A model generated the notes under the pieces. It saw only the letters and a program-made list of their open reading frames with translations. It did no database searches and had not been told where the DNA came from. Both the position numbers and the translations under genes were made by a program. Below are positions 1-64,000 of a stretch of 64,000 nt of DNA, in pieces. Source of the DNA: Alphaproteobacteria bacterium (GTDB lineage Bacteria > Pseudomonadota > Alphaproteobacteria > Reyranellales > Reyranellaceae); contig CANJHI010000003.1 in NCBI GenBank assembly GCA_947474005.1, forward strand, positions 1 to 64,000, written 5' to 3'. How positions within the stretch are numbered: the stretch's first letter is position 1; every line of letters starts with the position of its first letter.

Positions 1-280
1 GGGCCTGGGCATGCAGCGAATGGGCGGTGAGATGGCCGAACGGCTCGTGCACGCCGTGCACGGTGAGCTCGTTCTGCACGGCTTCCAGCGAGGTCGCGCT
101 CCAGAAGAAGGTGAGGAACTTCTGGCTGCGGCTCTGGCGCACGACCTGGCCGATGCCCTTGTAGACGATCAGGTACCACGAGATCGCCGACATGATGGCG
201 AGCACGGCGAGCAGGACCTTGGCCACGATGTCGGCCTGGGCGATGAAATGGCCGAAGCCGAGGGATGATGCGTCACCCAT
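1..280 (-). CDS. exbB: ExbB/TolQ-family proton channel subunit (3' end beyond window)
   Basis: Inner-membrane proton channel that energises TonB together with ExbD. The first 93 residues are visible, starting MGDASSLGFGHFIAQADI, with a hydrophobic segment (VLLAVLAIMSAISWYLIVY) at about residues 20-40, as in MotA/TolQ/ExbB proteins. The ATG at 278-280 is preceded on the minus strand by AGGAG about 9 bases upstream. The gene begins 11 bases after the stop of the tonB-like gene, so receptor, tonB and exbB form one operon. exbD is expected just outside the window. ExbB is preferred over TolQ because of the TonB neighbour; the symbol rests on that context. Confidence 0.8.
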   Translation of the reverse strand, partial: MGDASSLGFGHFIAQADIVAKVLLAVLAIMSAISWYLIVYKGIGQVVRQSRSQKFLTFFWSATSLEAVQNELTVHGVHEPFGHLTAHSLHAQA

Positions 281-291
281 GAGATACTCTC

Positions 292-1101
292 CTACTGCAA
301 CACGAATCTGATGGGAACGAGGACCCACACCGCCTGCGCGACGCCGCGCTCGGCATAGGGCCTGAGCTGCGAGGCGCGCACGGCGCTCAGCGCCGACTGG
401 TCGAGCGCGTCGTGGCCCGACGAGGTCTGCACCGAGACCTGGGTCGGCCGGCCGGCGATGTCGACCAGCACGCGGACCATCACGACGCCCTGCTCGCCAG
501 CGCGCCGGGCGCGTCCCGGGTAGACCGGGTTGGGCGGAATGAGGAAGCCGAGCTGCGAAGCCTCCACCGTCTTGGGCGCGGCGGCGACCGCTGGTGCCGC
601 CTGCTGCGGTCCCGCTTCGACAGGCGCAGCCGGCGCCTTCTGTGCCGGTCTCGGCGGCGGCGGCTTGGGCTTTGGTGGTTCCGGCTTGGGCGGTTCCGGT
701 GGCGGCGGTGGCGGCTTGGCCTCGATCGGAAAGGCCGGCGGCGGCAGGTCGGGCGGGGGCGGATCGAGCACCGCGGCGAGATCCGTGATCGGCACCTCGA
801 CCGGCGGCGGCGGTTCGGCAACCGGTATCTCGGGGGGCGGCGGCGGATCGGGCAACGGTGGCTCGGGCGGCAAGTCCAGCTGCGCCTCTGGCGCAGCCGG
901 TTGCTCGGCCGGCACGGTGCGGATTTCCATCGACGCGATGTCGCCCACGATCAGCTTGACCGGTTCGATCTGTGTCAGTGCCCAGCCACCGCCGACATGA
1001 AAGACGATCACCAGGGCCAGCAGGCCGCGACGGACCGCCACCGACAGCGGCTCGCGCCCCTTCTCGATGAAGCTGTTCGTATAGTGACCAAGCCTCTGCA
1101 T
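292..1101 (-). CDS. tonB: TonB-family energy transducer
   Basis: Periplasm-spanning protein that passes proton-motive energy from ExbB/ExbD to outer-membrane receptors. The 269-residue product has one N-terminal membrane anchor (about residues 24-44, after a basic stretch). A long proline-rich spacer follows (about 65-165, with PPPPEPPKPEPPKPKPPPP-like repeats). The C-terminal TonB fold is at about 190-268 (YPGRARRAGEQGVVMVRVLV...). Its start lies 6 bases after the stop of the upstream receptor gene, so it is cotranscribed and probably under the same cobalamin riboswitch. It may be dedicated to that receptor or serve both receptors in the window; sequence alone cannot decide. Confidence 0.9.
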   Translation of the reverse strand: MQRLGHYTNSFIEKGREPLSVAVRRGLLALVIVFHVGGGWALTQIEPVKLIVGDIASMEIRTVPAEQPAAPEAQLDLPPEPPLPDPPPPPEIPVAEPPPPVEVPITDLAAVLDPPPPDLPPPAFPIEAKPPPPPPEPPKPEPPKPKPPPPRPAQKAPAAPVEAGPQQAAPAVAAAPKTVEASQLGFLIPPNPVYPGRARRAGEQGVVMVRVLVDIAGRPTQVSVQTSSGHDALDQSALSAVRASQLRPYAERGVAQAVWVLVPIRFVLQ

Positions 1102-1107
1102 GGGCGG

Positions 1108-3234
1108 TCAGAAAGCCTTCGTCAGGGTGAAGCGGACCATCTGCGGCTCGACCGGATGGAAGTGACGGTCGGCGATGCCGCCGGCCGGCTCGCCGGGCAG
1201 TCGCGAGGTGTAGAAATAGTCGATCTGGTTGGCCTGGGCGTTGAGCAGATTGAAGACATCGGCCTGCAGCTTCAACCCGTTCTCGAAGGCGTAGCCGATG
1301 CGGGCGTTGAAGAGCGAGGTGGGCGAGCTGTAGACGCTGCCGTCCTCGACCAGGGGGCGGGCGCCGAAGAAGCGCCAGCGCAGCGCGCCGAACCAGCCCG
1401 TCTCGGCGCCGAGCGTGATGCCTGCCGAGGCGATGGCCGCGGGTGCGCCGGGAATGAAGGGACCGGCGGGATCGTTGTCCATGAAGCGTGCGACAGTGTA
1501 GGCGACGTCGAGGTCGAGCAGCGCCCAGGGAGTCGGCCGGTACTGGTTGGTCCATTCGATGCCGACGCGGCGGCTCGGCCGGCTCGGTTCGGTCGTGCCG
1601 ACGTCGCCCACGAACAGCAGCTCCGAATCGAAATCGAGCAGGAAGAGCGCGAAGGTCGAATCGAGTCCCTTGACGGTCTGCGAGCGAAAGCCGATTTCGC
1701 CGCCGGTCGAGCGCACCAGCAGCGGCGCCGATTGCTGCGGCTGGCTCGGGTCGAGGGGGTTCACGGTCAGGGTGGCGGCGCGCGCGTCGTTCGAGTGAAA
1801 GCCCTGGCCGGCGTTGAGATAGAACTCGGTCTTGTTGAACGGGCCGAAGACCAGCCCCGCCTTGGGGCTGGCGACGACGGCCGTCAGCGCGCCGGAGTTC
1901 AACGAATTGTTGCTGTCGACCGAGATTGCGTAGAAATCGCCGCGCACGCCGAGCGTGGAGCGGAACCAGTCGTTCCAGACCGTCATGTTCTTGGCGTAAA
2001 CGCCGACGCTGGTCTCGCTTATGTGGTCGGAGCGGATGGTGCCCGTCGGCACGCGCTGGACGGTGTTGAACAGGCCGACCGAGATGTCGTCGTAACGGAT
2101 CTGCGTGCCGAGCGTCGATTCGGACTTGAAGCCCGCGAGATCGTGGCGAAGCAGATGGCTGGCGTTGATGCCCATGAGCTTGCGCTTGTCGCTCTGCTGG
2201 AACTGGTCGCCGTTGTCCGGATCGTTCAGGAAGTAGGTGAAGTTGTTGTAGAGGTTCAGGGTCGAGTAGACGAAGTAGCTCTCGATCTTGCTGGCCGTCT
2301 TCTCGTCGCTGCGGCTCCAGCGCGCCGACAGCGAATAGCGCTGGGTGTCGCCGCCGTCGGTCTGGTCGATGGCGCCGAACCGGTCGACCGTGCCGTCGAG
2401 CACGGCGCGGGCGGGAATCTGGTCGGTGGAGTGCCACGAGTTGGAGTAGGCGAGCGCGGTGACGGCGATGCCGTTGTCGGGCGTGCCTTCGCTGTAGCGC
2501 AGGAAGCCGTTGAACTTGCGCGTGTTGTCGCCGACCTGCCACGGGCCGTTGTAGGACACGAGTTCGCCCGCTGCGGTCAGCGTGCCGTTGCCGAGGCCAT
2601 ACGATCCCGCGACCAGCGCGCGCCAGTAGCCGTACATGCCGCCCGTCGCCACCGCGACGCTCTTTTCGAGCTGGTCGGCATAGGCCAGGCGCACGGTGCC
2701 GGCCGAGGAGAAATCGCCTTCCTCGGCCCAGTACGGGCCCTTTTTTACCGTCAGCGATTGCACCAGTTCGGGGATCAGGAAGTTGATGTCGGCATAGCCC
2801 TGGGCGTGGCCATGCGAGCGCATGTTGAGCGGCATGCCGTCGAGCCACAGCGCGAGGTCGGTGCCGTGGTCGAGGTTCATGCCGCGCAGGAAGTACTGGT
2901 TGGCCTTTCCCTCGCCGCTGTGCTGGCTGACGATCAGGCCTGGCACTGCTTCGAGGAGATCGCTCGGCCGTGCGATGGGCCGCGCGTTCAGCGTCTCACC
3001 CGAGATCCGCTGCTCGCTCGCGGCATCGGTCGGCATGGCTTCAAGTTGCTGCGGCGCCACCACGGTGATCATGGGCAGGGCGTTCGAGGCGCCGGTCAGG
3101 TCGGGCACGACAGGTTGAGCGGGGATGGGTTGAGGCGGTGTTTGCGCCAGCGCCTGTGGCGAGGCGCCGCCTAGGAACGCAGCCAGGACCATCGGCGCGA
3201 CTCTGGCGCGACGGGCAAAACGTGTAGACGACAT
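1108..3234 (-). CDS. TonB-dependent outer-membrane receptor, riboswitch-controlled
   Basis: Outer-membrane beta-barrel importer of 708 residues. The chosen ATG gives a signal peptide (MSSTRFARRARVAPMVLAAFLGG... cut after ASPQALA). A TonB-box-like MITVVAP follows at about residue 54, then a plug domain (RPSDLLEAVPGLIVSQHSG, YFLRGMNLDHGTDLALWLDG), a barrel, and a terminal Phe. A longer in-frame start at 3576 runs through the riboswitch and is rejected. The cobalamin riboswitch in its leader suggests that it imports cobalamin or a cobalt/corrinoid compound. The barrel itself does not prove BtuB identity, so no symbol is given. Confidence 0.88.
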   Translation of the reverse strand: MSSTRFARRARVAPMVLAAFLGGASPQALAQTPPQPIPAQPVVPDLTGASNALPMITVVAPQQLEAMPTDAASEQRISGETLNARPIARPSDLLEAVPGLIVSQHSGEGKANQYFLRGMNLDHGTDLALWLDGMPLNMRSHGHAQGYADINFLIPELVQSLTVKKGPYWAEEGDFSSAGTVRLAYADQLEKSVAVATGGMYGYWRALVAGSYGLGNGTLTAAGELVSYNGPWQVGDNTRKFNGFLRYSEGTPDNGIAVTALAYSNSWHSTDQIPARAVLDGTVDRFGAIDQTDGGDTQRYSLSARWSRSDEKTASKIESYFVYSTLNLYNNFTYFLNDPDNGDQFQQSDKRKLMGINASHLLRHDLAGFKSESTLGTQIRYDDISVGLFNTVQRVPTGTIRSDHISETSVGVYAKNMTVWNDWFRSTLGVRGDFYAISVDSNNSLNSGALTAVVASPKAGLVFGPFNKTEFYLNAGQGFHSNDARAATLTVNPLDPSQPQQSAPLLVRSTGGEIGFRSQTVKGLDSTFALFLLDFDSELLFVGDVGTTEPSRPSRRVGIEWTNQYRPTPWALLDLDVAYTVARFMDNDPAGPFIPGAPAAIASAGITLGAETGWFGALRWRFFGARPLVEDGSVYSSPTSLFNARIGYAFENGLKLQADVFNLLNAQANQIDYFYTSRLPGEPAGGIADRHFHPVEPQMVRFTLTKAF

Positions 3235-3361
3235 AAGACGACCTGCGACGCAATGACTCCGCCGCTGCGAATAGCTTCGCCCGGCGGCACGCCTTCTCGT
3301 GAAAGCACCGCCGGTCGACTGCCATACAAGGACACCCCGCCCCATACGTTCGCGCGCGACC

Positions 3362-3560
3362 AAGGCTCGTGGCAGGTCTCCTGGCTCGCGGGTCATCGCG
3401 TTGACCGCCTTCCCAAAAGCCTTGCGGCCCTCAGTGGCATGTTCGGTCGGACGCTCGCCGCTTACAGTTGCGGGGGCAGCCGCGGCATGGCGCCCTAAAG
3501 CACGCACCGCGTTCCCTTTTGATCCCTTGCGGGAACCACAATTTGCACTATTGGCGAGCG
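3362..3560 (-). promoter_or_regulatory. Cobalamin (adenosylcobalamin-type) riboswitch
   Basis: Read on the minus strand, the leader contains the two hallmarks of this class. The core GCCCCCGCAACTGTAAGCGG lies at about 3458-3479. The 3' B12 box AGCCAGGAGACCTGCC lies at about 3371-3387. They are separated by about 75 bases that can form the variable arms. An upstream GGAACGCGGTG-like segment fits the P3/L3 side. About 130 bases separate the B12 box from the receptor ATG, enough for an expression platform. It should repress the receptor-tonB-exbB operon when cobalamin is plentiful. Confidence 0.95.
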
Positions 3561-3604
3561 CTGCGGCCGGGGTCAAGCAAAGGGCTCCGGCGCGTCAAAT
3601 GGGC

Positions 3605-4072
3605 TCAGTGCATCGGTGCGGCGGCGCCGATCGCCGCCGCCTTGAGCGCGATGTCGATGCTGCCGGCCTTCTCGAACACCAGCGTCACCGGGATTTCCGA
3701 ATCCTTGGCGATCGGCGCCTTCAGGCCCATGAACATGATGTGGTAGCCGCCCGGCTTCAGCATCACCGTGGCGCCCGGTGCGATCTCGAGTCCCTTCTCG
3801 AGTTCGCGCATCTTCATCACGTTGTTTTCCATGCGGACCTCGTGAACCTCGACCTTGGCCGAGACGGCGCTGCGCACGGCGATCAGTCGATCGGGCGTCG
3901 TGCCCTTGTTGGTGACGGTGAGAAAGCCGCCCGCCGACTGCGCCGTGGCCGGCGTGGCCCGCGTCCAGGGCTGGCTGATCTCGAGCGAGCCCAGCTTGTA
4001 GTTCTGGGCCCAGGCTGGTGCGAAAGCGGAAGCGGTGATCGCAGCGGCAAGGATGAGACGGCGGGCAATCAT
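3605..4072 (-). CDS. PCu(A)C-family periplasmic copper chaperone
   Basis: Periplasmic Cu(I) carrier (DUF461/PCu(A)C) that in relatives delivers copper to the CuA site of cytochrome c oxidase. The 155-residue product has a signal peptide (1-22, ending APAWA). The copper motif is visible as H77, M88, H111 and M113, close to the family pattern H-X10-M-X21-H-X-M. The ATG at 4072 is preceded by AGGAG at good spacing; the longer start at 4117 lacks a signal peptide and is rejected. It is the last gene of the apparent copper operon, 11 bases after the TlpA-like gene. Confidence 0.93.
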   Translation of the reverse strand: MIARRLILAAAITASAFAPAWAQNYKLGSLEISQPWTRATPATAQSAGGFLTVTNKGTTPDRLIAVRSAVSAKVEVHEVRMENNVMKMRELEKGLEIAPGATVMLKPGGYHIMFMGLKAPIAKDSEIPVTLVFEKAGSIDIALKAAAIGAAAPMH

Positions 4073-4083
4073 GACGGCAACTC

Positions 4084-4572
4084 CTAGGGGCGGGATTTCG
4101 ATTGAGTGTCGAGCCACGCCCGCACCTGGGCGAGGTCGGCAACGCCCGGCAGCACGGTGACGGTGCCGTCGGCCGCGACCATCGCGGTGCGCGGCAGTTC
4201 ACCGGCCCAGGCCGGGTCGATCTCGAAGCGCAGGCGCTCGTAGAAGCGGTCGGTGAAGCTCCAGCTTTCGGCGCCGCCGAGGCCAGCCTTCGCCAGCGTC
4301 GCCGAGACGCGCTCCGATTCCTGCGGCTGCGGATCGGCGGCGACCAGGACCAGGCGGAGGTCGGGCCGCTCCTTCAGCAGCTTGCCCCACTGCGGCAGCT
4401 CGACGAGGCAGGGCGCGCAGGTGAGGCCCCAGAAATGGATCACGGTCGGCTTGCCCGCGTGCGCGGCGCTGAGCTTTGCCCAGCTGCCGCGTGCAAACGA
4501 CTGCGGATCTGCGGCGTGCGCGCCGAATGAGGCGAGCACCACCAGGAGGGCGAGGAAGCCTGCTGGTCTCAC
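4084..4572 (-). CDS. TlpA-like periplasmic thioredoxin-fold protein
   Basis: The 162-residue redoxin-family protein has an N-terminal signal or anchor (VRPAGFLALLVVLASFGAHA). The active-site CAPC motif is at C52/C55 in HFWGLTCAPCLVELPQW, and a cis-Pro region follows (GELPRTAMVAADG). TlpA and Sco-type proteins reduce or metallate cysteines during cytochrome oxidase assembly, which suits the PCu(A)C gene that follows. It starts with GTG at 4572, overlapping the stop of the upstream BNR gene by four bases (GTGA), so translation is probably coupled. Substrate is not known from sequence. Confidence 0.88.
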   Translation of the reverse strand: MRPAGFLALLVVLASFGAHAADPQSFARGSWAKLSAAHAGKPTVIHFWGLTCAPCLVELPQWGKLLKERPDLRLVLVAADPQPQESERVSATLAKAGLGGAESWSFTDRFYERLRFEIDPAWAGELPRTAMVAADGTVTVLPGVADLAQVRAWLDTQSKSRP

Positions 4573-5774
4573 GACGCCCCGCCCAGCGCGATCAGGCGAT
4601 AGCCCTCGTTCTTGGTGAGCCACGAGAGATAGGCCCGGCCGCCGCGGCCGACCAGCAGCGGATGGTCCGAGGCGTCGCTGGTCTCGGCCACGGTCATGGC
4701 GGCACTCCAGTTGCGGCCGCTGTCGGTCGAGAGCTGCCAGCGTACCACCACCTTGTTGCCGTCGAACTCCTTCCACACGAGATGGACCGTCGTGCCGTCG
4801 GCCAGCAGGAAAGGCCGCGACGGCTGGCGATCGGGCGAACCGAGCGCACGCGGCGGACCGAAGGCGGCGCCGGCCGAATCGGCGCGGGCATAGAACAGCC
4901 CCTTGCGTGCCGAGCCGTTGGTGAACCACGCGGCGTGCTGGCTGCCGTCGGAGGCGATCGCGAGGCTGGGCCCGTGATGCGGGCAGGCTTCGATCTTCCA
5001 GTTGTCGGTGCTGACGCGATTGAGCGGACCCGGCGTCGCGGGATCCTTGAAGGTGATGACCGCATGGTCGCGCACCGAGCCGGGGAAGATGTTGCGGAAG
5101 ATCACCGCCGGCCGGCCGGGGCCGGCGAAGGCGACGCCAAGGCGGCAGCACTCGCAGGTATTGTCGAGCGCGATGTGCGTGTCGGCAAAATGCGCCCCCT
5201 CGTCGTCGGACCAGGCATAGGCCAGTGCCGCCCCTGGATAGGGCTTGCCGGCTTTTCGCGCGGCAGGGCCGTTGCGCTTGTCGAGCCACGCGGTGAAGAC
5301 CTTGCCGGCGGGATCGATCGCCACCGTCTCGAAGCGTTGGCTGGTGGTGTCGGCGGTGAGCGGCTGCGGCTTGGTGAACGAGGCGCCGTTGTCGGTCGAG
5401 CGCGCATGAAAGGCGCGGCCGTTGAAGTTCTTGTCCTGGAAAATGGCGAAGGTGACGATCGCCACCCCCCGGGGATCGACGGCGATGCGCGCCCGCGCGT
5501 CGGGGCCCCAGTCGAGGTTGAGCGGCTCGGGCGTCACCGCGACCGGCGCCGTAAAGGTCCGGCCGAGGTCGGACGAGCGCACGACCACGACCCGGTTGCC
5601 CTCGGTCCGCACCAGCCACAGCGTGCCGTCGGGCCCGAAGGCCGGCGTGGCGGTGAAGGCCTCCGGCGCCCCAGCCGCAGTTGCTCCCGCCATTCCCGGG
5701 CTGGCGTGATTGTGCTGCGCGGCGGCGGTGCCCGCCGGCAGCAGGAGTCCGAGACAGAGAAGAACGTGGCGCAT
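4569..5774 (-). CDS. Secreted BNR/Asp-box repeat (sialidase-fold) protein
   Basis: The 401-residue protein has a signal peptide (MRHVLLCLGLLLPAGTAAA) followed by a His/Met-rich stretch (QHNHASPGM). At least four Asp-box repeats are visible: SSDLGRTF, STDNGASF, SDDEGAHF and STDSGRNW, typical of a six-bladed beta-propeller. No convincing sialidase Arg triad or FRIP motif was noticed, so enzyme activity is doubtful. A CECC cluster (DNTCECCRLG, near residue 200) and CPHHGP nearby look like metal or disulfide sites. Its place inside a copper-type operon suggests a periplasmic metal-binding or assembly role; this is inference. Confidence 0.75.
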   Translation of the reverse strand: MRHVLLCLGLLLPAGTAAAQHNHASPGMAGATAAGAPEAFTATPAFGPDGTLWLVRTEGNRVVVVRSSDLGRTFTAPVAVTPEPLNLDWGPDARARIAVDPRGVAIVTFAIFQDKNFNGRAFHARSTDNGASFTKPQPLTADTTSQRFETVAIDPAGKVFTAWLDKRNGPAARKAGKPYPGAALAYAWSDDEGAHFADTHIALDNTCECCRLGVAFAGPGRPAVIFRNIFPGSVRDHAVITFKDPATPGPLNRVSTDNWKIEACPHHGPSLAIASDGSQHAAWFTNGSARKGLFYARADSAGAAFGPPRALGSPDRQPSRPFLLADGTTVHLVWKEFDGNKVVVRWQLSTDSGRNWSAAMTVAETSDASDHPLLVGRGGRAYLSWLTKNEGYRLIALGGAS

Positions 5775-5795
5775 GGCTCTTCCCTTCTACACCTT

Positions 5796-8003
5796 TCAGA
5801 ATCTCATCCGAAGGCCCGCGATGGCGGTAAACGGCATGCCCATCGCGGGGATGCTCGTGGCGCTCACCGTCGGGCCCTCGAACGTGGTCGTCGTGTAGCC
5901 CGCGGCCAGGTACTGGTAGTTGGTCAGGTTCTGGATGCTGGCATAGAGATCGACATTCTTGATCGGCGAGTAGGTCGCGCCGAGGTCGATCAAGGTGGCC
6001 CCCTGGTTGAGCTGGGTGTGGCCGGTGTCGTTCCAGTAGTTCGGGAACGCCTTCAGGTTGGCGGTCAGCACCAGTTCGGGAAGGGGCCGCCATTCGACAT
6101 TGGCGTTGAACATCGTGACCGGCACCTGGCCGAGCTGGACCCCGGTGCGGATCAGCGCCGGATAGTTGGAGGTCGTCATGTAGGCGATGGTGTTGGTGAA
6201 GCTGGCGCCGAACCGCAGCTCCGGCGTCGCCTGCCATCCGCCGATGATCTCGAGGCCCTGGAACACGGCGCTGCCGGTGTTCTGGTACTGCCGCACCGTG
6301 GTGAAGCCGGGGCTGAGACCGGCAGCGGAGATGAACGGCGCGGCGCAGGCCGGGTTGGTGTTGCACACCGTCACGAAGTCGATGAAGTTGTCGAGGTTGT
6401 TGTTGAAGACCGTTCCCGACAGGGTGAACTCCTTCCACTTGAAGTCGAAGCCCACTTCCTCGCCGATGTTCGTCATCGGCTGCAGGTTCGGGTTGATGGC
6501 GGTGTAGGCCGTGCCCGCCGCGAAGCTGCGGTACATCTGGTTCATGCCCGGCGCCGAGAAGTTGCGATAGGCCGCGGCGCGTAGGCTGAACTCCTCGAAC
6601 AGGTAGTATTTCAGGCCGATGCGCGGATCGAAGCTGCTGTAGGTCGAGTTGGCCACTGGGACCAGGGTGTTGGAGTTCGCGGTCAGCACGCTGGCGTTCA
6701 GCGCCTGGTAGAAATCGCCGCGCAGGCCGACCGTCACCTCGAGGGGGATGCCGCTGAAGCGGTAGGTGCCCTGGCCGAAGACGCCCTCGGTGCGGTGCTC
6801 GCCGTTGGCAATGAAGATGGTCGGCTTGGCCGTGGCGCTGGCGTAGAGGTTGTTGTTGTCGTTGATCGTCGTGCGGCGCATGTCGACGCCGATCTTGACG
6901 TCCTTGATCGGCCCGACGTCGCCCTGGAAGAAAACCGAGCCGCCCTGGTCGGTGTTGGGCGCACTCTCGATCTGGCTGACGAACTGGTTGGTGGCGTTGA
7001 TGTTGTTCAGCGTGTAGGCGCCGCTCGCCACGTTGGTGGTGCCGAACACGCCGCCGCCCGCCCAGACGTTGAAGTTGATCGAGGTCTTGTTCTCGAACTC
7101 ATAGGCGCCGCCGAACTGGCCGCGGTAATTGGACCAGTTGTTGTGCGCCATGGCCCACACCAGCCCGTCCTCGTAGGTCTGGTTGAAGTTGGCCTTGGCG
7201 AAGAGCTTGAGGTTGTCGCTGGGCGTCAGGAAGACGGAGAAGGCGAGGTTGTCGGCCTTCGACGCGGTCGGCGTCAGGTTGATGTTCTGGTACTGCGACG
7301 GCGTGAGGTTGTAGCCCGAGCTCTGGTTGTGGTTGTAGGCGAGCCCGACGTTGAGCTTGTCGTTCACCGCCACGCTGCCGGCGATCTCGGCGGCGCCGGT
7401 GTTGTAGTTGCCGTAGCTCACGTCGACCGCCGCGGCGGTCTTGGTGGGCTCGCGGGTCACGATGTTGATGATGCCGCCCATCGCCATGTTGCCCCACAGG
7501 CTGGTGGCGCCGCCACCGCGAATGACCTCGATCCGGTCGATGGTGTTCTTGGGGATGGCGCTCCAGTTGACGGTGCGGAAATAGGGATCGTTCACCGGCA
7601 CGCCGTCGACCATCACCAGCGTGTTGATGGTGGTGCTGGTGCCGAAGCCGCGGATGCTGACGGGCTGGCCGGTCGGATGGAGCTGGCCGGAGGGGATGTT
7701 CTGCGTCCACACGCCGGGAATGCGATTGATGATCTGGTCGACGCCGGTTTCCGGCATCGCCTGGACCTGGGCGCGCGTCATCACGGTGGTGCTGACGTCG
7801 AGCTTCTCGAGATCGGAGCCGCGGCCGGCGCTGACGGTGATCGGCGGCAGGCTGATCGGCGGGGTGGCGGCCGCCGGTGCGTCCGGCGTCGTGACTGTCG
7901 TCGGCTGCGGTGTTGCCGGCGGCGTGCCTTGTGCCTTGGCCAGAGTCGGAATCAGGGCAAGGCCCGCGAAAGCGGCGAAGGTCGCCGCACGAATCGATAG
8001 CAT
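5796..8003 (-). CDS. TonB-dependent outer-membrane receptor (probably copper-related)
   Basis: The 735-residue receptor has a signal peptide (cut near LIPTLAKAQ), a TonB-box-like LPPITVSAG, and a plug domain (GVDQIINRIPGVWTQN, SIRGFGTSTTINTLVMVDG, IEVIRGGGATSLWGNMAMGG). A long barrel follows, ending in LRMRF with terminal Phe. Neighbours are a DUF2946 protein upstream and BNR, TlpA-like and PCu(A)C proteins downstream, an arrangement that points to copper or a copper chelate as cargo. It begins 64 bases after the DUF2946 stop. No riboswitch was seen in its leader. The substrate is inferred only from neighbours. Confidence 0.88.
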   Translation of the reverse strand: MLSIRAATFAAFAGLALIPTLAKAQGTPPATPQPTTVTTPDAPAAATPPISLPPITVSAGRGSDLEKLDVSTTVMTRAQVQAMPETGVDQIINRIPGVWTQNIPSGQLHPTGQPVSIRGFGTSTTINTLVMVDGVPVNDPYFRTVNWSAIPKNTIDRIEVIRGGGATSLWGNMAMGGIINIVTREPTKTAAAVDVSYGNYNTGAAEIAGSVAVNDKLNVGLAYNHNQSSGYNLTPSQYQNINLTPTASKADNLAFSVFLTPSDNLKLFAKANFNQTYEDGLVWAMAHNNWSNYRGQFGGAYEFENKTSINFNVWAGGGVFGTTNVASGAYTLNNINATNQFVSQIESAPNTDQGGSVFFQGDVGPIKDVKIGVDMRRTTINDNNNLYASATAKPTIFIANGEHRTEGVFGQGTYRFSGIPLEVTVGLRGDFYQALNASVLTANSNTLVPVANSTYSSFDPRIGLKYYLFEEFSLRAAAYRNFSAPGMNQMYRSFAAGTAYTAINPNLQPMTNIGEEVGFDFKWKEFTLSGTVFNNNLDNFIDFVTVCNTNPACAAPFISAAGLSPGFTTVRQYQNTGSAVFQGLEIIGGWQATPELRFGASFTNTIAYMTTSNYPALIRTGVQLGQVPVTMFNANVEWRPLPELVLTANLKAFPNYWNDTGHTQLNQGATLIDLGATYSPIKNVDLYASIQNLTNYQYLAAGYTTTTFEGPTVSATSIPAMGMPFTAIAGLRMRF

Positions 8004-8067
8004 GAAAGTCTCCCCACGAATGACGAATGAACGCGACGCGCACCGAGGCGCATCGCGGTTTCAGGTG

Positions 8068-8457
8068 TCAGACGTGGGAGGGTGGGGCTCTGGGCTGGAT
8101 CGGCCCGTCGCGGATGCCGACGGGCGAGATTGCATCGACCGCCGCCACGAAGCGGATCGCGGTCGGGACGGGCTCGACGAGGATGAAGGCGGCGAAGAGT
8201 TCGGCCAGCACGGGCGCGTGTGCGAGGCCGAGGCAGCACTCGTGGCTCTTGCCGGCGGCCGGCGCGGAGCCCTGATCGGCGTCCTGGCTTGGAGCCGTCT
8301 GGCAGAAAGCGCCCCACATCTTCGCGGCGGCTTCCGGCCCGCCGTCCCGCATCAGCGCGGCGTGGGCGAGCGGCTGCAGGAAATTGAGGGTGATCGCAAA
8401 CAGCGCCGCGGCCAAAGAGGCCGCGCGCCAGCCCGACTCGGAGCGTTTGCGGATCAT
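8068..8457 (-). CDS. DUF2946-type small exported protein
   Basis: The 129-residue protein has an N-terminal hydrophobic segment (AASLAAALFAITLNFLQPLAHAA) and a conserved Cys patch: a single C in WGAFCQTA and HECC in GKSHECCLGLAHA. A second hydrophobic stretch follows (LAELFAAFILV). Short proteins with this HxCC pattern are assigned to DUF2946, which recurs next to TonB-dependent copper receptors. It appears to be the first gene of the copper set. The biochemical role of DUF2946 is unknown; metal binding through the Cys/His residues is inference. Confidence 0.75.
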   Translation of the reverse strand: MIRKRSESGWRAASLAAALFAITLNFLQPLAHAALMRDGGPEAAAKMWGAFCQTAPSQDADQGSAPAAGKSHECCLGLAHAPVLAELFAAFILVEPVPTAIRFVAAVDAISPVGIRDGPIQPRAPPSHV

Positions 8458-8586
8458 GGCTTATCTTAGGCCGCGCGCGCGAACGGCCACAAGGCGCGTC
8501 TTCCCACAAAGTGTCGCATCGTGTCTTGGGACCACGAGCCTCCGGCTCACCTCTACAAGAATGCTCTCTTCCGCAAAGCCGTGGTG

Positions 8587-8703
8587 TCAGTGAATGTGAC
8601 TGCCGCCGTTCACGTCAATCGTCGTGCCCGTAATGTAGGCCGACAAGTCGGACGCCAGAAACAAGCAAGCGCCTGCGATATCTCGCAGCTTACCCACCCG
8701 CGG
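8587..8703 (-). pseudogene. C-terminal remnant of a short-chain dehydrogenase (SDR)
   Basis: The minus strand encodes 38 residues, including LRDIAGACLFLASDLSAYIT, followed shortly by GTTIDVNGGSHIH and a stop. This is the invariant C-terminal end of FabG-like SDRs. An in-frame stop (8704-8706) lies directly upstream, and no Rossmann motif or catalytic Tyr-Lys remains in the neighbouring bases. It is therefore a decayed fragment of a gene once present here, between the copper set and the GlcG-like gene. Confidence 0.8.
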
Positions 8704-8829
8704 CTATCCGCGATCACCGATGTTGCCTTAGGGCTTCTAATGTCCATTGCCCTCCTCGCTGGTGAACCTGAGATCTCGGCCTAGAATGGCCGAGTAGAAC
8801 CGATTGAACAGCGGCCTCCGCTGGAGGAC

Positions 8830-9333
8830 ATGATGATGCGATTCGTATTCCTGGCTAGTGCCACGCTGATGACTTTGGGCGGCATCGGCGGCGCGGCGTC
8901 TCAGCCGTTGCCGACCCAAACCTCCAAATTTCTTCCCCTTGATCTCGCGGTAGTGGTGGCACAGATGGCGATGGCGGCGTGCAAGGCGAAGGGTTTTGAC
9001 GTTTCGGTGACGATTGTGGATCGTGCCGGCAATCTCAAGCTCGCTCTCATTGCCGACGGAGCTGACGTGAGACCGGACGTCAGCCACCGCAAGGCCTATG
9101 CTGCAGCGACGCGACTGATCACTACCGTCGAGCTGGCCGCGACGATCGCCAAGCCCGGGGCGTTCAATCCCACGCTCTACGACCCCATGATGGTAGCCGC
9201 GGGAGGCGGGGTACCGATAAAGGCCGGTAGCGAATTCATCGGCGGCATCGGTGTCGGCGGCGCACCGGCCGGCGAGATTGACGAGGACTGTGCCAAAGCG
9301 GGCCTCGCCAAGATCCAAAGTCGCCTGAACTAG
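8830..9333 (+). CDS. GlcG/HbpS (DUF336) family exported protein
   Basis: The 167-residue protein has a signal peptide (MMMRFVFLASATLMTLGG... cut near GAASQ). The DUF336 core is seen in AVVVAQMAMAACKAKGFDVS, VTIVDRAGNLKLALIADGA, and the glycine-rich MMVAAGGGVPIKAG...IGGIGVGGAPAGEID. Members bind haem or act as small-ligand sensors; others are encoded with glycolate oxidase. Neither partner is visible here. GGAGG lies at a good distance before the ATG at 8830. It stands alone, next to the SDR remnant and a long gene-free region. Confidence 0.85.
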   Translation: MMMRFVFLASATLMTLGGIGGAASQPLPTQTSKFLPLDLAVVVAQMAMAACKAKGFDVSVTIVDRAGNLKLALIADGADVRPDVSHRKAYAAATRLITTVELAATIAKPGAFNPTLYDPMMVAAGGGVPIKAGSEFIGGIGVGGAPAGEIDEDCAKAGLAKIQSRLN

Positions 9334-10137
9334 CGCGTGTCCTCAACGGGGGGATTCCCAAGATTAGAGCGTCGAGCGGTTAATTTGGTGCATATCGAGC
9401 GTCTACCTTGAGACGGAATTGAGTCGTCGTCCTGTCTCGAAGGGCACTTGAAGGCGATGCAAGAAATGCAAGCAGCCCGGTGAAAAGCACATGGCAGGAT
9501 TGAAATAGGATAGTTGCAGGTTTGGCCGGATTTGCCCTATAAATTCGCTATCGTCGCACGAGGTCTGTTTCAAGGCTGAGCCGCCCGTTCACTTGCCCGG
9601 GACGGCTCCCCCCAAACAATTCCATGTCGTGACTGGTGCCGTCCCGTTCTCCACGCGGGTGATGCAAGGGGCCAAGTCTCAGGACGCGGTCGCAAGGCTA
9701 CTGGGGCAGGGCGTAGTCCCTGTTGATCAATAACATCGTCGAATGCCTCCCTTATCCGGCCGTCCCGGGAGGCCGTCGCAAATCTGACGCGAATCGATCA
9801 TACGCGCGCAGCCTAAAACCCTTGGCGCGTCGTCCGGTCCGAAGCACCTGCTCCACGTGACGTGAGTCACGCTGGGGGTCCTGTGCGCGGGCCGTCCGAC
9901 GGACATGCCCGGCCGACCCGACCGCACCTGTTGCGGGACGCAAGAACCAGTCGCTCCCTGGAAGGTCACTCCAGCGGATCGGCGCAAAAGCCGGGAGAAA
10001 CCTGGCCAAGCCCTTCCGTCGCCCTGGGCTACTCGGGTGATGCCACGTGACCACCGGCCTCCTCGTCCCCACCGTCTTCGGACGTGGAGGGGATTGCCGG
10101 TTTCTCGGGGACTCTAGAACCGCGTGGAGCGGACAAC

Positions 10138-10195
10138 GCCGAACAACTTCTGACACAAACGCTGTTGTCGTTCTTGGTGTCGCAAGTTGTTCGGC
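10138..10195. repeat. 58-base near-perfect dyad with 12-bp outer stem
   Basis: GCCGAACAACTT (10138-10149) is the exact reverse complement of AAGTTGTTCGGC (10184-10195). Inside, after a two-base interruption, GACAC pairs with GTGTC, and AACG can pair with CGTT around a CTGTTGT loop. No T-run follows on either side, so an intrinsic terminator is not obvious. A structured RNA or a protein-binding dyad are the alternatives. Confidence 0.75.
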
Positions 10196-10461
10196 GGAAG
10201 CTGCGCCGGAAATAATGCCGACGCTTGAACCTTTGGCCATGCCCCGCCCGGCGCGCCCGCCGGGTATAGTTCCCTGGAGGACCAGGGGAGGTCCCGCGGT
10301 CTTTGCCCAGCACTGAACCGTGAGTAGCAAGCAAAGGCTGCCCCCGCCGACGATCCGTCCGGCAGTGGGGTGGACCGAGGTGCGATCAACGCATCCGAGA
10401 GCTGTTTTGACGGTCGTCTGCGGCCGCCCGAGGCGGGGCCGCAGGGTCGGATTCTCGTCGA

Positions 10462-10533
10462 TGTCACAGGTGGGCGATTGGCCTGTGTCACAACATTTGT
10501 CTCAACTTGGTGTGACACTTTTGGGTGTGACAC
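10462..10533. promoter_or_regulatory. Cluster of four TGTCACA/TGTGACA heptamers
   Basis: TGTCACA occurs at 10462-10468 and 10486-10492. Its complement TGTGACA occurs at 10511-10517 and 10526-10532. The last three copies extend to GTGTCACA or TGTGACAC. Two face one way and two the other, the last pair being direct repeats 15 bp apart. This could be a multi-site operator or a foldback structure; the nearest gene (stop at 10548, minus strand) has its 3' end here, so regulation of that gene is unlikely. Confidence 0.45.
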
Positions 10534-10547
10534 CGCTGGTCGTCACG

Positions 10548-11537
10548 TCACGGAGTGGCCAGGTGAAACAGGCAGTCGCCGCGCTCGACGCGTCCGGGCA
10601 CGCGGGCGCAGACGACGATGCCGGCTTGCTTGAAAGGCGCCTCGTGGGGCGCGCGCCACGGCGTGTCGACGGGGTGGATCAGGGCGGCGGGCTGGCCGGC
10701 GGTGACGGCCTCTTCCAGAGCGACCAGCGGTTCGAACACGCCGTCGTCCTCGGCATAGACATAGAAAGGATAGCCGCCGACCTGCAGGCGCCGCGACGGC
10801 AGGACGTCTGTATCGGCCGGGTCGAGGGCCATCACGCCGAGGTGGGCGAGCGCGCGGCGCAGGCCGCGCTCGGCGATACGGAGCGCGTTGGGCGTCACGG
10901 TGCCGCCGCCGCAGAGTTCGGTGCCGAGCGCAATGATGCCGCAACGCTCTGCCGCAGCGTTGAGGGCGCGTGTTTCGCGCGCCCCTTCGAAGACCCAGGA
11001 GAACGGCGCGTTAAAAGCTTCCATCAGCGCGCTGGCGCGGGCGAAGCGCTCGGCATCCGGCGAGCGGCGGATGTGGGTGCTCGGCACGTATTGCAGCGAC
11101 TGGCCGCCGGAATGAATGTCGATCACGGCATCGCACTGGGGCAGCAGCACCGTCTCGATGTAGTGGGCGATCATCTCCGTCGGGCTGCCGTTGATGTTGC
11201 CGGGAAAGCAGCGGTTGAGATTGAGGCCGTCGACCGGCGAATTGCGCTTGCCCGCGCGTGCGGCCGGCGCATTGGCCGTGGGCAGGATGATGATGCGTCC
11301 CTTGAGCCCGTCCGCCGTGAGGCTGCGGGCAAGTTTTGCCAGCGCCACCTGGCCCTCGAACTCGTCGCCATGGTTGCCGGCCATGAGCAGTACGCTCGGG
11401 CCGGGCCCGTTGCGCAGGCAGACGATCGGGATCGGGATCCAGCCATAGGCGGAGCGGTCGACGGAATGCGGCAGGCGGAGGAAGCCTGTCTGCTTTCCGT
11501 CTCTTTCGAAATCGATTTCCGTGCTGATGCGCGACAT
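10548..11537 (-). CDS. Succinylglutamate desuccinylase/aspartoacylase family zinc deacylase
   Basis: The 329-residue zinc hydrolase belongs to the AstE/AspA (M14-like) family, which removes acyl groups from N-acyl amino acids. Zinc ligands are visible as H and E in AGNHGDEFEG and H in VIDIHSGG. NLNRCFPG matches the substrate-binding NxNR-type motif of the family. Length and pattern resemble the N-acetyl-diaminobutyrate deacetylase (DoeB) branch, but no ectoine genes are adjacent, so the substrate is left open. The ATG at 11537 (MSRISTEIDFERDG) is chosen over 11627; GAGG lies just upstream. Confidence 0.87.
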   Translation of the reverse strand: MSRISTEIDFERDGKQTGFLRLPHSVDRSAYGWIPIPIVCLRNGPGPSVLLMAGNHGDEFEGQVALAKLARSLTADGLKGRIIILPTANAPAARAGKRNSPVDGLNLNRCFPGNINGSPTEMIAHYIETVLLPQCDAVIDIHSGGQSLQYVPSTHIRRSPDAERFARASALMEAFNAPFSWVFEGARETRALNAAAERCGIIALGTELCGGGTVTPNALRIAERGLRRALAHLGVMALDPADTDVLPSRRLQVGGYPFYVYAEDDGVFEPLVALEEAVTAGQPAALIHPVDTPWRAPHEAPFKQAGIVVCARVPGRVERGDCLFHLATP

Positions 11538-11644
11538 GCGGCCTCTTTTCCAAGGCGGTGACGATAGGGGAGCATTGTCGTGCTTGTCTAACGAGGCGAA
11601 CTGGCTATCTTCGCCGCCGTTTTTCAAAAGGAGACTCTGAGGCC

Positions 11645-12070
11645 ATGGGTAGAACCGACATGCCGCGCGTCATCGCAGCGATCCTCGACAGTGGCGCGTG
11701 CTGGTTCGTGACGCGTCTCGTGCTGACGTTCGTTTTCTGGGGGGCCGGCATCGGCCATCTCGCCGACTTCCAGGCAAGTGTTGCCGAATTGCGTGCGCTC
11801 AGGATCGAACCGGCGCCGCTCATGAACGTGTTCCTGGTCGTCACGCTGCTGGTGGGATCGCTGATGATCCTGCTCGACCGCTGGCTCTGGCTGGGGGCGG
11901 GCATCCTGAGCGGGTTCCTCGTCGTCGCCATTGTGCTCGCCCATCCGTTCTGGACGATGGTCGAGCCCGCGCGGACGCTGAACTTCCGGGTCGCCACCGA
12001 GCACGTCTCGCTGATTGGCGGCTTCATGGCGCTGGCCGTGGCCGATCGCTGGCGCCGCCAGCGGCGCTGA
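11645..12070 (+). CDS. DoxX-like integral membrane protein
   Basis: The 141-residue protein has four hydrophobic helices. The first carries the DoxX-type pattern RLVLTFVFWGAGIGHLADF, and the last ends VSLIGGFMALAVADRW. DoxX proteins are small membrane proteins of uncertain function, sometimes linked to thiosulfate or redox stress. AAAGGAGA precedes the ATG at 11645 by about 13 bases, somewhat long; a second ATG lies 15 bases further on. It is divergent from the deacylase gene and convergent with the Nudix gene. Confidence 0.75.
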   Translation: MGRTDMPRVIAAILDSGACWFVTRLVLTFVFWGAGIGHLADFQASVAELRALRIEPAPLMNVFLVVTLLVGSLMILLDRWLWLGAGILSGFLVVAIVLAHPFWTMVEPARTLNFRVATEHVSLIGGFMALAVADRWRRQRR

Positions 12071-12085
12071 GTCAGGCGCCCTATA

Positions 12086-12682
12086 TCAGGTACCCAGGGC
12101 GGCGAGCCGCTTGTCGCCGCTCGACTTCGCGTAAAGGTGCAGCAGCCACATCGCGCCGCCCTGGAAGCCGTGAAGCATGCGCCGGCCGGCCTGCAGGTCG
12201 GCCAGGAAGTCGGCGAGGGGCGTTTCGTGCGCCAGCAACACTTCGCCGTCGTCGAGAACGGGTTCGGCGACCTTCCGGGCATCGAGCGCCAGGAAGCAGT
12301 GCACGCGGTTGTTCAGGCGCGGCGCGTTGGCGAAGAAGCTGCCGAGCGGATGCCAGTCGTCGCTGGCAAAGCCCGTCTCCTCCCGGAGTTCGCGCTGCAT
12401 CGCCGCCAGTGGCGCCTCGGGCTTGTCGTGGATGCCGCTCGGCAGTTCGATCACCGTCTGGCGCGCGCCGTGGCGATACTCCTCGACCAGGACGATGCTG
12501 CCGTCGCGGGTGAGCGCGATGACCGTCACCCAGTCCGGCTGCTCGATGACGTGAAAGGGCGTGAGCACGCGACCGTTGGGCAGGCGCACCGTGTCGGAGC
12601 GCAGCGCCAGCCAGCGGTCGCGGTAGTTATAGGTCGAGTCGAGGACCTCCCAGGGCGCGATGGCCTTGCCGTCTCCCGTCAT
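12086..12682 (-). CDS. Nudix hydrolase (ADP-sugar pyrophosphatase-like)
   Basis: The 198-residue hydrolase has the complete Nudix box: G, then E after five residues, then REL REETGF (GIHDKPEAPLAAMQ followed by RELREETGF). An upstream EYRHG segment (VLVEEYRHGARQTVIELPSG) is typical of ADP-ribose/ADP-sugar pyrophosphatases. The ATG at 12682 lies 14 bases after the SDR stop, so the two are likely cotranscribed. The exact nucleotide substrate cannot be told. Confidence 0.9.
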   Translation of the reverse strand: MTGDGKAIAPWEVLDSTYNYRDRWLALRSDTVRLPNGRVLTPFHVIEQPDWVTVIALTRDGSIVLVEEYRHGARQTVIELPSGIHDKPEAPLAAMQRELREETGFASDDWHPLGSFFANAPRLNNRVHCFLALDARKVAEPVLDDGEVLLAHETPLADFLADLQAGRRMLHGFQGGAMWLLHLYAKSSGDKRLAALGT

Positions 12683-12696
12683 GTCAGGGCGCCACG

Positions 12697-13452
12697 TCAG
12701 ACGGCGGTCCAGCCGCCGTCGACCACCAACTCGGCGCCGGTGACGTAGGAAGAGTCGTTCGAGGCGAGGAAGAGGATGGCGTGCGCCACCTCGTCGACCT
12801 CGCCGGCGCGGCCCATCGGCACACCCTTCAGCGTCTTTTCCCGCATCACCGGGTCGGCGGTGCGGCCCGAGGTGCGCATCGGCGGCATCAGGCCGGGATG
12901 CACCGAATTGACGCGGATGCCGTGCTTGCCGTGCTGGGCGGCGCCGGCCTTGGTGATCAGGCGGACCGCGCCCTTGGAGGCGTTGTAGCCGACGTGAATG
13001 TAGCCCTGGCCGACGATGCCGGAGATCGACGACAGATTCACGATCGAGCCGCCGCCCGACTTCTTCATGGCCGCCGTGGCGTACTTCATGCCGAGGAACA
13101 CGCCGGTGGCGTTGATGCCCATCAGCCGGTTCCAGGCAGCGGTGTCGTAAAGGTCGGTCTCCGCCGAACCGCTGATGCCGGCGTTGTTCACCAGCACGTC
13201 GAGACGGCCGTGGGCAGTCACGATCCCGTCGACCACGGCCTTCCACTGGGCCTCGTCGGTGACGTCGAGACGGACAAAGGAGGCGTGGCCGCTCGCCTTG
13301 TTGATGTCGGCGACGGTGGCCTCGCCCTCCTTCTCCAGGATATCGGCCACCACCACGGCCTTGGCACCCTCGCGGGCGAACAGCCGCGCCGTGGCGGCGC
13401 CCATGCCGCCCGCGGCGCCGGTGATCAGCGCGACCTTGTCCTTCATCCGCAT
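12697..13452 (-). CDS. Short-chain dehydrogenase/reductase, NAD(P)-dependent
   Basis: The 251-residue classical SDR shows the cofactor motif TGAAGGMG, NNAGIS, catalytic Ser in NLSSISG, and Tyr-x3-Lys in YNASKGAV. The C-terminal end YVTGAELVVDGG is also present. An acidic residue after the second strand (VVADI) favours NAD. GGAGAC lies before the ATG at 13452; a second ATG two codons later is possible. It precedes the Nudix gene and follows the SugE-like gene by 10 bases, so three genes may share one transcript. Substrate is unknown. Confidence 0.9.
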   Translation of the reverse strand: MRMKDKVALITGAAGGMGAATARLFAREGAKAVVVADILEKEGEATVADINKASGHASFVRLDVTDEAQWKAVVDGIVTAHGRLDVLVNNAGISGSAETDLYDTAAWNRLMGINATGVFLGMKYATAAMKKSGGGSIVNLSSISGIVGQGYIHVGYNASKGAVRLITKAGAAQHGKHGIRVNSVHPGLMPPMRTSGRTADPVMREKTLKGVPMGRAGEVDEVAHAILFLASNDSSYVTGAELVVDGGWTAV

Positions 13453-13462
13453 GACAGTCTCC

Positions 13463-13780
13463 TCAGGCGAGTTTTAGGCCGACGATGCCGGCCACGATCA
13501 GGGCAATCGAAATCATGCGCATGGCCGAGGCGGAATCGCCGAAGGCCAGCACGCCGACGGCAAAGGCGCCGACCGCGCCGATGCCGGTCCATACGCCATA
13601 GGCGGTGCCCATCGGAATGTCGCGCTGTGCGAGCAAAAGCAATGCGCCGCTCACCGTCATGCAAGCAATCGAGAAACCGATCCACAGGGGCCGTGCCCCT
13701 GCCTCGGTCCATCCGAGCTTGAGGCCGAGCGGCCAGCCGATCTCGAAAGCGCCCGCCAGGACAAGATAAAGCCAAGCCAT
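13463..13780 (-). CDS. SMR-family exporter, SugE/Gdx-like
   Basis: The 105-residue four-helix small multidrug resistance protein is most like the SugE/Gdx branch, which exports guanidinium and some quaternary ammonium ions. Evidence is the first helix AGAFEIGWPLGLKLG with central Glu, followed by IPMGTAYGVWTGIGAVGAF and SIALIVAGIVGLKLA. The ATG at 13780 follows a purine-rich GAGAGAGGGGGGATC. The upstream region has two dyads (13809-13825; 13851-13869), but these do not match known guanidine riboswitch loops. It is divergent from the ABC importer genes. Confidence 0.85.
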   Translation of the reverse strand: MAWLYLVLAGAFEIGWPLGLKLGWTEAGARPLWIGFSIACMTVSGALLLLAQRDIPMGTAYGVWTGIGAVGAFAVGVLAFGDSASAMRMISIALIVAGIVGLKLA

Positions 13781-13916
13781 GATCCCCCCTCTCTCCTCGT
13801 TGAGCCCGTGCAGTCGTTGACTGCAGCGTTGCAGCCTGTTCTGATCGAGACTTGCATGCATCTTGCAAGATAGCGAGAGCAGCAGGGGACGGCTTGAGAA
13901 CCTATAGGGGTATGTA

Positions 13917-15707
13917 ATGGACGAACATGACTTGCGTGGCCTGATCGGCAAGGTGAAGGCCGGAAGGTTGTCGCGCCGCGGCTTCGTGCAGCGAATGATG
14001 GCAGTGGGCATTGCCGCGCCGTTCGCCGCCCAACTGCTGGTCCACTCGGGCGTGGCCATGGCCCAGGCCAAGGATACTTATAAGCCGACCAAGGCAGGCG
14101 GCGGCGGCCCGCTGAAAGTGCTGTGGTGGCAGGGTCCGACGCTTCTCAATCCGCATTTCGCGGTCGGCACCAAGGATCAGGACGGCTCGCGTCTGTTCTA
14201 CGAGCCGCTGGCCTCCTGGGATGCCGATGGCAATCTCAAGACCAAGCTCGCGGCCGAAATTCCGAGCCGCGAGAACGGCGGCCTGTCCGCCGACGGCAAG
14301 TCGGTGACGTGGAAGCTGAAGCAGAATGTGAAATGGCACGACGGCAAGCCGTTCACGGCTGACGACTGCCTGTTCAACTGGGAATATGCCAAGGATCCTG
14401 CGACGGCCGCCTATACGATCGGCACCTATCAGGACGTCATGGTCGAGAAGGTCGACCAGTACACGGTCGTCGTGAAGTTCCAGAAGCCCATGCCGTTCTG
14501 GGCCGATGCGTTCGTCGGTTCGCGCGGGCTGATCATTCCCAAGCACTTGTTCGCCGACTACACCGGCGCCAAGTCGCGCGATGCACCGACCAATCTCAAG
14601 CCGGTCGGCACCGGTCCTTACGTGTTCAAGGACTTCAAGCCGGGCGACATGGTCATGGGTACCCTCAACCCGAACTACCACCAAGCGAACCGGCCCTATT
14701 TCGATTCGATCGAGATGAAGGGCGGCGGCGACGCGGTGTCGGCGGCGCGTGCCGTGCTACAGACCGGCGAGTTCGACTTCGCCTGGAACATGCAGGTCGA
14801 GGACGAGATCCTGTCGCGCCTGGAGAAGGGCGGCAAGGGTCGCGTCCAGGTCACGGCGGGTGGCAATATCGAATTCTTGCTGATGAACCAGACCGATCCG
14901 TGGACCGAGGTCGACGGTGAGCGGGCGAGCCTCAAGACCAAGCATCCGACGCTCAGCGATCCGGAAGTGCGCAAGGCCATCGCGCTGCTGGTCGACAACA
15001 AGTCGGTCGAACAGCACATCTACGGCCGCACCGGGCCGGCGACACGCGACTTCCTCTATGGTCCGGAGCGCTTCGCCTCGAAGGCCAACCCGATCGAGTT
15101 CAACGTCGACAAGGCCAGCGACATCCTCGAGAAGGCGGGCTGGAAGAAGGGCGCCGACGGCATCCGTGCCAAGGACGGCAAGAAGCTGAAGTTCGTTTAC
15201 CAGACCTCGATCAACCAGCCGCGTCAGAAGACGCAGGCGATCATCAAGCAAGCGGCCCAGAAGGCGGGCATCGAGATGGAGCTGAAGTCGGTCACGGCTT
15301 CGGTCTATTTCTCATCCGACGTCGCCAATCCGGACACCTACACGAAGTTCTATACCGACCTCGAGATGTACACGACGACCATGACGCAGCCCGATCCCGC
15401 GCTGCACATGCTTCAGTTCGTCTCGTGGGAGGCTGCTTCCAAGGACAACAAGTGGCAGGGCCGTAACATCACGCGTTGGCAGAGCCCCGAGTGCGACAAG
15501 CTTTACCGCGAGTCGGAGTCGGAACTCGATCCGGTCAAGCGCGCCGCAATGTTCATCAAGATGAACGACCTGGCGATCCAGAACCATATCGTCCTGGGCG
15601 TCGTGCAGCGGCCGACGGTTTCGGCGCTCGCGGGCAAGCTCAATGCCCAGATCAGCGGCTGGGACAACAACACGTCCGATCTGTCCGACTGGTTCAAGGA
15701 AGCTTGA
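13917..15707 (+). CDS. Peptide-type ABC transporter substrate-binding protein (SBP family 5)
   Basis: The 596-residue periplasmic binding protein has a twin-arginine-type signal (SRRGFVQRMMAVGIAAPFAAQ, cut near VAMAQ). The SBP_bac_5 body is seen in FYEPLASWDADGNLKTKLA, VTWKLKQNVKWHDGKPFTADD, and GTGPYVFKDFKPGDMV. Family members bind di/oligopeptides, nickel chelates or opines; the ligand is not readable here. It heads a five-gene importer cluster and is separated from the first permease by a 12-bp-stem hairpin. Confidence 0.93.
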   Translation: MDEHDLRGLIGKVKAGRLSRRGFVQRMMAVGIAAPFAAQLLVHSGVAMAQAKDTYKPTKAGGGGPLKVLWWQGPTLLNPHFAVGTKDQDGSRLFYEPLASWDADGNLKTKLAAEIPSRENGGLSADGKSVTWKLKQNVKWHDGKPFTADDCLFNWEYAKDPATAAYTIGTYQDVMVEKVDQYTVVVKFQKPMPFWADAFVGSRGLIIPKHLFADYTGAKSRDAPTNLKPVGTGPYVFKDFKPGDMVMGTLNPNYHQANRPYFDSIEMKGGGDAVSAARAVLQTGEFDFAWNMQVEDEILSRLEKGGKGRVQVTAGGNIEFLLMNQTDPWTEVDGERASLKTKHPTLSDPEVRKAIALLVDNKSVEQHIYGRTGPATRDFLYGPERFASKANPIEFNVDKASDILEKAGWKKGADGIRAKDGKKLKFVYQTSINQPRQKTQAIIKQAAQKAGIEMELKSVTASVYFSSDVANPDTYTKFYTDLEMYTTTMTQPDPALHMLQFVSWEAASKDNKWQGRNITRWQSPECDKLYRESESELDPVKRAAMFIKMNDLAIQNHIVLGVVQRPTVSALAGKLNAQISGWDNNTSDLSDWFKEA

Positions 15708-15720
15708 TTTGCGCTCGGCA

Positions 15721-15749
15721 TCATCCCCCGGCCGGGCGCCGGGGGATGA
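15721..15749 (+). terminator. Strong intercistronic hairpin after the binding-protein gene
   Basis: TCATCCCCCGGC (15721-15732) pairs exactly with GCCGGGGGATGA (15738-15749) around a five-base loop. It sits 14 bases after the stop and 25 bases before the permease start. The downstream run is mixed pyrimidines rather than pure T. Such hairpins often stabilise binding-protein mRNA or attenuate read-through, so that more binding protein than permease is made. Confidence 0.75.
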
Positions 15750-15773
15750 CAGCCTTCTTTAGATAGGCATCGA

Positions 15774-16736
15774 TTGTCCCGTCAGTACATCATCCGCAAG
15801 ATTCTGATCATGATCCCGAGCCTGCTCGGGATCAGCCTCGTGCTGTTCACGATCCTGGCGATGGCGCCGGGCGATCCGTTCGAGGAGCTGGCGACCAACC
15901 CGGCGGTGCCTCCCGAGGTGCGCGCGGCACTGCGCGCCAAGTTCGGCCTCGATGATCCGGTGTGGACCCGCTACCTGCACTGGCTGGTTGCCATGATACA
16001 GGGCGACTGGGGTTTTTCGTTCGTCAGCCGCATGGATGTCGACAAGCTGATCCTGCAGCGCCTGCCGGTGACGCTGATCGTGATCGGCTCCTCGCAGATC
16101 ATCGCCATGCTGGTGGCGTTGCCGGTCGGCGTGCTCGCGGCGACCCGGCCCTATTCGCTGTTCGACCAGGTCGCCAACACGCTGGCCTTCGTCGGCTTCT
16201 CGCTGCCGACCTTCTTCACCGGCCTGCTGTTCATCCTGGTGTTCTCGATCCAGCTCGACTGGTTGCCCTTCGTCTATCGCGCCAACATCGACGCCACGGG
16301 CTGGCAGTTCTACTGGGAGCACATCAAGCAGTCGATCATGCCGGTCATGGTGCTGGGCCTGTTCCAGGGCGCCTCGCTGGTGCGTTTCGTGCGCTCCTCG
16401 GTGCTCGACGTCATCAAGCTCGACTACGTCACCACGGCGCGGTCCAAGGGCATCGGCGAGCGCAAGGTGATCACCAAGCACGTGGTGCGCAACGCGCTGA
16501 TCCCGGTGGTGACGCTGGTGGCACTGCAGCTGCCGATCGTGTTCGGCGGCGCCATCGTCACCGAGCAGATCTTCCGCGTCCCCGGCATCGGCTCGCTGCT
16601 GATCTCCTCGATGCTCTCCAACGACACGCCGGTGGTGATGGCCGTGACCTTCGTGATCGCCTGCCTCGTCGTCTTCTTCAACCTTTTGGCCGATATCATC
16701 TATGGCTGGCTTGACCCCCGCATCTCTTACCGCTGA
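15774..16736 (+). CDS. ABC transporter permease, DppB-like
   Basis: The 320-residue inner-membrane permease has six helices. DppB features are MIPSLLGISLVLFTILAMAPGDP at the N terminus, GFSLPTFFTGLL, and the EAA loop region (ARSKGIGERKVITKHVVRNALIPV). It starts with TTG at 15774, giving the usual MSRQYIIRKIL N terminus; no better ATG is available before the first helix. It pairs with the DppC-like permease, whose ATG lies inside its last 35 bases. Confidence 0.92.
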   Translation: MSRQYIIRKILIMIPSLLGISLVLFTILAMAPGDPFEELATNPAVPPEVRAALRAKFGLDDPVWTRYLHWLVAMIQGDWGFSFVSRMDVDKLILQRLPVTLIVIGSSQIIAMLVALPVGVLAATRPYSLFDQVANTLAFVGFSLPTFFTGLLFILVFSIQLDWLPFVYRANIDATGWQFYWEHIKQSIMPVMVLGLFQGASLVRFVRSSVLDVIKLDYVTTARSKGIGERKVITKHVVRNALIPVVTLVALQLPIVFGGAIVTEQIFRVPGIGSLLISSMLSNDTPVVMAVTFVIACLVVFFNLLADIIYGWLDPRISYR

Positions 16737-17652
16737 CGCGCCGGCGCCTGCCGTCGCGGCGCCGCGCAAGAACCGGCCGACGTCGCCGTGGCAGGAGGCG
16801 TGGCGCCGCTTCCGGCGCCATCGGCTTGCGGTGGCGAGCGGCGTGGTCCTGCTGCTGTTGATCGCGGCCGTGACGCTGGGGCCGTTCATCTGGCCCGTGG
16901 CGATCAACGAGATCGATTTCACCGCCAAGCTTCAGGGCCCGTCGTGGGCGCATCCGCTCGGCACCGACGATCTCGGCCAGGATCTCCTGGCGCGGCTGAT
17001 CTACGGCGGGCGCATCTCGCTTGCGGTCGGACTCGCGGCCATGGTCGTGGCGGTCGTGGTCGGCGTCGTTGTCGGCGCGCTGGCCGGCATGTCGGCTGGC
17101 TGGGTCGACGCCGCCCTGATGTGGCTCACCGATCTTTTCCTCGCGCTGCCGCTGCTGCCGCTGCTTTTGCTGCTGATGTATCTGTTCCGCGACCACTTCA
17201 AGCGGCTGTTCGGCGTGGAAGGCGGTGCGTTCATCCTGATCGTCGTCGTGATCGGCGGCCTGCGCTGGATGCAGGTCGCCCGCCTGGTGCGGGCCCAGTT
17301 CCTCAGCCTGCGCGAAAAGGAATTCGTCGAGGCTGCCCGGGCGCTGGGCGCCTCCAAGCTGCGCCTGGTGGTCGGCCACATCCTGCCCAATGCGCTGGGC
17401 CCGGTGATCGTGGCCGGCACGATCGACGTCGCCGCCGCCATCATCGCCGAATCGACGCTGTCCTTCCTCGGCCTGGGCTTTCCCTCCGACATCCCGACCT
17501 GGGGCAGTGTGCTGCGCGACGCCAAGGACTATCTCGACATCGCGCCGCATTGGGCGCTGTTCCCGGGGGCGGCGATCTTCCTCGCCGTGATCACCATCAA
17601 CTTCATGGGCGACGGTTTGCGCGACGCGCTCGACCCGCGCCGCGTCCTGTAG
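16702..17652 (+). CDS. ABC transporter permease, DppC-like
   Basis: The 316-residue permease has a DppC-type soluble N terminus ([24 protein letters not shown]). It also has [24 protein letters not shown], and an EAA loop ([24 protein letters not shown]). LDPRRVL ends the protein, as is usual. The ATG at 16702 overlaps the upstream permease gene by 35 bases, implying coupled translation. The next ATPase gene begins 12 bases after its stop. Confidence 0.92.
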
Positions 17653-17664
17653 AGCGAGTGTCGC

Positions 17665-18636
17665 GTGGCTGAACCTCTGCTGGATATTCGTGACCTCAAA
17701 ACCTGGTTCAAGACCGACGACGGCATGGTCCGCGCGGTCGACGGCGTCAGCCTCCACATCGACCGCGGCGAGACGCTGGGCGTAGTGGGCGAGTCGGGCT
17801 GCGGCAAGACCGTGACGGCGCGCTCGGTGCTGAAACTGATCGACATGCCGCCGGGACGCTTCGAGGCCGGCCAGATCCTGTGGCAGGGCCGCGATCTCAT
17901 CCCGCTCGACGAGACGGAGATGAACAAGATCCGCGCCCGCGAGATCGCCATCATCTTCCAGGAGCCGATGACCTCGCTCAACCCGGTCTACACGGTGGGC
18001 GACCAGATCGCCGAGGTGATCGAACTGCACCAGAAGCTCTCGCGCAAGCAGGCCATGGTCGGCGCCGCCGACATGCTGAAGCTGGTCAACATCCCCAACC
18101 CGCAGCGCCGGGTGCACGACTATCCGCACCAGTTCTCCGGTGGCATGCGCCAGCGCGTGATGATTGCCATGGCGCTTTCCTGCCAGCCCAAGCTCCTGAT
18201 CGCCGACGAGCCGACCACGGCGCTCGACGTCACCATCCAGGCGCAGATCCTGGAGCTGATGCAGGAGATGAAGGAACGCTTCGGCATGGCGATCATGCTG
18301 ATCACCCATGCCATGGGCGTGGTCGCCGAGACGACCCAGCGCGTGGTGGTGATGTATGCCGGCAAGGTGGTCGAGGAGGCGTCGGTCGAGGCGCTGTTCG
18401 GCGATCCGCGCCATCCCTACACGCAGGGCCTGATCCGCTCGATCCCGCGCGTCGACCGCAGCGCCGGCCGCCAGGCGCGCCTTGAATCGATTCCCGGCTC
18501 GGTGCCGAGCCTGCTCGATCCGCCGCCGGGCTGCCGCTTCGCCAGCCGCTGCCGCTACGTCATGCCCGCCTGCACGCAGGCGATACCGCCGCTCAAGGAA
18601 GTAGCGCCCGGTCACAAGGTGGCGTGCATCCTATGA
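17665..18636 (+). CDS. ABC transporter ATP-binding protein, DppD-like
   Basis: The 323-residue ATPase has Walker A GESGCGKT, signature FSGGMRQRV, Walker [13 protein letters not shown] and the H-loop LITHAMG. The C-terminal oligopeptide-transporter extension is present with its Cys pattern ([18 protein letters not shown]), which in relatives holds an Fe-S-like cluster. GTG start at 17665. It ends within the start of the DppF-like gene (ATGA overlap), so the two ATPases are made in equal amounts. Confidence 0.93.
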
Positions 18637-19625
18637 GCAAGATGGAAGCGACCAAGGATGGCGCTCTGCTGTCCGTCAGCGATCTCCGCAAGCACTTCGC
18701 CGTGAAGGGCGGCGTGCTGTCGCGTGTGGTCGATAAGGTGCATGCCGTCGATGGCGTCAGCTTCGACATCGCCGCCGGCGAGACGCTGGGCCTGGTCGGT
18801 GAATCGGGTTGCGGCAAGTCGACAACGGGGCGCTGCATCCTGCGGCTGATCGAGCCCAGCTCGGGCGAGATCTGGTTCGAGGGTGCTGACGTCACGAAAA
18901 TGGACGCCACGGCGCTGCGCGCGCTCCGCCGCGACATGCAGATCATCTTTCAGGACCCCTACGCTTCGCTCAACCCCCGGCTCACCGTGGGCGCGATCGT
19001 GGGCGAGGCGCTGACCATCCACAATCTCGTCAAGTCTCGGCGCGCACACGAGGAGCGGGTGGTCCAGCTGCTCGAGACGGTGGGCTTGCAGGCCGACCAC
19101 ATGCGCCGCTTTCCGCACGAATTCTCCGGCGGTCAGCGCCAGCGTATCGGCATCGCCCGCGCGCTCGCCGTCGAGCCCAAGCTGATCGTGTGCGACGAGC
19201 CCGTGTCGGCGCTGGACGTGTCGATCCAGGCGCAGGTCATCAATCTCCTGGAGGATCTGCAGGAGCAGTTCGGCCTCACCTATCTGTTCATTGCCCACGA
19301 TCTCAGCGTCGTCGAGCACATCTCCACGCGCATCGCCGTGATGTATCTTGGCCGCGTGGTCGAGATCGCGCCGGCACGCGACCTCTACGACACGCCGCTG
19401 CATCCCTACAGCGAGGCGCTGCTCTCGGCGGTGCCGATCCCCGATCCGACGGTGAAGCGCCAGCGCATCATGCTGCAGGGCGACGTGCCCAATCCGATCA
19501 ACCCGCCGTCGGGTTGCCACTTCCACACCCGTTGCCCGATCGCCAAGCCCGACTGCGCCACCCGCGTGCCCGAGCTGCGCGAGAGCCGGCCGGGCCACTG
19601 GGTGTCCTGCCACTACAGAGGGTAG
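18633..19625 (+). CDS. ABC transporter ATP-binding protein, DppF-like
   Basis: The 330-residue ATPase partners the preceding one. Motifs seen are Walker A GESGCGKS, signature FSGGQRQRI, Walker [14 protein letters not shown]-loop [11 protein letters not shown], and the C-terminal Cys pattern [15 protein letters not shown]. The ATG at 18633 overlaps the upstream stop (ATGA) and is preferred to the GTG at 18624. It ends three bases from the stop of the convergent MORN gene, with no room for a separate terminator. Confidence 0.93.
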
Positions 19626-19628
19626 CAG

Positions 19629-20243
19629 CTACTCGAAGCCGCATTCCTTGGCAGTCGTGGTGATCGCCAGCTTGCGGCCGCCGTCGCGGAAGCAGCCGCT
19701 GGACCAGGTTCCCGAGAACTGGGCGTCTGCCGCATCGGTATAGACGCCCTGGCCATTTGGCCTGCTGTCCAGCCATTCGCCCTCGTAGCGGGCGCCATCG
19801 GCCCATACCATCGTGCCCCGACCGGTACGCAGGCCCTCGAACCAGTCGCCGTCGTAGCGGTCGCCGTTGGTGAAGTCGTAGACGCCCTGGCCGTGCCGCC
19901 AGCCGTCGCGCCATTCGCCTTCATAGCGGTCGGCGATCACGGTGCTGGTGGCGGCGCCGCGACCGTTCTCCCAGCCGTCGCGCATCTCGCCCTCGTAACG
20001 GTCGGTCGGCCGATCGTCGTCGAACCATTGCAAGACGCCGGTACCCTCGGCGATGCCGTTCGGACAGGCGCCCGACCAGGTCACCGACTCGCGCGGTTGA
20101 GGCGCCGGATTGCGGATCTTGCAGCCGGTCTTGCCGTCGGCGATCCAGCTGTCCGGCGAGGGTGCCTGGGCGAACGTGGGGGCGGACGTCGACAGGGCAG
20201 CAATCGTGATCGCCAGAAGCAAAGCGGCAGCGCGCAGGTTCAT
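19629..20243 (-). CDS. Secreted MORN-repeat protein (short paralogue)
   Basis: The 204-residue protein has a signal peptide (MNLRAAALLLAITIAALSTSAPTFAQ). It has about four MORN repeats of the form YEGEWRDGWRHGQGVYDFTN, and a C-terminal Cys tail ending KECGFE. Its N-terminal WIADGKTGCKIRNPAPQPRE and its tail match the longer MORN protein at 20745-21818, so the two are paralogues. Bacterial MORN proteins are of varied or unknown function. The ATG at 20252 three codons upstream is an alternative start; no clear ribosome-binding site decides. Confidence 0.82.
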   Translation of the reverse strand: MNLRAAALLLAITIAALSTSAPTFAQAPSPDSWIADGKTGCKIRNPAPQPRESVTWSGACPNGIAEGTGVLQWFDDDRPTDRYEGEMRDGWENGRGAATSTVIADRYEGEWRDGWRHGQGVYDFTNGDRYDGDWFEGLRTGRGTMVWADGARYEGEWLDSRPNGQGVYTDAADAQFSGTWSSGCFRDGGRKLAITTTAKECGFE

Positions 20244-20305
20244 GGCCGCCATTCTAGGTCGGACAGGACTTGCCGACGAGGGGCCTCCGCGCGACGATGA
20301 GGCCC

Positions 20306-20668
20306 ATGAAGCTCTTGCTCGCCGTATCGGTCGCACTGGCTCTCGGCGCCTGTGCCAACCCGAACAGCTACGAAAAATCGCTCGGTGGCTATACCGGTGC
20401 GCCGGAGTCGGCGCTGATTGCCACCCTGGGCGAGCCGTCATCGGTCGATGAAGCGGGCGGCGTTCGGTATCTGAGCTACCGGCAGCACCGCGCCTTCTAT
20501 ATTCCCGCCGCCATGCCGCTCTACCAGCCGATCTGCCCGCCCGGCGATTGCGTGCCGCTCGGCGGCGCCAAAGGCTTCATGCTGAACGAGCAGTGCACGA
20601 CCACCTTTGCGATCGAGGACGGCAAGGTCAAAGACTGGCGAAGAGAGGGCCGGGCCTGCGGCGGCTGA
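20306..20668 (+). CDS. Small lipoprotein of unknown function
   Basis: The 120-residue product begins MKLLLAVSVALALGAC, a signal with the lipobox LGAC, so the mature protein would be a lipid-anchored Cys-Ala-Asn... species. The rest (GYTGAPESALIATLGEPSSVDEAGGVRYLSYRQHRAFYIP) resembles the BamE/SmpA-type 'small step' fold, in which a LGEP turn recurs. This likeness is weak and no function is claimed. A start at 20297 is equally possible. It lies between the two MORN genes, on the opposite strand. Confidence 0.7.
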   Translation: MKLLLAVSVALALGACANPNSYEKSLGGYTGAPESALIATLGEPSSVDEAGGVRYLSYRQHRAFYIPAAMPLYQPICPPGDCVPLGGAKGFMLNEQCTTTFAIEDGKVKDWRREGRACGG

Positions 20669-20744
20669 TCTGTAGAAGGACCGGTGGTGCTGTGGTGCTC
20701 GCTGCCCGATCGCCAAGGTGTTCCGACGCTGATGGGGATAGCGG

Positions 20745-21818
20745 TTACTCGAAACCGCATTGCTGCATGGTCCAGCCGAAGGTGGCTTTGCGGTCTTCTC
20801 GCCGGTAGCAGCCTTGCATCCAGATTCCCGCGAAGATTTCGCTGTCGCTGCGCGTCAGTACGCCGTATCCGTTCGGCTTGTTGTCACGCCACTCGCCGTC
20901 GTAGCTGTCGCCGTTGGATGCCGAGAAAAGACCTAGGCCATCCCGCGCGCCATCGCGATAGTCGCCCTTGTAGCGGTCTCCGTTCGCTGACGTGAAGACG
21001 CCCCGGCCATTCTGCATGTCGTCACGCCACTCGCCGTCGTAGCGATCGCCGTTGGCGAATGTCTGGAGGCCAAAGCCGTTTCGCTTGTCGTCGCGGTACT
21101 GGCCTTCATAGCGGTCACCGTCGGCCGACATGAAGATGCCCCGGCCATTCCGCAGGCCATCGCGGTATTCGCCCTCATAGCGTTCGCCGGTCGACAACGT
21201 TTCCACGCCGCGGCCGTTGTGGAAGCCGTCTCGGAACTCGCCTTCGTAGCGGTCGCCGTTGGCCGATATGAGAACACCCTTGCCGTCCAATTGACCGTTG
21301 CGGAACTCACCCTCGTAGCGGTCGCCGTCTCCCGTGAAGACGCCCTGGCCATTCACCCTGCCGTCGCGGAACTCGCCCTCATAGCGGACGCCGTTCGCAA
21401 GGATCTGGATGCCTTGGCCATTCAGTTCGCCGTCGCGGAACTCACCTTCGTCGCGTGCGCCATTCGCGTATATGTAAAGGCCCCGACCGTTCAATTTGCC
21501 GTCGCGGAATTCGCCGTCGTAGATGCCGCCGCCCGCATAGGCATAGACGCCCCGACCCTCGGGCCTGCCGTCTCGAAGCTCGCCGTCGTAGCGCCCGTTC
21601 GGCGTTCCATCCTTGAGCCACTGCAATACACCGCGACCTTGCGAGGTGCCGGTCGCGCACGCGCCGGTCCAACTGATCGCTTCGTTGGGTTCGGGGGCAG
21701 GATTCCAGACCCGGCACCCGGTCTTGGCGTCCGCAATCCATCCGGGTTGCGGCACCTGCGCGACCACAGGCAAAGCCGCAAAAAGAAGAAAGGCGAACAA
21801 CGGGAATCGTGCCGGCAT
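20745..21818 (-). CDS. Secreted MORN-repeat protein (long paralogue, 11 repeats)
   Basis: The 357-residue protein has a signal peptide (cut near LPVVAQ) and a short Cys-containing head (GWIADAKTGCRVWNPAPEP). Eleven tandem MORN repeats of about 23 residues follow (YEGEFRDGxxNGRGVxxxxNGDR) at about residues 77-328. The tail contains Cys and ends QQCGFE. Head and tail match the short paralogue, so the difference in size comes mainly from repeat number. Recombination between the 69-base repeats could change copy number. Function is unknown; surface or periplasmic scaffolding is a guess. Confidence 0.87.
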   Translation of the reverse strand: MPARFPLFAFLLFAALPVVAQVPQPGWIADAKTGCRVWNPAPEPNEAISWTGACATGTSQGRGVLQWLKDGTPNGRYDGELRDGRPEGRGVYAYAGGGIYDGEFRDGKLNGRGLYIYANGARDEGEFRDGELNGQGIQILANGVRYEGEFRDGRVNGQGVFTGDGDRYEGEFRNGQLDGKGVLISANGDRYEGEFRDGFHNGRGVETLSTGERYEGEYRDGLRNGRGIFMSADGDRYEGQYRDDKRNGFGLQTFANGDRYDGEWRDDMQNGRGVFTSANGDRYKGDYRDGARDGLGLFSASNGDSYDGEWRDNKPNGYGVLTRSDSEIFAGIWMQGCYRREDRKATFGWTMQQCGFE

Positions 21819-21838
21819 GTGGCGTCCCCCTGCATCGA

Positions 21839-21925
21839 TGGTACCCGCTGCCGGACTCGAACCGGCACGGCCTCACGGCCTCGGGATTTTAAGTCCCGTA
21901 TGTCTACCAGTTCCATCAAGCGGGC
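21839..21925 (-). tRNA. tRNA-Leu (anticodon UAA)
   Basis: The 87-base minus-strand gene has acceptor arms GCCCGCT/AGCGGGT. The anticodon stem-loop is CGGGA-CTTAAAA-TCCCG (anticodon TAA). A long variable arm follows, typical of leucine tRNAs. The T-arm is GCCGGTTCGAGTCCGGC, and CCA (21839-21841) is encoded in the DNA. It stands between the MORN gene and the histidine phosphatase gene. No duplicated 3' end marking an integrated element was noticed. Confidence 0.97.
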
Positions 21926-21965
21926 GTGATGCGACCTTAATCGGTGCGCGTGATAATGAAAAGCC

Positions 21966-22571
21966 ATGCGTGTTCTGGCGCTCTGCCTGCTGGTGAGTCT
22001 TCTCGCGGCATGCGCCGCGCCAAGGCCGGAGTCCGCCGCCGATCCGCAGGCGGCACTGCTCGCCAGCCTGCGCCAGGGCGGCTACCTCATTTATCTGCGC
22101 CATGCCGATACCGCGGTGGCGCCCGAGTCCGCGGTGCGCGACCTCGCCGACTGCGGCTGGCAACGCAATCTGAGTGAGCGCGGCCGCGAGCAGGCCGCGG
22201 CCCTGGGCGCGATGCTGCGCCAGCAGGGGATTGCCGTGAGCACAGTCGAGAGCAGCGGCTTTTGCCGAACGCGCCAGACGGCCGAACTGGTCTTCGGCCG
22301 CGCGCCGACGGTAAGCGCCGATCTCTTCTATCATGTGAGCCAGACGCCGGCCGAGATCGCGGCCGAAACGGCCAACCTGAAGGTGCGGCTCGGCCGGCGG
22401 CCCGCTGCCGGTAATATCGCCCTGGTCGGCCATGCGCCGACGTTCCGCGATGCCACCGGGATCGAACTGGCAGAAGGGCAGGGTGCGATCATCAAGCCCG
22501 CCGGTGACGGTACGTTCAGCATCGTCGGCCGCTTCGATACCAGCGGGATTTCAGCCGGCCGCGGCGCGTGA
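21966..22571 (+). CDS. Histidine phosphatase superfamily lipoprotein
   Basis: The 201-residue protein has a lipoprotein signal (MRVLALCLLVSLLAACAA, lipobox LAAC). The phosphoglycerate-mutase-like RHG-type motif reads YLIYLRHADT, and a second His is in ALVGHAPTF. NLSERGREQAAALG and SGFCRTRQTAELVFG are also characteristic. It would act in the periplasm on an unknown phosphate ester. Its 3' end overlaps the convergent DUF2063 gene by 21 bases. Confidence 0.85.
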   Translation: MRVLALCLLVSLLAACAAPRPESAADPQAALLASLRQGGYLIYLRHADTAVAPESAVRDLADCGWQRNLSERGREQAAALGAMLRQQGIAVSTVESSGFCRTRQTAELVFGRAPTVSADLFYHVSQTPAEIAAETANLKVRLGRRPAAGNIALVGHAPTFRDATGIELAEGQGAIIKPAGDGTFSIVGRFDTSGISAGRGA

Positions 22572-23363
22572 CGAAAAGCCTGCGATCATGCCGCCTTCGA
22601 CCCAGGTGCGGAGCAGCCAAGCGGCGCGGGCGGGCGCCTGATCGTCGCCGGTGAAGGCAGCCACCGTCTCGCAGAGTTCGGGAAAGGAACGCCCGGCGAC
22701 CAGCGCCTCGAGCATCGCGGCTTCGTCTGTATCGAGCGAGCGGAAGCTGGAAACGCGTTCGGGTCGCCAGATCGCCCAGGTCACCGGCTCGTCCGCGCGG
22801 TCGACCTCCAGATTGCCCGGCTCGACCTCGTCCCGGCGCTGCCAGGCCTGCGCCACTTCGAACGCGAAGGTGCGCCGGTGCAGCGACGGCAAGGCGGTGA
22901 AGGTGAGCGTCTCCCAGGCATCCGGCGGCAGGGCCAGCAATACGTCGGCGGCGATTGGGGCCACGTCAGCCGCGTCGAAGGTCTCGCCCAACGTCCATTC
23001 GAAGCGCACCATCTCGACGGCGGCCGGCGCCTTGTCGTAGGGCGCGGTCCTGGCCATGAAATCTGCCAGGTCCCTGCCGAACCAGCGCACCGAGGGATGG
23101 CGCGAGGGATGGGCGGCGATGTAGGCCCGCGCCACATGGTCGAAATCGGCGGGGCCCGCCATCGCCATCAGGCCGGGGTAATCGTTGGTCAGCACCTCGA
23201 TCAGGCGCAGCGCATAGCCGTCGCGATAGACGTCGAGCAGGGTGACCCGGTCAGCCTTCTTCGTATCGCGCACGGCCGCCTGGAAGGCATCGCTGCTGCG
23301 GAACAGGTAATCCTGGAAGGCGCGCTGGAGATCGCCCAATGAGCCGGTGTTGGTTCCGCTCAC
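22551..23363 (-). CDS. BufC/HvfC-type protein (DUF2063), partner of the DUF692 enzyme
   Basis: The 270-residue protein has the DUF2063 'putative DNA-binding' N-terminal domain (LQRAFQDYLFRSSDAFQAAV, VYRDGYALRLIEVLTNDYPGL) and a C-terminal region ending TWVEGGMIAGFSS. In described bufferin and methanobactin systems this family pairs with the MNIO enzyme and helps recognise the precursor, despite the DNA-binding label. GTG at 23363 overlaps the bufB-like stop by four bases (GTGA), so the two are translated together. Confidence 0.88.
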   Translation of the reverse strand: MSGTNTGSLGDLQRAFQDYLFRSSDAFQAAVRDTKKADRVTLLDVYRDGYALRLIEVLTNDYPGLMAMAGPADFDHVARAYIAAHPSRHPSVRWFGRDLADFMARTAPYDKAPAAVEMVRFEWTLGETFDAADVAPIAADVLLALPPDAWETLTFTALPSLHRRTFAFEVAQAWQRRDEVEPGNLEVDRADEPVTWAIWRPERVSSFRSLDTDEAAMLEALVAGRSFPELCETVAAFTGDDQAPARAAWLLRTWVEGGMIAGFSSRAAAG

Positions 23364-24193
23364 GCGGCAACCTCGCGCGCGACGCTGGCGGCGATGCCGC
23401 GCGCGACATCGAGCTCGGCCAGCAGCTCTTCGTAGGGTGGGATGTCGGCGTCGCGCTCGATCATGGTCGGCACGCCAGGGAAGAGCCGCACCGCCTCGGC
23501 GTAGAGTGTCCAGACGTCGGGCACGATGGGATGATCGTGGGTGTCGATGATATGGCTGCCCTTGTGGGTATGGCCGGCGAGATGGAACTGCCGCACGCGC
23601 TCGCGCGGCATGGCGCGCAGGAAGGCCTGCGCGTCGAACTCGTGATTGGAGGCGCTGACGTAGACGTTGTTGATATCGAGCAGGATGTCGCAATCGGCGC
23701 GCCGGCCGAGCTCGGCGATGAATTCCCATTCGCTGAGCTCGGAGGCGGCATAGGTGACGTAGCTCGAGACGTTCTCCAGCACGAGCCGGCGGCCGAGCCG
23801 GTCCTGCACGCGCTTCACCCGTTCGGCGACATGGTCCAGCGCCTCCTCGGTGTAGGGCAGCGGCAGCAGGTCGTGCACGTTGAGGCCGCGCAGGCCGGTG
23901 AAGCAGAGATGATCGGAGATCCACATCGGCTCGACGCGATCGGCGAGCGCCTTTAGGTCGTCGAGATAGCGCTCGTCCAGCGGATCGATCGAGCCGATGG
24001 ACAGCGACACGCCGTGCAGGGCGATCGGATAGTCGCGGCGGATGCGGTCGAGCCAGTGCAGCGGGCTGCCGCCCGGCACCATGTAGTTTTCCGACAGTGC
24101 CTCGAACCAGCTCACCCGGCCGGGACTGGCGGCGATCTCCTCGTAGTGCTCGGGCCGGAGCCCCAGCCCGAAGTCGACGGCGGCAGCACACAT
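23360..24193 (-). CDS. DUF692/MNIO-family oxidative enzyme, BufB-like
   Basis: The multinuclear non-haem iron oxidative enzyme (277 residues from the chosen ATG) belongs to a family that modifies cysteines of precursor peptides. Family motifs are GLGLRPEHYEEI, LHGVSLSIGS, WISDHLCF, LENVSSYV, DINNVYVSASNH, HLAGHTH and DTHDHP; these supply the His/Asp/Glu iron ligands. A TTG seven codons upstream (24214) is an alternative start. It follows three Cys-rich precursor genes and a hairpin, and overlaps the DUF2063 partner, the standard bufA-bufB-bufC order. The exact product modification is not predictable from sequence. Confidence 0.93.
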   Translation of the reverse strand: MCAAAVDFGLGLRPEHYEEIAASPGRVSWFEALSENYMVPGGSPLHWLDRIRRDYPIALHGVSLSIGSIDPLDERYLDDLKALADRVEPMWISDHLCFTGLRGLNVHDLLPLPYTEEALDHVAERVKRVQDRLGRRLVLENVSSYVTYAASELSEWEFIAELGRRADCDILLDINNVYVSASNHEFDAQAFLRAMPRERVRQFHLAGHTHKGSHIIDTHDHPIVPDVWTLYAEAVRLFPGVPTMIERDADIPPYEELLAELDVARGIAASVAREVAA

Positions 24194-24220
24194 GCGGTCT
24201 ATTTTACTCCACAAATGGGA

Positions 24221-24249
24221 CGGGCGTCCGCGGTTTCCCCGGACGCCCG
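24221..24249 (-). terminator. Hairpin between precursor 3 and the MNIO gene
   Basis: CGGGCGTCC (24221-24229) pairs perfectly with GGACGCCCG (24241-24249). It lies about 20 bases after the last precursor stop and no T-run follows, so partial attenuation or 3'-end protection of the precursor mRNA is more likely than full termination. Confidence 0.7.
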
Positions 24250-24268
24250 CAACTCTGCGTGCTTGAAA

Positions 24269-24493
24269 CTACTTGGACTTGAGTACCGTGCACTCGAACG
24301 AGCTGCCGGCGTTGACGAAGCCCTGGCCCTTGCAGGCATTCATGCCCTTACACGACGACTTGGCGGACTTGCAGGCGCTCTGGCCCTTGCAGGCGTTGAC
24401 GCCGGTGCACGCGACCTGGGCGAACGCGGCTGGGGCGAAAGTACCGACCGCGAAGACGGCTGCGGCGGTAGCGAACACTGTGCGCTTGGTCAT
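24269..24493 (-). CDS. Bufferin-type Cys-rich precursor peptide, copy 3 (MNIO-proximal)
   Basis: The 74-residue precursor has a Sec signal (MTKRTVFATAAAVFAVGTFAPAAFAQ) and a core with six Cys (29, 35, 41, 48, 54, 68) spaced CX5CX5CX6CX5CX13C. These sit in repeats of the form ACKGQSACK and CKGMNACKGQG. This pattern recalls the BufA2 family of periplasmic copper-binding peptides modified by a DUF692 enzyme; that assignment is from memory of the family and was not searched. GGGAG precedes the ATG at 24493. It is 81% identical (60/74) to copy 2. Confidence 0.87.
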   Translation of the reverse strand: MTKRTVFATAAAVFAVGTFAPAAFAQVACTGVNACKGQSACKSAKSSCKGMNACKGQGFVNAGSSFECTVLKSK

Positions 24494-24600
24494 GACGTTT
24501 TGCTCCCTAGGTTGTTGCCGCAGCGATCTGCGCCGCTGCGGTTTCGAAACTATGTACCGGCATGTGGAATTGCGCAACGCCTGCAACTCGGAGGACGAAG

Positions 24601-24630
24601 CGGGCGTCCGCGGTTCTCCGGGGATGCCCG
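24601..24630 (-). terminator. Hairpin after precursor copy 2
   Basis: CGGGCGTCC (24601-24609) pairs with GGATGCCCG (24622-24630), nine pairs with one G-U. It is nearly the same sequence as the hairpin after copy 3, showing that the duplicated unit includes the hairpin. Confidence 0.65.
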
Positions 24631-24649
24631 CAACGCCAACCGCGTGGAA

Positions 24650-24874
24650 TTACTTGGACTTGAGTACCGTGCACTCGAACGAGTTGCCGGTGGTGACGAA
24701 GCCCTGGCCCTTGCAGGCATTCATGCCCTTGCAGGCCGACGAGGCGGTCTTGCGGGCGCTCTGGCCCTTGCAGGCATTGGCGCCGGCGTACGCGACCTGG
24801 GCAAAGGCGGCGGGAGCGAAAGCACCGACGGCGAAGACGGTGGCGGCGGTAACGAACATGGTGCGCTTGGTCAT
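24650..24874 (-). CDS. Bufferin-type precursor peptide, copy 2, lacking two core cysteines
   Basis: The 74-residue paralogue has the same signal peptide and KGMNACKGQGF core as copy 3. Here Cys29 is replaced by Tyr and Cys41 by Arg, leaving four Cys (35, 48, 54, 68). The reading frame, ribosome-binding site (AGGGAG) and C-terminal SFECTVLKSK are intact. The change therefore looks like divergence rather than simple decay. It may bind metal with altered stoichiometry or be under relaxed selection. Confidence 0.83.
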   Translation of the reverse strand: MTKRTMFVTAATVFAVGAFAPAAFAQVAYAGANACKGQSARKTASSACKGMNACKGQGFVTTGNSFECTVLKSK

Positions 24875-24980
24875 GAAAATTGTCTCCCTACATGCAGGAC
24901 GATCCTGCCTACCGGATGCGGCGGCGAGCGAGGTCCCGATCAGGGCGGCCTTCTCACAGTTTGGTGAGTGGAAAAAAGTC

Positions 24981-25008
24981 GGGGCGCCGCAGTTTCCCGC
25001 GGCGCCCC
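24981..25008 (-). terminator. Hairpin after precursor copy 1
   Basis: GGGGCGCCGC (24981-24990) pairs perfectly with GCGGCGCCCC (24999-25008) around AGTTTCCC. It lies 24 bases beyond the stop of the first precursor gene. The loop resembles those of the other two precursor hairpins. Confidence 0.7.
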
Positions 25009-25032
25009 GGGCTCGTCGGGGGATTGACGAGG

Positions 25033-25266
25033 TTAGATGACCTTGCCGCCCTTGGAGGTGCAGCTGACGCCGTCCGTGGCCTCGGTCCAGCCCTGGCCCT
25101 TGCAGGCGTTCATGCCCTTGCAGGCCGACGAGGCGGTCTTGCAGGCGCTGGTGCCCTTGCAGGAATTGACGCCGCTGCACTTCACGCCGTCGGCGTGCGC
25201 GGCGGAGGCGAAGGTGCCGGCGGCGAAGATCGCGGCGGCCGTGGCGATGAGGGTCTGCTTGGTCAT
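25033..25266 (-). CDS. Bufferin-type Cys-rich precursor peptide, copy 1 (promoter-proximal)
   Basis: The 77-residue precursor has a signal peptide (MTKQTLIATAAAIFAAGTFASAAHA) and six Cys (30, 36, 42, 49, 55, 69) in the same spacing as copy 3. The tail differs (GWTEATDGVSCTSKGGKVI). A GGGAGTGACAC segment precedes the ATG at 25266. It is the first gene of the cluster; no operator could be identified in the 130 bases before it. Copper buffering in the periplasm is the expected role from described bufferins. Confidence 0.87.
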   Translation of the reverse strand: MTKQTLIATAAAIFAAGTFASAAHADGVKCSGVNSCKGTSACKTASSACKGMNACKGQGWTEATDGVSCTSKGGKVI

Positions 25267-25399
25267 GTGTCACTCCCTTGATGAATCATTCGTAGTGAGC
25301 GCGGGCGTAGAGGGCGCGGGGGCGTCTCCACATCGCAACCATGGCCCGAGGCGTGCTCACCGGGAAGTCAGGCCTTGGCGATGCCGCGTGATGGCGCGT

Positions 25400-26560
25400 T
25401 CACTTGGCTGTGAAGGGGGCCGTGAAGCGGGCTGGCGAGAGGGCTGCCTCGGCCACGCCGAGACTGGCGATGTCGACCGGCAACCCCTTGCCCAGCGCCA
25501 GGTTCGTGGCCAGCCGGCCGGCAGCCGCGGCGGTCTGGATGCCGTAGCCGCCCTGGCCCGCCAACCAGAAGAAGCCCTCGACCTTGGGGTCGTAGCCGGC
25601 CACCAGACTCTTGTCGGCGACGAAACTCCTGAGGCCCGCCCACTTGTTCTTGATGCGGCGGATGGTGAGTGTGCTTGCCGTCTCGATGCGGTCGACGGCG
25701 GTGGCGACATCGATCTCCTCGGGCTGGGCGTCGCACGGCGGCGAGGGCGTCTCGTCGGCGAGCGAGCCCAGGAACTGGCCGACCTCGGGCTTGAAGTAAA
25801 AGCTTTCGTCGAAGTCGATGACCATCGGCAGGTGCGTGAGGTCGAGACCTTGGGGAGAATCGAAGGTGAAGGCGGTGCGCCGCTTGGGCACCAGCCCGAT
25901 CGGTGCGCAGCCTGCCAGCGCGCCCAGCACGTCGGCCCAGGCACCCGAGGCGTTCACGATGTTAGCCGCGCTCACGCTCTCGCCGTCGCGCAGGCGGATC
26001 GTCCAGCGCCCGTCCTTGCGGTCCAGCGCCGTGACTTCGGCATTGAGTCGCAGTACGCCGCCGGCGGCGCGTGCGCCCTTCAGGAAGCCGGCGTGGATGG
26101 CGGCCACGTCCATGTCGTCGGCCTCGGGCTCGAAGACCGCGCCGCCGCTGGCGGCTTCGGGTTTCAACAGTGGCTGCAAATGCAGCACTTCGGCCGGATC
26201 GAGCCAGCGCACACTGGGCACCAACTGGGCGTAGTCGGCGGCCGCGGCCTTGATCGCGGCTTCCTGCTCGGCACGGCCGGCGACGATCGCGCCGCGCGGC
26301 GTCAGCAACGGATGGTCGGTGAAACCGGCCGGCGGTTGGCGATAGAAACGGCCCGACGCCACGGTGATGGCGCGGATCGAGGCGTTGCCGTAGGTCTCGG
26401 AATGCAGTGCCGCCGACCGGCCGGTGGTGTGGTAGGCGGGGACATGCTCGCGCTCGAGGATGACCACCCGGCCCCCTGATGCAAGTTGGGGCGCGAGGTG
26501 GTAGGCGGCGGAGACCCCGGCAATACCGGCGCCGATGATGGCGAAATCGAAATCCTGCAT
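25400..26560 (-). CDS. FAD-dependent oxidoreductase, DAO (glycine/D-amino acid oxidase) family
   Basis: The 386-residue flavoprotein has the dinucleotide motif IIGAGIAGVSAAYHLA. The DAO-family HTTGRSAALHSETYGN region is present, and a C-terminal GFFWLAGQGGYGIQTAAAAG binds the flavin. Such enzymes oxidise amines or hydroxy acids; the substrate is not known. The ATG at 26560 (MQDFDFAIIGAG) places the Rossmann strand at the usual distance. It is divergent from the acyl-CoA ligase gene, with 65 bases between the starts. Confidence 0.88.
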   Translation of the reverse strand: MQDFDFAIIGAGIAGVSAAYHLAPQLASGGRVVILEREHVPAYHTTGRSAALHSETYGNASIRAITVASGRFYRQPPAGFTDHPLLTPRGAIVAGRAEQEAAIKAAAADYAQLVPSVRWLDPAEVLHLQPLLKPEAASGGAVFEPEADDMDVAAIHAGFLKGARAAGGVLRLNAEVTALDRKDGRWTIRLRDGESVSAANIVNASGAWADVLGALAGCAPIGLVPKRRTAFTFDSPQGLDLTHLPMVIDFDESFYFKPEVGQFLGSLADETPSPPCDAQPEEIDVATAVDRIETASTLTIRRIKNKWAGLRSFVADKSLVAGYDPKVEGFFWLAGQGGYGIQTAAAAGRLATNLALGKGLPVDIASLGVAEAALSPARFTAPFTAK

Positions 26561-26625
26561 GGGCGGCACATTGCAAGGTCGATGCCACGCCTGCAATAGT
26601 CGCTCTCGATCAATGTGAAGAAGCC

Positions 26626-28146
26626 ATGAACATCGCCCATCTGCTGCTGGGCTCGTCCCAGGAATTCCGCGATCTGCCGGCGCTGGCGCGCGGCGCCTCG
26701 CTGCATCTCACCTACCGCGATCTGTGGCGCAAGGTCGCCGTCATGAGCACGCATCTGCGCGTCCGCTTCGGATTGCAGCGTGGCGACCGCGTTGCCTTCG
26801 CCATGACCAATTGCGTCGAATCGATCGAGGTCATGTACGCAATCTGGCACGCCGGGCTCTCTGCCGTGCCGATGAACGCCAAATTGCATGCCAAGGAATT
26901 CGCCTTCATCCTGGAGAACTCCGGCGCGAAGCTCTGCTTCGTGACGCCCGATCTCGCCGGCACCATCGCCGAGGCCGCGCGAGAGGCGCCCGACCTCAAG
27001 GAGATCGTGGATACGATGACGCGGGCCTACAGCTTCATGGCAGTGGGCGACCCGAGCGCGATCGCCGATTGCGAACCCACCGACCTCGCCTGGCTGTTCT
27101 ACACCTCGGGCACCACCAGACGGCCCAAGGGCGCGATGCTGACGCACCGCAATCTGCTGGCGATGACCCTCAACTACTACGCCGACGTCGACCGGCCGGT
27201 GCCCGGCGGCTCGATCGTGCATGCAGCGCCGATCAGCCACGGCTCGGGCCTGTGGAACTTCCCGATGTTGGCGCGCGGCGTCGTCCAGGTCTTTCCCGAG
27301 AGCGGCCATTACGACGTGCCGGAGACGGTCGAGCTGATGAACCGCTGGCCCGACTGCAGCATCTTCCTGGCGCCGACCATGGTGAAGCGGCTGGTCGAGC
27401 ACGGCAGCGTCTCGGAGCTGAAGCCCGGGGCGCTCCGCCTCATCACCTATGGCGGCGCGCCGATGTACGTGAGCGACCTCAAGCGCGCCATGGCGACCCT
27501 GGGCAACGTGCTGACCCAGCTCTACGGCCAGGGCGAGAGCCCGATGACCATCACCCATCTCAGCCGCGCGTTCCATGCCGACCAGGATCATCCGCGCTGG
27601 GAGGCGCGGCTCGCCTCGGCCGGCGTCGCCGATACCTGCATGGAAGTCCGCGTCGTCGATGAGGACGGCCACCAGGTGCCCACGGGAGAGGTCGGCGAGA
27701 TCATCTGCAAGGGCGACCCGGTGATGGCGGGCTACTGGAACAACCCCGACGCCACGGCGCGCTCGCTGCGCGACGGCTGGCTGTGGACCGGCGATGTCGG
27801 CGCCTTCGACGAGGAGGGCTTCCTGACGCTGAAGGACCGCTCCAAGGACATGATCATCTCCGGTGGCTCCAACATCTATCCGCGCGAGATCGAGGACGTG
27901 TTGAATCTGCATCCCGGCGTCGCCGAATGCTCGGTGGTCGGCCGGCCGCATCCGGAATGGGGCGAGGACGTCGTGGCCTTCGTGGTGACGCGGCCGGGCA
28001 TTATCGTGGCGCCGGCCGAGCTCGACCGCCTCTGCCTCGACAACATCGCGCGCTTCAAGCGGCCGAAGGATTATAAATTCGTCGAGGCGCTGCCCAAGAA
28101 CAACTACGGCAAGATTCTCAAGACGGAACTGCGGTCCAAGCTCTAA
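26626..28146 (+). CDS. AMP-dependent acyl-CoA synthetase/ligase
   Basis: The 506-residue ANL-superfamily ligase activates a carboxylic acid to its CoA thioester. Visible motifs are the P-loop YTSGTTRRPKGAML, the aromatic region LYGQGE, the hinge DRSKDMIISGGSNIYPREIE, and the catalytic Lys near the C terminus (LPKNNYGKILKTEL). Length is standard. It is followed at 27 bases by a dienelactone hydrolase gene, suggesting a short catabolic operon for an aromatic or branched acid. The acid is not predictable. Confidence 0.92.
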   Translation: MNIAHLLLGSSQEFRDLPALARGASLHLTYRDLWRKVAVMSTHLRVRFGLQRGDRVAFAMTNCVESIEVMYAIWHAGLSAVPMNAKLHAKEFAFILENSGAKLCFVTPDLAGTIAEAAREAPDLKEIVDTMTRAYSFMAVGDPSAIADCEPTDLAWLFYTSGTTRRPKGAMLTHRNLLAMTLNYYADVDRPVPGGSIVHAAPISHGSGLWNFPMLARGVVQVFPESGHYDVPETVELMNRWPDCSIFLAPTMVKRLVEHGSVSELKPGALRLITYGGAPMYVSDLKRAMATLGNVLTQLYGQGESPMTITHLSRAFHADQDHPRWEARLASAGVADTCMEVRVVDEDGHQVPTGEVGEIICKGDPVMAGYWNNPDATARSLRDGWLWTGDVGAFDEEGFLTLKDRSKDMIISGGSNIYPREIEDVLNLHPGVAECSVVGRPHPEWGEDVVAFVVTRPGIIVAPAELDRLCLDNIARFKRPKDYKFVEALPKNNYGKILKTELRSKL

Positions 28147-28173
28147 TCTCGCGGCAGAAACCAGGAGGAAACC

Positions 28174-28833
28174 ATGGGCAGCATGATCGATTTCAAGCGT
28201 CCCGACGGCAGCAGCTGCAAGGGCTATGTCGCGGAAGCCGGCAAAGGAAAGCCCGGCATCGTCGTGATCCAGGAATGGTGGGGCCTGAACGACCAGATCA
28301 AGGGCGTCGCCGACCGTTTTGCCGCGGCCGGCTACAACGCGCTGGCGCCCGACCTCTACAAGGGCCGCGTGACGCAGAAGCCCGATGAGGCCAACCACAT
28401 GATGAGCGGCCTCGATTTCGTCGGTGCCTCCGACCAGGACATCGCCGGTGCCGTAAAACATCTGGCCGCGATGAGCGGCAAGGTGGGCGTCATGGGCTTC
28501 TGCCTGGGCGGCGCGCTCACGATCGCGGCCTGTGCGCGCGTCTCCGGCATCGTCTGCGGCGTGCCGTTCTACGGCGTGCCGCCGGGACAGCTCGCCGATC
28601 CGGCCAAGATCAAGATTCCCATGCAGGGCCACTTCGCCAACACCGACGACTGGTGCACGCCCCAGGTCGTGAACGACTTCGAGAAGGCGATGACGTCGGG
28701 CGGCAACAAGCCCGAGGTCTTCCGCTACGATGCCGCCCACGCCTTCGCCAACGAGAAGAGCCCGGCCTACGACGCGGCCGCAGCCAAGCAGGCGTGGGAA
28801 CGCATGATGGTGTTCCTCAAGAAGCATCTTTGA
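28174..28833 (+). CDS. Dienelactone hydrolase family protein
   Basis: The 219-residue alpha/beta hydrolase has the DLH catalytic triad: Cys in GFCLGG, Asp in NTDDWC and His in YDAAHAFAN. The N-terminal EWWGLNDQIKGVADRFAAAG and YNALAPDLYKG are also typical. Family members open dienelactones in chloroaromatic or protoanemonin degradation, or hydrolyse other esters. AGGAGGAA precedes the ATG. The palindromic repeat at 28839-28905 immediately follows and may end the transcript. Confidence 0.92.
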   Translation: MGSMIDFKRPDGSSCKGYVAEAGKGKPGIVVIQEWWGLNDQIKGVADRFAAAGYNALAPDLYKGRVTQKPDEANHMMSGLDFVGASDQDIAGAVKHLAAMSGKVGVMGFCLGGALTIAACARVSGIVCGVPFYGVPPGQLADPAKIKIPMQGHFANTDDWCTPQVVNDFEKAMTSGGNKPEVFRYDAAHAFANEKSPAYDAAAAKQAWERMMVFLKKHL

Positions 28834-28838
28834 GTCGG

Positions 28839-28905
28839 GGGAGCGCGCCACTCCAGTGGCGCTCATGACGCATGAGATGAGGCGCAACTGGAGTTGCGCG
28901 CTCCC
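28839..28905. repeat. Compound palindrome with three inner hairpins, REP-like
   Basis: GGGAGCGCG (28839-28847) is matched by CGCGCTCCC (28897-28905). Inside are three further dyads: GCGCCACT-CC-AGTGGCGC, CTCATG-ACG-CATGAG and GCGCAACT-GG-AGTTGCGC. The element ends one base before the MFS start codon and begins six bases after the hydrolase stop. It resembles bacterial repeated extragenic palindromes in size and form; no second copy was noticed in this window. Confidence 0.8.
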
Positions 28906-30282
28906 ATGAGGCCGGCGCTGGGCCTCGCCATCGTCGGGCTGGGCGCCTCGCTCGCCCCGCTCGACATCGCCGTCAACGTGGCGCTGCCGGCGATCACCAG
29001 CCACTTCAAGCTGGCGCTGGGCGACGTGCAGTGGCTGGTGATCTGCTACGTGCTGGTCTACGGCTCGCTGATGCTTGTGTGCGGCAAGCTGGGCGACCTG
29101 TTCGGTCATCGCCTGATCTTCCGCATCGGCCTCGCCATCTCCGCCGTGGGCTGCGCCGCCTGCGCCGCGGCACCGGACTGGCCGCTGTTCCTGTGGGCGC
29201 GGTCGGCCCAGGGCGTCGGCACGGCGCTGGCGCTATCCTGCACGCCCGCACTCGCGACCTCGTTGTTTCCCGAAAAGCAGCGCACCAAGGCGCTGGCCGG
29301 CTATGCGAGTTCCATGGCCCTGGCTGCTGCGGTCGGCCCTCTCCTCGGCGGCGCGCTGGTCGAGGTGTGGGGCTGGCCCGCGGTCTATTGGGTGCGTGTG
29401 CCGATCGCTCTCGTGGCACTCGCGCTCTCGGGTCTGCTGCCATCACCCAAACCGGATTCGCGGCCGTTCGATGCGATGGGTGCACTGCTGCTGGCCACCT
29501 GCATGAGCACGCTGCTGCTGTCGCTGGTACTGTCGCAGCGCAAGGAAGTGGCGGGCCTCTGGGCGCTGGCGCAGTTCGTCGTGGCCCTGGCCCTGCTCGT
29601 GGCCTACGTGCGGCGCGCCAATCGCGTGCCCGAGCCGATCATCCGGCCGGTGCTGTTCGCCGACGCGCGGTTCGTGGTTCCCAATGTGCTGAACGTGCTG
29701 GCCAACCTCGCGGGCTTCTCCATCCTGCTGCTCACGCCCTACTATCTGGTGAATGTGCTCAAGCTGTCGGCCCTGATGACCGGCATCGTGCTGGCGATGG
29801 CCTTCGCCGGCAGTCTCACCGGTGCGCCGCTCTCGGCCCTGCTGGTGCGCCGCATCGGCCAGCGGCCCACGGTCTTCGCCGGTGTCGCCTGCGTCGGCCT
29901 CGGCCTCCTGCCGCTGGGCTTCACCGGCCTGCAGACGCCGGTGACCCTCATAGCGTTGCTGCTGATCCTGGAAGGGGTTGGCCAGGGCCTGCTCACGGTG
30001 GCCTACACCGACATCGTGACCGCGACGCTGCCGCCGCGCGACCGCGGCGTCGCCGGCAGCCTCTCGCTCCTCACGCGCACGCTGGGCATCGTCGGCGGCG
30101 CCTCGGTGCTGACGGCGCTGCAGGCGCGCGGCGCAGAGGGTATCTGGGGCATGGCAGGCTTCCTCGCCGGCTATCGCTTCGCTTTCCTGATGGCCGGCGG
30201 CGGCCTGCTGGTGGCGCTGTTGCTGTCCTGCCTGTGGCCGCGCGCCTGGTCTAACCGGCCCGACGTGCCGCGAGGCCGGTGA
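28906..30282 (+). CDS. MFS transporter, DHA2-like drug:proton antiporter
   Basis: The 458-residue membrane protein has about 14 hydrophobic segments. MFS signatures include GKLGDLFGHRLIFRIG (loop 2-3) and ARSAQGVGTALALSCTPAL (motif C region, helix 5). No Shine-Dalgarno sequence is visible because the palindromic repeat abuts the ATG; an in-frame TTG at 28894 lies inside the repeat. The 3' end overlaps the convergent methyltransferase gene by 32 bases. Cargo is unknown. Confidence 0.86.
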   Translation: MRPALGLAIVGLGASLAPLDIAVNVALPAITSHFKLALGDVQWLVICYVLVYGSLMLVCGKLGDLFGHRLIFRIGLAISAVGCAACAAAPDWPLFLWARSAQGVGTALALSCTPALATSLFPEKQRTKALAGYASSMALAAAVGPLLGGALVEVWGWPAVYWVRVPIALVALALSGLLPSPKPDSRPFDAMGALLLATCMSTLLLSLVLSQRKEVAGLWALAQFVVALALLVAYVRRANRVPEPIIRPVLFADARFVVPNVLNVLANLAGFSILLLTPYYLVNVLKLSALMTGIVLAMAFAGSLTGAPLSALLVRRIGQRPTVFAGVACVGLGLLPLGFTGLQTPVTLIALLLILEGVGQGLLTVAYTDIVTATLPPRDRGVAGSLSLLTRTLGIVGGASVLTALQARGAEGIWGMAGFLAGYRFAFLMAGGGLLVALLLSCLWPRAWSNRPDVPRGR

Positions 30283-31021
30283 TCGGGCAGTCGCGCAGGA
30301 AATCGTCCCAGGTCGCGCCATCCTGTCCGGGCGGCAGCGCGGCGTGGCAATCGACAAAGCGGAAGTCTAGAAGACCCGCTTCGGCGAAGACCTGCTCATA
30401 GGTCCCGGGCGCCAGCCAGAAATTGTCGAAGCCGAAGGTCTTTCCGTCCGGCGTGGGAAAGGTGTAGCGGATGCGCGACCCTTCGTGGCGCGGCAGGTCT
30501 GTCGTGCGCGAAAATCCGTAGGCGGCGTAGTCACCGTAGCGTGCGAGTGCCGTGCGCGGATTGTCGTTGATGCCGATCAGGCGGCCGCCCGGCTTCAGGT
30601 TGGCCCGGACGGTGCGGGCAAAGGCCAGCAACTCCGCGGCGGTGTGCGCGTAGTTGAACAGGTAGCAGGCGATGACCAGGTCGAAGTTGCCGACCGTGCC
30701 GAGTCCGGCGGCGTCACCCATCTGATACGAAATTCTCAGCGGCTCCTGGCGTTCGATCGAGCGCGCTCGTTCCACCATGGCGCCCGACAGGTCGACACCC
30801 AGCACCGATGCGGCGCCGCGGCGGGCGAGGGCGCGCGAATAGGTGCCGTCGCCGCACGGCAGGTCGAGGACGGCGAGGCCGCGGACGTCACCTGCCAGGT
30901 CGAACAGCGTCGGCGCCTCGACGACGATGCGGAACGGCAGCTGCTTGGAGGCAGCGTACTCGGCCGCGATGTCGTCGTACTCGGCGTGGTCAGGGATATT
31001 GTCCGGGACGCGATTGGTCAT
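30251..31021 (-). CDS. Class I SAM-dependent methyltransferase
   Basis: The 256-residue methyltransferase has motif I VLDLPCGDGTYSRAL, an acidic post-I region (VLGVDLSGAMVERAR), motif II FDLVIACYLFNYA and motif III LKPGGRLIGIND. The substrate cannot be told. The ATG at 31021 (MTNRVPDNIPDHAEYDDIAAEY) gives the usual N terminus; the longer frame from 31324 is rejected. It converges on and overlaps the MFS gene by 32 bases, and is divergent from the exported deaminase. Confidence 0.88.
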   Translation of the reverse strand: MTNRVPDNIPDHAEYDDIAAEYAASKQLPFRIVVEAPTLFDLAGDVRGLAVLDLPCGDGTYSRALARRGAASVLGVDLSGAMVERARSIERQEPLRISYQMGDAAGLGTVGNFDLVIACYLFNYAHTAAELLAFARTVRANLKPGGRLIGINDNPRTALARYGDYAAYGFSRTTDLPRHEGSRIRYTFPTPDGKTFGFDNFWLAPGTYEQVFAEAGLLDFRFVDCHAALPPGQDGATWDDFLRDCPITGLAARRAG

Positions 31022-31081
31022 GGTCCGTGATACTTTCGAGACGTGATGGATGTAAACAGGGTCGGATGGAGGACTCGACGC

Positions 31082-31624
31082 ATGATCTCGAAGCGACGTT
31101 TGATCGTGGGCGCCGGAGCGCTGATCTGCGTGGCCGGCGCTCGGCCGGCCGGTGCAGCCCTGCCGCCGATCTCGCAGGCACAACACGAGAAGTTCATGCG
31201 CCTGGCGATCGAGCAGGCAAAGCGCAACCCGGCCATTCCGTCGGGCTCCGTCATCGTGAAGCCAGATACGGGCGAAGTCATGGCGCGGGGCGTCAACAAT
31301 TCGGCAGAGAATCCCGTCATGCATGGAGAGATGGTCTGCCTGCTCGACTACATCCGTCTCAATGGCAACAAGGGCTGGGGCGACAAGGTCATCTATACGA
31401 CCGGCGAGCCCTGCTCGATGTGCATGAGCGCGCTGGTCTATGCCGACATCGGCGGCGTCGTGTTCGGCTCATCGCTGGGCGGCATCGGGGATCGGGGCAT
31501 AGACAATATCGCCATCTCGGCCAAGGCGGTCGTCGACGCCGCGCCCTTCTACAAGGGCCTGTTGCTGGGCGGCGTGCTGGCGAATGAAACCGACGCGCTG
31601 TTCCAGGCGTGCAAGAAGAACTGA
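31082..31624 (+). CDS. Exported nucleoside/CMP-type zinc deaminase
   Basis: The 180-residue cytidine deaminase-like protein has zinc motifs HGEM (proton-shuttle Glu) and PCSMCMSALVYADIGGVVFG, as in TadA/guanine deaminase relatives. Unusually, the N terminus is an export signal (MISKRRLIVGAGALICVAGA, cut near RPAGA). A periplasmic location is therefore predicted, whereas most relatives are cytoplasmic. GGAGG lies ten bases before the ATG. A start at 31043 would bury the signal and is rejected. Confidence 0.83.
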   Translation: MISKRRLIVGAGALICVAGARPAGAALPPISQAQHEKFMRLAIEQAKRNPAIPSGSVIVKPDTGEVMARGVNNSAENPVMHGEMVCLLDYIRLNGNKGWGDKVIYTTGEPCSMCMSALVYADIGGVVFGSSLGGIGDRGIDNIAISAKAVVDAAPFYKGLLLGGVLANETDALFQACKKN

Positions 31625-31652
31625 CGCGACGCGGGCGGATGGCCACGCGCGA

Positions 31653-32615
31653 TCATTGCAGCTTGATGTCGCCCTTCCTGATGATGTCGCCGAACATCGC
31701 CGTCTCGACCGCGATGCGGCTCTTGAAATCGGCCGGGCCGAGATAGGTCACGCGCATGCCGCCGTTGTGGACCTTGGCCACGATGTCGGGCGCGCGGAGC
31801 GCGGCGGCGATCGCCTGGTCAAGCTTGGCCACAACCGACAACGGCGTACCCGTGGGGGCGAGGACCCCGAACCACGAATCGCCGCCTTCCTTGCCATAGC
31901 CTGCCTCGCGCAGGGTCGGCACTTCGGGAAAGTCGGGGTGGCGCACTTCGGCCAGCATGGCGAGCGCCCGCAGCTTGCCTGCCTTGATGTGCGGCAGCGT
32001 CGTCTGGTCGAACTGGGCCTGGACTTCGCCAGCGAGCAGGGCGTTGGTCGCCGGCGCGCTGCCGCGATAGGGCACGTGCACCATCTTGATGCCGGCTTCC
32101 AGACAGAGCATTTCGCCGAACAGGTGGGTGATGGTGGCAAGCCCCGACGAGCCGAAGTTGATCTTGCCCGGGTTGGCCTTGGCGTAGGCCACGAACTCGG
32201 CGACCGTCCTGGCCGGCACCGAGGGGTGGACGGCGAAGGCGCCCCATGACGTGGTCATGCGCGACACCGGGATGAAATCCTTCTCCGGATCGAACGGGAT
32301 GGGCTGCAGGTGGCGGGTGATGCAGAGCATCGCCGTCGTCGTCGTCAGGAAGGTGTAGGTGTCGACCGGTTGGTTTTTTACGTATTCCGCGCCGATCATG
32401 CCCGAGGCGCCGGCCTTGTTGTCGAACAACACGCTCTGGCCGAGGATCTGGCCGGCGCGGTCCATGACGATGCGGGTCGAGACGTCGGAAGGCCCGCCGG
32501 GCGGATAGGGGATCACCATGTGGATCTGCTTGGCTGGCCACTCCTGGGCGGCGGCCGGCCGCACCGCTGCAGCAGCGCCCAATGCCAGCGCACCCGTGAA
32601 CGTCCGACGACGCAT
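31653..32615 (-). CDS. Bug-family (tripartite tricarboxylate transporter) binding protein
   Basis: The 320-residue periplasmic solute receptor has a Tat-like signal (MRRRTFTGALALGAAAAVRPAAAQ). The Bug-family pattern is seen in IHMVIPYPPGGPSDVSTRIV, FDNKAGASGMIGAEYV, INFGSSGLATITHLFGEM and VHVPYRGSAPATNALLAGEV. Members bind carboxylates. No TctA/TctB membrane genes are adjacent, which is common for orphan Bug proteins. AGGGAGGG precedes the ATG at 32615. Confidence 0.9.
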   Translation of the reverse strand: MRRRTFTGALALGAAAAVRPAAAQEWPAKQIHMVIPYPPGGPSDVSTRIVMDRAGQILGQSVLFDNKAGASGMIGAEYVKNQPVDTYTFLTTTTAMLCITRHLQPIPFDPEKDFIPVSRMTTSWGAFAVHPSVPARTVAEFVAYAKANPGKINFGSSGLATITHLFGEMLCLEAGIKMVHVPYRGSAPATNALLAGEVQAQFDQTTLPHIKAGKLRALAMLAEVRHPDFPEVPTLREAGYGKEGGDSWFGVLAPTGTPLSVVAKLDQAIAAALRAPDIVAKVHNGGMRVTYLGPADFKSRIAVETAMFGDIIRKGDIKLQ

Positions 32616-32699
32616 TCCACAACCCTCCCTGGGTTCGTTCGTTGCAGTGAGCATTCCATGGCTCGCCTTCGACCGCCAGCCGTGTGTTAGGTTTCGCCC

Positions 32700-33125
32700 A
32701 TGAGACGGTTCGGCGACGCCCGGGTGGCGGCAGTGTTCAAGGATTATCCGCCGGACCTGCGGAAGCGGCTGATGGCATTGCGCGAACTGGTGTTCGACAC
32801 GGCCGCCGCCACGCCCGGTGTGGGCCGGCTCGACGAGACGCTGAAGTGGGGCCAGCCGAGCTATCTCACGGCCGAGAGCGGCAGCGGCACCACGGTGCGT
32901 ATCGATTGCCTGAAGAACCGCGACGGCTACGCCATCTACTTCCACTGCCAGAGCGGCCTGGTCGATCAGTTTCGCACGATATATCCCGACACCTTCGCCT
33001 ACGAGGGCAAGCGTGCCATCGTGCTGACGGCGAAGGATCGCGTGCCGACCCGCGCGCTCGGCCACTGCATCGCGCTGGCCTTGACGCACCATCTACTGAA
33101 AAAAAGTGGGAGCAAGAAGACATGA
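32700..33125 (+). CDS. DUF1801-family protein
   Basis: The 141-residue cytoplasmic protein has the DUF1801 (YdhG-like) pattern: FKDYPPDLRKRLMALRELVF, DETLKWGQPSYLT, and YAIYFHCQSGLVDQF. The family is small and lacks an agreed biochemical role. Its stop overlaps the next start as ATGA, so it is translationally coupled to the SDR gene. Confidence 0.82.
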   Translation: MRRFGDARVAAVFKDYPPDLRKRLMALRELVFDTAAATPGVGRLDETLKWGQPSYLTAESGSGTTVRIDCLKNRDGYAIYFHCQSGLVDQFRTIYPDTFAYEGKRAIVLTAKDRVPTRALGHCIALALTHHLLKKSGSKKT

Positions 33126-33937
33126 CCGGCAGACTGAAGGACAAGGTGGCGATCGTGGTCGGCGCGGGCTCGAGCGGCCCGGGCTGGGGCAACGGCAAGT
33201 GCACAGCCGTCACCTTTGCGCGCCAGGGCGCCAAAGTGTTCTGCGTCGATCGCAAGCGCGCCGCCGCCGAGGAAACGGTCGGTCTCATCGCCAAGGAAGG
33301 CGGCGAGGCGGTCGCCTTCGAGGCCGACGCTTCGAAGAATGCCGATGTGAAATCCATGGTCGATGCCTGCATGGCCAAGTGGGGCCGGGTCGACATCCTC
33401 GACAACAACGTCGGCATCGGCTCGCAGGGCGGGCCGGTCGAGCTTAGCGAGGACGAGTGGGACAAGGTCTTCGACGTCAACGTGAAGAGCTTCTTCCTGA
33501 CGGCCAAGCACGTCATCCCGGTAATGGAGAAGCAGGGCAGGGGCTCGATCGTGAACGTGAGCTCGATCGCCTCGATCCGCAGCCCCAAGGGCATCTCCTA
33601 CCTCGCCTACAACGCGAGCAAGGGCGCGGTGAATTCGCTCACCCTCGCCATTGCCTCGCAGTACGCGGAGAAGGGCATCCGCTGCAACGCCATCCTGCCC
33701 GGCCTAATGCACACGCCGATGATCGACTTCCTGGCCGAGCAGTACGCCAAGGGTGAGAAGGACCACAACCAGGCCTACGACAAGATGATCGCGCTGCGCG
33801 ACAAGGCCTCACCGACCGGCAAGATGGGCACGGGCTGGGACACGGCGAACGCGGCACTGTTCCTGGCCTCGGACGAGGCGGCCTATGTGAACGGCCACCT
33901 GCTGGTGGTCGACGGCGGGATCACGGTGAGGGCTTAG
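33122..33937 (+). CDS. Short-chain dehydrogenase/reductase
   Basis: The 271-residue SDR has an atypical cofactor loop (VVGAGSSGPGWGNGKCTAV, with an insertion relative to TGxxxGxG). It has NNVGIG in place of NNAG, catalytic VNVSSIASI, Tyr-x3-Lys in YLAYNASKGAV, and the C-terminal VNGHLLVVDGG. The ATG at 33122 overlaps the upstream stop and has GGGAG before it. The extended glycine loop marks a divergent subgroup sometimes seen with ring-cleavage or acyl-CoA pathways; the substrate is unknown. Confidence 0.88.
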   Translation: MTGRLKDKVAIVVGAGSSGPGWGNGKCTAVTFARQGAKVFCVDRKRAAAEETVGLIAKEGGEAVAFEADASKNADVKSMVDACMAKWGRVDILDNNVGIGSQGGPVELSEDEWDKVFDVNVKSFFLTAKHVIPVMEKQGRGSIVNVSSIASIRSPKGISYLAYNASKGAVNSLTLAIASQYAEKGIRCNAILPGLMHTPMIDFLAEQYAKGEKDHNQAYDKMIALRDKASPTGKMGTGWDTANAALFLASDEAAYVNGHLLVVDGGITVRA

Positions 33938-33979
33938 CGGCCTTCCGACGTGGACTGAACCATCACGGTCTGGATCAAG

Positions 33980-34137
33980 GAGTTCAGAATTCTTTTCCTC
34001 CCCCGTCTTACGGGGGAGGGCAGGGTGGGGGAAAGCAACAGTCTTGGTGTTGCCTTCCCCCTCCGGCCCTGCGGGCCACCTCCCCCGTGAGACGGGGGAG
34101 GAGATGAGGCGATTCTATTTCAGCCGGAAAAACCTAG
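33980..34137. repeat. Dispersed palindromic repeat, long copy, between convergent genes
   Basis: It contains two copies of a hairpin with arms CCTCCCCCGT/ACGGGGGAGG (33997-34019 and 34079-34101). These flank a GC-rich middle with its own dyad (GGGGGAA...CAACA / TGTTG...TTCCCCC). The outer ends (GAGTTCA..ATTCTT at 33980 and GGAGGAGATGAG..CAG.CGGAAA to 34137) recur at 46899-46980. It fills the gap between two converging genes and could terminate both. Confidence 0.8.
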
Positions 34138-35222
34138 GGCCCCTGCCGCAGCAGGAAGCGGAACGCCAGCGGGCCGGTGATGATGATCAGGAACAGGCGG
34201 AAGAGATGATGGGTCGCCACCATCGCGATCTCGATTCCGAGCGCCAGGCCGATCAGGCTCATCTCTGCAAAACCGCCCGGCGCATAGCTCAGCACCGTGG
34301 CGTCGAAGTTGAGGCCTGTCAGCAGGAACGTGATCTCGGCGAAGCCCACGGCGCAGGCGATCAGCAGGATGGCAGCGCCGATCGAGGCCGCCATCTCCTT
34401 GTGCAGCTTGTCGAAGTTGGCGCCGACGAAGCGGCAGCCGATGCCGGCGCCGACAACGATCTGCGCGGCGGCGACCAGCACGCCCGGCGGCTGGGAGTTG
34501 GTGAGTCCGCCGAGATGGGCGATGGCGCTCACGATCATCGGGCCCATCATGAAGCTCGCCGGCAGGCGCAGCAGGCGGCCAGCAGTAGCACCGACGATGC
34601 CGCAGGCGACCAGGACAGCGTAGTCCTTCCAGTCGTTGCTCGTGGGCCCGTGCACCATGGTGAGCACACTGGTCTGCGCGCCGGTGACCAGCCGGTACCA
34701 GATCGGGATGGTGAGCACGACGGTGAGGATGCGCAGCGCATGGGCAAGCGCGATGGCGCGTTCGTCGCCGCCCAGGGCACCACCCATGATGGTCATGTCG
34801 TTCAGCCCGCCGGGCATCGAGGCGAAATAGCAGGTAACGCGGTCCCAGCCGGTGAAGACGCGCAGCCAGACGTAACAGAGCGTGGCACCGGTCATGGTCA
34901 TGCCGGTGAGCACGCAGAGGCTCACGGCCCATTCGCCGAGGCGTTGCACCAGATCGGGCGTGAAGCCCGAGCCCAGCAGCACGCCCAGGATGATGATCAT
35001 GCCCTGGCGTAGCCGCACCTTCATGCCGATGCGCAGTCCGAAGAAGGCCGCGATCGTGCAGAACACGCAGGGGCCCAGCATCCAGGCGAGCGGCATCTTG
35101 AGCCAGTTGAAGACGAATCCGCCGATCGTGCCGATGACCAGCGCCAGTGCGAGCGGCCCCCAGCCGTCATGGCCGATGATGAGTTTCTTCCCGACCTTGA
35201 GGGGAGCTGCTTTGCCGCTCAA
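34134..35222 (-). CDS. AbrB-family (PF05145-type) membrane protein
   Basis: The 362-residue protein has about ten hydrophobic segments in two similar halves. Each half contains a P-x-A-W/F-M-L/M-G-P signature (MPLAWMLGPCVFCTI and LPASFMMGPMIVSAI), characteristic of the AbrB/'ammonia monooxygenase' permease family. Substrate is unknown. The start is TTG at 35222 with AGGAG at about ten bases; no ATG is available. That ribosome-binding site lies in a 16-bp direct repeat shared with the 3' end of the NAD kinase gene. Confidence 0.85.
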   Translation of the reverse strand: MSGKAAPLKVGKKLIIGHDGWGPLALALVIGTIGGFVFNWLKMPLAWMLGPCVFCTIAAFFGLRIGMKVRLRQGMIIILGVLLGSGFTPDLVQRLGEWAVSLCVLTGMTMTGATLCYVWLRVFTGWDRVTCYFASMPGGLNDMTIMGGALGGDERAIALAHALRILTVVLTIPIWYRLVTGAQTSVLTMVHGPTSNDWKDYAVLVACGIVGATAGRLLRLPASFMMGPMIVSAIAHLGGLTNSQPPGVLVAAAQIVVGAGIGCRFVGANFDKLHKEMAASIGAAILLIACAVGFAEITFLLTGLNFDATVLSYAPGGFAEMSLIGLALGIEIAMVATHHLFRLFLIIITGPLAFRFLLRQGP

Positions 35223-35408
35223 GGCGCGAACTGCTCCTCACTCCGTCGCCCCGAGCGAAGCGAAGCGCAGTCGAGGGGCCTTGCTTCCATATGCAAGACC
35301 GATGGGCTGGAGAGGAGGTCCCTCCACTCGGGACGGAGCCTGCGCCGAGGGCATCCGAGGGGGCCCTCGGTCGGGACGACGGCAACCGTCATGGCGCGAA
35401 CTGCTCCT
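35223..35408. repeat. MITE-like insertion flanked by 16-bp direct repeats
   Basis: The sequence GGCGCGAACTGCTCCT occurs at 35223-35238 and again at 35393-35408, 170 bp apart. Between them lies an element with imperfect terminal inverted repeats: GTCGCCCCGAGCGAAG (35245-35260) and the complement of GTCGTCCCGACCGAGG (35365-35380), 13 of 16 matching. The right copy encodes the end of NAD kinase and its stop; the left copy precedes the abrB-type start. The simplest reading is insertion with duplication of the gene junction. Confidence 0.75.
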
Positions 35409-36168
35409 TGAGGATGCGTTCTTCGAGATCGTGCTCAGGATCGAACAGCAGCGTGAGGACGATGTCGGTGGCCTCGGTCACGGTGACCTTGGCCACGTTG
35501 GGGATCTCGACCGAGTCGGCCGCCGCCGCGACCGGCCGCTTGCGCGGATCGAGGATGGTGAGGTCGACCTTGGAGGCACGCGGCAGGAGCGCGCCGCGCC
35601 AGCGCCGGGGCCGGAAGGCATTGATCGGCGTCAGCGCGAGCAAGCCGGCGCCCAGCGGCAGGATGGGGCCGTGGGCGGAAAGGTTGTAGGCCGTCGAGCC
35701 CGCCGGGGTGGCCACGAGCGCGCCGTCGCAGGAGAGCTCGGCCAGCCGCTTCTGGCCGTCGACCGAGACGGCGATGCGGGCGGTCTGTCGGCTGGAGCGC
35801 AGCAGCGAGACTTCGTTGATCGCGATCACTTCGAAATGCTGGCCGCGGGTGTTGGTGGCGAGCATGCGCAGCGGCGTCAGCGCCACCTTGCGCGCCCGCT
35901 TCAGGCGCTGCAGCAGGCCGACTTCCCGGTAGGTGTTGAGCAGGAACCCGACGGTGCCCAGGTTCATGCCGTAGATCGGAGTCTGGCGCCGGATGTTGCG
36001 GTGCAGGGCCTGCAGCATCAGCCCGTCGCCGCCCAGTGCCACGATGATGTCGGCCTGGGCCGGCGCCACCGCGCCATATCGCTTCTCCAGGCGAGCGCGG
36101 GCGTCCCGCGCGGTCGCAGTGGCGGCCGAGACGAAAGCGAGGAGTGGCGGACGGGAGGAAACGGCCAT
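35389..36168 (-). CDS. nadK: NAD kinase
   Basis: The 259-residue ATP-NAD kinase makes NADP. Hallmarks are all present: the GGDG motif in [29 protein letters not shown], the NE pair ([10 protein letters not shown]), and [20 protein letters not shown]. The C terminus (LKEQFAP) and stop lie inside the right-hand 16-bp direct repeat of the inserted element. It was probably once directly joined to the AbrB-type gene in one operon. Confidence 0.95.
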
Positions 36169-36269
36169 CGGGATGCTGCAATGCCCTCAATGCAAGAATC
36201 GCACTATAGCCGGAGGACGCCGCCGTGCGATAAAATCCCGGATATAAAAGAACCGCGAGGAGGAACGCG

Positions 36270-37148
36270 ATGGAGCTGGTGCCGCTGGGACCCGGATTTG
36301 GCGTCGAAGTGAAAGGCGTCACCCTGCTCGACGTCGCCATCGATGCCGACGCCTACAAGGCCGTGCGCGAGGCCTTCGAAACCCACTCGCTGCTGGTCTT
36401 CCGCGACCAGCCGATCGCCGACGACATCCAGGTGGCCTACAGCCGGGCCTTCGGGCCGCTCGAGCTCACCAAGGCGGCCTCGGTCGGCGCCAACAGCTTC
36501 TATTCGCGCCTGACCAACGTCGGCGCCAACGGCGAGATCGTGCCGCCGACCGACCGCCAGGTGCTGGTCGCCCAGGCCAACGCGCTCTGGCACACCGATT
36601 CATCGTTCAAAAAGACGCCGGCGCTGGCCTCGGTGCTGACCGCGCGCGTCCTGCCGGCCGAGGACGGCGACACCGAGTTCACCTCGACACGGCTTGCCTG
36701 GGAGCGCCTGCCGACCGACCTGCAGGAGCGCCTCAAGAACTCGGTGGCGACCCACTCCTATGCCAACAGCCGCGACCAGATCCATCCCGATCTCGCCAAC
36801 GCCGAGGAGCGCAAGGCGCTGCCGCCGGTGCGCTGGCGGCTCAACTGGCGCAACCCGGCCAACGACCGTCGCGCACTCTATGTCGCGAGCCATGCCTATG
36901 CGATCGACGGCATGGACGACCGCGATGCGCGCCAGATGCTGGCGCAACTGCTCGACGAGGCGACGCGGCGTGAGTTCGTCTACACCCACAAGTGGCGCAC
37001 CGGCGACGCGGTGATGTGGGACAACCGCGCCATGCTCCATCGCGGCCGGCCGTGGGACTATGCCAAGGAACGCTCTATGGTGCGGACCACAATCTCCGCC
37101 ACCGTGGCCGACGGCCTGAACGAAGTGAAGCCGCCCGTCCTGCATTAG
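36270..37148 (+). CDS. TauD/TfdA-family Fe(II)/2-oxoglutarate dioxygenase
   Basis: The 292-residue dioxygenase has the iron triad His and Asp in LWHTDSSF and distal His in NRAMLHRGRPWDY. The 2-oxoglutarate-binding Arg lies nearby (MVRTTIS). FRDQPIADDIQVAYSRAFGPLE is a typical N-terminal segment. Substrates in the family include taurine, 2,4-D and alkyl sulfates; none can be chosen. GAGGAGGAACGCG precedes the ATG. It converges on the radical SAM gene across a palindromic repeat. Confidence 0.92.
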   Translation: MELVPLGPGFGVEVKGVTLLDVAIDADAYKAVREAFETHSLLVFRDQPIADDIQVAYSRAFGPLELTKAASVGANSFYSRLTNVGANGEIVPPTDRQVLVAQANALWHTDSSFKKTPALASVLTARVLPAEDGDTEFTSTRLAWERLPTDLQERLKNSVATHSYANSRDQIHPDLANAEERKALPPVRWRLNWRNPANDRRALYVASHAYAIDGMDDRDARQMLAQLLDEATRREFVYTHKWRTGDAVMWDNRAMLHRGRPWDYAKERSMVRTTISATVADGLNEVKPPVLH

Positions 37149-37182
37149 GCTGTGTTTCGATTCCGTGGAATCACACCACCAA

Positions 37183-37338
37183 CCTCACCCTGAGGTGTGC
37201 GCGCAGCGCGCGTCTCGAATCGGGCGAAGTAGTCTCCGCCCTGTGGTGGGCAACAGAACGGTGCGGGTGCCATGCTTCGAGACGCCGCGCTAAGCGCGGC
37301 ACAGGGCGGGAGTTACCCCGCCCGACTCAGCATGAGGT
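37183..37338. repeat. Alphaproteobacterial-type palindromic repeat between convergent genes
   Basis: The left arm (37183-37219: CCTCACCCTGAGGTG then GCGCGCAGCGCGCGTCTCGAA) is answered by TTCGAGACGCCGCGCTAAGCG (from 37276) and CTCAGCATGAGG (to about 37337). Further short stems occur inside, such as GGGCGGG/CCCGCCC. The motif type (CCTCA.xTGAGG...GTCTCGAA) is familiar from intergenic repeats of several alphaproteobacteria. It occupies most of the 234-bp gap between two converging genes. Confidence 0.78.
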
Positions 37339-37382
37339 GTCCTTCTAACCTGAAATGAGCGCCAAGGCGCCGGCGAAACGGA

Positions 37383-39194
37383 TTACTCCGCCGCTTCGAG
37401 GTGCTGCAGGTTGTGGGCCGCGGCGACCTTGGCGCGGGCGACGTCTTCGCCGCGCTTCTTGGTGACGGCGGCACCGCCGCCGGCGGTGTCGGCGAACAAC
37501 GACAGCTTGTCCATCTCGTCCTCACCCACCGGCTCCAGGGCCAGGTCGGTGTACTCGTGGCGCTTGGGATCGAACCGGACCTTCTGGCCGATGCGCCAGC
37601 CCTGCCAGGAGAGGCGTCCGTAGATCTTGAGCTTGCGCCAGGTCTCGAGCGCCAGCTTCCAGTGGAACACGCCGATCGGCTCGATCTTCATGCCGTAGCG
37701 GCGGTCGCGGCGGTACTTCAGGCGGACGACGCCGCCTTCCAGCGGATGGATATTCTCGGCCTCGAACATGATCTTGAACATGGTCATGAATTGGGCCGGC
37801 TCGGCCGGGTTGCGCCCAGGGATGGAGCCATGGCGGCGCGCCACCGTCTCGATGTGCTCGGGCGTGTAATAGGTGCGCCAGGCGTCGCGATATGTTTGTT
37901 CGTACTCGGCGTCGCTCATCTTGGGATGATGGACGACGCGATGATTGAGGTCGTACTTGTTGAGATCAGGGTCCATCCATACGCCCTGCTTCCAGAGCGT
38001 CTGATGGTCCTCGGATCCGGGCAGCGGCGTCAGCATGAAGAGCTCGAGAATGTCGAGCGGCAGTTCCTTCTTGATGATCTCCATGTCGCGCAGGATCGAT
38101 TCGCGCGTGTCGCCAGGGAAGCCCAGGATGTAGCCGGCCCAGGTCGAGGCGCCGCTGGTGTGCCATGCCTGCAGCATCTTGCGGTATTCGGTGATCTTGT
38201 TCTGGCGCTTCTTGGCGGCCAGCAGATTGTCCGGATTGACGTTCTCCAGCCCGATGAAGACCCGATAGACACCGGCCCAGCGCGACTTGTGGATGAAGTT
38301 CGGGATGCGATGGCACTGGGTGTCGACCTGGATGATCAGGGACACCTTGATGCCCTCGTTCTCCTTCAGCTCGATGAGCCGGTCGAAAAAGTCCTCCCAG
38401 TGCTTGTTGCGGGCCATGTTGTCGTCGGTGATGAAGAACGACGTGATGCCCTGCTTGTAGTTCTCGCGGATGATCGCTTCGAGGTCGTCGGCGCTGCGGA
38501 AGCGGCTCTTGCGGCCCTGCACGTTGATGATGGTGCAGAACGAGCACTGGAACGGGCAGCCGCGACCGAGGTCGAAGCTCGACTTGCGGCCTTCGTTGCG
38601 CGCAAGGGCCGCCGGCGGCAGATGCGGCGTCGGCGCGCCCTCGATGCCCGGCAGGTCGTCCATGTAGTTGTAGAGCGGCTTCAGTCTCTGGTGCCAGGCG
38701 TCGAGCAGCACCTCGTCGAGACGGCCTTCCTCGGCCTCGCCGGCGTAGATCGAGATACCCATGTCCATCGCCGCCTGGATCTCGGGCGGCACGACCGGCA
38801 GCATCGACAGGCAGCCCGCGGCATGGAAGCCGCCCATGGCGACCGGCAGGCCGGCTTTGAGGAAGTGGCGCGCCAGGTCGACGGCGTGGGGAAATTGGTT
38901 CGACTGCACGCCGACCAGGCAGATCAGGGCCTTGCCCCCCGTCCGCTCGATGTCGGCCATGATCTTGTCCGGCTGGACGCGGGTATTCGTCTCGTCGAAC
39001 GGCTTGATGAGGATATCGACGTCCGGGCCCAGCACCAGGCGCTGCCGGCAATCTTCACCCAGCCCATAGAGCGCGGCCAGGGTGTTGGAGGGAATGTGAG
39101 AGCGGAACCAGGTGATCGGATAGCCGTCGTCGTCGTAGTGCGTCGGCTTGATCAGCACCAGGTGGAACGTCGTTCGCTTTTTTGCCCCGCCCAT
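37383..39194 (-). CDS. B12-binding-domain radical SAM protein
   Basis: The 603-residue protein has an N-terminal cobalamin-binding-like domain (about 1-180: VDILIKPFDE, LICLVGVQSNQFPHAVDLARHF, GGFHAAG). A radical SAM domain follows, with the CX3CX2C cluster motif GRGCPFQCSFC (about residue 215), then FFITDDNMARNK and FIGLENVNPDNLL. Relatives methylate or rearrange unactivated carbons; the product is unknown. The ATG at 39194 with GGAG nine bases upstream is preferred to TTG at 39209. It stands alone; the 275 bases upstream hold nothing identified. Confidence 0.9.
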   Translation of the reverse strand: MGGAKKRTTFHLVLIKPTHYDDDGYPITWFRSHIPSNTLAALYGLGEDCRQRLVLGPDVDILIKPFDETNTRVQPDKIMADIERTGGKALICLVGVQSNQFPHAVDLARHFLKAGLPVAMGGFHAAGCLSMLPVVPPEIQAAMDMGISIYAGEAEEGRLDEVLLDAWHQRLKPLYNYMDDLPGIEGAPTPHLPPAALARNEGRKSSFDLGRGCPFQCSFCTIINVQGRKSRFRSADDLEAIIRENYKQGITSFFITDDNMARNKHWEDFFDRLIELKENEGIKVSLIIQVDTQCHRIPNFIHKSRWAGVYRVFIGLENVNPDNLLAAKKRQNKITEYRKMLQAWHTSGASTWAGYILGFPGDTRESILRDMEIIKKELPLDILELFMLTPLPGSEDHQTLWKQGVWMDPDLNKYDLNHRVVHHPKMSDAEYEQTYRDAWRTYYTPEHIETVARRHGSIPGRNPAEPAQFMTMFKIMFEAENIHPLEGGVVRLKYRRDRRYGMKIEPIGVFHWKLALETWRKLKIYGRLSWQGWRIGQKVRFDPKRHEYTDLALEPVGEDEMDKLSLFADTAGGGAAVTKKRGEDVARAKVAAAHNLQHLEAAE

Positions 39195-39469
39195 CACGGA
39201 TGTCTCCAACTCAATAACCCCGCGTGTGGTGTCAATTCGAACCTTCTACCGCCAGAAGGCCCTCGCGGACCACACTGCTCTGAGCGGGTCGATGACGCAA
39301 GTGCGAGAGAGCTATATTCACAGGCTCCAAATGTCAAAAAAAGCTACAGCTTGTAAGGGTTTGGCGGCATTACTACGCCCTTTAGTAGGGGCTGCCCTGA
39401 GGAGGAGTTCATTGCCGCCCGTGCCTCGAGCGGGCAAGTTGCCGCTCCCCGGAGGCGCACCCTCACAAG

Positions 39470-40750
39470 ATGCCCGAGGGGAAGGGGAACGACCAAGACG
39501 TGAGTCTCATCGCGCGCGTGCCGGCATTGGCGCCGTTTCGCATCAGGAGTTTCCGGTTCCAGTGGCCGGCCGACCTGCTTGCCTCCTGGGCGTTCGAGAT
39601 GGAAGGCGTGATCCTCGGCTGGTTCGTGCTGGTCGCGACCGGCTCGGTCCTGGCGCTGGCCGTTTTCGGCTCGCTGCAATTCCTGGGAACCCTGATCTCG
39701 CCGCTGTTCGGCATGGCGGGCGACCGCTTCGGCTACCGCAACCTGCTGTGCCTGATGCGCGGGACCTACGTGGCCGTGGCGCTCATGCTGATGGGCCTGT
39801 TCCTGGCCGGCCTCGCCTCACCGGTACCGGTGTTCATCCTGGCGGCATTGATCGGGCTGGTGCGTCCGTCCGACATCACGTTGCGCAACCTTCTGGTCGG
39901 CGAGACCATGCCGGCCGAATACCTCATGCGGGCGATGGGCGTGTCGCGCACCACTGCCGACTCGGCGCGCATCGTGGGCGCTCTCTCGGGTGCCACCCTC
40001 GTAGCCGTGCTGGGCTCGGGGCTGGCCTATGTCGCGGTGTGCATCGTCTACACGATCAGCCTCGCGCTCACCTTCGGCGTCGGGATCCGGCGCGTCAGGG
40101 TGCTGGGCGATGCCGGGACGGCCGGCTCGCCGCTGCAGTCGCTCAAGGAAGGCTTCGCCTACATCTGGGCGAGCCCGGACATGCGGGCAACGATGCTGCT
40201 CGCCTTCCTGGTGAATTTCGCGGCCTATCCCCTGGTCGGCTCGCTGCTGGCCTATGTCGCCAAGAACATCTACGGCCTCGACCAGACCGGTCTCGGCTGG
40301 CTGCTGGCGAGCTTCGCGGGCGGCGCCCTGCTGGGCTCGATCCTGGTGTCGATGTACGGCGCGCGGATCCAGCCGGCGAGGACGATGATCGCGGGCGCAC
40401 TGGTCTGGTTCGCGCTCAACCTCGCCTTCTCGTGGATCAGTTCGCCGGCCTGGGGCGAGGCGCTGCTGTTTCTGGCCGGTCTCACACAGAGCTTCTGCAT
40501 GGTGCCGATGGCGGTGCTCCTGCTGCGCGGGGCCGATCCCGCGTTGCGCGGCCGCGTCATGGGCGTGCGCATGCTGGCCGTCTACGGCCTGCCCGTCGGC
40601 CTGCTGCTGTCGGGACCGCTGGTCGAGCATGCCGGCTTTGCGATCACGGGTTCGCTGTACAGTCTGCTCGGGATCGGCTTCACGCTGCTGATCGCTGTGC
40701 GCTGGCGGGCGGAGCTTTGGCATCAGGGCGCCCCCGGCAACTTGAGGTGA
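39470..40750 (+). CDS. MFS transporter (MFS_3/enterobactin-exporter-like)
   Basis: The 426-residue protein has about 12 hydrophobic segments. It shows the MFS_3 pattern at the start (FRIRSFRFQWPADLLASWAFEMEGVILGWFVL), a motif A-like GMAGDRFGYRNLL, and a central cytoplasmic loop before SPDMRATMLLAFLVNFAAYPLVGS. Substrate is unknown. The ATG at 39470 has no strong ribosome-binding site; a GTG ten codons later is an alternative. The lpxR-like gene follows after 34 bases. Confidence 0.85.
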   Translation: MPEGKGNDQDVSLIARVPALAPFRIRSFRFQWPADLLASWAFEMEGVILGWFVLVATGSVLALAVFGSLQFLGTLISPLFGMAGDRFGYRNLLCLMRGTYVAVALMLMGLFLAGLASPVPVFILAALIGLVRPSDITLRNLLVGETMPAEYLMRAMGVSRTTADSARIVGALSGATLVAVLGSGLAYVAVCIVYTISLALTFGVGIRRVRVLGDAGTAGSPLQSLKEGFAYIWASPDMRATMLLAFLVNFAAYPLVGSLLAYVAKNIYGLDQTGLGWLLASFAGGALLGSILVSMYGARIQPARTMIAGALVWFALNLAFSWISSPAWGEALLFLAGLTQSFCMVPMAVLLLRGADPALRGRVMGVRMLAVYGLPVGLLLSGPLVEHAGFAITGSLYSLLGIGFTLLIAVRWRAELWHQGAPGNLR

Positions 40751-40784
40751 CGCAACCCTTGCCGGTTTGGGGCGTTGTCGTTGG

Positions 40785-41873
40785 ATGGAAGCCAAAGTCG
40801 CCAAGACCGTGGCCTTGGCAACGGCTCTCGTCCTGTCGAACGCAGCCCTGCTCTCGGCCCAAACGCCACCGCCGCCCTCCTCGGCGACCGAGGACGAAAA
40901 GCGCAGCATCTACACGTTCCAGGTTGAGAACGACGTCTTCAACCGGATCGCACGCTCCGATCGCGATTACACCAGCGGCCTTCGGGCGGGGTGGCTGTCG
41001 CCGGCACTGACCGGGCTGCCGGACGGCATTGTCGCGGCCACCACCATCCCGACCTTCTTCGGCGAGGCGCCGGCCACGTCGGTCATTCGCCGCCTCGCCA
41101 TCTCATTCGGCCAGAACATCTACACGCCGCAGGACACGTGGATCGCCCAGCCGATCTACAACGACCGGCCCTACGCCGCGTGGCTCTACGGAAGCTTCGC
41201 CCTGCAGTACACCTACAAGCGTTTCGACGAGAAGACCGGCAAGGACGAGCCGATGCGGCTCGACACGCTGCAGTTCGACGCCGGCGTGATCGGCCCGGCG
41301 GCGGGCGGCTCGTTCGTGCAGAACAACTGGCACACCCTGATCGGCGTGGCGCCGACCTACGGCTGGGCGAACCAGCTCCACAACGAACCGACCCTGGGGA
41401 TTGCCTTCGAGCGGCGCTGGCGCACCGGCCGCTCCGTTCTGATCGAGGATCCGAAGCTCGAGGTCGACTTCATCCCGCGCCTGGGGGCCGCTCTCGGCAA
41501 TGTCGCCACCTACGCCAGCGTCGGCGGCACTGCGCGCATCGGCAAGAACCTGCGCGACGATTTCGGCCCGACGCGCGCCCGGCCGGCGCTGCCCGGCTCG
41601 GAGGCGTTCATCGGCGACGGCAGCTTCGGCTGGTATCTGTTCGCCGGCATCGATGCCCAGGCGGTCGCGCGCAACATCTTCCTCGACGGCAATACCGACG
41701 GCCAGAGCCTGAGCGTCGGCCATCTGCCCTTCGTCGGCGAAGCCCAGGCAGGTTTCGCCATTCTCTACGGCGGCGTGCGCTTCACCTATACGCAGGTGTT
41801 GCGCACGCCGGAGTTCTCTCAGCAGAATCGCTTCACGCAGTTCGGTTCGGTGAACATCACATTCCGATACTGA
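40785..41873 (+). CDS. LpxR-family outer-membrane lipid A deacylase (DUF2219)
   Basis: The 362-residue protein has a signal peptide (cut near AALLSAQ). It contains the LpxR N-terminal signature FQVENDVFNRIARSDRDYTSGLRAGW, with the Asn-Asp and Asp-Tyr-Thr-x-Gly residues that hold calcium and the active site. A beta-barrel pattern follows, ending NITFRY. LpxR removes the 3'-acyloxyacyl chain of lipid A. The C-terminal aromatic residue suits BAM insertion. Whether it acts on lipid A here is untested; the assignment is by signature. Confidence 0.85.
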   Translation: MEAKVAKTVALATALVLSNAALLSAQTPPPPSSATEDEKRSIYTFQVENDVFNRIARSDRDYTSGLRAGWLSPALTGLPDGIVAATTIPTFFGEAPATSVIRRLAISFGQNIYTPQDTWIAQPIYNDRPYAAWLYGSFALQYTYKRFDEKTGKDEPMRLDTLQFDAGVIGPAAGGSFVQNNWHTLIGVAPTYGWANQLHNEPTLGIAFERRWRTGRSVLIEDPKLEVDFIPRLGAALGNVATYASVGGTARIGKNLRDDFGPTRARPALPGSEAFIGDGSFGWYLFAGIDAQAVARNIFLDGNTDGQSLSVGHLPFVGEAQAGFAILYGGVRFTYTQVLRTPEFSQQNRFTQFGSVNITFRY

Positions 41874-41889
41874 GGGCCGATCCTAAGCG

Positions 41890-42045
41890 CTATATTCGTC
41901 CCATCAGCAGCAGGACCACCACGATGAGCAGCACCAGGCCCGCGCCGCCGCTGGGGAAGTAGCCCCAGCCGCTGCTGTAGCCCCAGTGCGGCAGGGCACC
42001 GACCAGGATCAGAATCAGGACGATCAGCAGAATGGTGCCCAGCAT
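41890..42045 (-). CDS. DUF3309 small membrane protein
   Basis: The 51-residue protein reads MLGTILLIVLILILVGALPH, then WGYSSGWGYFPSGGAG, then a second hydrophobic helix LVLLIVVVLLLMGRI. Two short helices around a Trp/Gly/Tyr turn are diagnostic of DUF3309, a family of tiny proteins of unknown function. It begins 14 bases after the sodB stop, so it is likely cotranscribed with superoxide dismutase. Confidence 0.88.
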   Translation of the reverse strand: MLGTILLIVLILILVGALPHWGYSSGWGYFPSGGAGLVLLIVVVLLLMGRI

Positions 42046-42059
42046 GAAGGTCTCCGTGG

Positions 42060-42680
42060 TTAGGTGAGGTTCTTCTCGGCGAACGACCAGTTCACGAGCT
42101 TGTCGAGCCAGGCCGCGACGTGGTCGGGGCGGCGGTTCTGGTAATCGAGGTAGTAGGCGTGCTCCCAGACGTCGGCGACCAGCAGCGGCGTGCCGCCGTG
42201 CGCGATCGGCGTGTCGGCGTTCGACGTCGTCTCGATCTTGAGCGCGCCGTTCTTGCCCTTGACCAGCCAGGCCCAGCCGCTGCCGAACTGGCCGACCGCG
42301 GCCTGGCTAAAAGCCTTCTTGAAGGCGTCGAGGCCGCCGAAGTCCTTCTCCAGCGCGTCCTTGATCTTGCCCGTCGGCGCGCCGCCCTTCGGAGTCATGC
42401 TGTGCCAGTAGAACTCGTGGTTCCATGCCTGGGCGGCGTTGTTGAAGATCTTCTTGGCCGCCGCGTCCTTGTCGGTGGCGGAGCGGACGACGATCTCTTC
42501 CATGGAAAGAGCTTCGTAGGCAGTGCCGGCGATCAGCTCGTTCAGCACCTTGACGTAGGTGGCATGGTGCTTGCCGTAGTGGAAGGAAATGGTGTTGGCC
42601 GAGATCACTGGCGCCAACGCATCGTCGGCGTAGGGCAGCTTGGGAAGGGTGAAGGGGGCTTTTACTTTATCCAACGGCAT
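42060..42680 (-). CDS. sodB: Superoxide dismutase, Fe type
   Basis: The 206-residue superoxide dismutase has metal ligands His in FHYGKHH, His in WNHEFYWHSM, and Asp/His in DVWEHAYYLDY. Gln in NNAAQAWNHEFYW and GSGWAWLVK fit the iron type rather than manganese. No signal peptide is present, so it is cytoplasmic. It is divergent from bacterioferritin, sharing a 216-bp intergenic region with tandem Fur-like repeats. Confidence 0.95.
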   Translation of the reverse strand: MPLDKVKAPFTLPKLPYADDALAPVISANTISFHYGKHHATYVKVLNELIAGTAYEALSMEEIVVRSATDKDAAAKKIFNNAAQAWNHEFYWHSMTPKGGAPTGKIKDALEKDFGGLDAFKKAFSQAAVGQFGSGWAWLVKGKNGALKIETTSNADTPIAHGGTPLLVADVWEHAYYLDYQNRRPDHVAAWLDKLVNWSFAEKNLT

Positions 42681-42740
42681 GATCGGTACTCCTGGTGTTG
42701 ACGCTCACCGACACTATGCAACGCGCGTGCTGGGTTTTTG

Positions 42741-42780
42741 TTGCGTCGCATTTTCGCAGGTTGTTGCGTCTCATTTTCAC
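42741..42780. promoter_or_regulatory. Tandem 17-bp repeats, possible iron-responsive operator
   Basis: TTGCGTCGCATTTTCGC (42741-42757) is repeated as TTGCGTCTCATTTTCAC (42764-42780), 15 of 17 identical and 23 bp apart, about two helical turns. The form TTGCG-x3-CATTTTC resembles Fur-type boxes of some Alphaproteobacteria. The position between sodB and bfr, both commonly iron-regulated, supports this. The regulator is inferred. Confidence 0.45.
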
Positions 42781-42896
42781 GCGCAGCGCAGGCGCGCACA
42801 TATTTCTGAGCGAACGGTTCTCAGTCGCGCACTCAGTAGTTGCGTCGAATCTTTCTGCGGTTATCTCTAGGCAACACCATCACCGAGGAGGTTCCC

Positions 42897-43382
42897 ATGA
42901 AGGGCAACCCGCAGATCATCGCCGAGCTGAACAAGCTCTTGAAGAACGAGCTGACGGCCATCAACCAGTACTTCCTGCACGCCCGGATGATGAACCACTG
43001 GGGCTTCGAGCGCCTGGGCAAGAAGATCTACGAGGAATCGATCGGCGAGATGAAGCACGCCGACAAGCTGATCAAGCGCATCCTGCTGCTGGACGGCCTG
43101 CCCAATCTCCAGGACCTCGGCAAGCTGGTGGTCGGCGAGACGGTTCCCGAATGCCTCTCCGCCGATCTCAAGCTCGAGACCGGGGCGCGCACCGCCCTGG
43201 TGGCGGCCGTGACACATTGCGAGACGGCGAAGGACTACGTCAGCCGCGAGATCGTGGTCGACATCCTCGAGGACGCCGAAGAGCACATCGATTTTCTCGA
43301 GACGGAGATCGGTCTGCTGGAGAAGGTCGGCGAGCAGAATTATCTGCAGACCCAGATCGGCGAGGGCGAAGCCTCGAGCTAA
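42897..43382 (+). CDS. bfr: Bacterioferritin
   Basis: The 161-residue iron-storage protein oxidises Fe(II) and stores it in a 24-mer shell. Ferroxidase residues are seen in LLKNELTAINQYFLHARM, EMKHADKLI and ILEDAEEHIDFLE. Met52 (in ESIGEMKHAD) is the usual haem axial ligand. GAGGAGG precedes the ATG at 42897; the longer frame from 42840 is rejected. It converges with bfd, 12 bases away. Confidence 0.96.
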   Translation: MKGNPQIIAELNKLLKNELTAINQYFLHARMMNHWGFERLGKKIYEESIGEMKHADKLIKRILLLDGLPNLQDLGKLVVGETVPECLSADLKLETGARTALVAAVTHCETAKDYVSREIVVDILEDAEEHIDFLETEIGLLEKVGEQNYLQTQIGEGEASS

Positions 43383-43394
43383 TCGGCCGCCAGC

Positions 43395-43595
43395 CTAGTC
43401 GGCAGCCATGAGGGCGGGCCGGCTGGCCTCTTCACGAACGGTCTGCGCGATGCGCTCGCGCATATCGCAGGCGCAGGTGCCGCATTGGGGGCTCTTGCCG
43501 CAGGCGCGGAAGACATCGGACGGCTTGCGCGCGCCCGCCCGGACAGCGGCGTCGACTTCGCGTTCCCGAATGGCCCGACAGATGCAAAGATACAT
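43395..43595 (-). CDS. bfd: Bacterioferritin-associated ferredoxin
   Basis: The 66-residue [2Fe-2S] protein delivers electrons to bacterioferritin to mobilise stored iron. The cluster ligands follow the Bfd pattern: C-x-C in MYLCICRAIRE and C-x2-C in KSPQCGTCACDMRE. The ATG at 43595 is chosen because the conserved MYxCICxAI begins there. It lies tail-to-tail with bfr rather than in the same operon, so storage and release can be controlled separately. Confidence 0.93.
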   Translation of the reverse strand: MYLCICRAIREREVDAAVRAGARKPSDVFRACGKSPQCGTCACDMRERIAQTVREEASRPALMAAD

Positions 43596-43691
43596 GGACG
43601 TTTGGCCCGCTGACGTTTTGACCGCTTCCGTGCAGTTGCGACTTACTCGCAGGCGCAAAGATAGGGGCCTGCCTCGGCCGGGTCAAGTGGC

Positions 43692-44126
43692 CTAAAAGCC
43701 CTTTAAACGGACCTTTTCCAAAGCCGCCCTCAGCTCCGGGTCGATCGGATGGGGCGTTTTGCCTTTCAGCCGGACCACCGTCATCTCGGCCGCGACGATG
43801 CAGGCCCCGTCCTTGAAGGCGGCCGACCCGACGGTGATCGAACTGGTGCCGATCGCGATGACCCCGGTGCCGAGCTTGACCTGGCCCGGCCAATGGGATT
43901 CGGCCAGGAAGCTCACGTTCATGCCGGCCGAGATGCCGCGCACGCCGTCCTCGCCACGGGACATCATGCCCAGATCGCGAATGAAGGTGAGGCGGGCGGT
44001 CTCGAGATAGGCGCAGAGCGCCACGTTGTTGACGTGCCCGGCCGCGTCCTGGTCGGAGAAGCGCACCGTGTCGGTGCACCAATGCGGATAGATCGAACGG
44101 TCTTGCAGGCGTTTGTCGCGCGACAT
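43692..44126 (-). CDS. Acyl-CoA thioesterase, 4HBT hot-dog fold
   Basis: The 144-residue thioesterase has the 4-hydroxybenzoyl-CoA thioesterase-like pattern VRFSDQDAAGHVNNVALCAYLETARLTF, with the catalytic Asp region at DQDAAGHVNN. It would hydrolyse acyl-CoA esters in the cytoplasm; chain specificity is unknown. It appears to be a single gene. Confidence 0.88.
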   Translation of the reverse strand: MSRDKRLQDRSIYPHWCTDTVRFSDQDAAGHVNNVALCAYLETARLTFIRDLGMMSRGEDGVRGISAGMNVSFLAESHWPGQVKLGTGVIAIGTSSITVGSAAFKDGACIVAAEMTVVRLKGKTPHPIDPELRAALEKVRLKGF

Positions 44127-44187
44127 GGGAAATCAATCACTTGGCCGACGGTCGGCAGGAGCGGGGGCGGTGTCGCCCCGGCGCGCG

Positions 44188-44505
44188 TCAGGAGCGCGGC
44201 GGCAGGGTCATGTCGGCATCCTTGAGCAGGCGCTCGAGCGTGGGGATGGACGCCTTGGCATCACCCTCACGACACTTGGCCACGGCCTCCCCACCTATGA
44301 CATCCGGCGTGACCCCATCCATGCTGCTCGTGCTCGGATCGGCGCCGACGTAGCGCTGGTAGAGCTGGCTGAGTTTGGCGCAGTAGGCCAGGTCCTGGGG
44401 CGAGCTGGTCGTCTGTTTCTGGGACGGGCCGGTCGTCTGTGGCTGGGTGCAAGCGAGCAGGGATAGGCCGAGCGCGGCTGCCAGCAGAAGTCTAGTTGGG
44501 CGCAT
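44188..44505 (-). CDS. Small lipoprotein of unknown function
   Basis: The 105-residue product has a lipoprotein signal (MRPTRLLLAAALGLSLLAC, lipobox LLAC). A Thr/Gln/Ser-rich linker follows, then a short domain with two Cys (DLAYCAKLSQLYQRYVG and AVAKCREGDAKASIPTLERL). The helical tail resembles other small periplasmic lipoproteins of Alphaproteobacteria, but no family was recognised. Confidence 0.72.
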   Translation of the reverse strand: MRPTRLLLAAALGLSLLACTQPQTTGPSQKQTTSSPQDLAYCAKLSQLYQRYVGADPSTSSMDGVTPDVIGGEAVAKCREGDAKASIPTLERLLKDADMTLPPRS

Positions 44506-44632
44506 GTCTTCCTCGCGGTTCTACGTCGACCATAACGGGCTCGCCCGTCTCGGGGAAATCACATCCGCGAGGCCATCGCGGGTTGGAAGGGTGGATTGAC
44601 GGGCCAGCCCTCCCTCTGCGAAGACCGATGCC

Positions 44633-45091
44633 ATGCAATCCGATGCACCGCGCTACTGGGAAGATTACGAAACGGGCAAGAAGTACCCGCTGGGCTCGAC
44701 GAGCTTCACCGAGCAGGAGATCGTCGAGTTTGCGCGTCAGTTCGATCCGCAAAGTTTCCACGTCGACGCCGAAGCGGCCCGCGCCTCGATGTTCGGCGGC
44801 CTGATCGCCTCGGGGTGGCATGTGGCGGCCAAGCTGATGCGGCTGTTCGTCGACAACTACATCGACACGCGCACGGCGCTGGGTTCCCCGGGCCTCGACG
44901 AGCTGCGCTGGCTAAAACCGGTGCGGCCGGGCGACACGCTCACCGCCTGGGTCGAGTGCGCCTTGAAGGTGCCGTCCAAGAGCCGGCCCGACATGGGGGT
45001 CATCCACGAGCACTGGAGCGCGCTCAACCAGAAGGGCGAGCTGGTGATGACGACCAAGGGGATCAACATGGTGCGACGGAGGCCGGCATGA
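44633..45091 (+). CDS. MaoC-like dehydratase (hot-dog fold)
   Basis: The 152-residue protein has an (R)-specific hydratase-like pattern: YWEDYETGKKYPLGSTSFTEQEIVEFARQFDPQ is the N-terminal half, and the catalytic segment reads FDPQSFHVDAEAA...FGGLIASGWH. It probably hydrates an enoyl-CoA. It heads an operon with three downstream genes, its stop overlapping the next start (ATGA). Confidence 0.9.
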   Translation: MQSDAPRYWEDYETGKKYPLGSTSFTEQEIVEFARQFDPQSFHVDAEAARASMFGGLIASGWHVAAKLMRLFVDNYIDTRTALGSPGLDELRWLKPVRPGDTLTAWVECALKVPSKSRPDMGVIHEHWSALNQKGELVMTTKGINMVRRRPA

Positions 45092-45933
45092 GCCGCGCAG
45101 TGAAGGGCCTCGACCACGTCGTGGTCATGGTCGACGGTATCGACGCGGCGGAGGCAGCCTATAAGCGGCTCGGCTTCCAGGTCCAGCCGCGCGGCTTCCA
45201 CAAGAAGCTCGGCACCGCCAATCACCTGATGATCTTCGACAAGGATTACTTCGAAATCCTGGGCATCGTCGAGGATACGGAATTCAATGCCGAGCGCCGC
45301 GAGTGGCTGAAGGACGGTGGTGGTCTCGCCAACGTGGCGCTGGCGACGGATGGCGCCGATCTCGCCTATGAAGCGTTCAAGCAGGCCGGTCTGGAACCCG
45401 ACGCGCCGCTGTTCTTCGATCGCGCCGTCGAGGTCGCGGGCAAGACCGAGCATGCCAAGTTCCGCACCGTGCGCATCCCCAAAACGCACATGCCGGTGGT
45501 CGGCTTTTTCGTCTGCGAGCATCTGACGCCCGAGTTCGTCTATCGGGGCGAGTGGGCGAGCCATCCCAATGGCGCGCGCGGCATTCTGGGCGTCACCGTG
45601 ATCGCCGAGCAGCCGGCCAAGTGGAGTGCCGAACTCGAGAAGTATTTCGGCGCGGGCTCGGTCCGGCGCGACGGCGAGGGGCTTGTCGTGAACACCGGCA
45701 CGCAGCCGATCCACTACCTCACCCGAAAGGACTACGCGGCGCGCTATCCCGGCGTCGTGCCGGTGCGGCCGGGAGACCATCCGGCGCTGCTTTCGGTACG
45801 CGTCGACAGCCTCGCAGACTGCGAGGCCCTGCTGAAAAAGAACGGCGTTGCCGTGCTGAAGCCCGATACAGGCCGGCTGATCGTGCCGCCCGCGGAGGCT
45901 GCCCACCTCACCCTGGAATTTGCGGAGCGTTAG
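45088..45933 (+). CDS. VOC/glyoxalase-like domain protein (Glyoxalase_3 type)
   Basis: The 281-residue protein has a vicinal-oxygen-chelate N-terminal domain (GLDHVVVMVDGIDAAEAAYKRLGF, GTANHLMIFDKDYFEILGI) and a second, less clear VOC half. Metal ligands can be proposed (His in LDHVV, Glu in YFEILG). The substrate is unknown. It overlaps the MaoC gene and is followed at five bases by a hot-dog thioesterase, suggesting a common acyl-CoA pathway. Confidence 0.85.
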   Translation: MSRAVKGLDHVVVMVDGIDAAEAAYKRLGFQVQPRGFHKKLGTANHLMIFDKDYFEILGIVEDTEFNAERREWLKDGGGLANVALATDGADLAYEAFKQAGLEPDAPLFFDRAVEVAGKTEHAKFRTVRIPKTHMPVVGFFVCEHLTPEFVYRGEWASHPNGARGILGVTVIAEQPAKWSAELEKYFGAGSVRRDGEGLVVNTGTQPIHYLTRKDYAARYPGVVPVRPGDHPALLSVRVDSLADCEALLKKNGVAVLKPDTGRLIVPPAEAAHLTLEFAER

Positions 45934-45938
45934 TCTTC

Positions 45939-46382
45939 ATGGCGTTCGATCTTGCCGATCGCGGCATCTATGGTTTCTCGACCTCCGAAAATCTCCGGTT
46001 CGCCGACGTCGATGCCAACGGCCACGTCAACAATGGCGCGTTCATCGAGCTGCTGGAGAATGCGCGCGTTTCCTACCTCCGCCAGATCGTGCGGTCCGGG
46101 CTGCCGCGCTTTCGCCTGGTCATCGGCCGCATTGAATCCGACTTCAAGCGCCAGATGTTCTATCCCGGCGCCGCCACGGCCTGCGCGCGGCTGATCGAGG
46201 CGCACGAGCGCAAGTGCGTCATCGGCCAGGCCCTGTTCGATGGCGAGGGCAACTGCACTTCCGTCCAGCGCGTCATCATGGTGTCGCTGAACGAGGAAAC
46301 CCATCGCAGCACGCCGTTCGCGTCAGAGGTGCGTGACATGCTCGATCGCCTCGCAGCCTCCCATGATGGATTGCCGACATGA
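45939..46382 (+). CDS. Acyl-CoA thioesterase, 4HBT family
   Basis: The 147-residue hot-dog protein has the pattern LRFADVDANGHVNNGAFIELLENARVSYL and catalytic Asp in DVDANGH. The ATG at 45939 follows five bases after the VOC stop. The stop overlaps the next gene (ATGA, 46379-46382). Together the four genes from 44633 look like one acyl-CoA processing operon. Confidence 0.88.
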   Translation: MAFDLADRGIYGFSTSENLRFADVDANGHVNNGAFIELLENARVSYLRQIVRSGLPRFRLVIGRIESDFKRQMFYPGAATACARLIEAHERKCVIGQALFDGEGNCTSVQRVIMVSLNEETHRSTPFASEVRDMLDRLAASHDGLPT

Positions 46383-46858
46383 CCGATGCGCCCGTTCCCA
46401 CGCTCGTCCCTGAAGGCTTCCGCCCGCTCGACGTCAGCGACGATTTCGTCGGGCTGATCGGACCGCTCTGGTACAAGGTCGAGGGCGAAAAGCTCCGGAT
46501 CGGGTTGCCGCTGGAAAAGCGTCACGGCAATCCGATGGGCTGGGCGCATGGCGGTCTGCTGGTGACCGTGGCCGACATGGTGATGGGCGCGGGCTCCGGC
46601 TACGCCACCGGAATCCGCTGGCCTCACCCCACGGTCTCGCTCGGCACCGAATTCGTGCGCGGCGCGCGGCTCGGCCAGTGGCTGGAAGGAACCGCGCGCA
46701 TCGCCCGACGCACCCTAAATTTCTGTTTCGCCAGTTGCGACCTCGTCTGCGGTGGCGAGATCGTCCTGGTGGCATCCGGCGTGTTCAAGGTGCCGGATGT
46801 CGACAAGATCCCCGAGGAGCAGCGTGCCCGGGTGATGGGCAAGTGGGGAGAGACCTAA
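46379..46858 (+). CDS. PaaI-family thioesterase
   Basis: The 159-residue hot-dog thioesterase is of the PaaI type: RHGNPMGWAHGGLLVTVADMVMGAG carries the HGG active-site segment, followed by TVSLGTEFVRGARLGQWLEG. It is the last gene of the four-gene operon. A dispersed palindromic repeat with a poly-C tract begins 41 bases after its stop. Confidence 0.88.
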   Translation: MTDAPVPTLVPEGFRPLDVSDDFVGLIGPLWYKVEGEKLRIGLPLEKRHGNPMGWAHGGLLVTVADMVMGAGSGYATGIRWPHPTVSLGTEFVRGARLGQWLEGTARIARRTLNFCFASCDLVCGGEIVLVASGVFKVPDVDKIPEEQRARVMGKWGET

Positions 46859-46898
46859 TGTCATCCTTACTTCGCTCGGAGTCTTTCCGGCGCGGATA

Positions 46899-46980
46899 GA
46901 GTTCAAGATTCTTCTCCCCCCCCCCCCGTAGGACGGGGGAGGAGATGAGTCGGTTCTGATTCAGTCGGAAAGAACCCAGG
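46899..46980. repeat. Dispersed palindromic repeat, short copy, with 12-base C tract
   Basis: It matches the ends of the element at 33980-34137 (GAGTTCA..ATTCTT... and ACGGGGGAGGAGATGAG.CG.TTCT..TTCAG.CGGAAA). It lacks the middle and instead has twelve C in a row (46916-46927) before GTAGGACGGGGG. Like the first copy it lies between convergent genes. The C tract is prone to slippage or sequencing error. Confidence 0.8.
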
Positions 46981-46995
46981 ATGACAGCTGCGCTG

Positions 46996-48573
46996 TCACT
47001 TCTTCTTGCGCCGGTAGATCCGGTAGCGGTCGAAGTCCATGAGGTGCTCGTAGCCCTCGAAGGCGTCGGCGAAGGTTCGGTTCTGCAGGAAGTACTCGAG
47101 GTAGTCGAACTCCTTGCCCTGGCAGCGCGGGATGCCCGCGATGTGATCGACGATCAGCAGGTCGGGATGCTCGCGGGCGAAATCGTCGCTCACGGCATCG
47201 AACACGAATTTCTCGGACTCGCCCATCGTGTCGGGTGGATTGTAGAGCGCGGGAAAGTCGTCGCAGGTCGCGTAGACGCCCTGCAGTATCCACATGCTCA
47301 GGAACCGCATGGTCATGCGGCCGTCGAGGTAGTTGACCATCGGCCACAGCGGATAGATGCCGGGCGACAGGGCAAGGAAGGTCCGATGCGGCGCGTTCTG
47401 CTCGATGATGTGCTGCAGCCGCCCGCCGATCGAGTCCTCGAACTGGCGCTGCTTGTAGAACGGCGGCGTATAGAGTGCTGCCTGGAAATAGAGCAGCACC
47501 ATCAGGGTGGCCGAGATCACCGCCACCGGCAGGTGATGGCCGCTGCGGCTGATCGGCAGGTAGCGGTCGACGGTCTGCGAGACCGTCAACGCCGCCAGCA
47601 TGATCGCGGCAGAGAGCGCGGGCAGCACGTGGTAGGGCCAGCCCTTGGCCTGGGCGATCGCCGAGATCGCAGCACCTGCGCCGAACACGACGAGGACGCG
47701 GGCCGAAATCGTCTTGGTGAAGACGATGGCGATGATGCCGAAGATCAGCAGTGCGATCAGGGTCGGGGCGAGGACATTGCTGGTCAGCACGCCCTGCCAG
47801 CCCGCTTCGCCGATTGGCGCATAGGCCTCGATCGCCAGCGGCATGACGACAAGGCCGAAGTCGGCGAAGATCGTGTACATCGCCACCAGATGCGCGACCG
47901 CCATCAGGCCGATCGACCACGGGATGGGGTCGAACAGCGTTGCGCGCCAGCCCCGACGGAACAGCAGATAGAGTTCGACTGCTGCCGGAATGGCAAGATA
48001 ATGGGGCTTCATCGCCAGCGCCACACCGGCCACGAGGCCGATCGCGATGCCGGCCCAGCGGCCCAGCACGACCCCCTCGGCGCGCGCCATTGAGGCGATC
48101 AGGTAGGGCGCGCAGGCCACGAACATGATGTGCTCGCGCTGGCCGAAATGTTCGTTGGGCAGCACCGAGAACAGGAACAGCAGGACCGGCGGCAGCAGCG
48201 CCTCGGTGAGGGCGTGATCGGCCGACGGCACGAGCCGGACCAGCCTGCGGCAGGCCACAAACGAGGCGAAGATGCCGGCCACCACCCAGGCGGTGAACCA
48301 GAAGGTGACGGTGCCCGGCAGCAGCTTGGCGGTCAGCACCGGCAGCGAATGAACGACGAAGGTGAGGGGCAGGTTCTCGTCGATCACCTCGACATAGAGC
48401 TTTTCGCCGCCGATCCAGCGCGCCGAGACGTCGAGGATCGCCGCCACGTCATGATTGATCGGCGGAAAGAAGTAGCCGGCGAGCCAGAGGACCGGCAGCG
48501 CGAACAAAGGCACCAGCAGCAGCCGCTCGACGCGCGGTGAAATCGTTGGAGGTTTGATCGGAGATGTTGGCAA
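46996..48573 (-). CDS. Polytopic GT-C-like glycosyltransferase/membrane protein
   Basis: The 525-residue protein has about ten hydrophobic helices. An acidic loop follows the first helix (FFPPINHDVAAILDVSARWI), resembling the catalytic loop of ArnT/PMT-type GT-C enzymes that take sugar from a polyprenyl carrier. The C-terminal soluble part is about 130 residues and ends RRKKK. It is divergent from a GT2 transferase and a small flippase-like gene, which would make and flip such a lipid-linked sugar. Assignment to GT-C is moderate. Confidence 0.68.
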   Translation of the reverse strand: MPTSPIKPPTISPRVERLLLVPLFALPVLWLAGYFFPPINHDVAAILDVSARWIGGEKLYVEVIDENLPLTFVVHSLPVLTAKLLPGTVTFWFTAWVVAGIFASFVACRRLVRLVPSADHALTEALLPPVLLFLFSVLPNEHFGQREHIMFVACAPYLIASMARAEGVVLGRWAGIAIGLVAGVALAMKPHYLAIPAAVELYLLFRRGWRATLFDPIPWSIGLMAVAHLVAMYTIFADFGLVVMPLAIEAYAPIGEAGWQGVLTSNVLAPTLIALLIFGIIAIVFTKTISARVLVVFGAGAAISAIAQAKGWPYHVLPALSAAIMLAALTVSQTVDRYLPISRSGHHLPVAVISATLMVLLYFQAALYTPPFYKQRQFEDSIGGRLQHIIEQNAPHRTFLALSPGIYPLWPMVNYLDGRMTMRFLSMWILQGVYATCDDFPALYNPPDTMGESEKFVFDAVSDDFAREHPDLLIVDHIAGIPRCQGKEFDYLEYFLQNRTFADAFEGYEHLMDFDRYRIYRRKKK

Positions 48574-48814
48574 GGCGGGGCGAAGATATCATAAGCAGGC
48601 GGGAAGACGAGGCTTGGGGCAGGAGACCGGGTGTGGAATGGGCCGGCGGCCGGCTGTTGTCGGTACAGGACAGATGCGTGCAAGATACGTGCACAATGCC
48701 CAGGGCTCCGCGTCCTCGAATCCAGCCGATGGAATACGCCTTTGCTTCGTATGACGCTGCTCTATCGTCGTTTCCAGCCAGCCTGCGCCGGCCCGGTCGT
48801 CGCGGCGGCCTGCG

Positions 48815-49867
48815 ATGAGTGAAATCGCCGCGCCGGCAGTGTCCCCGGCCCTGGCCCCGGCCCTGTCCGTCGTCGTTCCGGTCTATCTCGGCGCCGCCAC
48901 GGTTGGCGAACTGGTCGCTGCCTTGCGCGCGCTGGAGATCGACGGCGGTCTCGAGATCGTCCTGGTGGTCGACGGCAGTCCGGACAACAGCCTCGACGTC
49001 TGCAAGGAACTGGTTGCCTTGCCGGGCGCGCCGATCACGCTCGTCAGTCTCAGTCGCAATTTCGGCGAGCACAACGCCGTGATGGCGGGACTGGCCCGCG
49101 CCCGTGGCGCCTTCGCCATCACCATGGACGACGATCTGCAGAACCCGCCGGCCGAGGTCCGCCGCCTGTTCGAGCATGCGCGCGACGGCGGCTACGACGC
49201 GGTCTACACCTATTACGCCGAGAAGAAGCACGCCCCCTGGCGCAACTGGGGAAGCCGCTTCACCAACTGGTGCGCCGACCGGCTGCTCGACAAGCCGCGC
49301 GGGCTTTACCTTTCGAGCTTCCGATGCCTGTCGGCCTTCGTGCGCGAGCGCATCGTGGCGAGTTATGAGGGGCCTTATCCCTATGTCGATGGTCTGGTGT
49401 TCCAGGTGACGCAGAACGTCGGCCGCCTGGAAGTCCATCACCTGCCGCGCAACGAGGGGCAGTCCAACTACACGCTGCGCCGGCTGATCCGGCTATGGCT
49501 GGCGATGTTCCTCAATTTCTCGGTGATGCCGCTCAGGCTGGCCACCCTGTTCGGGCTGGGATTCGGCGCCCTGGGGGCGATTGCGGCCGTCATCGTCATC
49601 GTCGAGGCGATCGTCTCCGACCAGCCACCGCAAGGCTGGGCCTCGCTGATGGTCGCCGTGCTGGTCCTGGCCGGCGTGCAACTCGTGCTGGTCGGCCTGA
49701 TCGGCGAATATCTCGGCCGCATGTTCCTGGTGGTGAACCGCAAGCCGCAGTATCTCGTGCGCGAGGTTTTCCGCCGCGGCGGGAGCGGGCTGGACGTCGA
49801 GCGGCCCAGGGTCGACACACGCGCGGCGGGACAGCCCCACCGCGAGCCTTCCGGATCGGAGTCCTGA
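48815..49867 (+). CDS. Family 2 glycosyltransferase, polyprenyl-phosphate sugar type (GtrB/ArnC-like)
   Basis: The 350-residue protein has a GT-A domain (LSVVVPVYLGAATVGELV, VVDGSPDNSLDV, LSRNFGEHNAVMAGLARARG). The metal-binding DDD is in ITMDDDLQNPP. Two C-terminal helices are typical of transferases that load sugar onto undecaprenyl phosphate. A four-helix SMR-like gene follows at three bases, probably the flippase. Confidence 0.9.
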   Translation: MSEIAAPAVSPALAPALSVVVPVYLGAATVGELVAALRALEIDGGLEIVLVVDGSPDNSLDVCKELVALPGAPITLVSLSRNFGEHNAVMAGLARARGAFAITMDDDLQNPPAEVRRLFEHARDGGYDAVYTYYAEKKHAPWRNWGSRFTNWCADRLLDKPRGLYLSSFRCLSAFVRERIVASYEGPYPYVDGLVFQVTQNVGRLEVHHLPRNEGQSNYTLRRLIRLWLAMFLNFSVMPLRLATLFGLGFGALGAIAAVIVIVEAIVSDQPPQGWASLMVAVLVLAGVQLVLVGLIGEYLGRMFLVVNRKPQYLVREVFRRGGSGLDVERPRVDTRAAGQPHREPSGSES

Positions 49868-49870
49868 ACG

Positions 49871-50203
49871 ATGACCATCTACTACGTGGCCCTTGGGATC
49901 AGCATTCTGGCCGGCATCGCCGGGCAAATCCTCCTGAAGGCCGGCGCCGATGCCCCGGACTTCATCAGCCAGATCCTGCGCCCGTCGACGCTGTGCGGGC
50001 TGGCATTCTACGGATCGGCGGCCTTTCTCTACATCCTGGCACTGCGCAAGATACCGATGTCGGTGGCCTTTCCCAGCGTGTCGGTGTCCTACGTCCTGGT
50101 GGCGATCCTCGGGCATTTCGTGTTCGGTGAGCCGTTTGGCTTGAAGCAGATCGGCGGCCTTGCGCTGATCATGGGCGGCGTCATTCTCATCAACCAGCCG
50201 TGA
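49871..50203 (+). CDS. Small four-helix membrane protein, SMR/EamA type (ArnE/ArnF-like)
   Basis: The 110-residue protein has four helices and the pattern IAGQILLKAGADAPDF at helix 1 and FPSVSVSYVLVAILGHFVFGE at helix 3, as in the aminoarabinose-lipid flippase subunits ArnE/ArnF. It begins three bases after the GT2 stop. It probably flips the lipid-linked sugar made by that enzyme. A drug-exporting SMR role is less likely in this context. Confidence 0.8.
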   Translation: MTIYYVALGISILAGIAGQILLKAGADAPDFISQILRPSTLCGLAFYGSAAFLYILALRKIPMSVAFPSVSVSYVLVAILGHFVFGEPFGLKQIGGLALIMGGVILINQP

Positions 50204-50213
50204 GGGCCCGAAC

Positions 50214-51080
50214 GTGAACTACGAGCAGATCAAGTACGAGATCCAGGACGGCATCCTCACCATCACGCTCAACCGGCCCGACAAGCTCAACGCCTTCACC
50301 GGCAAGATGCTGTCGGAACTTTTGGACGCGATGGACCGCTCCGACCGCGACGACGATGTGCGGGCGGTGGTCTTCACCGGCGCCGGCCGCGGCTTCTGTG
50401 CCGGTGCCGACCTGTCGGGCGGCGCCAATACCTTCAACGCCGAGAATCGCGGGCCGGTCGATCCCGGCCTCGACGGCCACCGCGACGGCGGCGGGCTCTT
50501 CACCCTCAGGGCCTACGAATCGCTGAAGCCCACCATCGCCGCCTGCAACGGCCCGGCGGTCGGCGTCGGCATCACCATGCAGCTCGCGATGGACATTCGC
50601 CTCGCCTCCGAGGCCGCCCGCTACGGCTTCGTCTTCACCCGCCGCGCCATCGTCATGGAGGCCTGCTCGAGCTGGTTCCTGCCGCGCCTCGTGGGGCCGC
50701 AGCAGGCGCTGGAATGGGTGATGACCGGCCGCGTCTTCCCTGCCGAGGAGGCATTGGCCGGCCGGCTCGTGCGCTCGGTCCACAAGCCCGAGGCGCTGCT
50801 GCCGGCGGCCTATGCGCTGGCGCGCGAGATCGCCGACAATACCGCGCCGGTTTCGGTGGCGCTCAACCGCCACATGATCTGGAAGATGCTGGGCGCCGAC
50901 CATCCGATGGAGGCGCACAAGGTCGACTCCAAGGGCATCTACGCCCGCGGCAAGTCGGCCGACGTGAAGGAGGGCGTGACGGCGTTCCTCGAGAAGCGGC
51001 CGGCCCGTTTCCCCATGAAGGTGAGCGACGGCATGCCGTCGTACTTCCCGTGGTGGCAGGAGCGGCAGTTCAACAAGTAG
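50214..51080 (+). CDS. Enoyl-CoA hydratase/isomerase family protein
   Basis: The 288-residue crotonase has oxyanion-hole segments AGRGFCAGADLSGG and CNGPAVGVGITMQLAMDIRLAS. Catalytic Glu candidates are near VMEACSSW. GTG start at 50214, ten bases after the flippase-like gene, though function appears unrelated. A 29-bp perfect inverted repeat follows its stop. Confidence 0.9.
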   Translation: MNYEQIKYEIQDGILTITLNRPDKLNAFTGKMLSELLDAMDRSDRDDDVRAVVFTGAGRGFCAGADLSGGANTFNAENRGPVDPGLDGHRDGGGLFTLRAYESLKPTIAACNGPAVGVGITMQLAMDIRLASEAARYGFVFTRRAIVMEACSSWFLPRLVGPQQALEWVMTGRVFPAEEALAGRLVRSVHKPEALLPAAYALAREIADNTAPVSVALNRHMIWKMLGADHPMEAHKVDSKGIYARGKSADVKEGVTAFLEKRPARFPMKVSDGMPSYFPWWQERQFNK

Positions 51081-51085
51081 GCGGA

Positions 51086-51184
51086 AAAGATCCCTCACTG
51101 CGTTCGGGATGACACCACCTCTAGAATTGGCGCACGGCGACAAACCCGAAAAGATTGTCATCCCGAACGCAGTGAGGGATCTTT
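51086..51184. repeat. 29-bp perfect inverted repeat with 41-base spacer
   Basis: Bases 51086-51114 (AAAGATCCCTCACTGCG...) are the exact reverse complement of 51156-51184 (...CGCAGTGAGGGATCTTT). On transcription this gives a very stable stem, beginning with A and ending TTT, that could terminate the hydratase transcript. The arm sequence (TCATCCCGAACGCAGTGAGGG) resembles intergenic repeats seen in many soil bacteria; from memory only. Confidence 0.85.
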
Positions 51185-51509
51185 CTACTCCACGATAGGC
51201 CTATCAAGATGCCTATTGACTAATCCTATCCTTCTGATATTCCTGTCGCCGAAAGCGTGAAGTGGCGCGAGGACCGAACGCGACCGGACGGCGAGCTCTC
51301 GATCTTCGGAGGGGGCGGCGACGTAAAATTCGACAGTTGGCGTCCAACGTCCGGTCTCGAAGGCCGGGGATTTGGCGAACCAGATCAAAGGCTTGGCGGG
51401 AAAACGGGAAGGGTGCGGCGACGTGAACCGGTGTCCAACGGACCTGGTTCGGTTGCCCGTGTCGGGCACTTGCGGCAGGTTGAAAAAAAGAGCTTTTGTG
51501 GAGGGAATA
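51185..51509 (+). other. 325-bp leader before the NitT/TauT-type importer
   Basis: No gene is apparent; a longer in-frame start at 51372 would place non-signal sequence before the signal peptide and is rejected. GTGGAGGGAATAGTG at its end supplies the ribosome-binding site. No riboswitch or clear operator was recognised. Confidence 0.6.
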
Positions 51510-52544
51510 GTGAGCAAGTTTCAGATGCGGCGCCGTGTACTTTTGGCGGCAGCCCCGGCCCTGGTGGCGGCGCCCTATGTCGCGCGCGCCCAGGGCAAGC
51601 CCGAGAAGAGCAAGGTGATCCTCGCGGTGGGCGGCAAGTCCGCCCTCTATTACCTTTCGCTGACCATCGCCGAGCGCAAGGGCTTCTTCAAGGAAGCCGG
51701 CCTCGACGTCGAGATCAATGACTTCCAGGGCGGCGCCAAGTCGCTGCAGGCCCTGATGGGCGGCAGCGCCGACGTGGTGGCCGGTGCCTACGAGCACACC
51801 ATCCGCATGCAGCAGCGCGGCCAGGACGTCACGGGTTTCGCTCTGATCGGTCGCGGCATGCAGATCTGCATCGCGCTGCGCAACGACGTCGCCGCCAAGG
51901 TCAAGGGGCCGGCCGACATCAAGGGCATGAAGTTCGGTGTCACCGCGCCGGGCTCATCGACCCACATGCTGCTGAATTTCTGGGCTGCCAAGGGTGGGCT
52001 GAAGGCCAGCGACGTGGTGGCGATCGGCGTCGGCGCGGGCGCCTCGGTCGTGGCCGCCATCGAGAAGGGCGAGGTCGACGGCGTTTCCCAGACCGATCCC
52101 GCGCTCACCATCCTGACCGACAAGGATCTCGTGAAGGTCGTTGTCGACACGCGCACGACCAAGGGCAACCAGGAAGTCTTCGGTGGCGCCTTCCCGGCGG
52201 CCAGCCTCTATTCGCAAACCGATTTCATCAAGAAGAACCCGGGCGTGACGCAGGCGCTCGCCACCGCGATCGTGCGCGCCGACCAGTGGCTTCAGACGGC
52301 TACGCCGGCCGAAGTCGCCAATTCAGTGCCCGAGGGCTACCTGCTGGGCGACCGCGCGGTCTACGAGAAGTCGTTTGCGGGCGTGCGGGAAACCATCTCC
52401 CCGGACGGCACGATGCCGGCCGGCGCGATGGAGAACTGCCTGAAGTTCCTGGCCGAGAGCGATCCAGCCATCAAGCCGGCGACGGTGAAGCTCGCCGACA
52501 CGTGGAACAACGAGTTCGCCCAACGCGCCGCCAAGCGCAGCTAA
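51510..52544 (+). CDS. NitT/TauT-family ABC transporter substrate-binding protein
   Basis: The 344-residue periplasmic protein has an RR-type signal (VSKFQMRRRVLLAAAPALVA, cut near YVARAQ). The SsuA/NMT1-like core is seen in YYLSLTIAERKGFFKEAGLDVEI, GGAKSLQALMGGSADVVAGAYEHT and MKFGVTAPGSSTHMLLNFW. GTG start at 51510 with GGAGGG six bases before. It is followed directly by ATPase and permease genes. Ligands in this family include nitrate, taurine, sulfonates and thiamine precursors; none is singled out. Confidence 0.92.
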   Translation: MSKFQMRRRVLLAAAPALVAAPYVARAQGKPEKSKVILAVGGKSALYYLSLTIAERKGFFKEAGLDVEINDFQGGAKSLQALMGGSADVVAGAYEHTIRMQQRGQDVTGFALIGRGMQICIALRNDVAAKVKGPADIKGMKFGVTAPGSSTHMLLNFWAAKGGLKASDVVAIGVGAGASVVAAIEKGEVDGVSQTDPALTILTDKDLVKVVVDTRTTKGNQEVFGGAFPAASLYSQTDFIKKNPGVTQALATAIVRADQWLQTATPAEVANSVPEGYLLGDRAVYEKSFAGVRETISPDGTMPAGAMENCLKFLAESDPAIKPATVKLADTWNNEFAQRAAKRS

Positions 52545-52550
52545 TCCGCC

Positions 52551-53378
52551 GTGGCTGGAAACGACGTGCCGGCGCTGGCGCTGGCTGACATCACCTGCCG
52601 CTTCGCCGCCCGCGACGGGGCGAGCGCGCCCTACACCGCGGTGGCCAATGCCACGCTGAATGTGGCGAAGGGCGAGTTCGTGTCGGTGGTGGGACCGACC
52701 GGTTGCGGCAAGTCGACTTTGCTGAATGTCGCTGCCGGTCTCCTCGAGCCTTCGTCCGGAACCATCGATGTGTTCGGCCAGCGGCTGCTGGCCGCAGATG
52801 GCGTGAACAGGCGTGCCGGCTACATGTTCCAGGCCGATGCGTTGATGCCGTGGCGCAACGGCATCGACAATGTCATCGCCGGCCTCGAATTCCGCGGCGT
52901 GCCGCGCGCCGAGGCGATTGCACAGGGCGAGGAGTGGCTGCGCCGCGTCGGGCTGGCGGGCTTCGGCGATCGCTATCCGCATCAGATGTCGGGCGGCATG
53001 CGCAAGCGCCTGGCGTTGGCGCAGACGCTGATCCTGAGCCCCGACATCCTGCTGATGGACGAACCTTTTTCGGCGCTCGACGTGCAGACGCGCCAGCTCA
53101 TGGAGAACGAGCTGCTGGCGCTGTGGGCCGTGGATCGCAAATCAGTGCTCTTCATCACGCACGACCTCGAGGAGGCGATCGCGCTCTCAGATCGCGTGGT
53201 CGTGCTCTCCGCCGGCCCCGCGACGCGGCCGATCGGGGATTTCAAGGTCGACCTGCCGCGCCCGCGCGATGTCTCCGAGATCCGCATGACGCCTGCCTTC
53301 GCCACGCTCCATCGCGAGATCTGGGCGGCGATGAAGGAAGAAGTGCTGAAGGCCTATGCCGCGCAGAAGGTCGCCTGA
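52551..53378 (+). CDS. NitT/TauT-family ABC transporter ATP-binding protein
   Basis: The 275-residue ATPase has Walker A VGPTGCGKST, signature MSGGMRKRL, Walker B DILLMDEPFSALD and H-loop FITHDLEEAI. GTG start at 52551, six bases after the binding-protein stop. The permease start lies one base after its stop, so the three genes are one operon. Confidence 0.93.
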   Translation: MAGNDVPALALADITCRFAARDGASAPYTAVANATLNVAKGEFVSVVGPTGCGKSTLLNVAAGLLEPSSGTIDVFGQRLLAADGVNRRAGYMFQADALMPWRNGIDNVIAGLEFRGVPRAEAIAQGEEWLRRVGLAGFGDRYPHQMSGGMRKRLALAQTLILSPDILLMDEPFSALDVQTRQLMENELLALWAVDRKSVLFITHDLEEAIALSDRVVVLSAGPATRPIGDFKVDLPRPRDVSEIRMTPAFATLHREIWAAMKEEVLKAYAAQKVA

Positions 53379-53379
53379 C

Positions 53380-54177
53380 ATGCGGTTGCGCGTCCTGCAG
53401 ATCCTCGTCCTCGCCCTTCTGATCGTCTTCTGGTACGCGATGACGGCGCCGGGGCTGATCCCGCCCTTCTATTTCGACAAGGCCAATCGCGCGGCGTTCT
53501 TTTTCGGCGAGCCTCAGAAGGTCTTCTGGGTGATCGTGGACTGGTTCGCGAGCGGCGAGATCTTCCCCCACCTCGGAATCACTCTCCTCGAAACGGCACT
53601 GGGCTTTGCGATCGGTGCCGCTTCCGGACTGATCATCGGCCTGTGGCTGGCGCTGTCGCCGACCGCATCTGCCGTGATGGATCCCTACATCAAGGGCCTC
53701 AATTCGATGCCCAGGGTCGTGCTGGCGCCGATCTTCGCGGTGTGGTTCGGGCTCGGCATCTGGTCGAAGGTGGCGCTGGGCGTCACGCTGGTGTTCTTCG
53801 TCGTGTTCTTCAACGTCTACCAGGGTGTGCGCGAGGTCAGCCCCAACCTGATCGCCAATGCCCGCATGCTGGGCGCCTCGCGACGCCAGCTCCTGCGCGC
53901 GATCTACCTGCCGAGCGCCATGAGCTGGGTGTTCGCGAGCCTGCACAATGCGGTAGGCCTCGCCTTCGTGGGCGCCGTGGTCGGCGAATATCTCGGCTCG
54001 TCGATGGGTGTCGGCTACCTGATCCTTCAGGCCGAAGGCACCTTCGACATCAACACTGTGTTCGCCGGCATCCTCGTGCTGACAGCCTTCGCGCTGGTTC
54101 TCGACGGGGCGGTCGGCGCCCTGGAGCGGCGCCTGATGACCTGGCAGCCCAAGGCCGGCGAGACCGAAAAGGTCTAG
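53380..54177 (+). CDS. NitT/TauT-family ABC transporter permease
   Basis: The 265-residue permease has six helices and the EAA loop (VREVSPNLIANARMLGASRRQLLRAIYLPSA). It also has FPHLGITLLETALGFAIGAASG, typical of SsuC/TauC. The ATG at 53380 lies one base after the ATPase stop (TGACATG). The gene converges on an enoyl-CoA hydratase gene, 23 bases away. Confidence 0.93.
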   Translation: MRLRVLQILVLALLIVFWYAMTAPGLIPPFYFDKANRAAFFFGEPQKVFWVIVDWFASGEIFPHLGITLLETALGFAIGAASGLIIGLWLALSPTASAVMDPYIKGLNSMPRVVLAPIFAVWFGLGIWSKVALGVTLVFFVVFFNVYQGVREVSPNLIANARMLGASRRQLLRAIYLPSAMSWVFASLHNAVGLAFVGAVVGEYLGSSMGVGYLILQAEGTFDINTVFAGILVLTAFALVLDGAVGALERRLMTWQPKAGETEKV

Positions 54178-54200
54178 CGGCCCCGCTACTTGCCGGCGAT

Positions 54201-55022
54201 CTACTTGCCGGTGAACTTCGCCGCCCGCTTCTCCAGGAAATGGGCGACGCCTTCCTTGAAGTCGGCGGTCTGGAAGGAGAGATCCATCTCGTGGTTGGCC
54301 TGCAGCGTGGCCTCGGCCAGGGTCTGGAATTCGGCCTCCCAGAGCTGGCGCTTCATCACCGCCACCGAGCGCGGCGAGACCGTGTCGGCCATCAGCCGGG
54401 CGTAGGCGTGAGTCTCGGCGAGCAGCTTGTCGTCGGCGACGACCCGGCTCACCAGGCCGAGCGCCAGAGCTTCCGGGGCGCGGAACTTGCGGGCCGAGCA
54501 CAGCAGGTCCAGGGCGGCGGGCAGCCCGATCAGGCGCGGCAGCAGCCAGCTCACGCCGTGTTCAGCGATCAGGCCGCGCTGGGCGAAGGCGGTCGTGAAC
54601 ACCGCCGATTCGGAGGCGAAGCGCAGGTCGGCATAGAGCGGAATGACCAGGCCGAGGCCGGCGCAGGGGCCATTGATTGCAGCGATGATGAACTTCGGGA
54701 TCGACGGGAAGTACGAGTAGTTCATCTTGAATTCAGCCAGTGTGCTGCCGCCGGGAAGGCCTTCCTGGGTCTTGCTCGACCGGTCGGTGGCGGCACCGGC
54801 GCCGATCGCCTGCAGGCCGCCCATGTCGGCGCCGGCGCAGAAACCGCGGCCTGCGCCAGTCAGGATGATGGCCCGGACCTCAGGGTCGGCGCCGGCGGTG
54901 AGCATGGCGTCCTTCAGGTCCAGGTGCATCTGCCGGGTCCAGGCATTCAGCCGGTCCGGGCGGTTCAGCGTGATGGTGCAGATGCGCTCGGCGACATCAT
55001 AGAGAACGGTTTCGTAGGCCAT
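54201..55022 (-). CDS. Enoyl-CoA hydratase/isomerase family protein
   Basis: The 273-residue crotonase has oxyanion segments AGRGFCAGADMGG and INGPCAGLGLVIPLYADLRFAS; Glu in LIAEHGVSW is a catalytic candidate. The ATG at 55022 is preceded by AGGAGGAG. The longer frame to 55712 is rejected because it covers the opposite-strand MaoC gene. It is divergent from the MaoC gene, suggesting a shared beta-oxidation-type pathway. Confidence 0.9.
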   Translation of the reverse strand: MAYETVLYDVAERICTITLNRPDRLNAWTRQMHLDLKDAMLTAGADPEVRAIILTGAGRGFCAGADMGGLQAIGAGAATDRSSKTQEGLPGGSTLAEFKMNYSYFPSIPKFIIAAINGPCAGLGLVIPLYADLRFASESAVFTTAFAQRGLIAEHGVSWLLPRLIGLPAALDLLCSARKFRAPEALALGLVSRVVADDKLLAETHAYARLMADTVSPRSVAVMKRQLWEAEFQTLAEATLQANHEMDLSFQTADFKEGVAHFLEKRAAKFTGK

Positions 55023-55193
55023 CGCCGGGTCTCCTCCTGTGCATTTTTGTTGCTCGCATGATGGGCAAAACTCAGCAACGATACAAATGAGACGATATGC
55101 GGCAAACGGCGCCTTTCCTTCGACCTTGACCAATAGCGGGCGATCTCGTGGTATTCTGCAGCGAGCAAGAAAAAAGCACCATCGAGGTAGGAA

Positions 55194-55661
55194 ATGGCCA
55201 AGAGAGAATTCGACCATCCCAACGAGATGCACAAATACGTGGGGCAGGAGATCGGGGTCAGCGACTGGGTGGACGTGTCGCAGGACCGTATCAACCAGTT
55301 CGCCGAGGCGACCGGCGATCATCAATGGATTCATGTCGACGTCGAGCGTGCCAAGAAGGACATGCCGGGCGGCAAGACCATCGCGCACGGCTTCCTGACG
55401 CTGTCCCTGATTCCGATGCTCAATCATCAGATCTCGCACATCAACAATGTGCGCAATGGCATCAACTACGGCTGCAACAAGGTCCGCTTCACCAGCCCGG
55501 TGCCGGCCGGATCGCGCGTGCGGGCGCGGGCCAAGCTCATTGCCGCCGATCCGATGGACAAGGGCGGCGTGCGCCTCACCAACCAGGTCACGATCGAGAT
55601 CGAGGGCCAGGAGCGTCCGGCCTGCATCGCCGAGACCATGTCGATCGTGTACGGCACCTGA
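55194..55661 (+). CDS. MaoC-family (R)-specific enoyl-CoA hydratase-like protein
   Basis: The 155-residue hot-dog hydratase has the catalytic stretch FAEATGDHQWIHVDVERA (Asp and His of the hydratase-2 motif) and IAHGFLTLSLIPMLNHQI. It probably hydrates enoyl-CoA in fatty acid or polyhydroxyalkanoate metabolism. AGGTAGGAA precedes the ATG. It faces the divergent crotonase gene. Confidence 0.92.
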   Translation: MAKREFDHPNEMHKYVGQEIGVSDWVDVSQDRINQFAEATGDHQWIHVDVERAKKDMPGGKTIAHGFLTLSLIPMLNHQISHINNVRNGINYGCNKVRFTSPVPAGSRVRARAKLIAADPMDKGGVRLTNQVTIEIEGQERPACIAETMSIVYGT

Positions 55662-55702
55662 GCGTGGGTGCTGCGGGTCATCGGGCGTAGGGAGAGACGG
55701 AC

Positions 55703-56419
55703 TTGCTGACACGCGAGGATCTGAGCTCCGAACGCATCGACCAGCTCGCCGCCGACGCCCGCAAGGCGGGCTACGCCTTCTTCCTGACGGGAGAGCAGCG
55801 GTCGGCCAGCTTCGAAAAGGCGCTGCGGCGGTACAAGCCGGGCGAGGAGGCGTGGGTCTTCGCCTACGGCTCGCTGATGTGGAACCCGGCCCTCGAATTC
55901 GCCGAGGCCTCGCCCTGCAGGGTCGAGGGATGGCGCCGCTCCTTCTGCTTCTGGACGCCGTACGGCCGCGGCACGCCCGAGCTGCCCGGCCTGATGCTGG
56001 GCCTCGAGGGCGGCGGCAGCTGCGAAGGCATCGCCTATCGTCTGGCGCCGGATCAGGTCCGCAGCGAGCTGGAGATCCTGTGGAATCGCGAAATGCTGTC
56101 GGGCGTCTACCAGGCGCGGTGGGTGCCGACGCGGCTGCGCGATGGCCGCACGGTCACGGCGGTCACCTTCGTTGTCGAACCCGCCCATTGCCAGTATTGC
56201 GGCGACCTGTCGATGGAGCGCGCCGCCCATCACATCGCCTTCGCCGAAGGCCGCCGCGGCGCCTGCCGCGACTATCTCATCAATACCGCCGAGCATGCGC
56301 GTTCGCTCGGCATTCACGATCCCTACATCGAGGAACTGATGGAGCGGGTCGCGACCCTGCGGGGTGGAGGGCCTGTGGTCTCGCTACCGGCCGACGCCGA
56401 GGTCGCGGGCGAAGCCTAG
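55703..56419 (+). CDS. ChaC-type gamma-glutamylcyclotransferase
   Basis: The 238-residue protein cleaves glutathione to 5-oxoproline and Cys-Gly in described relatives. Features are the substrate loop VFAYGSLMWNP, RSFCFWTPYGRGTPELPGLMLGLE, and a catalytic Glu in EILWNREM. TTG start at 55703 with GGGAGAGAC upstream; no earlier start gives a better N terminus. It would act on cytoplasmic glutathione. Confidence 0.9.
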   Translation: MLTREDLSSERIDQLAADARKAGYAFFLTGEQRSASFEKALRRYKPGEEAWVFAYGSLMWNPALEFAEASPCRVEGWRRSFCFWTPYGRGTPELPGLMLGLEGGGSCEGIAYRLAPDQVRSELEILWNREMLSGVYQARWVPTRLRDGRTVTAVTFVVEPAHCQYCGDLSMERAAHHIAFAEGRRGACRDYLINTAEHARSLGIHDPYIEELMERVATLRGGGPVVSLPADAEVAGEA

Positions 56420-56487
56420 GCCGCGCTCCCAAAATCATCCTCTCCCACGCGAGTGCTTCACTGCACATCGTATGACATAGTCGCGGC

Positions 56488-57408
56488 GTGTCCGGTTTCG
56501 TCGCCCGCTGGCTCGCGCTGCCACCCAATCTGCGCGGCATCCTCTGGGTTGCCCTGTCGGGCATCCTGTTCGCGCTGTTGAACGTCTTCACGCTGATCCC
56601 GGCGCAGCACCTCAATCCCTTCGTCATGGCGTTCCTGCGCTATTTCTTCGGCGCGCTGATCCTGCTGCCCGTGGTGTTCCGTCTCGGGCTCTACCGGTCC
56701 TTCCACACCAATCGCGTCGGCCTGCACGTCTCGCGCGGCGCCATCCATACCGCCGGCATGATGCTGTGGTTCGTGGCGTTGCCGCTCACCACGCTGGCCG
56801 AAATCACGGCGCTGGGTTTCACGGGGCCGATCTTCGTCACCATCGGTGCCGCGCTGTTCCTGGCTGAGGACGTGCGCCTCAGGCGCTGGATCGCGGTCTT
56901 CGTGGGCTTCGCCGGCGCCATGATCATCATTCGGCCGGGCTTCGGCTCGTTTCACCTCGGCGTAATCTGCATCCTGGTCTCGACGCCGATCTTCTCAGCC
57001 TCGAACCTCATTTCCAAGGCGCTGGCCCGCACCGATTCGTCCACCACCATCGTGATCTGGCAGAACCTCGTGATCGTGATCTGCGCCGCGCCTGTCGCCA
57101 TCTGGTTCTGGCAGACGCCGAACTGGGTCGATCTGCTGTGGTTCGTCGCGGCAGGCCTCGCCGGCACGCTCGGCCACGTCTGCCAGCAGCGGGGCTATCA
57201 GCTTGCCGACATCACGCTGCTACAGCCGATCGGCTTTCTGTCGCTGATCTACAATGCGCTGCTGGGCTATTTCCTGTTCTTCCAGAAGCCCGACGTCTGG
57301 ACCTTCGTCGGCGCGGCGGTGATCTTCTCCAGCGCGCTCTACATCTCGCATCGCGAGGCGGTGCGCCGCGCCAGGGTCAAGAGCACACCCTCCCAGCCCT
57401 CGCCCTAA
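56488..57408 (+). CDS. DMT-superfamily (EamA) transporter
   Basis: The 306-residue protein has ten hydrophobic helices in two EamA repeats (NLRGILWVALSGILFALLNVF... and LGVICILVSTPIFSASNLISK...). The PF00892 pattern GAALFLAEDVRLRRWIAVFVGFAGAMIIIRPG is present. GTG start at 56488. Members export amino acids or metabolites. It converges on moaA. Confidence 0.87.
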   Translation: MSGFVARWLALPPNLRGILWVALSGILFALLNVFTLIPAQHLNPFVMAFLRYFFGALILLPVVFRLGLYRSFHTNRVGLHVSRGAIHTAGMMLWFVALPLTTLAEITALGFTGPIFVTIGAALFLAEDVRLRRWIAVFVGFAGAMIIIRPGFGSFHLGVICILVSTPIFSASNLISKALARTDSSTTIVIWQNLVIVICAAPVAIWFWQTPNWVDLLWFVAAGLAGTLGHVCQQRGYQLADITLLQPIGFLSLIYNALLGYFLFFQKPDVWTFVGAAVIFSSALYISHREAVRRARVKSTPSQPSP

Positions 57409-57425
57409 GGGCTAGCTGCCCTCGA

Positions 57426-58418
57426 TCAGCCGCCCGTCACGCTCATGTGGCGGGGGACGGCGGGGCCGGTGTGGCGGCGGTCGATGATGAAATCGTGCCC
57501 CTTGGGCTTGCGCGCGATCGCCGCGGTGATCGCCTGGTCGAGGATGTCGTCGCTTTCGGAGGCACGCAGCGGGCCGCGCAGGTCGGCGGCATCTTCCTGG
57601 CCGAGGCACATGTAGAGCGTGCCGGTACAGGTGAGACGGACGCGGTTGCAGCTTTCGCAGAAATTGTGGGTGAGGGGCGTGATGAAGCCCAGCCGCCCGC
57701 CGGTCTCCTCGACCTTGAAGTAACGCGCCGGTCCGCCGGTGTGGTAGTCGGTTTCGCTCAGCGTGAAGTGCTTGGCGATCTCGCTCCGGGCCAGCGACAG
57801 CGGCAGGTATTGGTCGAGCCGGGCATCGGCGCCGATCTCGCCCATCGGCATGACCTCGATCAGCACCAGATCCATGCCGCGGCCGTGGCTGAAGCGGATC
57901 AGCTCGTCGAATTCCATGTCGTTGACGCCGCGCAGCGCCACGGCGTTGATCTTGATGTGCAATCCGGCCTGCTGGGCGGCATCGAGGCCGCGCATCACCT
58001 GGTCGAGATCGCCCCAGCGCGTCAGTTCGCGGAATTTTGCCGGGTCGAGCGTGTCCATCGAGACGTTCACGCGGCGCACGCCGATCGCCGCCAGTTCCTT
58101 GGCGTACTTGGCGAGCTGGCTGCCGTTGGTGGTGAGCGTCAGTTCCTCGAGCGCGCCACTGTCGAGATGGCGGCCGAGGCCGCGGAACAGCGACATCACG
58201 TTCTTGCGTACCAGCGGCTCGCCGCCGGTCAGGCGCAGCTTCTTGACGCCGCGGCGGACGAAGGCGCCGCACAGCCGCTCGAGCTCCTCCAGGGACAGGA
58301 CTTCCGCCTTGGGCAGGAAGGTCATGTCCTCGGCCATGCAATAGACGCAGCGGAAATCGCAGCGGTCCGTCACGGAGACGCGGAGGTAGGAAATATGGCG
58401 GCCAAACGGGTCGATCAT
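57426..58418 (-). CDS. moaA: GTP 3',8-cyclase MoaA (molybdenum cofactor biosynthesis)
   Basis: The 330-residue radical SAM enzyme carries out the first step of molybdopterin synthesis. It has the N-terminal cluster CDFRCVYC and [13 protein letters not shown]. The C-terminal cluster is [20 protein letters not shown] (CX2CX13C). The conserved Gly-Gly end is SVTGG. The ATG at 58418 ([20 protein letters not shown]) is the canonical start. No other moa gene is adjacent. Confidence 0.96.
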
Positions 58419-58447
58419 GTCGTCCTGATAATGGTGTTGCAGCCCCG

Positions 58448-60040
58448 TTACGGCAAGAGCCGCAGGAGGGTGTCGACGGTGTCGGCCTCGGCTGCCGGCT
58501 TGTCCGTCCGGATGCGACTGATTCGCGGAAAGCGCAAGGCCACACCGGATTTGTGGCGACTCGACCGGGCGATGCCATCGAAAGCCACTTCCAGCACCAG
58601 CTCTTGCGTCACTTCGCGCACCGGTCCGAAGCGGTTCGTGGTGTGGTCGCGCACCCATTTATCGAGCCAGCGCAGCTCCTCGTCGGTGAAGCCGAAATAG
58701 GCCTTGCCCACCGGCGCCAGCTCGCGCTTGCCCTCGCCAGTCTCCGAGTTAGCGTCGCGCCAGCAGCCGAAGGTGAAGTCGGAATAGAACGAGCTGCGCT
58801 TGCCGTGGCCGCGCTGGGCATACATCAGCACGCAGTCGGCCAGCATCGGGTCGCGCTTCCATTTGAACCACGGCCCTTTGGGACGGCCGGCGAGATAGAG
58901 GCTGTCGGCCCGCTTCAGCATCAACCCCTCGATGCCGTCGCTCTTCATCGCTTCGCGCAGTTCGGCGAGATGGGCCCAGTCCTGGAAGGTCACGAGCGGC
59001 GAGAGGTCGAAGCGGGCCCGCGACGCGAGCGCCATCCAGGCTTCGAGGCGGGCGCGGCGTTGGTCGAAGGGCAGGCCACGCAGGTCCTCGCCGTCGAGCT
59101 GCAGTACGTCGTAGAGGCGGACATGGGCCGGATGCTCCTTCAGCATCTTGGCCGTTACGCTCTTTCGGTTCAGCCGCTGCTGCAGATCGTTGAACGGCGC
59201 CACAGCCTCCTCGCGGCGGACCAGCAATTCGCCATCGAACACGCCCTCGAAATCGATCGCTTCCACGATGTCCGGGAAGGAGCCGGAGATGTCCTCGCCG
59301 GCGCGGCTGTAGAGGCGCTTCACGTCGCCTGAGGCCGCGACCTGGACTCGAATGCCATCCCATTTCCATTCGGCGCGGAAGTGCGCCGGATCGAGCGTGT
59401 CGAGCTCGGCGCGGTCGATGGGATTGGCCAGCATCGGTGGTAGGAAGGCGCCACCGGCATTGGTCCGTGGCCGAGGCGCATCCGCGAGAAGCCAGTCGAA
59501 CAGAGGACGATAAGGTGGCGAGAGGCCGTGCCAGATCTCTTCCACGGCATCGACCGGCTGATTGCCGATGTTGGCGGCGGCCTGCTTGGCGAGCCGGGCC
59601 GAGACGCCGACCCGCAAGGCGCCCGTCAGCAGTTTCAGCAGCGCCCAGCGGCCGGTCGAATCGAGGGCATCCAGCCAGCGCTTCAGGATCGCCGGCGTCT
59701 GCGTCTTGGTGGCGCGCTGCAGGGTTTCTATCACCTCCCCCAAGCTGGGCGGCGGCCCTGCCGCAGGATCGGTCTCCCAGATCAGCGCCAGGGTCTCGGC
59801 GAGATCGCCGACGTAGTCGTAGGAGAGTGCAAACAGTTCAGCCCCGATCTTGTCCTGGCCGAAGCCGCGCAGCAGCGCCGGCTTGGCGGCGGGAAAGTCG
59901 AGGCCACCGGTCAGCGCCGCCAGCGCCCAGCCGCGGTCCGGGTCGGGCGCGGCGCGCAGATAGGTCTCGATCAGCCGAAGCTTGGCGTTGCGCGCTGCTT
60001 CGAAGGAAAGCGAATCGAGAAGCTGTGCGAAGGCCTGCAC
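58448..60040 (-). CDS. ATP-dependent DNA ligase, cisplatin-damage-response type
   Basis: The 530-residue ATP-dependent ligase has the adenylation Lys in [10 protein letters not shown] (KxDG). Other nucleotidyltransferase motifs are [17 protein letters not shown] and PWFKWKR, and an OB domain carries [25 protein letters not shown]. An N-terminal helical DNA-binding domain (about 1-190) is present. It forms an operon with the exonuclease gene upstream (three-base gap) and lies beside an Lhr-like helicase. This matches the 'ligase-associated DNA damage response' gene set known in Proteobacteria. Confidence 0.93.
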
Positions 60041-60043
60041 GGC

Positions 60044-61063
60044 TCAGGCGCCTTCTTCCTCGCGGCCGGCGAGATGCAGCGCCTCGGCATCGATGCCGAT
60101 CGAGCGTGCATAATGGACCAGCGCTTCCTCGCGGCCATGCGTCACCCAGACCCTGGGCGCGCCCACGTCCTTCAGCGTCTGCGTCAGTTCGGGCCAGTCG
60201 GCATGATCGGAGATCACCAGCGGCAGTTCAGCACCGCGCTGGCGGGCGCGGGCGCGTACGCCCATCCAGCCCGAGCAGAGCGCCGCCACCGGGTCGGCGA
60301 AGCGCCGCGACCAGCGGTCGGCCATAGCCGAGGGCGGGCAGAGCACGATGGCGCCCTTGAAGGTTTCGAGGATGGCATCGGACACCGGCGCGATGTCGCC
60401 GAGATCGATCCCATGATCCTGGTAGAGCTTGCACAGCGGCACCAGGGCGCCATGCAGCCAGATGCGCTTGTCGTAGCCCGCCGCCCGCAGAAGCTTGATC
60501 ACGCGCTGGCACTTGCCGAGCGCATAGACGCCCACCAGATGCGTGCGTTCGGGGAAGGTGGCGACGGAGCGCAGCAGCTTGCCGATTTCACCCGCATCGG
60601 AGGGATGATGAAAGACCGGCAGGGCGAAGGTCGCCTCGGTGATGAAGACGTCGCACGGCACCGGCTCGAACGGCGGGCAGGTGGGATCGGGCCGGCGCTT
60701 GAAGTCGCCGGACACCACGATGCGCTGGCCCTTGAATGCAAGCACTGCTTGCGCCGAGCCCAGGATATGGCCGGCCGGCGCCAGGCGGACGTCGACCTCG
60801 CCGAGACGGACGGTTTCGCCATAGGCCAGCGGCTGCTGCGCGGTGTTGGGCATGTCCTCGAAGCGGGCGCGCATGATGGCGAGAGTCTCGGGTGTGGCCA
60901 GAGCTGCGCGATGGCCCGGCCGGGCATGGTCGCCGTGCCCATGGGTGATCACGGCGCGCGCCACCGCCACGGCCGGGTCGACATAAAAGTCGCCGGGTTC
61001 GCAGTAGAGGCCGCGCGGCGTCGGATAGAGCCAGCTACGGGGATTTAGGGTGTCGGTTGCCAT
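60044..61063 (-). CDS. Ligase-associated exonuclease (metallo-beta-lactamase fold)
   Basis: The 339-residue nuclease of the SNM1/beta-CASP-like group has the metal motif HxHxDH in VITHGHGDHARPGH, plus VVSGDFKRRPDP and CDVFITEATFALP. A C-terminal WVTHGREEAL is also present. It is the first gene of the exonuclease-ligase operon, three bases before the ligase start. Only 28 bases separate its ATG from that of the divergent helicase gene. Confidence 0.92.
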   Translation of the reverse strand: MATDTLNPRSWLYPTPRGLYCEPGDFYVDPAVAVARAVITHGHGDHARPGHRAALATPETLAIMRARFEDMPNTAQQPLAYGETVRLGEVDVRLAPAGHILGSAQAVLAFKGQRIVVSGDFKRRPDPTCPPFEPVPCDVFITEATFALPVFHHPSDAGEIGKLLRSVATFPERTHLVGVYALGKCQRVIKLLRAAGYDKRIWLHGALVPLCKLYQDHGIDLGDIAPVSDAILETFKGAIVLCPPSAMADRWSRRFADPVAALCSGWMGVRARARQRGAELPLVISDHADWPELTQTLKDVGAPRVWVTHGREEALVHYARSIGIDAEALHLAGREEEGA

Positions 61064-61091
61064 CGGAACGGGTGCATCTTACCCAAGAGAT

Positions 61092-63539
61092 ATGGTTCTT
61101 CCCGATCTGTTTGCACGCTGGTTTGAAAGTCGCGGCTGGACGCCGCGGCCGCACCAGCTCGCGCTGGTTGATCTTGCCGAACGGGGCAAGAGCGCCCTTC
61201 TGATCGCGCCGACTGGCGGCGGCAAGACCCTGGCGGGTTTTCTGCCCTCCCTGGTCGAGCTTACGGAGCGCCGCCGCAAGGGCGAGGACCTGGCCCACAT
61301 CAAGGGCAAGGGCGAGCTGCACACGCTCTACATCTCGCCGCTCAAGGCGCTCGCCACCGACATCAAGCGCAACCTCGAACTGCCGATCGCCGAGATGAAG
61401 CTGCCGGTGCGGGCCGAGAGCCGGACCGGTGACACGCCGCAGAGCCGGAGGCTGCGCCAGCGCGAGCGGCCGCCGGACCTGCTGATGACCACGCCCGAGT
61501 CGTTGGCGCTGCTGCTGAGCTACCTCGATGCGGCGAAATTCTTCGCCAACCTGAAGTGCGTTATCATCGACGAGCTGCACGCCTTCGCCACCACCAAGCG
61601 CGGCCATCACTTGGCGCTCTGTCTCGCGCGGGTGGCGGCGCTGGCGCCCCAGGCGCGCTTCGTCGGCCTCTCCGCCACCGTGGCCGACCCGCCGGCACTG
61701 GCCGACTACCTCCGCCTGCGCGGCGAGCCGGTCGAGATCGTGCTGGGCGAACCGGGCGCGCAGCCGGTGGTGACCATCATCGATGCCCAGGAGCGCATTC
61801 CCTGGGGCGGTCACATGGGCCGCCACGCCGTGCCCGAGATCTACAACATCATCCGCCAGCACAAGACTTCGATCATCTTCGTCAACACCCGCGCCCAGGC
61901 CGAACTCGCCTTCGACGGCCTGTGGCGGATCAACGAGGACAATCTGCCGATCGGCCTGCATCACGGGTCGCTGGCGGTCGAGCAGCGCCGCAAGGTCGAG
62001 GCGGCGATGGCGGCGGGCAAGTTGCGCGCCGTCGTGGCGACCTCGTCGCTCGACCTCGGCATAGACTGGGGCGACGTCGATCTCGTGATCCAGATGGGCG
62101 CGCCCAAGGGCGTGAGCCGCCTGATGCAGCGGATCGGCCGCGCCAACCATCGGCTCGACGAGCCCAGCCGCGCCATGATCGCGCCGGCCAACCGTTTCGA
62201 GGTGCTGGAGTCGTTGGCCGCCCTCGAAGCTGTCGAAGCGCGCGAGCTCGATGGCGATCCGCCGCGGCCGCCCTGTCTCGACGTGCTGGCGCAGCACATC
62301 GTGGGCACCGCCTGCGCCCAGCCGATCGATCGCGAGGCGTTCTTTCACGAAGTTCGTCGGGCGCAGCCTTATCGCGATCTGCCGCGTCAGGACTACGACG
62401 ACACGTTCGATTTCGTGGCCACAGGCGGTTACGCACTGGCGGCCTACGACCGATGGCACCGGCTAAAAGCGCTGCCCGGCGGGCGCTGGATGCTGGCGTC
62501 GCCGCTGGTGGCGCGGCAGTTCCGCATGAATGTCGGCACCATTGTCGAGCTGCCGCTGCTCAAGGTGAAGCTGCGGCGCGGGCCAATCCTGGGCGAGGTC
62601 GAGGAGGCTTTTATCCAGGGGCTGGTGCCGGGCGATACCTTCACTTTCGCTGGCCGGCTGCTGCGCTTTGAAGGCGTGAAGGAACTGATGGCGCAGTGCT
62701 CGCCGGCGACCGGCGGCGGCGATCCCAAGGTGCCGGCCTATGGCGGTGGCCGCCTGCCGCTCTCGACCTTCCTGGCCGACCGCGTGCGCGGCATTTTGCA
62801 GGACCCTTCCAGGCATCCCAAGTTGCCGGACGAGGTGCGCGAATGGCTGCGTATCCAGCGCATCCGCTCGACCCTGCCCCAGGCTGACCGATTGCTGATC
62901 GAGGGATTCCCGCGCGGTGGCAAGCAATTCATCGTGGCCTACTGCTTCGAAGGCCGGAACGCGCACCAGACCTTGGGCATGCTGTTGACGCGCCGCATGG
63001 AGCGCATGGGCTTGCGGCCTCTGGGCTTCGTCGCCACCGACTATGTGCTGGGTCTGTGGGGGCTCCGGGCACCCACCAAGGCGCAACTCGACCAGTTGTT
63101 CGACGAGGACATGCTGGGCGACGATCTCGAAGCCTGGATGGACGAATCGACCATGCTGCGGCGCTCGTTCCGCAATGTCGCGGTGATCGCGGGCCTGATC
63201 GAGCGGCGCTTTCCCGGCGAGGAGAAGTCGCGCCGGCAGGTCACTTTCAGTTCCGACCTGATCTACGACACGCTGCGCCAGCACGAGCCCGGCCACGTCC
63301 TGCTGCGCGCGACCCGCCAGGATGCGGCCTGGCAGCTTGCCGACCTCAAGAGGCTGGGCGATCTCCTGAAGCGCGCCAAGGGCCGCATCGACTATCGGCG
63401 GCTCGACCGCATCTCGCCGCTGGCCGTGCCGGTGCTGCTCGAAATCGGTCGCGAGAGCGTTTTAGGCGGCACGGCGGAGGACGAACTCCTCGACATGGCG
63501 GCGCAGGATCTGATCGAAGAGGCGACGCGCCTGTCGTAG
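61092..63539 (+). CDS. Ligase-associated DEXH-box helicase (Lhr-like)
   Basis: The 815-residue superfamily 2 helicase has the Q-like PRPHQLALVDL, Walker A IAPTGGGKTLAGFLPSL, DELH in IIDELHAF, and SAT in VGLSATVADP. Helicase C-domain motifs are SIIFVNTRAQAELAF and SSLDLGIDWGDVDLVIQMGAPKGVSRLMQRIGRANH. A long Lhr-type C-terminal region follows. Together with the divergent exonuclease and ligase it forms a repair module implicated in cisplatin-type damage. The ATG at 61092 is preferred over GTG at 61050, which overlaps the exonuclease start. Confidence 0.94.
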   Translation: MVLPDLFARWFESRGWTPRPHQLALVDLAERGKSALLIAPTGGGKTLAGFLPSLVELTERRRKGEDLAHIKGKGELHTLYISPLKALATDIKRNLELPIAEMKLPVRAESRTGDTPQSRRLRQRERPPDLLMTTPESLALLLSYLDAAKFFANLKCVIIDELHAFATTKRGHHLALCLARVAALAPQARFVGLSATVADPPALADYLRLRGEPVEIVLGEPGAQPVVTIIDAQERIPWGGHMGRHAVPEIYNIIRQHKTSIIFVNTRAQAELAFDGLWRINEDNLPIGLHHGSLAVEQRRKVEAAMAAGKLRAVVATSSLDLGIDWGDVDLVIQMGAPKGVSRLMQRIGRANHRLDEPSRAMIAPANRFEVLESLAALEAVEARELDGDPPRPPCLDVLAQHIVGTACAQPIDREAFFHEVRRAQPYRDLPRQDYDDTFDFVATGGYALAAYDRWHRLKALPGGRWMLASPLVARQFRMNVGTIVELPLLKVKLRRGPILGEVEEAFIQGLVPGDTFTFAGRLLRFEGVKELMAQCSPATGGGDPKVPAYGGGRLPLSTFLADRVRGILQDPSRHPKLPDEVREWLRIQRIRSTLPQADRLLIEGFPRGGKQFIVAYCFEGRNAHQTLGMLLTRRMERMGLRPLGFVATDYVLGLWGLRAPTKAQLDQLFDEDMLGDDLEAWMDESTMLRRSFRNVAVIAGLIERRFPGEEKSRRQVTFSSDLIYDTLRQHEPGHVLLRATRQDAAWQLADLKRLGDLLKRAKGRIDYRRLDRISPLAVPVLLEIGRESVLGGTAEDELLDMAAQDLIEEATRLS

Positions 63540-63566
63540 TCTCGCCGGCAATCAATGAGGAAACAC

Positions 63567-64000
63567 ATGGGCATTGCCGATAGTTTGACGCGGGCGGTCG
63601 AGGCCGGCGACGTGCCGGGTGTGGCCGCGATGGCCGCGACGGCGGATGGGACGATCTTCGAGGGCGCGGTGGGGGCACTGAAGCTCGACAGCGTGATCTG
63701 GATCGCCTCGATGACCAAGGCGATCACCGGCGCCGCCGCCATGCAGATGGTCGAGCAGGGCAAGTTCGGTCTGGATACGCCGGCCGCCGACATCGTGCCC
63801 GAGATCGCACGGAAGGAAGTGCTGGTGAGCGTCGGCGCCGACGGCACGGTAAAGACGCGGCCGGCCACGAAGCCGATCACGCTGCGCCATCTGCTGACCC
63901 ATACGTCGGGCATGGGTTACGACACCTGGAACGCCGACATTTTTCGGTACGCCCAGGCCAAGGGTCCGCTCAAGCCTAATTCGATGGAGATGTTGAGCAC
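63567..64000 (+). CDS. Serine hydrolase, beta-lactamase/esterase family (cut by window end)
   Basis: The first 144 residues of a class C beta-lactamase-like serine hydrolase are present. It has the catalytic SxxK in VIWIASMTKAITGAAAMQMVEQG and TLRHLLTHTSGMGYDTW, with no signal peptide. The family includes esterases and D-aminopeptidases. GAGG lies nine bases before the ATG. The Tyr motif and C-terminal half lie outside the window. Confidence 0.87.
   Translation, partial: MGIADSLTRAVEAGDVPGVAAMAATADGTIFEGAVGALKLDSVIWIASMTKAITGAAAMQMVEQGKFGLDTPAADIVPEIARKEVLVSVGADGTVKTRPATKPITLRHLLTHTSGMGYDTWNADIFRYAQAKGPLKPNSMEMLS

Follow-up and report, generated by a model that had tools for sequence, protein, structure and literature searches.

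A Buf2-type bufferin cluster with an expanded precursor array and a probably decaying middle copy in a Reyranellaceae genome

The 64,000-nucleotide stretch analyzed here (the window; contig CANJHI010000003.1 of an alphaproteobacterium of the family Reyranellaceae) very probably contains a Buf2-type bufferin (captophorin) cluster in which extra precursors raise the dose over one enzyme pair, in an array that turns over and whose second precursor is probably decaying. It is a genuine Buf2 bufferin cluster of the ordinary sort whose precursor set has been expanded, and its distinctive point is a middle copy with four cysteines. By its nearest named relatives, the genome was assigned to Reyranella.

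All five genes lie on the minus strand in the order A-A-A-B-C, which matches the A-B-C order of Buf2 clusters. Precursor 1 (bufA2, 25033..25266, 77 amino acids, six cysteines) and precursor 3 (bufA2, 24269..24493, 74 amino acids, six cysteines) matched the NCBIfam BufA2 model NF050166 at 81.1 and 68.5 bits, respectively, above its curated cut-off of 60 bits, and precursor 2 (bufA2-like, 24650..24874, 74 amino acids, four cysteines) fell just under it with 55.9 bits. The bufB gene (23360..24193) encodes a 277-amino-acid MNIO (DUF692) bufferin maturase that matched the NCBIfam BufB model NF050167 at 379.7 bits (curated cut-off, 310 bits) and PF05114 at 365 bits, and bufC (22551..23363, GTG start) encodes a DUF2063 partner (PF09836, 72.6 bits). 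The bufferin assignment made in the preliminary description is thereby upheld, as is its account of three tandem, exported-type Cys-rich peptides of 74-77 residues upstream of DUF692 (MNIO) and DUF2063 genes. All three N-termini, as read from the sequence, comprise a basic start and a hydrophobic stretch followed by A-H-A or A-F-A, in the manner of Sec-type signals. The block KGMNACKGQG, also described before, is common to the three precursors, and the 81% identity reported for two of them is that between the proteins of precursors 2 and 3 (89% at the DNA level). Two other statements held in part: the overlapping gene order applies to bufB and bufC, where the bufC start overlaps the bufB stop by 4 nt (GTGA), but not to the precursor genes, which are followed by spacers of 158, 156, and 75 nt; and the shared Cys spacing applies to precursors 1 and 3, but not to precursor 2, in which four of the six positions are kept. 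A domain search yielded no DUF2282 match in any of the three array precursors, which places them outside Buf1, and no DoxX gene was seen adjoining the array.

With 3BWW, a close HvfB relative, as a bridge for residue mapping, the alignment identified N176, D217, and H219 of BufB as the counterparts of the essential HvfB residues N175, D242, and H244. BufC matched the HvfC family over its full length but weakly (33 against 142 bits), and its C-terminal (RRE-type) part was covered only in that match; a comparison of BufC with solved structures returned no match. Bufferin-type enzymes convert Cys to 5-thiooxazole, and the exported peptides bind copper (PMC12452194, PMC13097082). In Buf1, a disulphide joins the first and last Cys and the central Cys are modified; the thiooxazole and copper data for Buf2 are preliminary, and metals other than copper may be what some bufferins answer to (PMC12452194). 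By analogy with these relatives, BufB and BufC would most likely act in the cytoplasm by oxidising the central cysteines, those in CK/CKG motifs, to 5-thiooxazoles, after which the modified peptides would be exported and would trap excess copper in the periplasm. A C1-C6 disulphide is probable by analogy with Buf1; an AlphaFold model of precursor 1 (78 sequences) was of low confidence (mean pLDDT 59.4, pTM 0.34), too low to inform Cys pairing or a fold comparison.

The same three-gene array is present in the nearest relative, locus L045, an independent assembly whose BufB is 96% identical to that of the window. The L045 spacers resemble the window spacers one by one and are mutually distinct, and the array copies are therefore considered orthologous by position. 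This positional orthology was taken from the intergenic DNA; the precursor tree was unable to settle whether the duplication of the KSK-type precursors is common with L045. The window belongs to a draft genome in 316 contigs, and tandem repeats are easily misassembled, so that the array or its Cys changes might be assembly or sequencing errors; the fact that L045 repeats the three-gene order, with spacers that match those of the window and differ from one another, makes this highly improbable, and sequencing error is further opposed by the 25 codons at which precursor 2 differs from its L045 orthologue, which imply that its changes extend beyond the two cysteines. The public records titled Rhizobium (L045) and Candidatus Omnitrophota (L054) are metagenome-assembled genomes with clusters whose BufB is 96% and 90% identical, respectively, to that of the window, which suggests mislabelled or mixed records.

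The two substitutions in precursor 2 are C1 to Tyr29 and C3 to Arg41. In a set of 134 distinct full-length precursors, drawn from Reyranella as well as more distant bacteria, no sequence but precursor 2 lacks C1 or C3; C2, C5, and C6 are invariant throughout this set, and C4 is absent from five others. Since the L045 orthologue of precursor 2 has all six cysteines, the loss most likely took place in the lineage of the window. Pairwise dN/dS against L045 was 0.44 for precursor 1, 0.37 for precursor 2, and 0.22 for precursor 3 (the last being 91% identical to its L045 copy), values that derive from sequences too short for a firm test of relaxed constraint and that for precursor 1 may involve a copy that is no strict orthologue. 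Precursor 2 is probably a copy that is losing function, judging from its sequence. Decay is nevertheless not proven, because the reading frame and the apparent signal peptide are intact and dN/dS is below 1.

Variation in precursor number is widespread in the genus. The BufA2 model had a match in 64 of 65 Reyranella genomes, weak matches such as that to the Buf1-type peptide of the window's own genome included, and in 45 of the 65 the match was above the cut-off. At 36 Reyranella-group bufB loci, the number of intact precursors per bufB was one (17 loci), two (9), three (5), four (4), or none (1), these counts being minimum values as some loci end at contig edges. The precursors fall into two classes according to their C-termini, GGKV-type and KSK-type, which often occur side by side, and degenerate extra copies were found in L046, L054, and L055. 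With one to four precursors per bufB, and decayed copies as well, the triplication is a matter of routine gene birth and death in an established arrangement. Bufferin precursors in tandem, and several precursors per enzyme pair in one genome, were already described in 2025 (Antoine et al. 2025, PMC12452194).

The preliminary description had taken the three precursors for one enzyme as a sign of dosage selection or peptide diversity. The multiplicity is genuine and recurs across the genus, but the middle copy looks like one in decay rather than one selected for diversity. Diversification would mean that the three precursors are retained for differences between their products in metal, affinity, or site, and that the four-Cys peptide is functional, having three central cysteines open to modification but no C1-C6 disulphide. 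Consistent with it are the recurrence of the GGKV-type and KSK-type classes side by side, the intact frame of precursor 2 with its dN/dS of 0.37, and the maintenance of five-Cys variants without C4 in a clade of single-precursor clusters, which indicates that the loss of a Cys is tolerable. The loss of C1 and C3, however, is recent and unique among the 134 precursors, and damage is plain in the other extra copies of the genus; we thus regard diversification as unlikely. In the favored dosage reading, the extra genes would lift the precursor dose relative to the single BufBC pair, and the array would be renewed by duplication and decay, with precursor 2 probably on its way out.

The sequence also contains signals that may bear on how the array is expressed. 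Directly 3' of precursor 1, a hairpin with a 13-bp stem is followed by the T-run ACTTTTTT (24980..25009, minus strand); this terminator-like element is conserved in L045, and comparable hairpins lie 3' of many precursors in relatives. Because terminator-like sites were no more numerous in this region than in shuffled sequences, the case for a terminator is based on conservation and position. Upstream of precursor 1, an alignment of the window with eleven relatives revealed conserved blocks in a region that is probably the promoter (25267..25399, minus strand). A sigma-70 scan of the sequence upstream of precursor 1 found no promoter, and a search upstream of the array for the sigmaF-type motif treated below found none. 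As the conserved terminator-like hairpin comes after it, precursor 1 would probably be made in excess, and read-through or a second start would supply the enzymes and the other two precursors.

Two further bufferin loci are present in the same genome. The MNIO of the array, presented earlier as the single one, is single at its locus but not in the genome, since a second MNIO lies beside a Buf1-type precursor on contig C99. That Buf1-type set (L014, G000:C99, 3321-5185) consists of a DUF2282 precursor (86.3 bits), the MNIO, and a DUF2063 partner. On contig C141 (L013, G000:C141, 2709-4884), doxX and an orphan bufA2 are divergent from a gene pair encoding an ECF sigma factor and a protein labelled NrsF-like by its gene position and appearance. 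Both divergent sides carry the motif GTAACG-N16-CGAA, which closely resembles the sigmaF site of Caulobacter, GTAACC-N16-CGAA (PMC3511200). It is possible, and only a little short of probable, that the bufBC pair of the window acts on four Buf2 precursors from two differently controlled loci, namely the three of the array and, by modification in trans, the orphan of the bufA2-doxX unit under ECF sigma/NrsF. Such an arrangement would represent sigmaF-type control of a Buf2 precursor, which is reported to be absent from Buf2 clusters.

Of the 179 precursor entries whose upstream DNA was long enough, 7 had this motif within 120 nt upstream (background, ~0.0014 per 100 bp), at a distance of 69-71 nt from the start codon in every case; the other 172 lacked it. 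The seven are L013, L035, L038, L063, L064, L065, and L068, of which five are in the precursor tree and form one clade, and L035 and L038 resemble this clade by sequence. Matches to the sigma factor and the NrsF-like protein were obtained at all seven loci, although those in L064, L065, and L068 were weaker; the genes adjoin the precursor in L013, L035, L038, L063, and L064, are located ~1.9 kb off in L065, and are farther away in L068. According to Antoine et al., sigma and NrsF genes accompany Buf1 and not Buf2 clusters (PMC12452194). In light of that report, the motif-bearing Reyranella clade looks like an exception, and its sigmaF-type promoters are the most novel part of the present analysis. 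BufA2 precursors with five cysteines, in which C4 is replaced by Ala or Gly (SPAKGQ/SPGKGQ), were found in L063 (3387), L064 (4683), L065 (3831), L068 (4683), and L119 (4552), and four of these five lie within the clade with sigmaF-type promoters.

Elsewhere in the window, a copper-type operon (3605-8457, minus strand) encodes a DUF2946 protein, a TonB-dependent receptor, BNR-like and redoxin-like proteins, and a PCuAC copper chaperone. It had been put forward as independent context for the bufferin cluster; its genes are indeed of copper type, but it is unlinked and ~14 kb away, and hence provides weak context. Two adjoining, related genes at 19629-21818 (minus strand) encode repeat proteins of 270 and 357 amino acids with YEGE(F/W)RDG-like repeats, which appear MORN-like by eye.

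The cluster is a clean natural example of a single RiPP enzyme whose precursor has been amplified, and across the genus the copies range from intact through altered to decayed, which makes the question of substrate dose versus peptide diversity directly testable. Moreover, variants that have naturally lost cysteines (C1 and C3 in the window, C4 in another clade) are useful for establishing which cysteines matter.

Among known systems, the window array is most readily compared with the Buf2 clusters (BufA2, Buf_6/12Cys; bufABC; PMC12452194), which share its precursor family, its MNIO and DUF2063 partner, A-B-C order, and tandem precursors, and whose Sec signal resembles the N-termini read from the window sequence. 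It differs from them in having three precursors, the middle one with four rather than six cysteines, and in that no adjoining DoxX gene was seen. Buf1 systems, represented by Caulobacter and by contig C99, are alike in their enzyme and partner families and in the proposed chemistry and function. However, their own four-Cys DUF2282 precursors belong to another family than those of the window, and the sigmaF/NrsF control of Buf1 in Caulobacter was not seen at the window array. The EGKCG-repeat captophorins (oxazolin, fontiphorin, and gonophorin; PMC13097082) have a related MNIO and DUF2063 partner, carry 5-thiooxazole on Cys, and bind copper, but their precursors are built of Lys-Cys repeats, unlike those of the window. 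FonBC leaves an NACKG motif unprocessed (PMC13097082), which implies that its substrate recognition differs from that of the window system.
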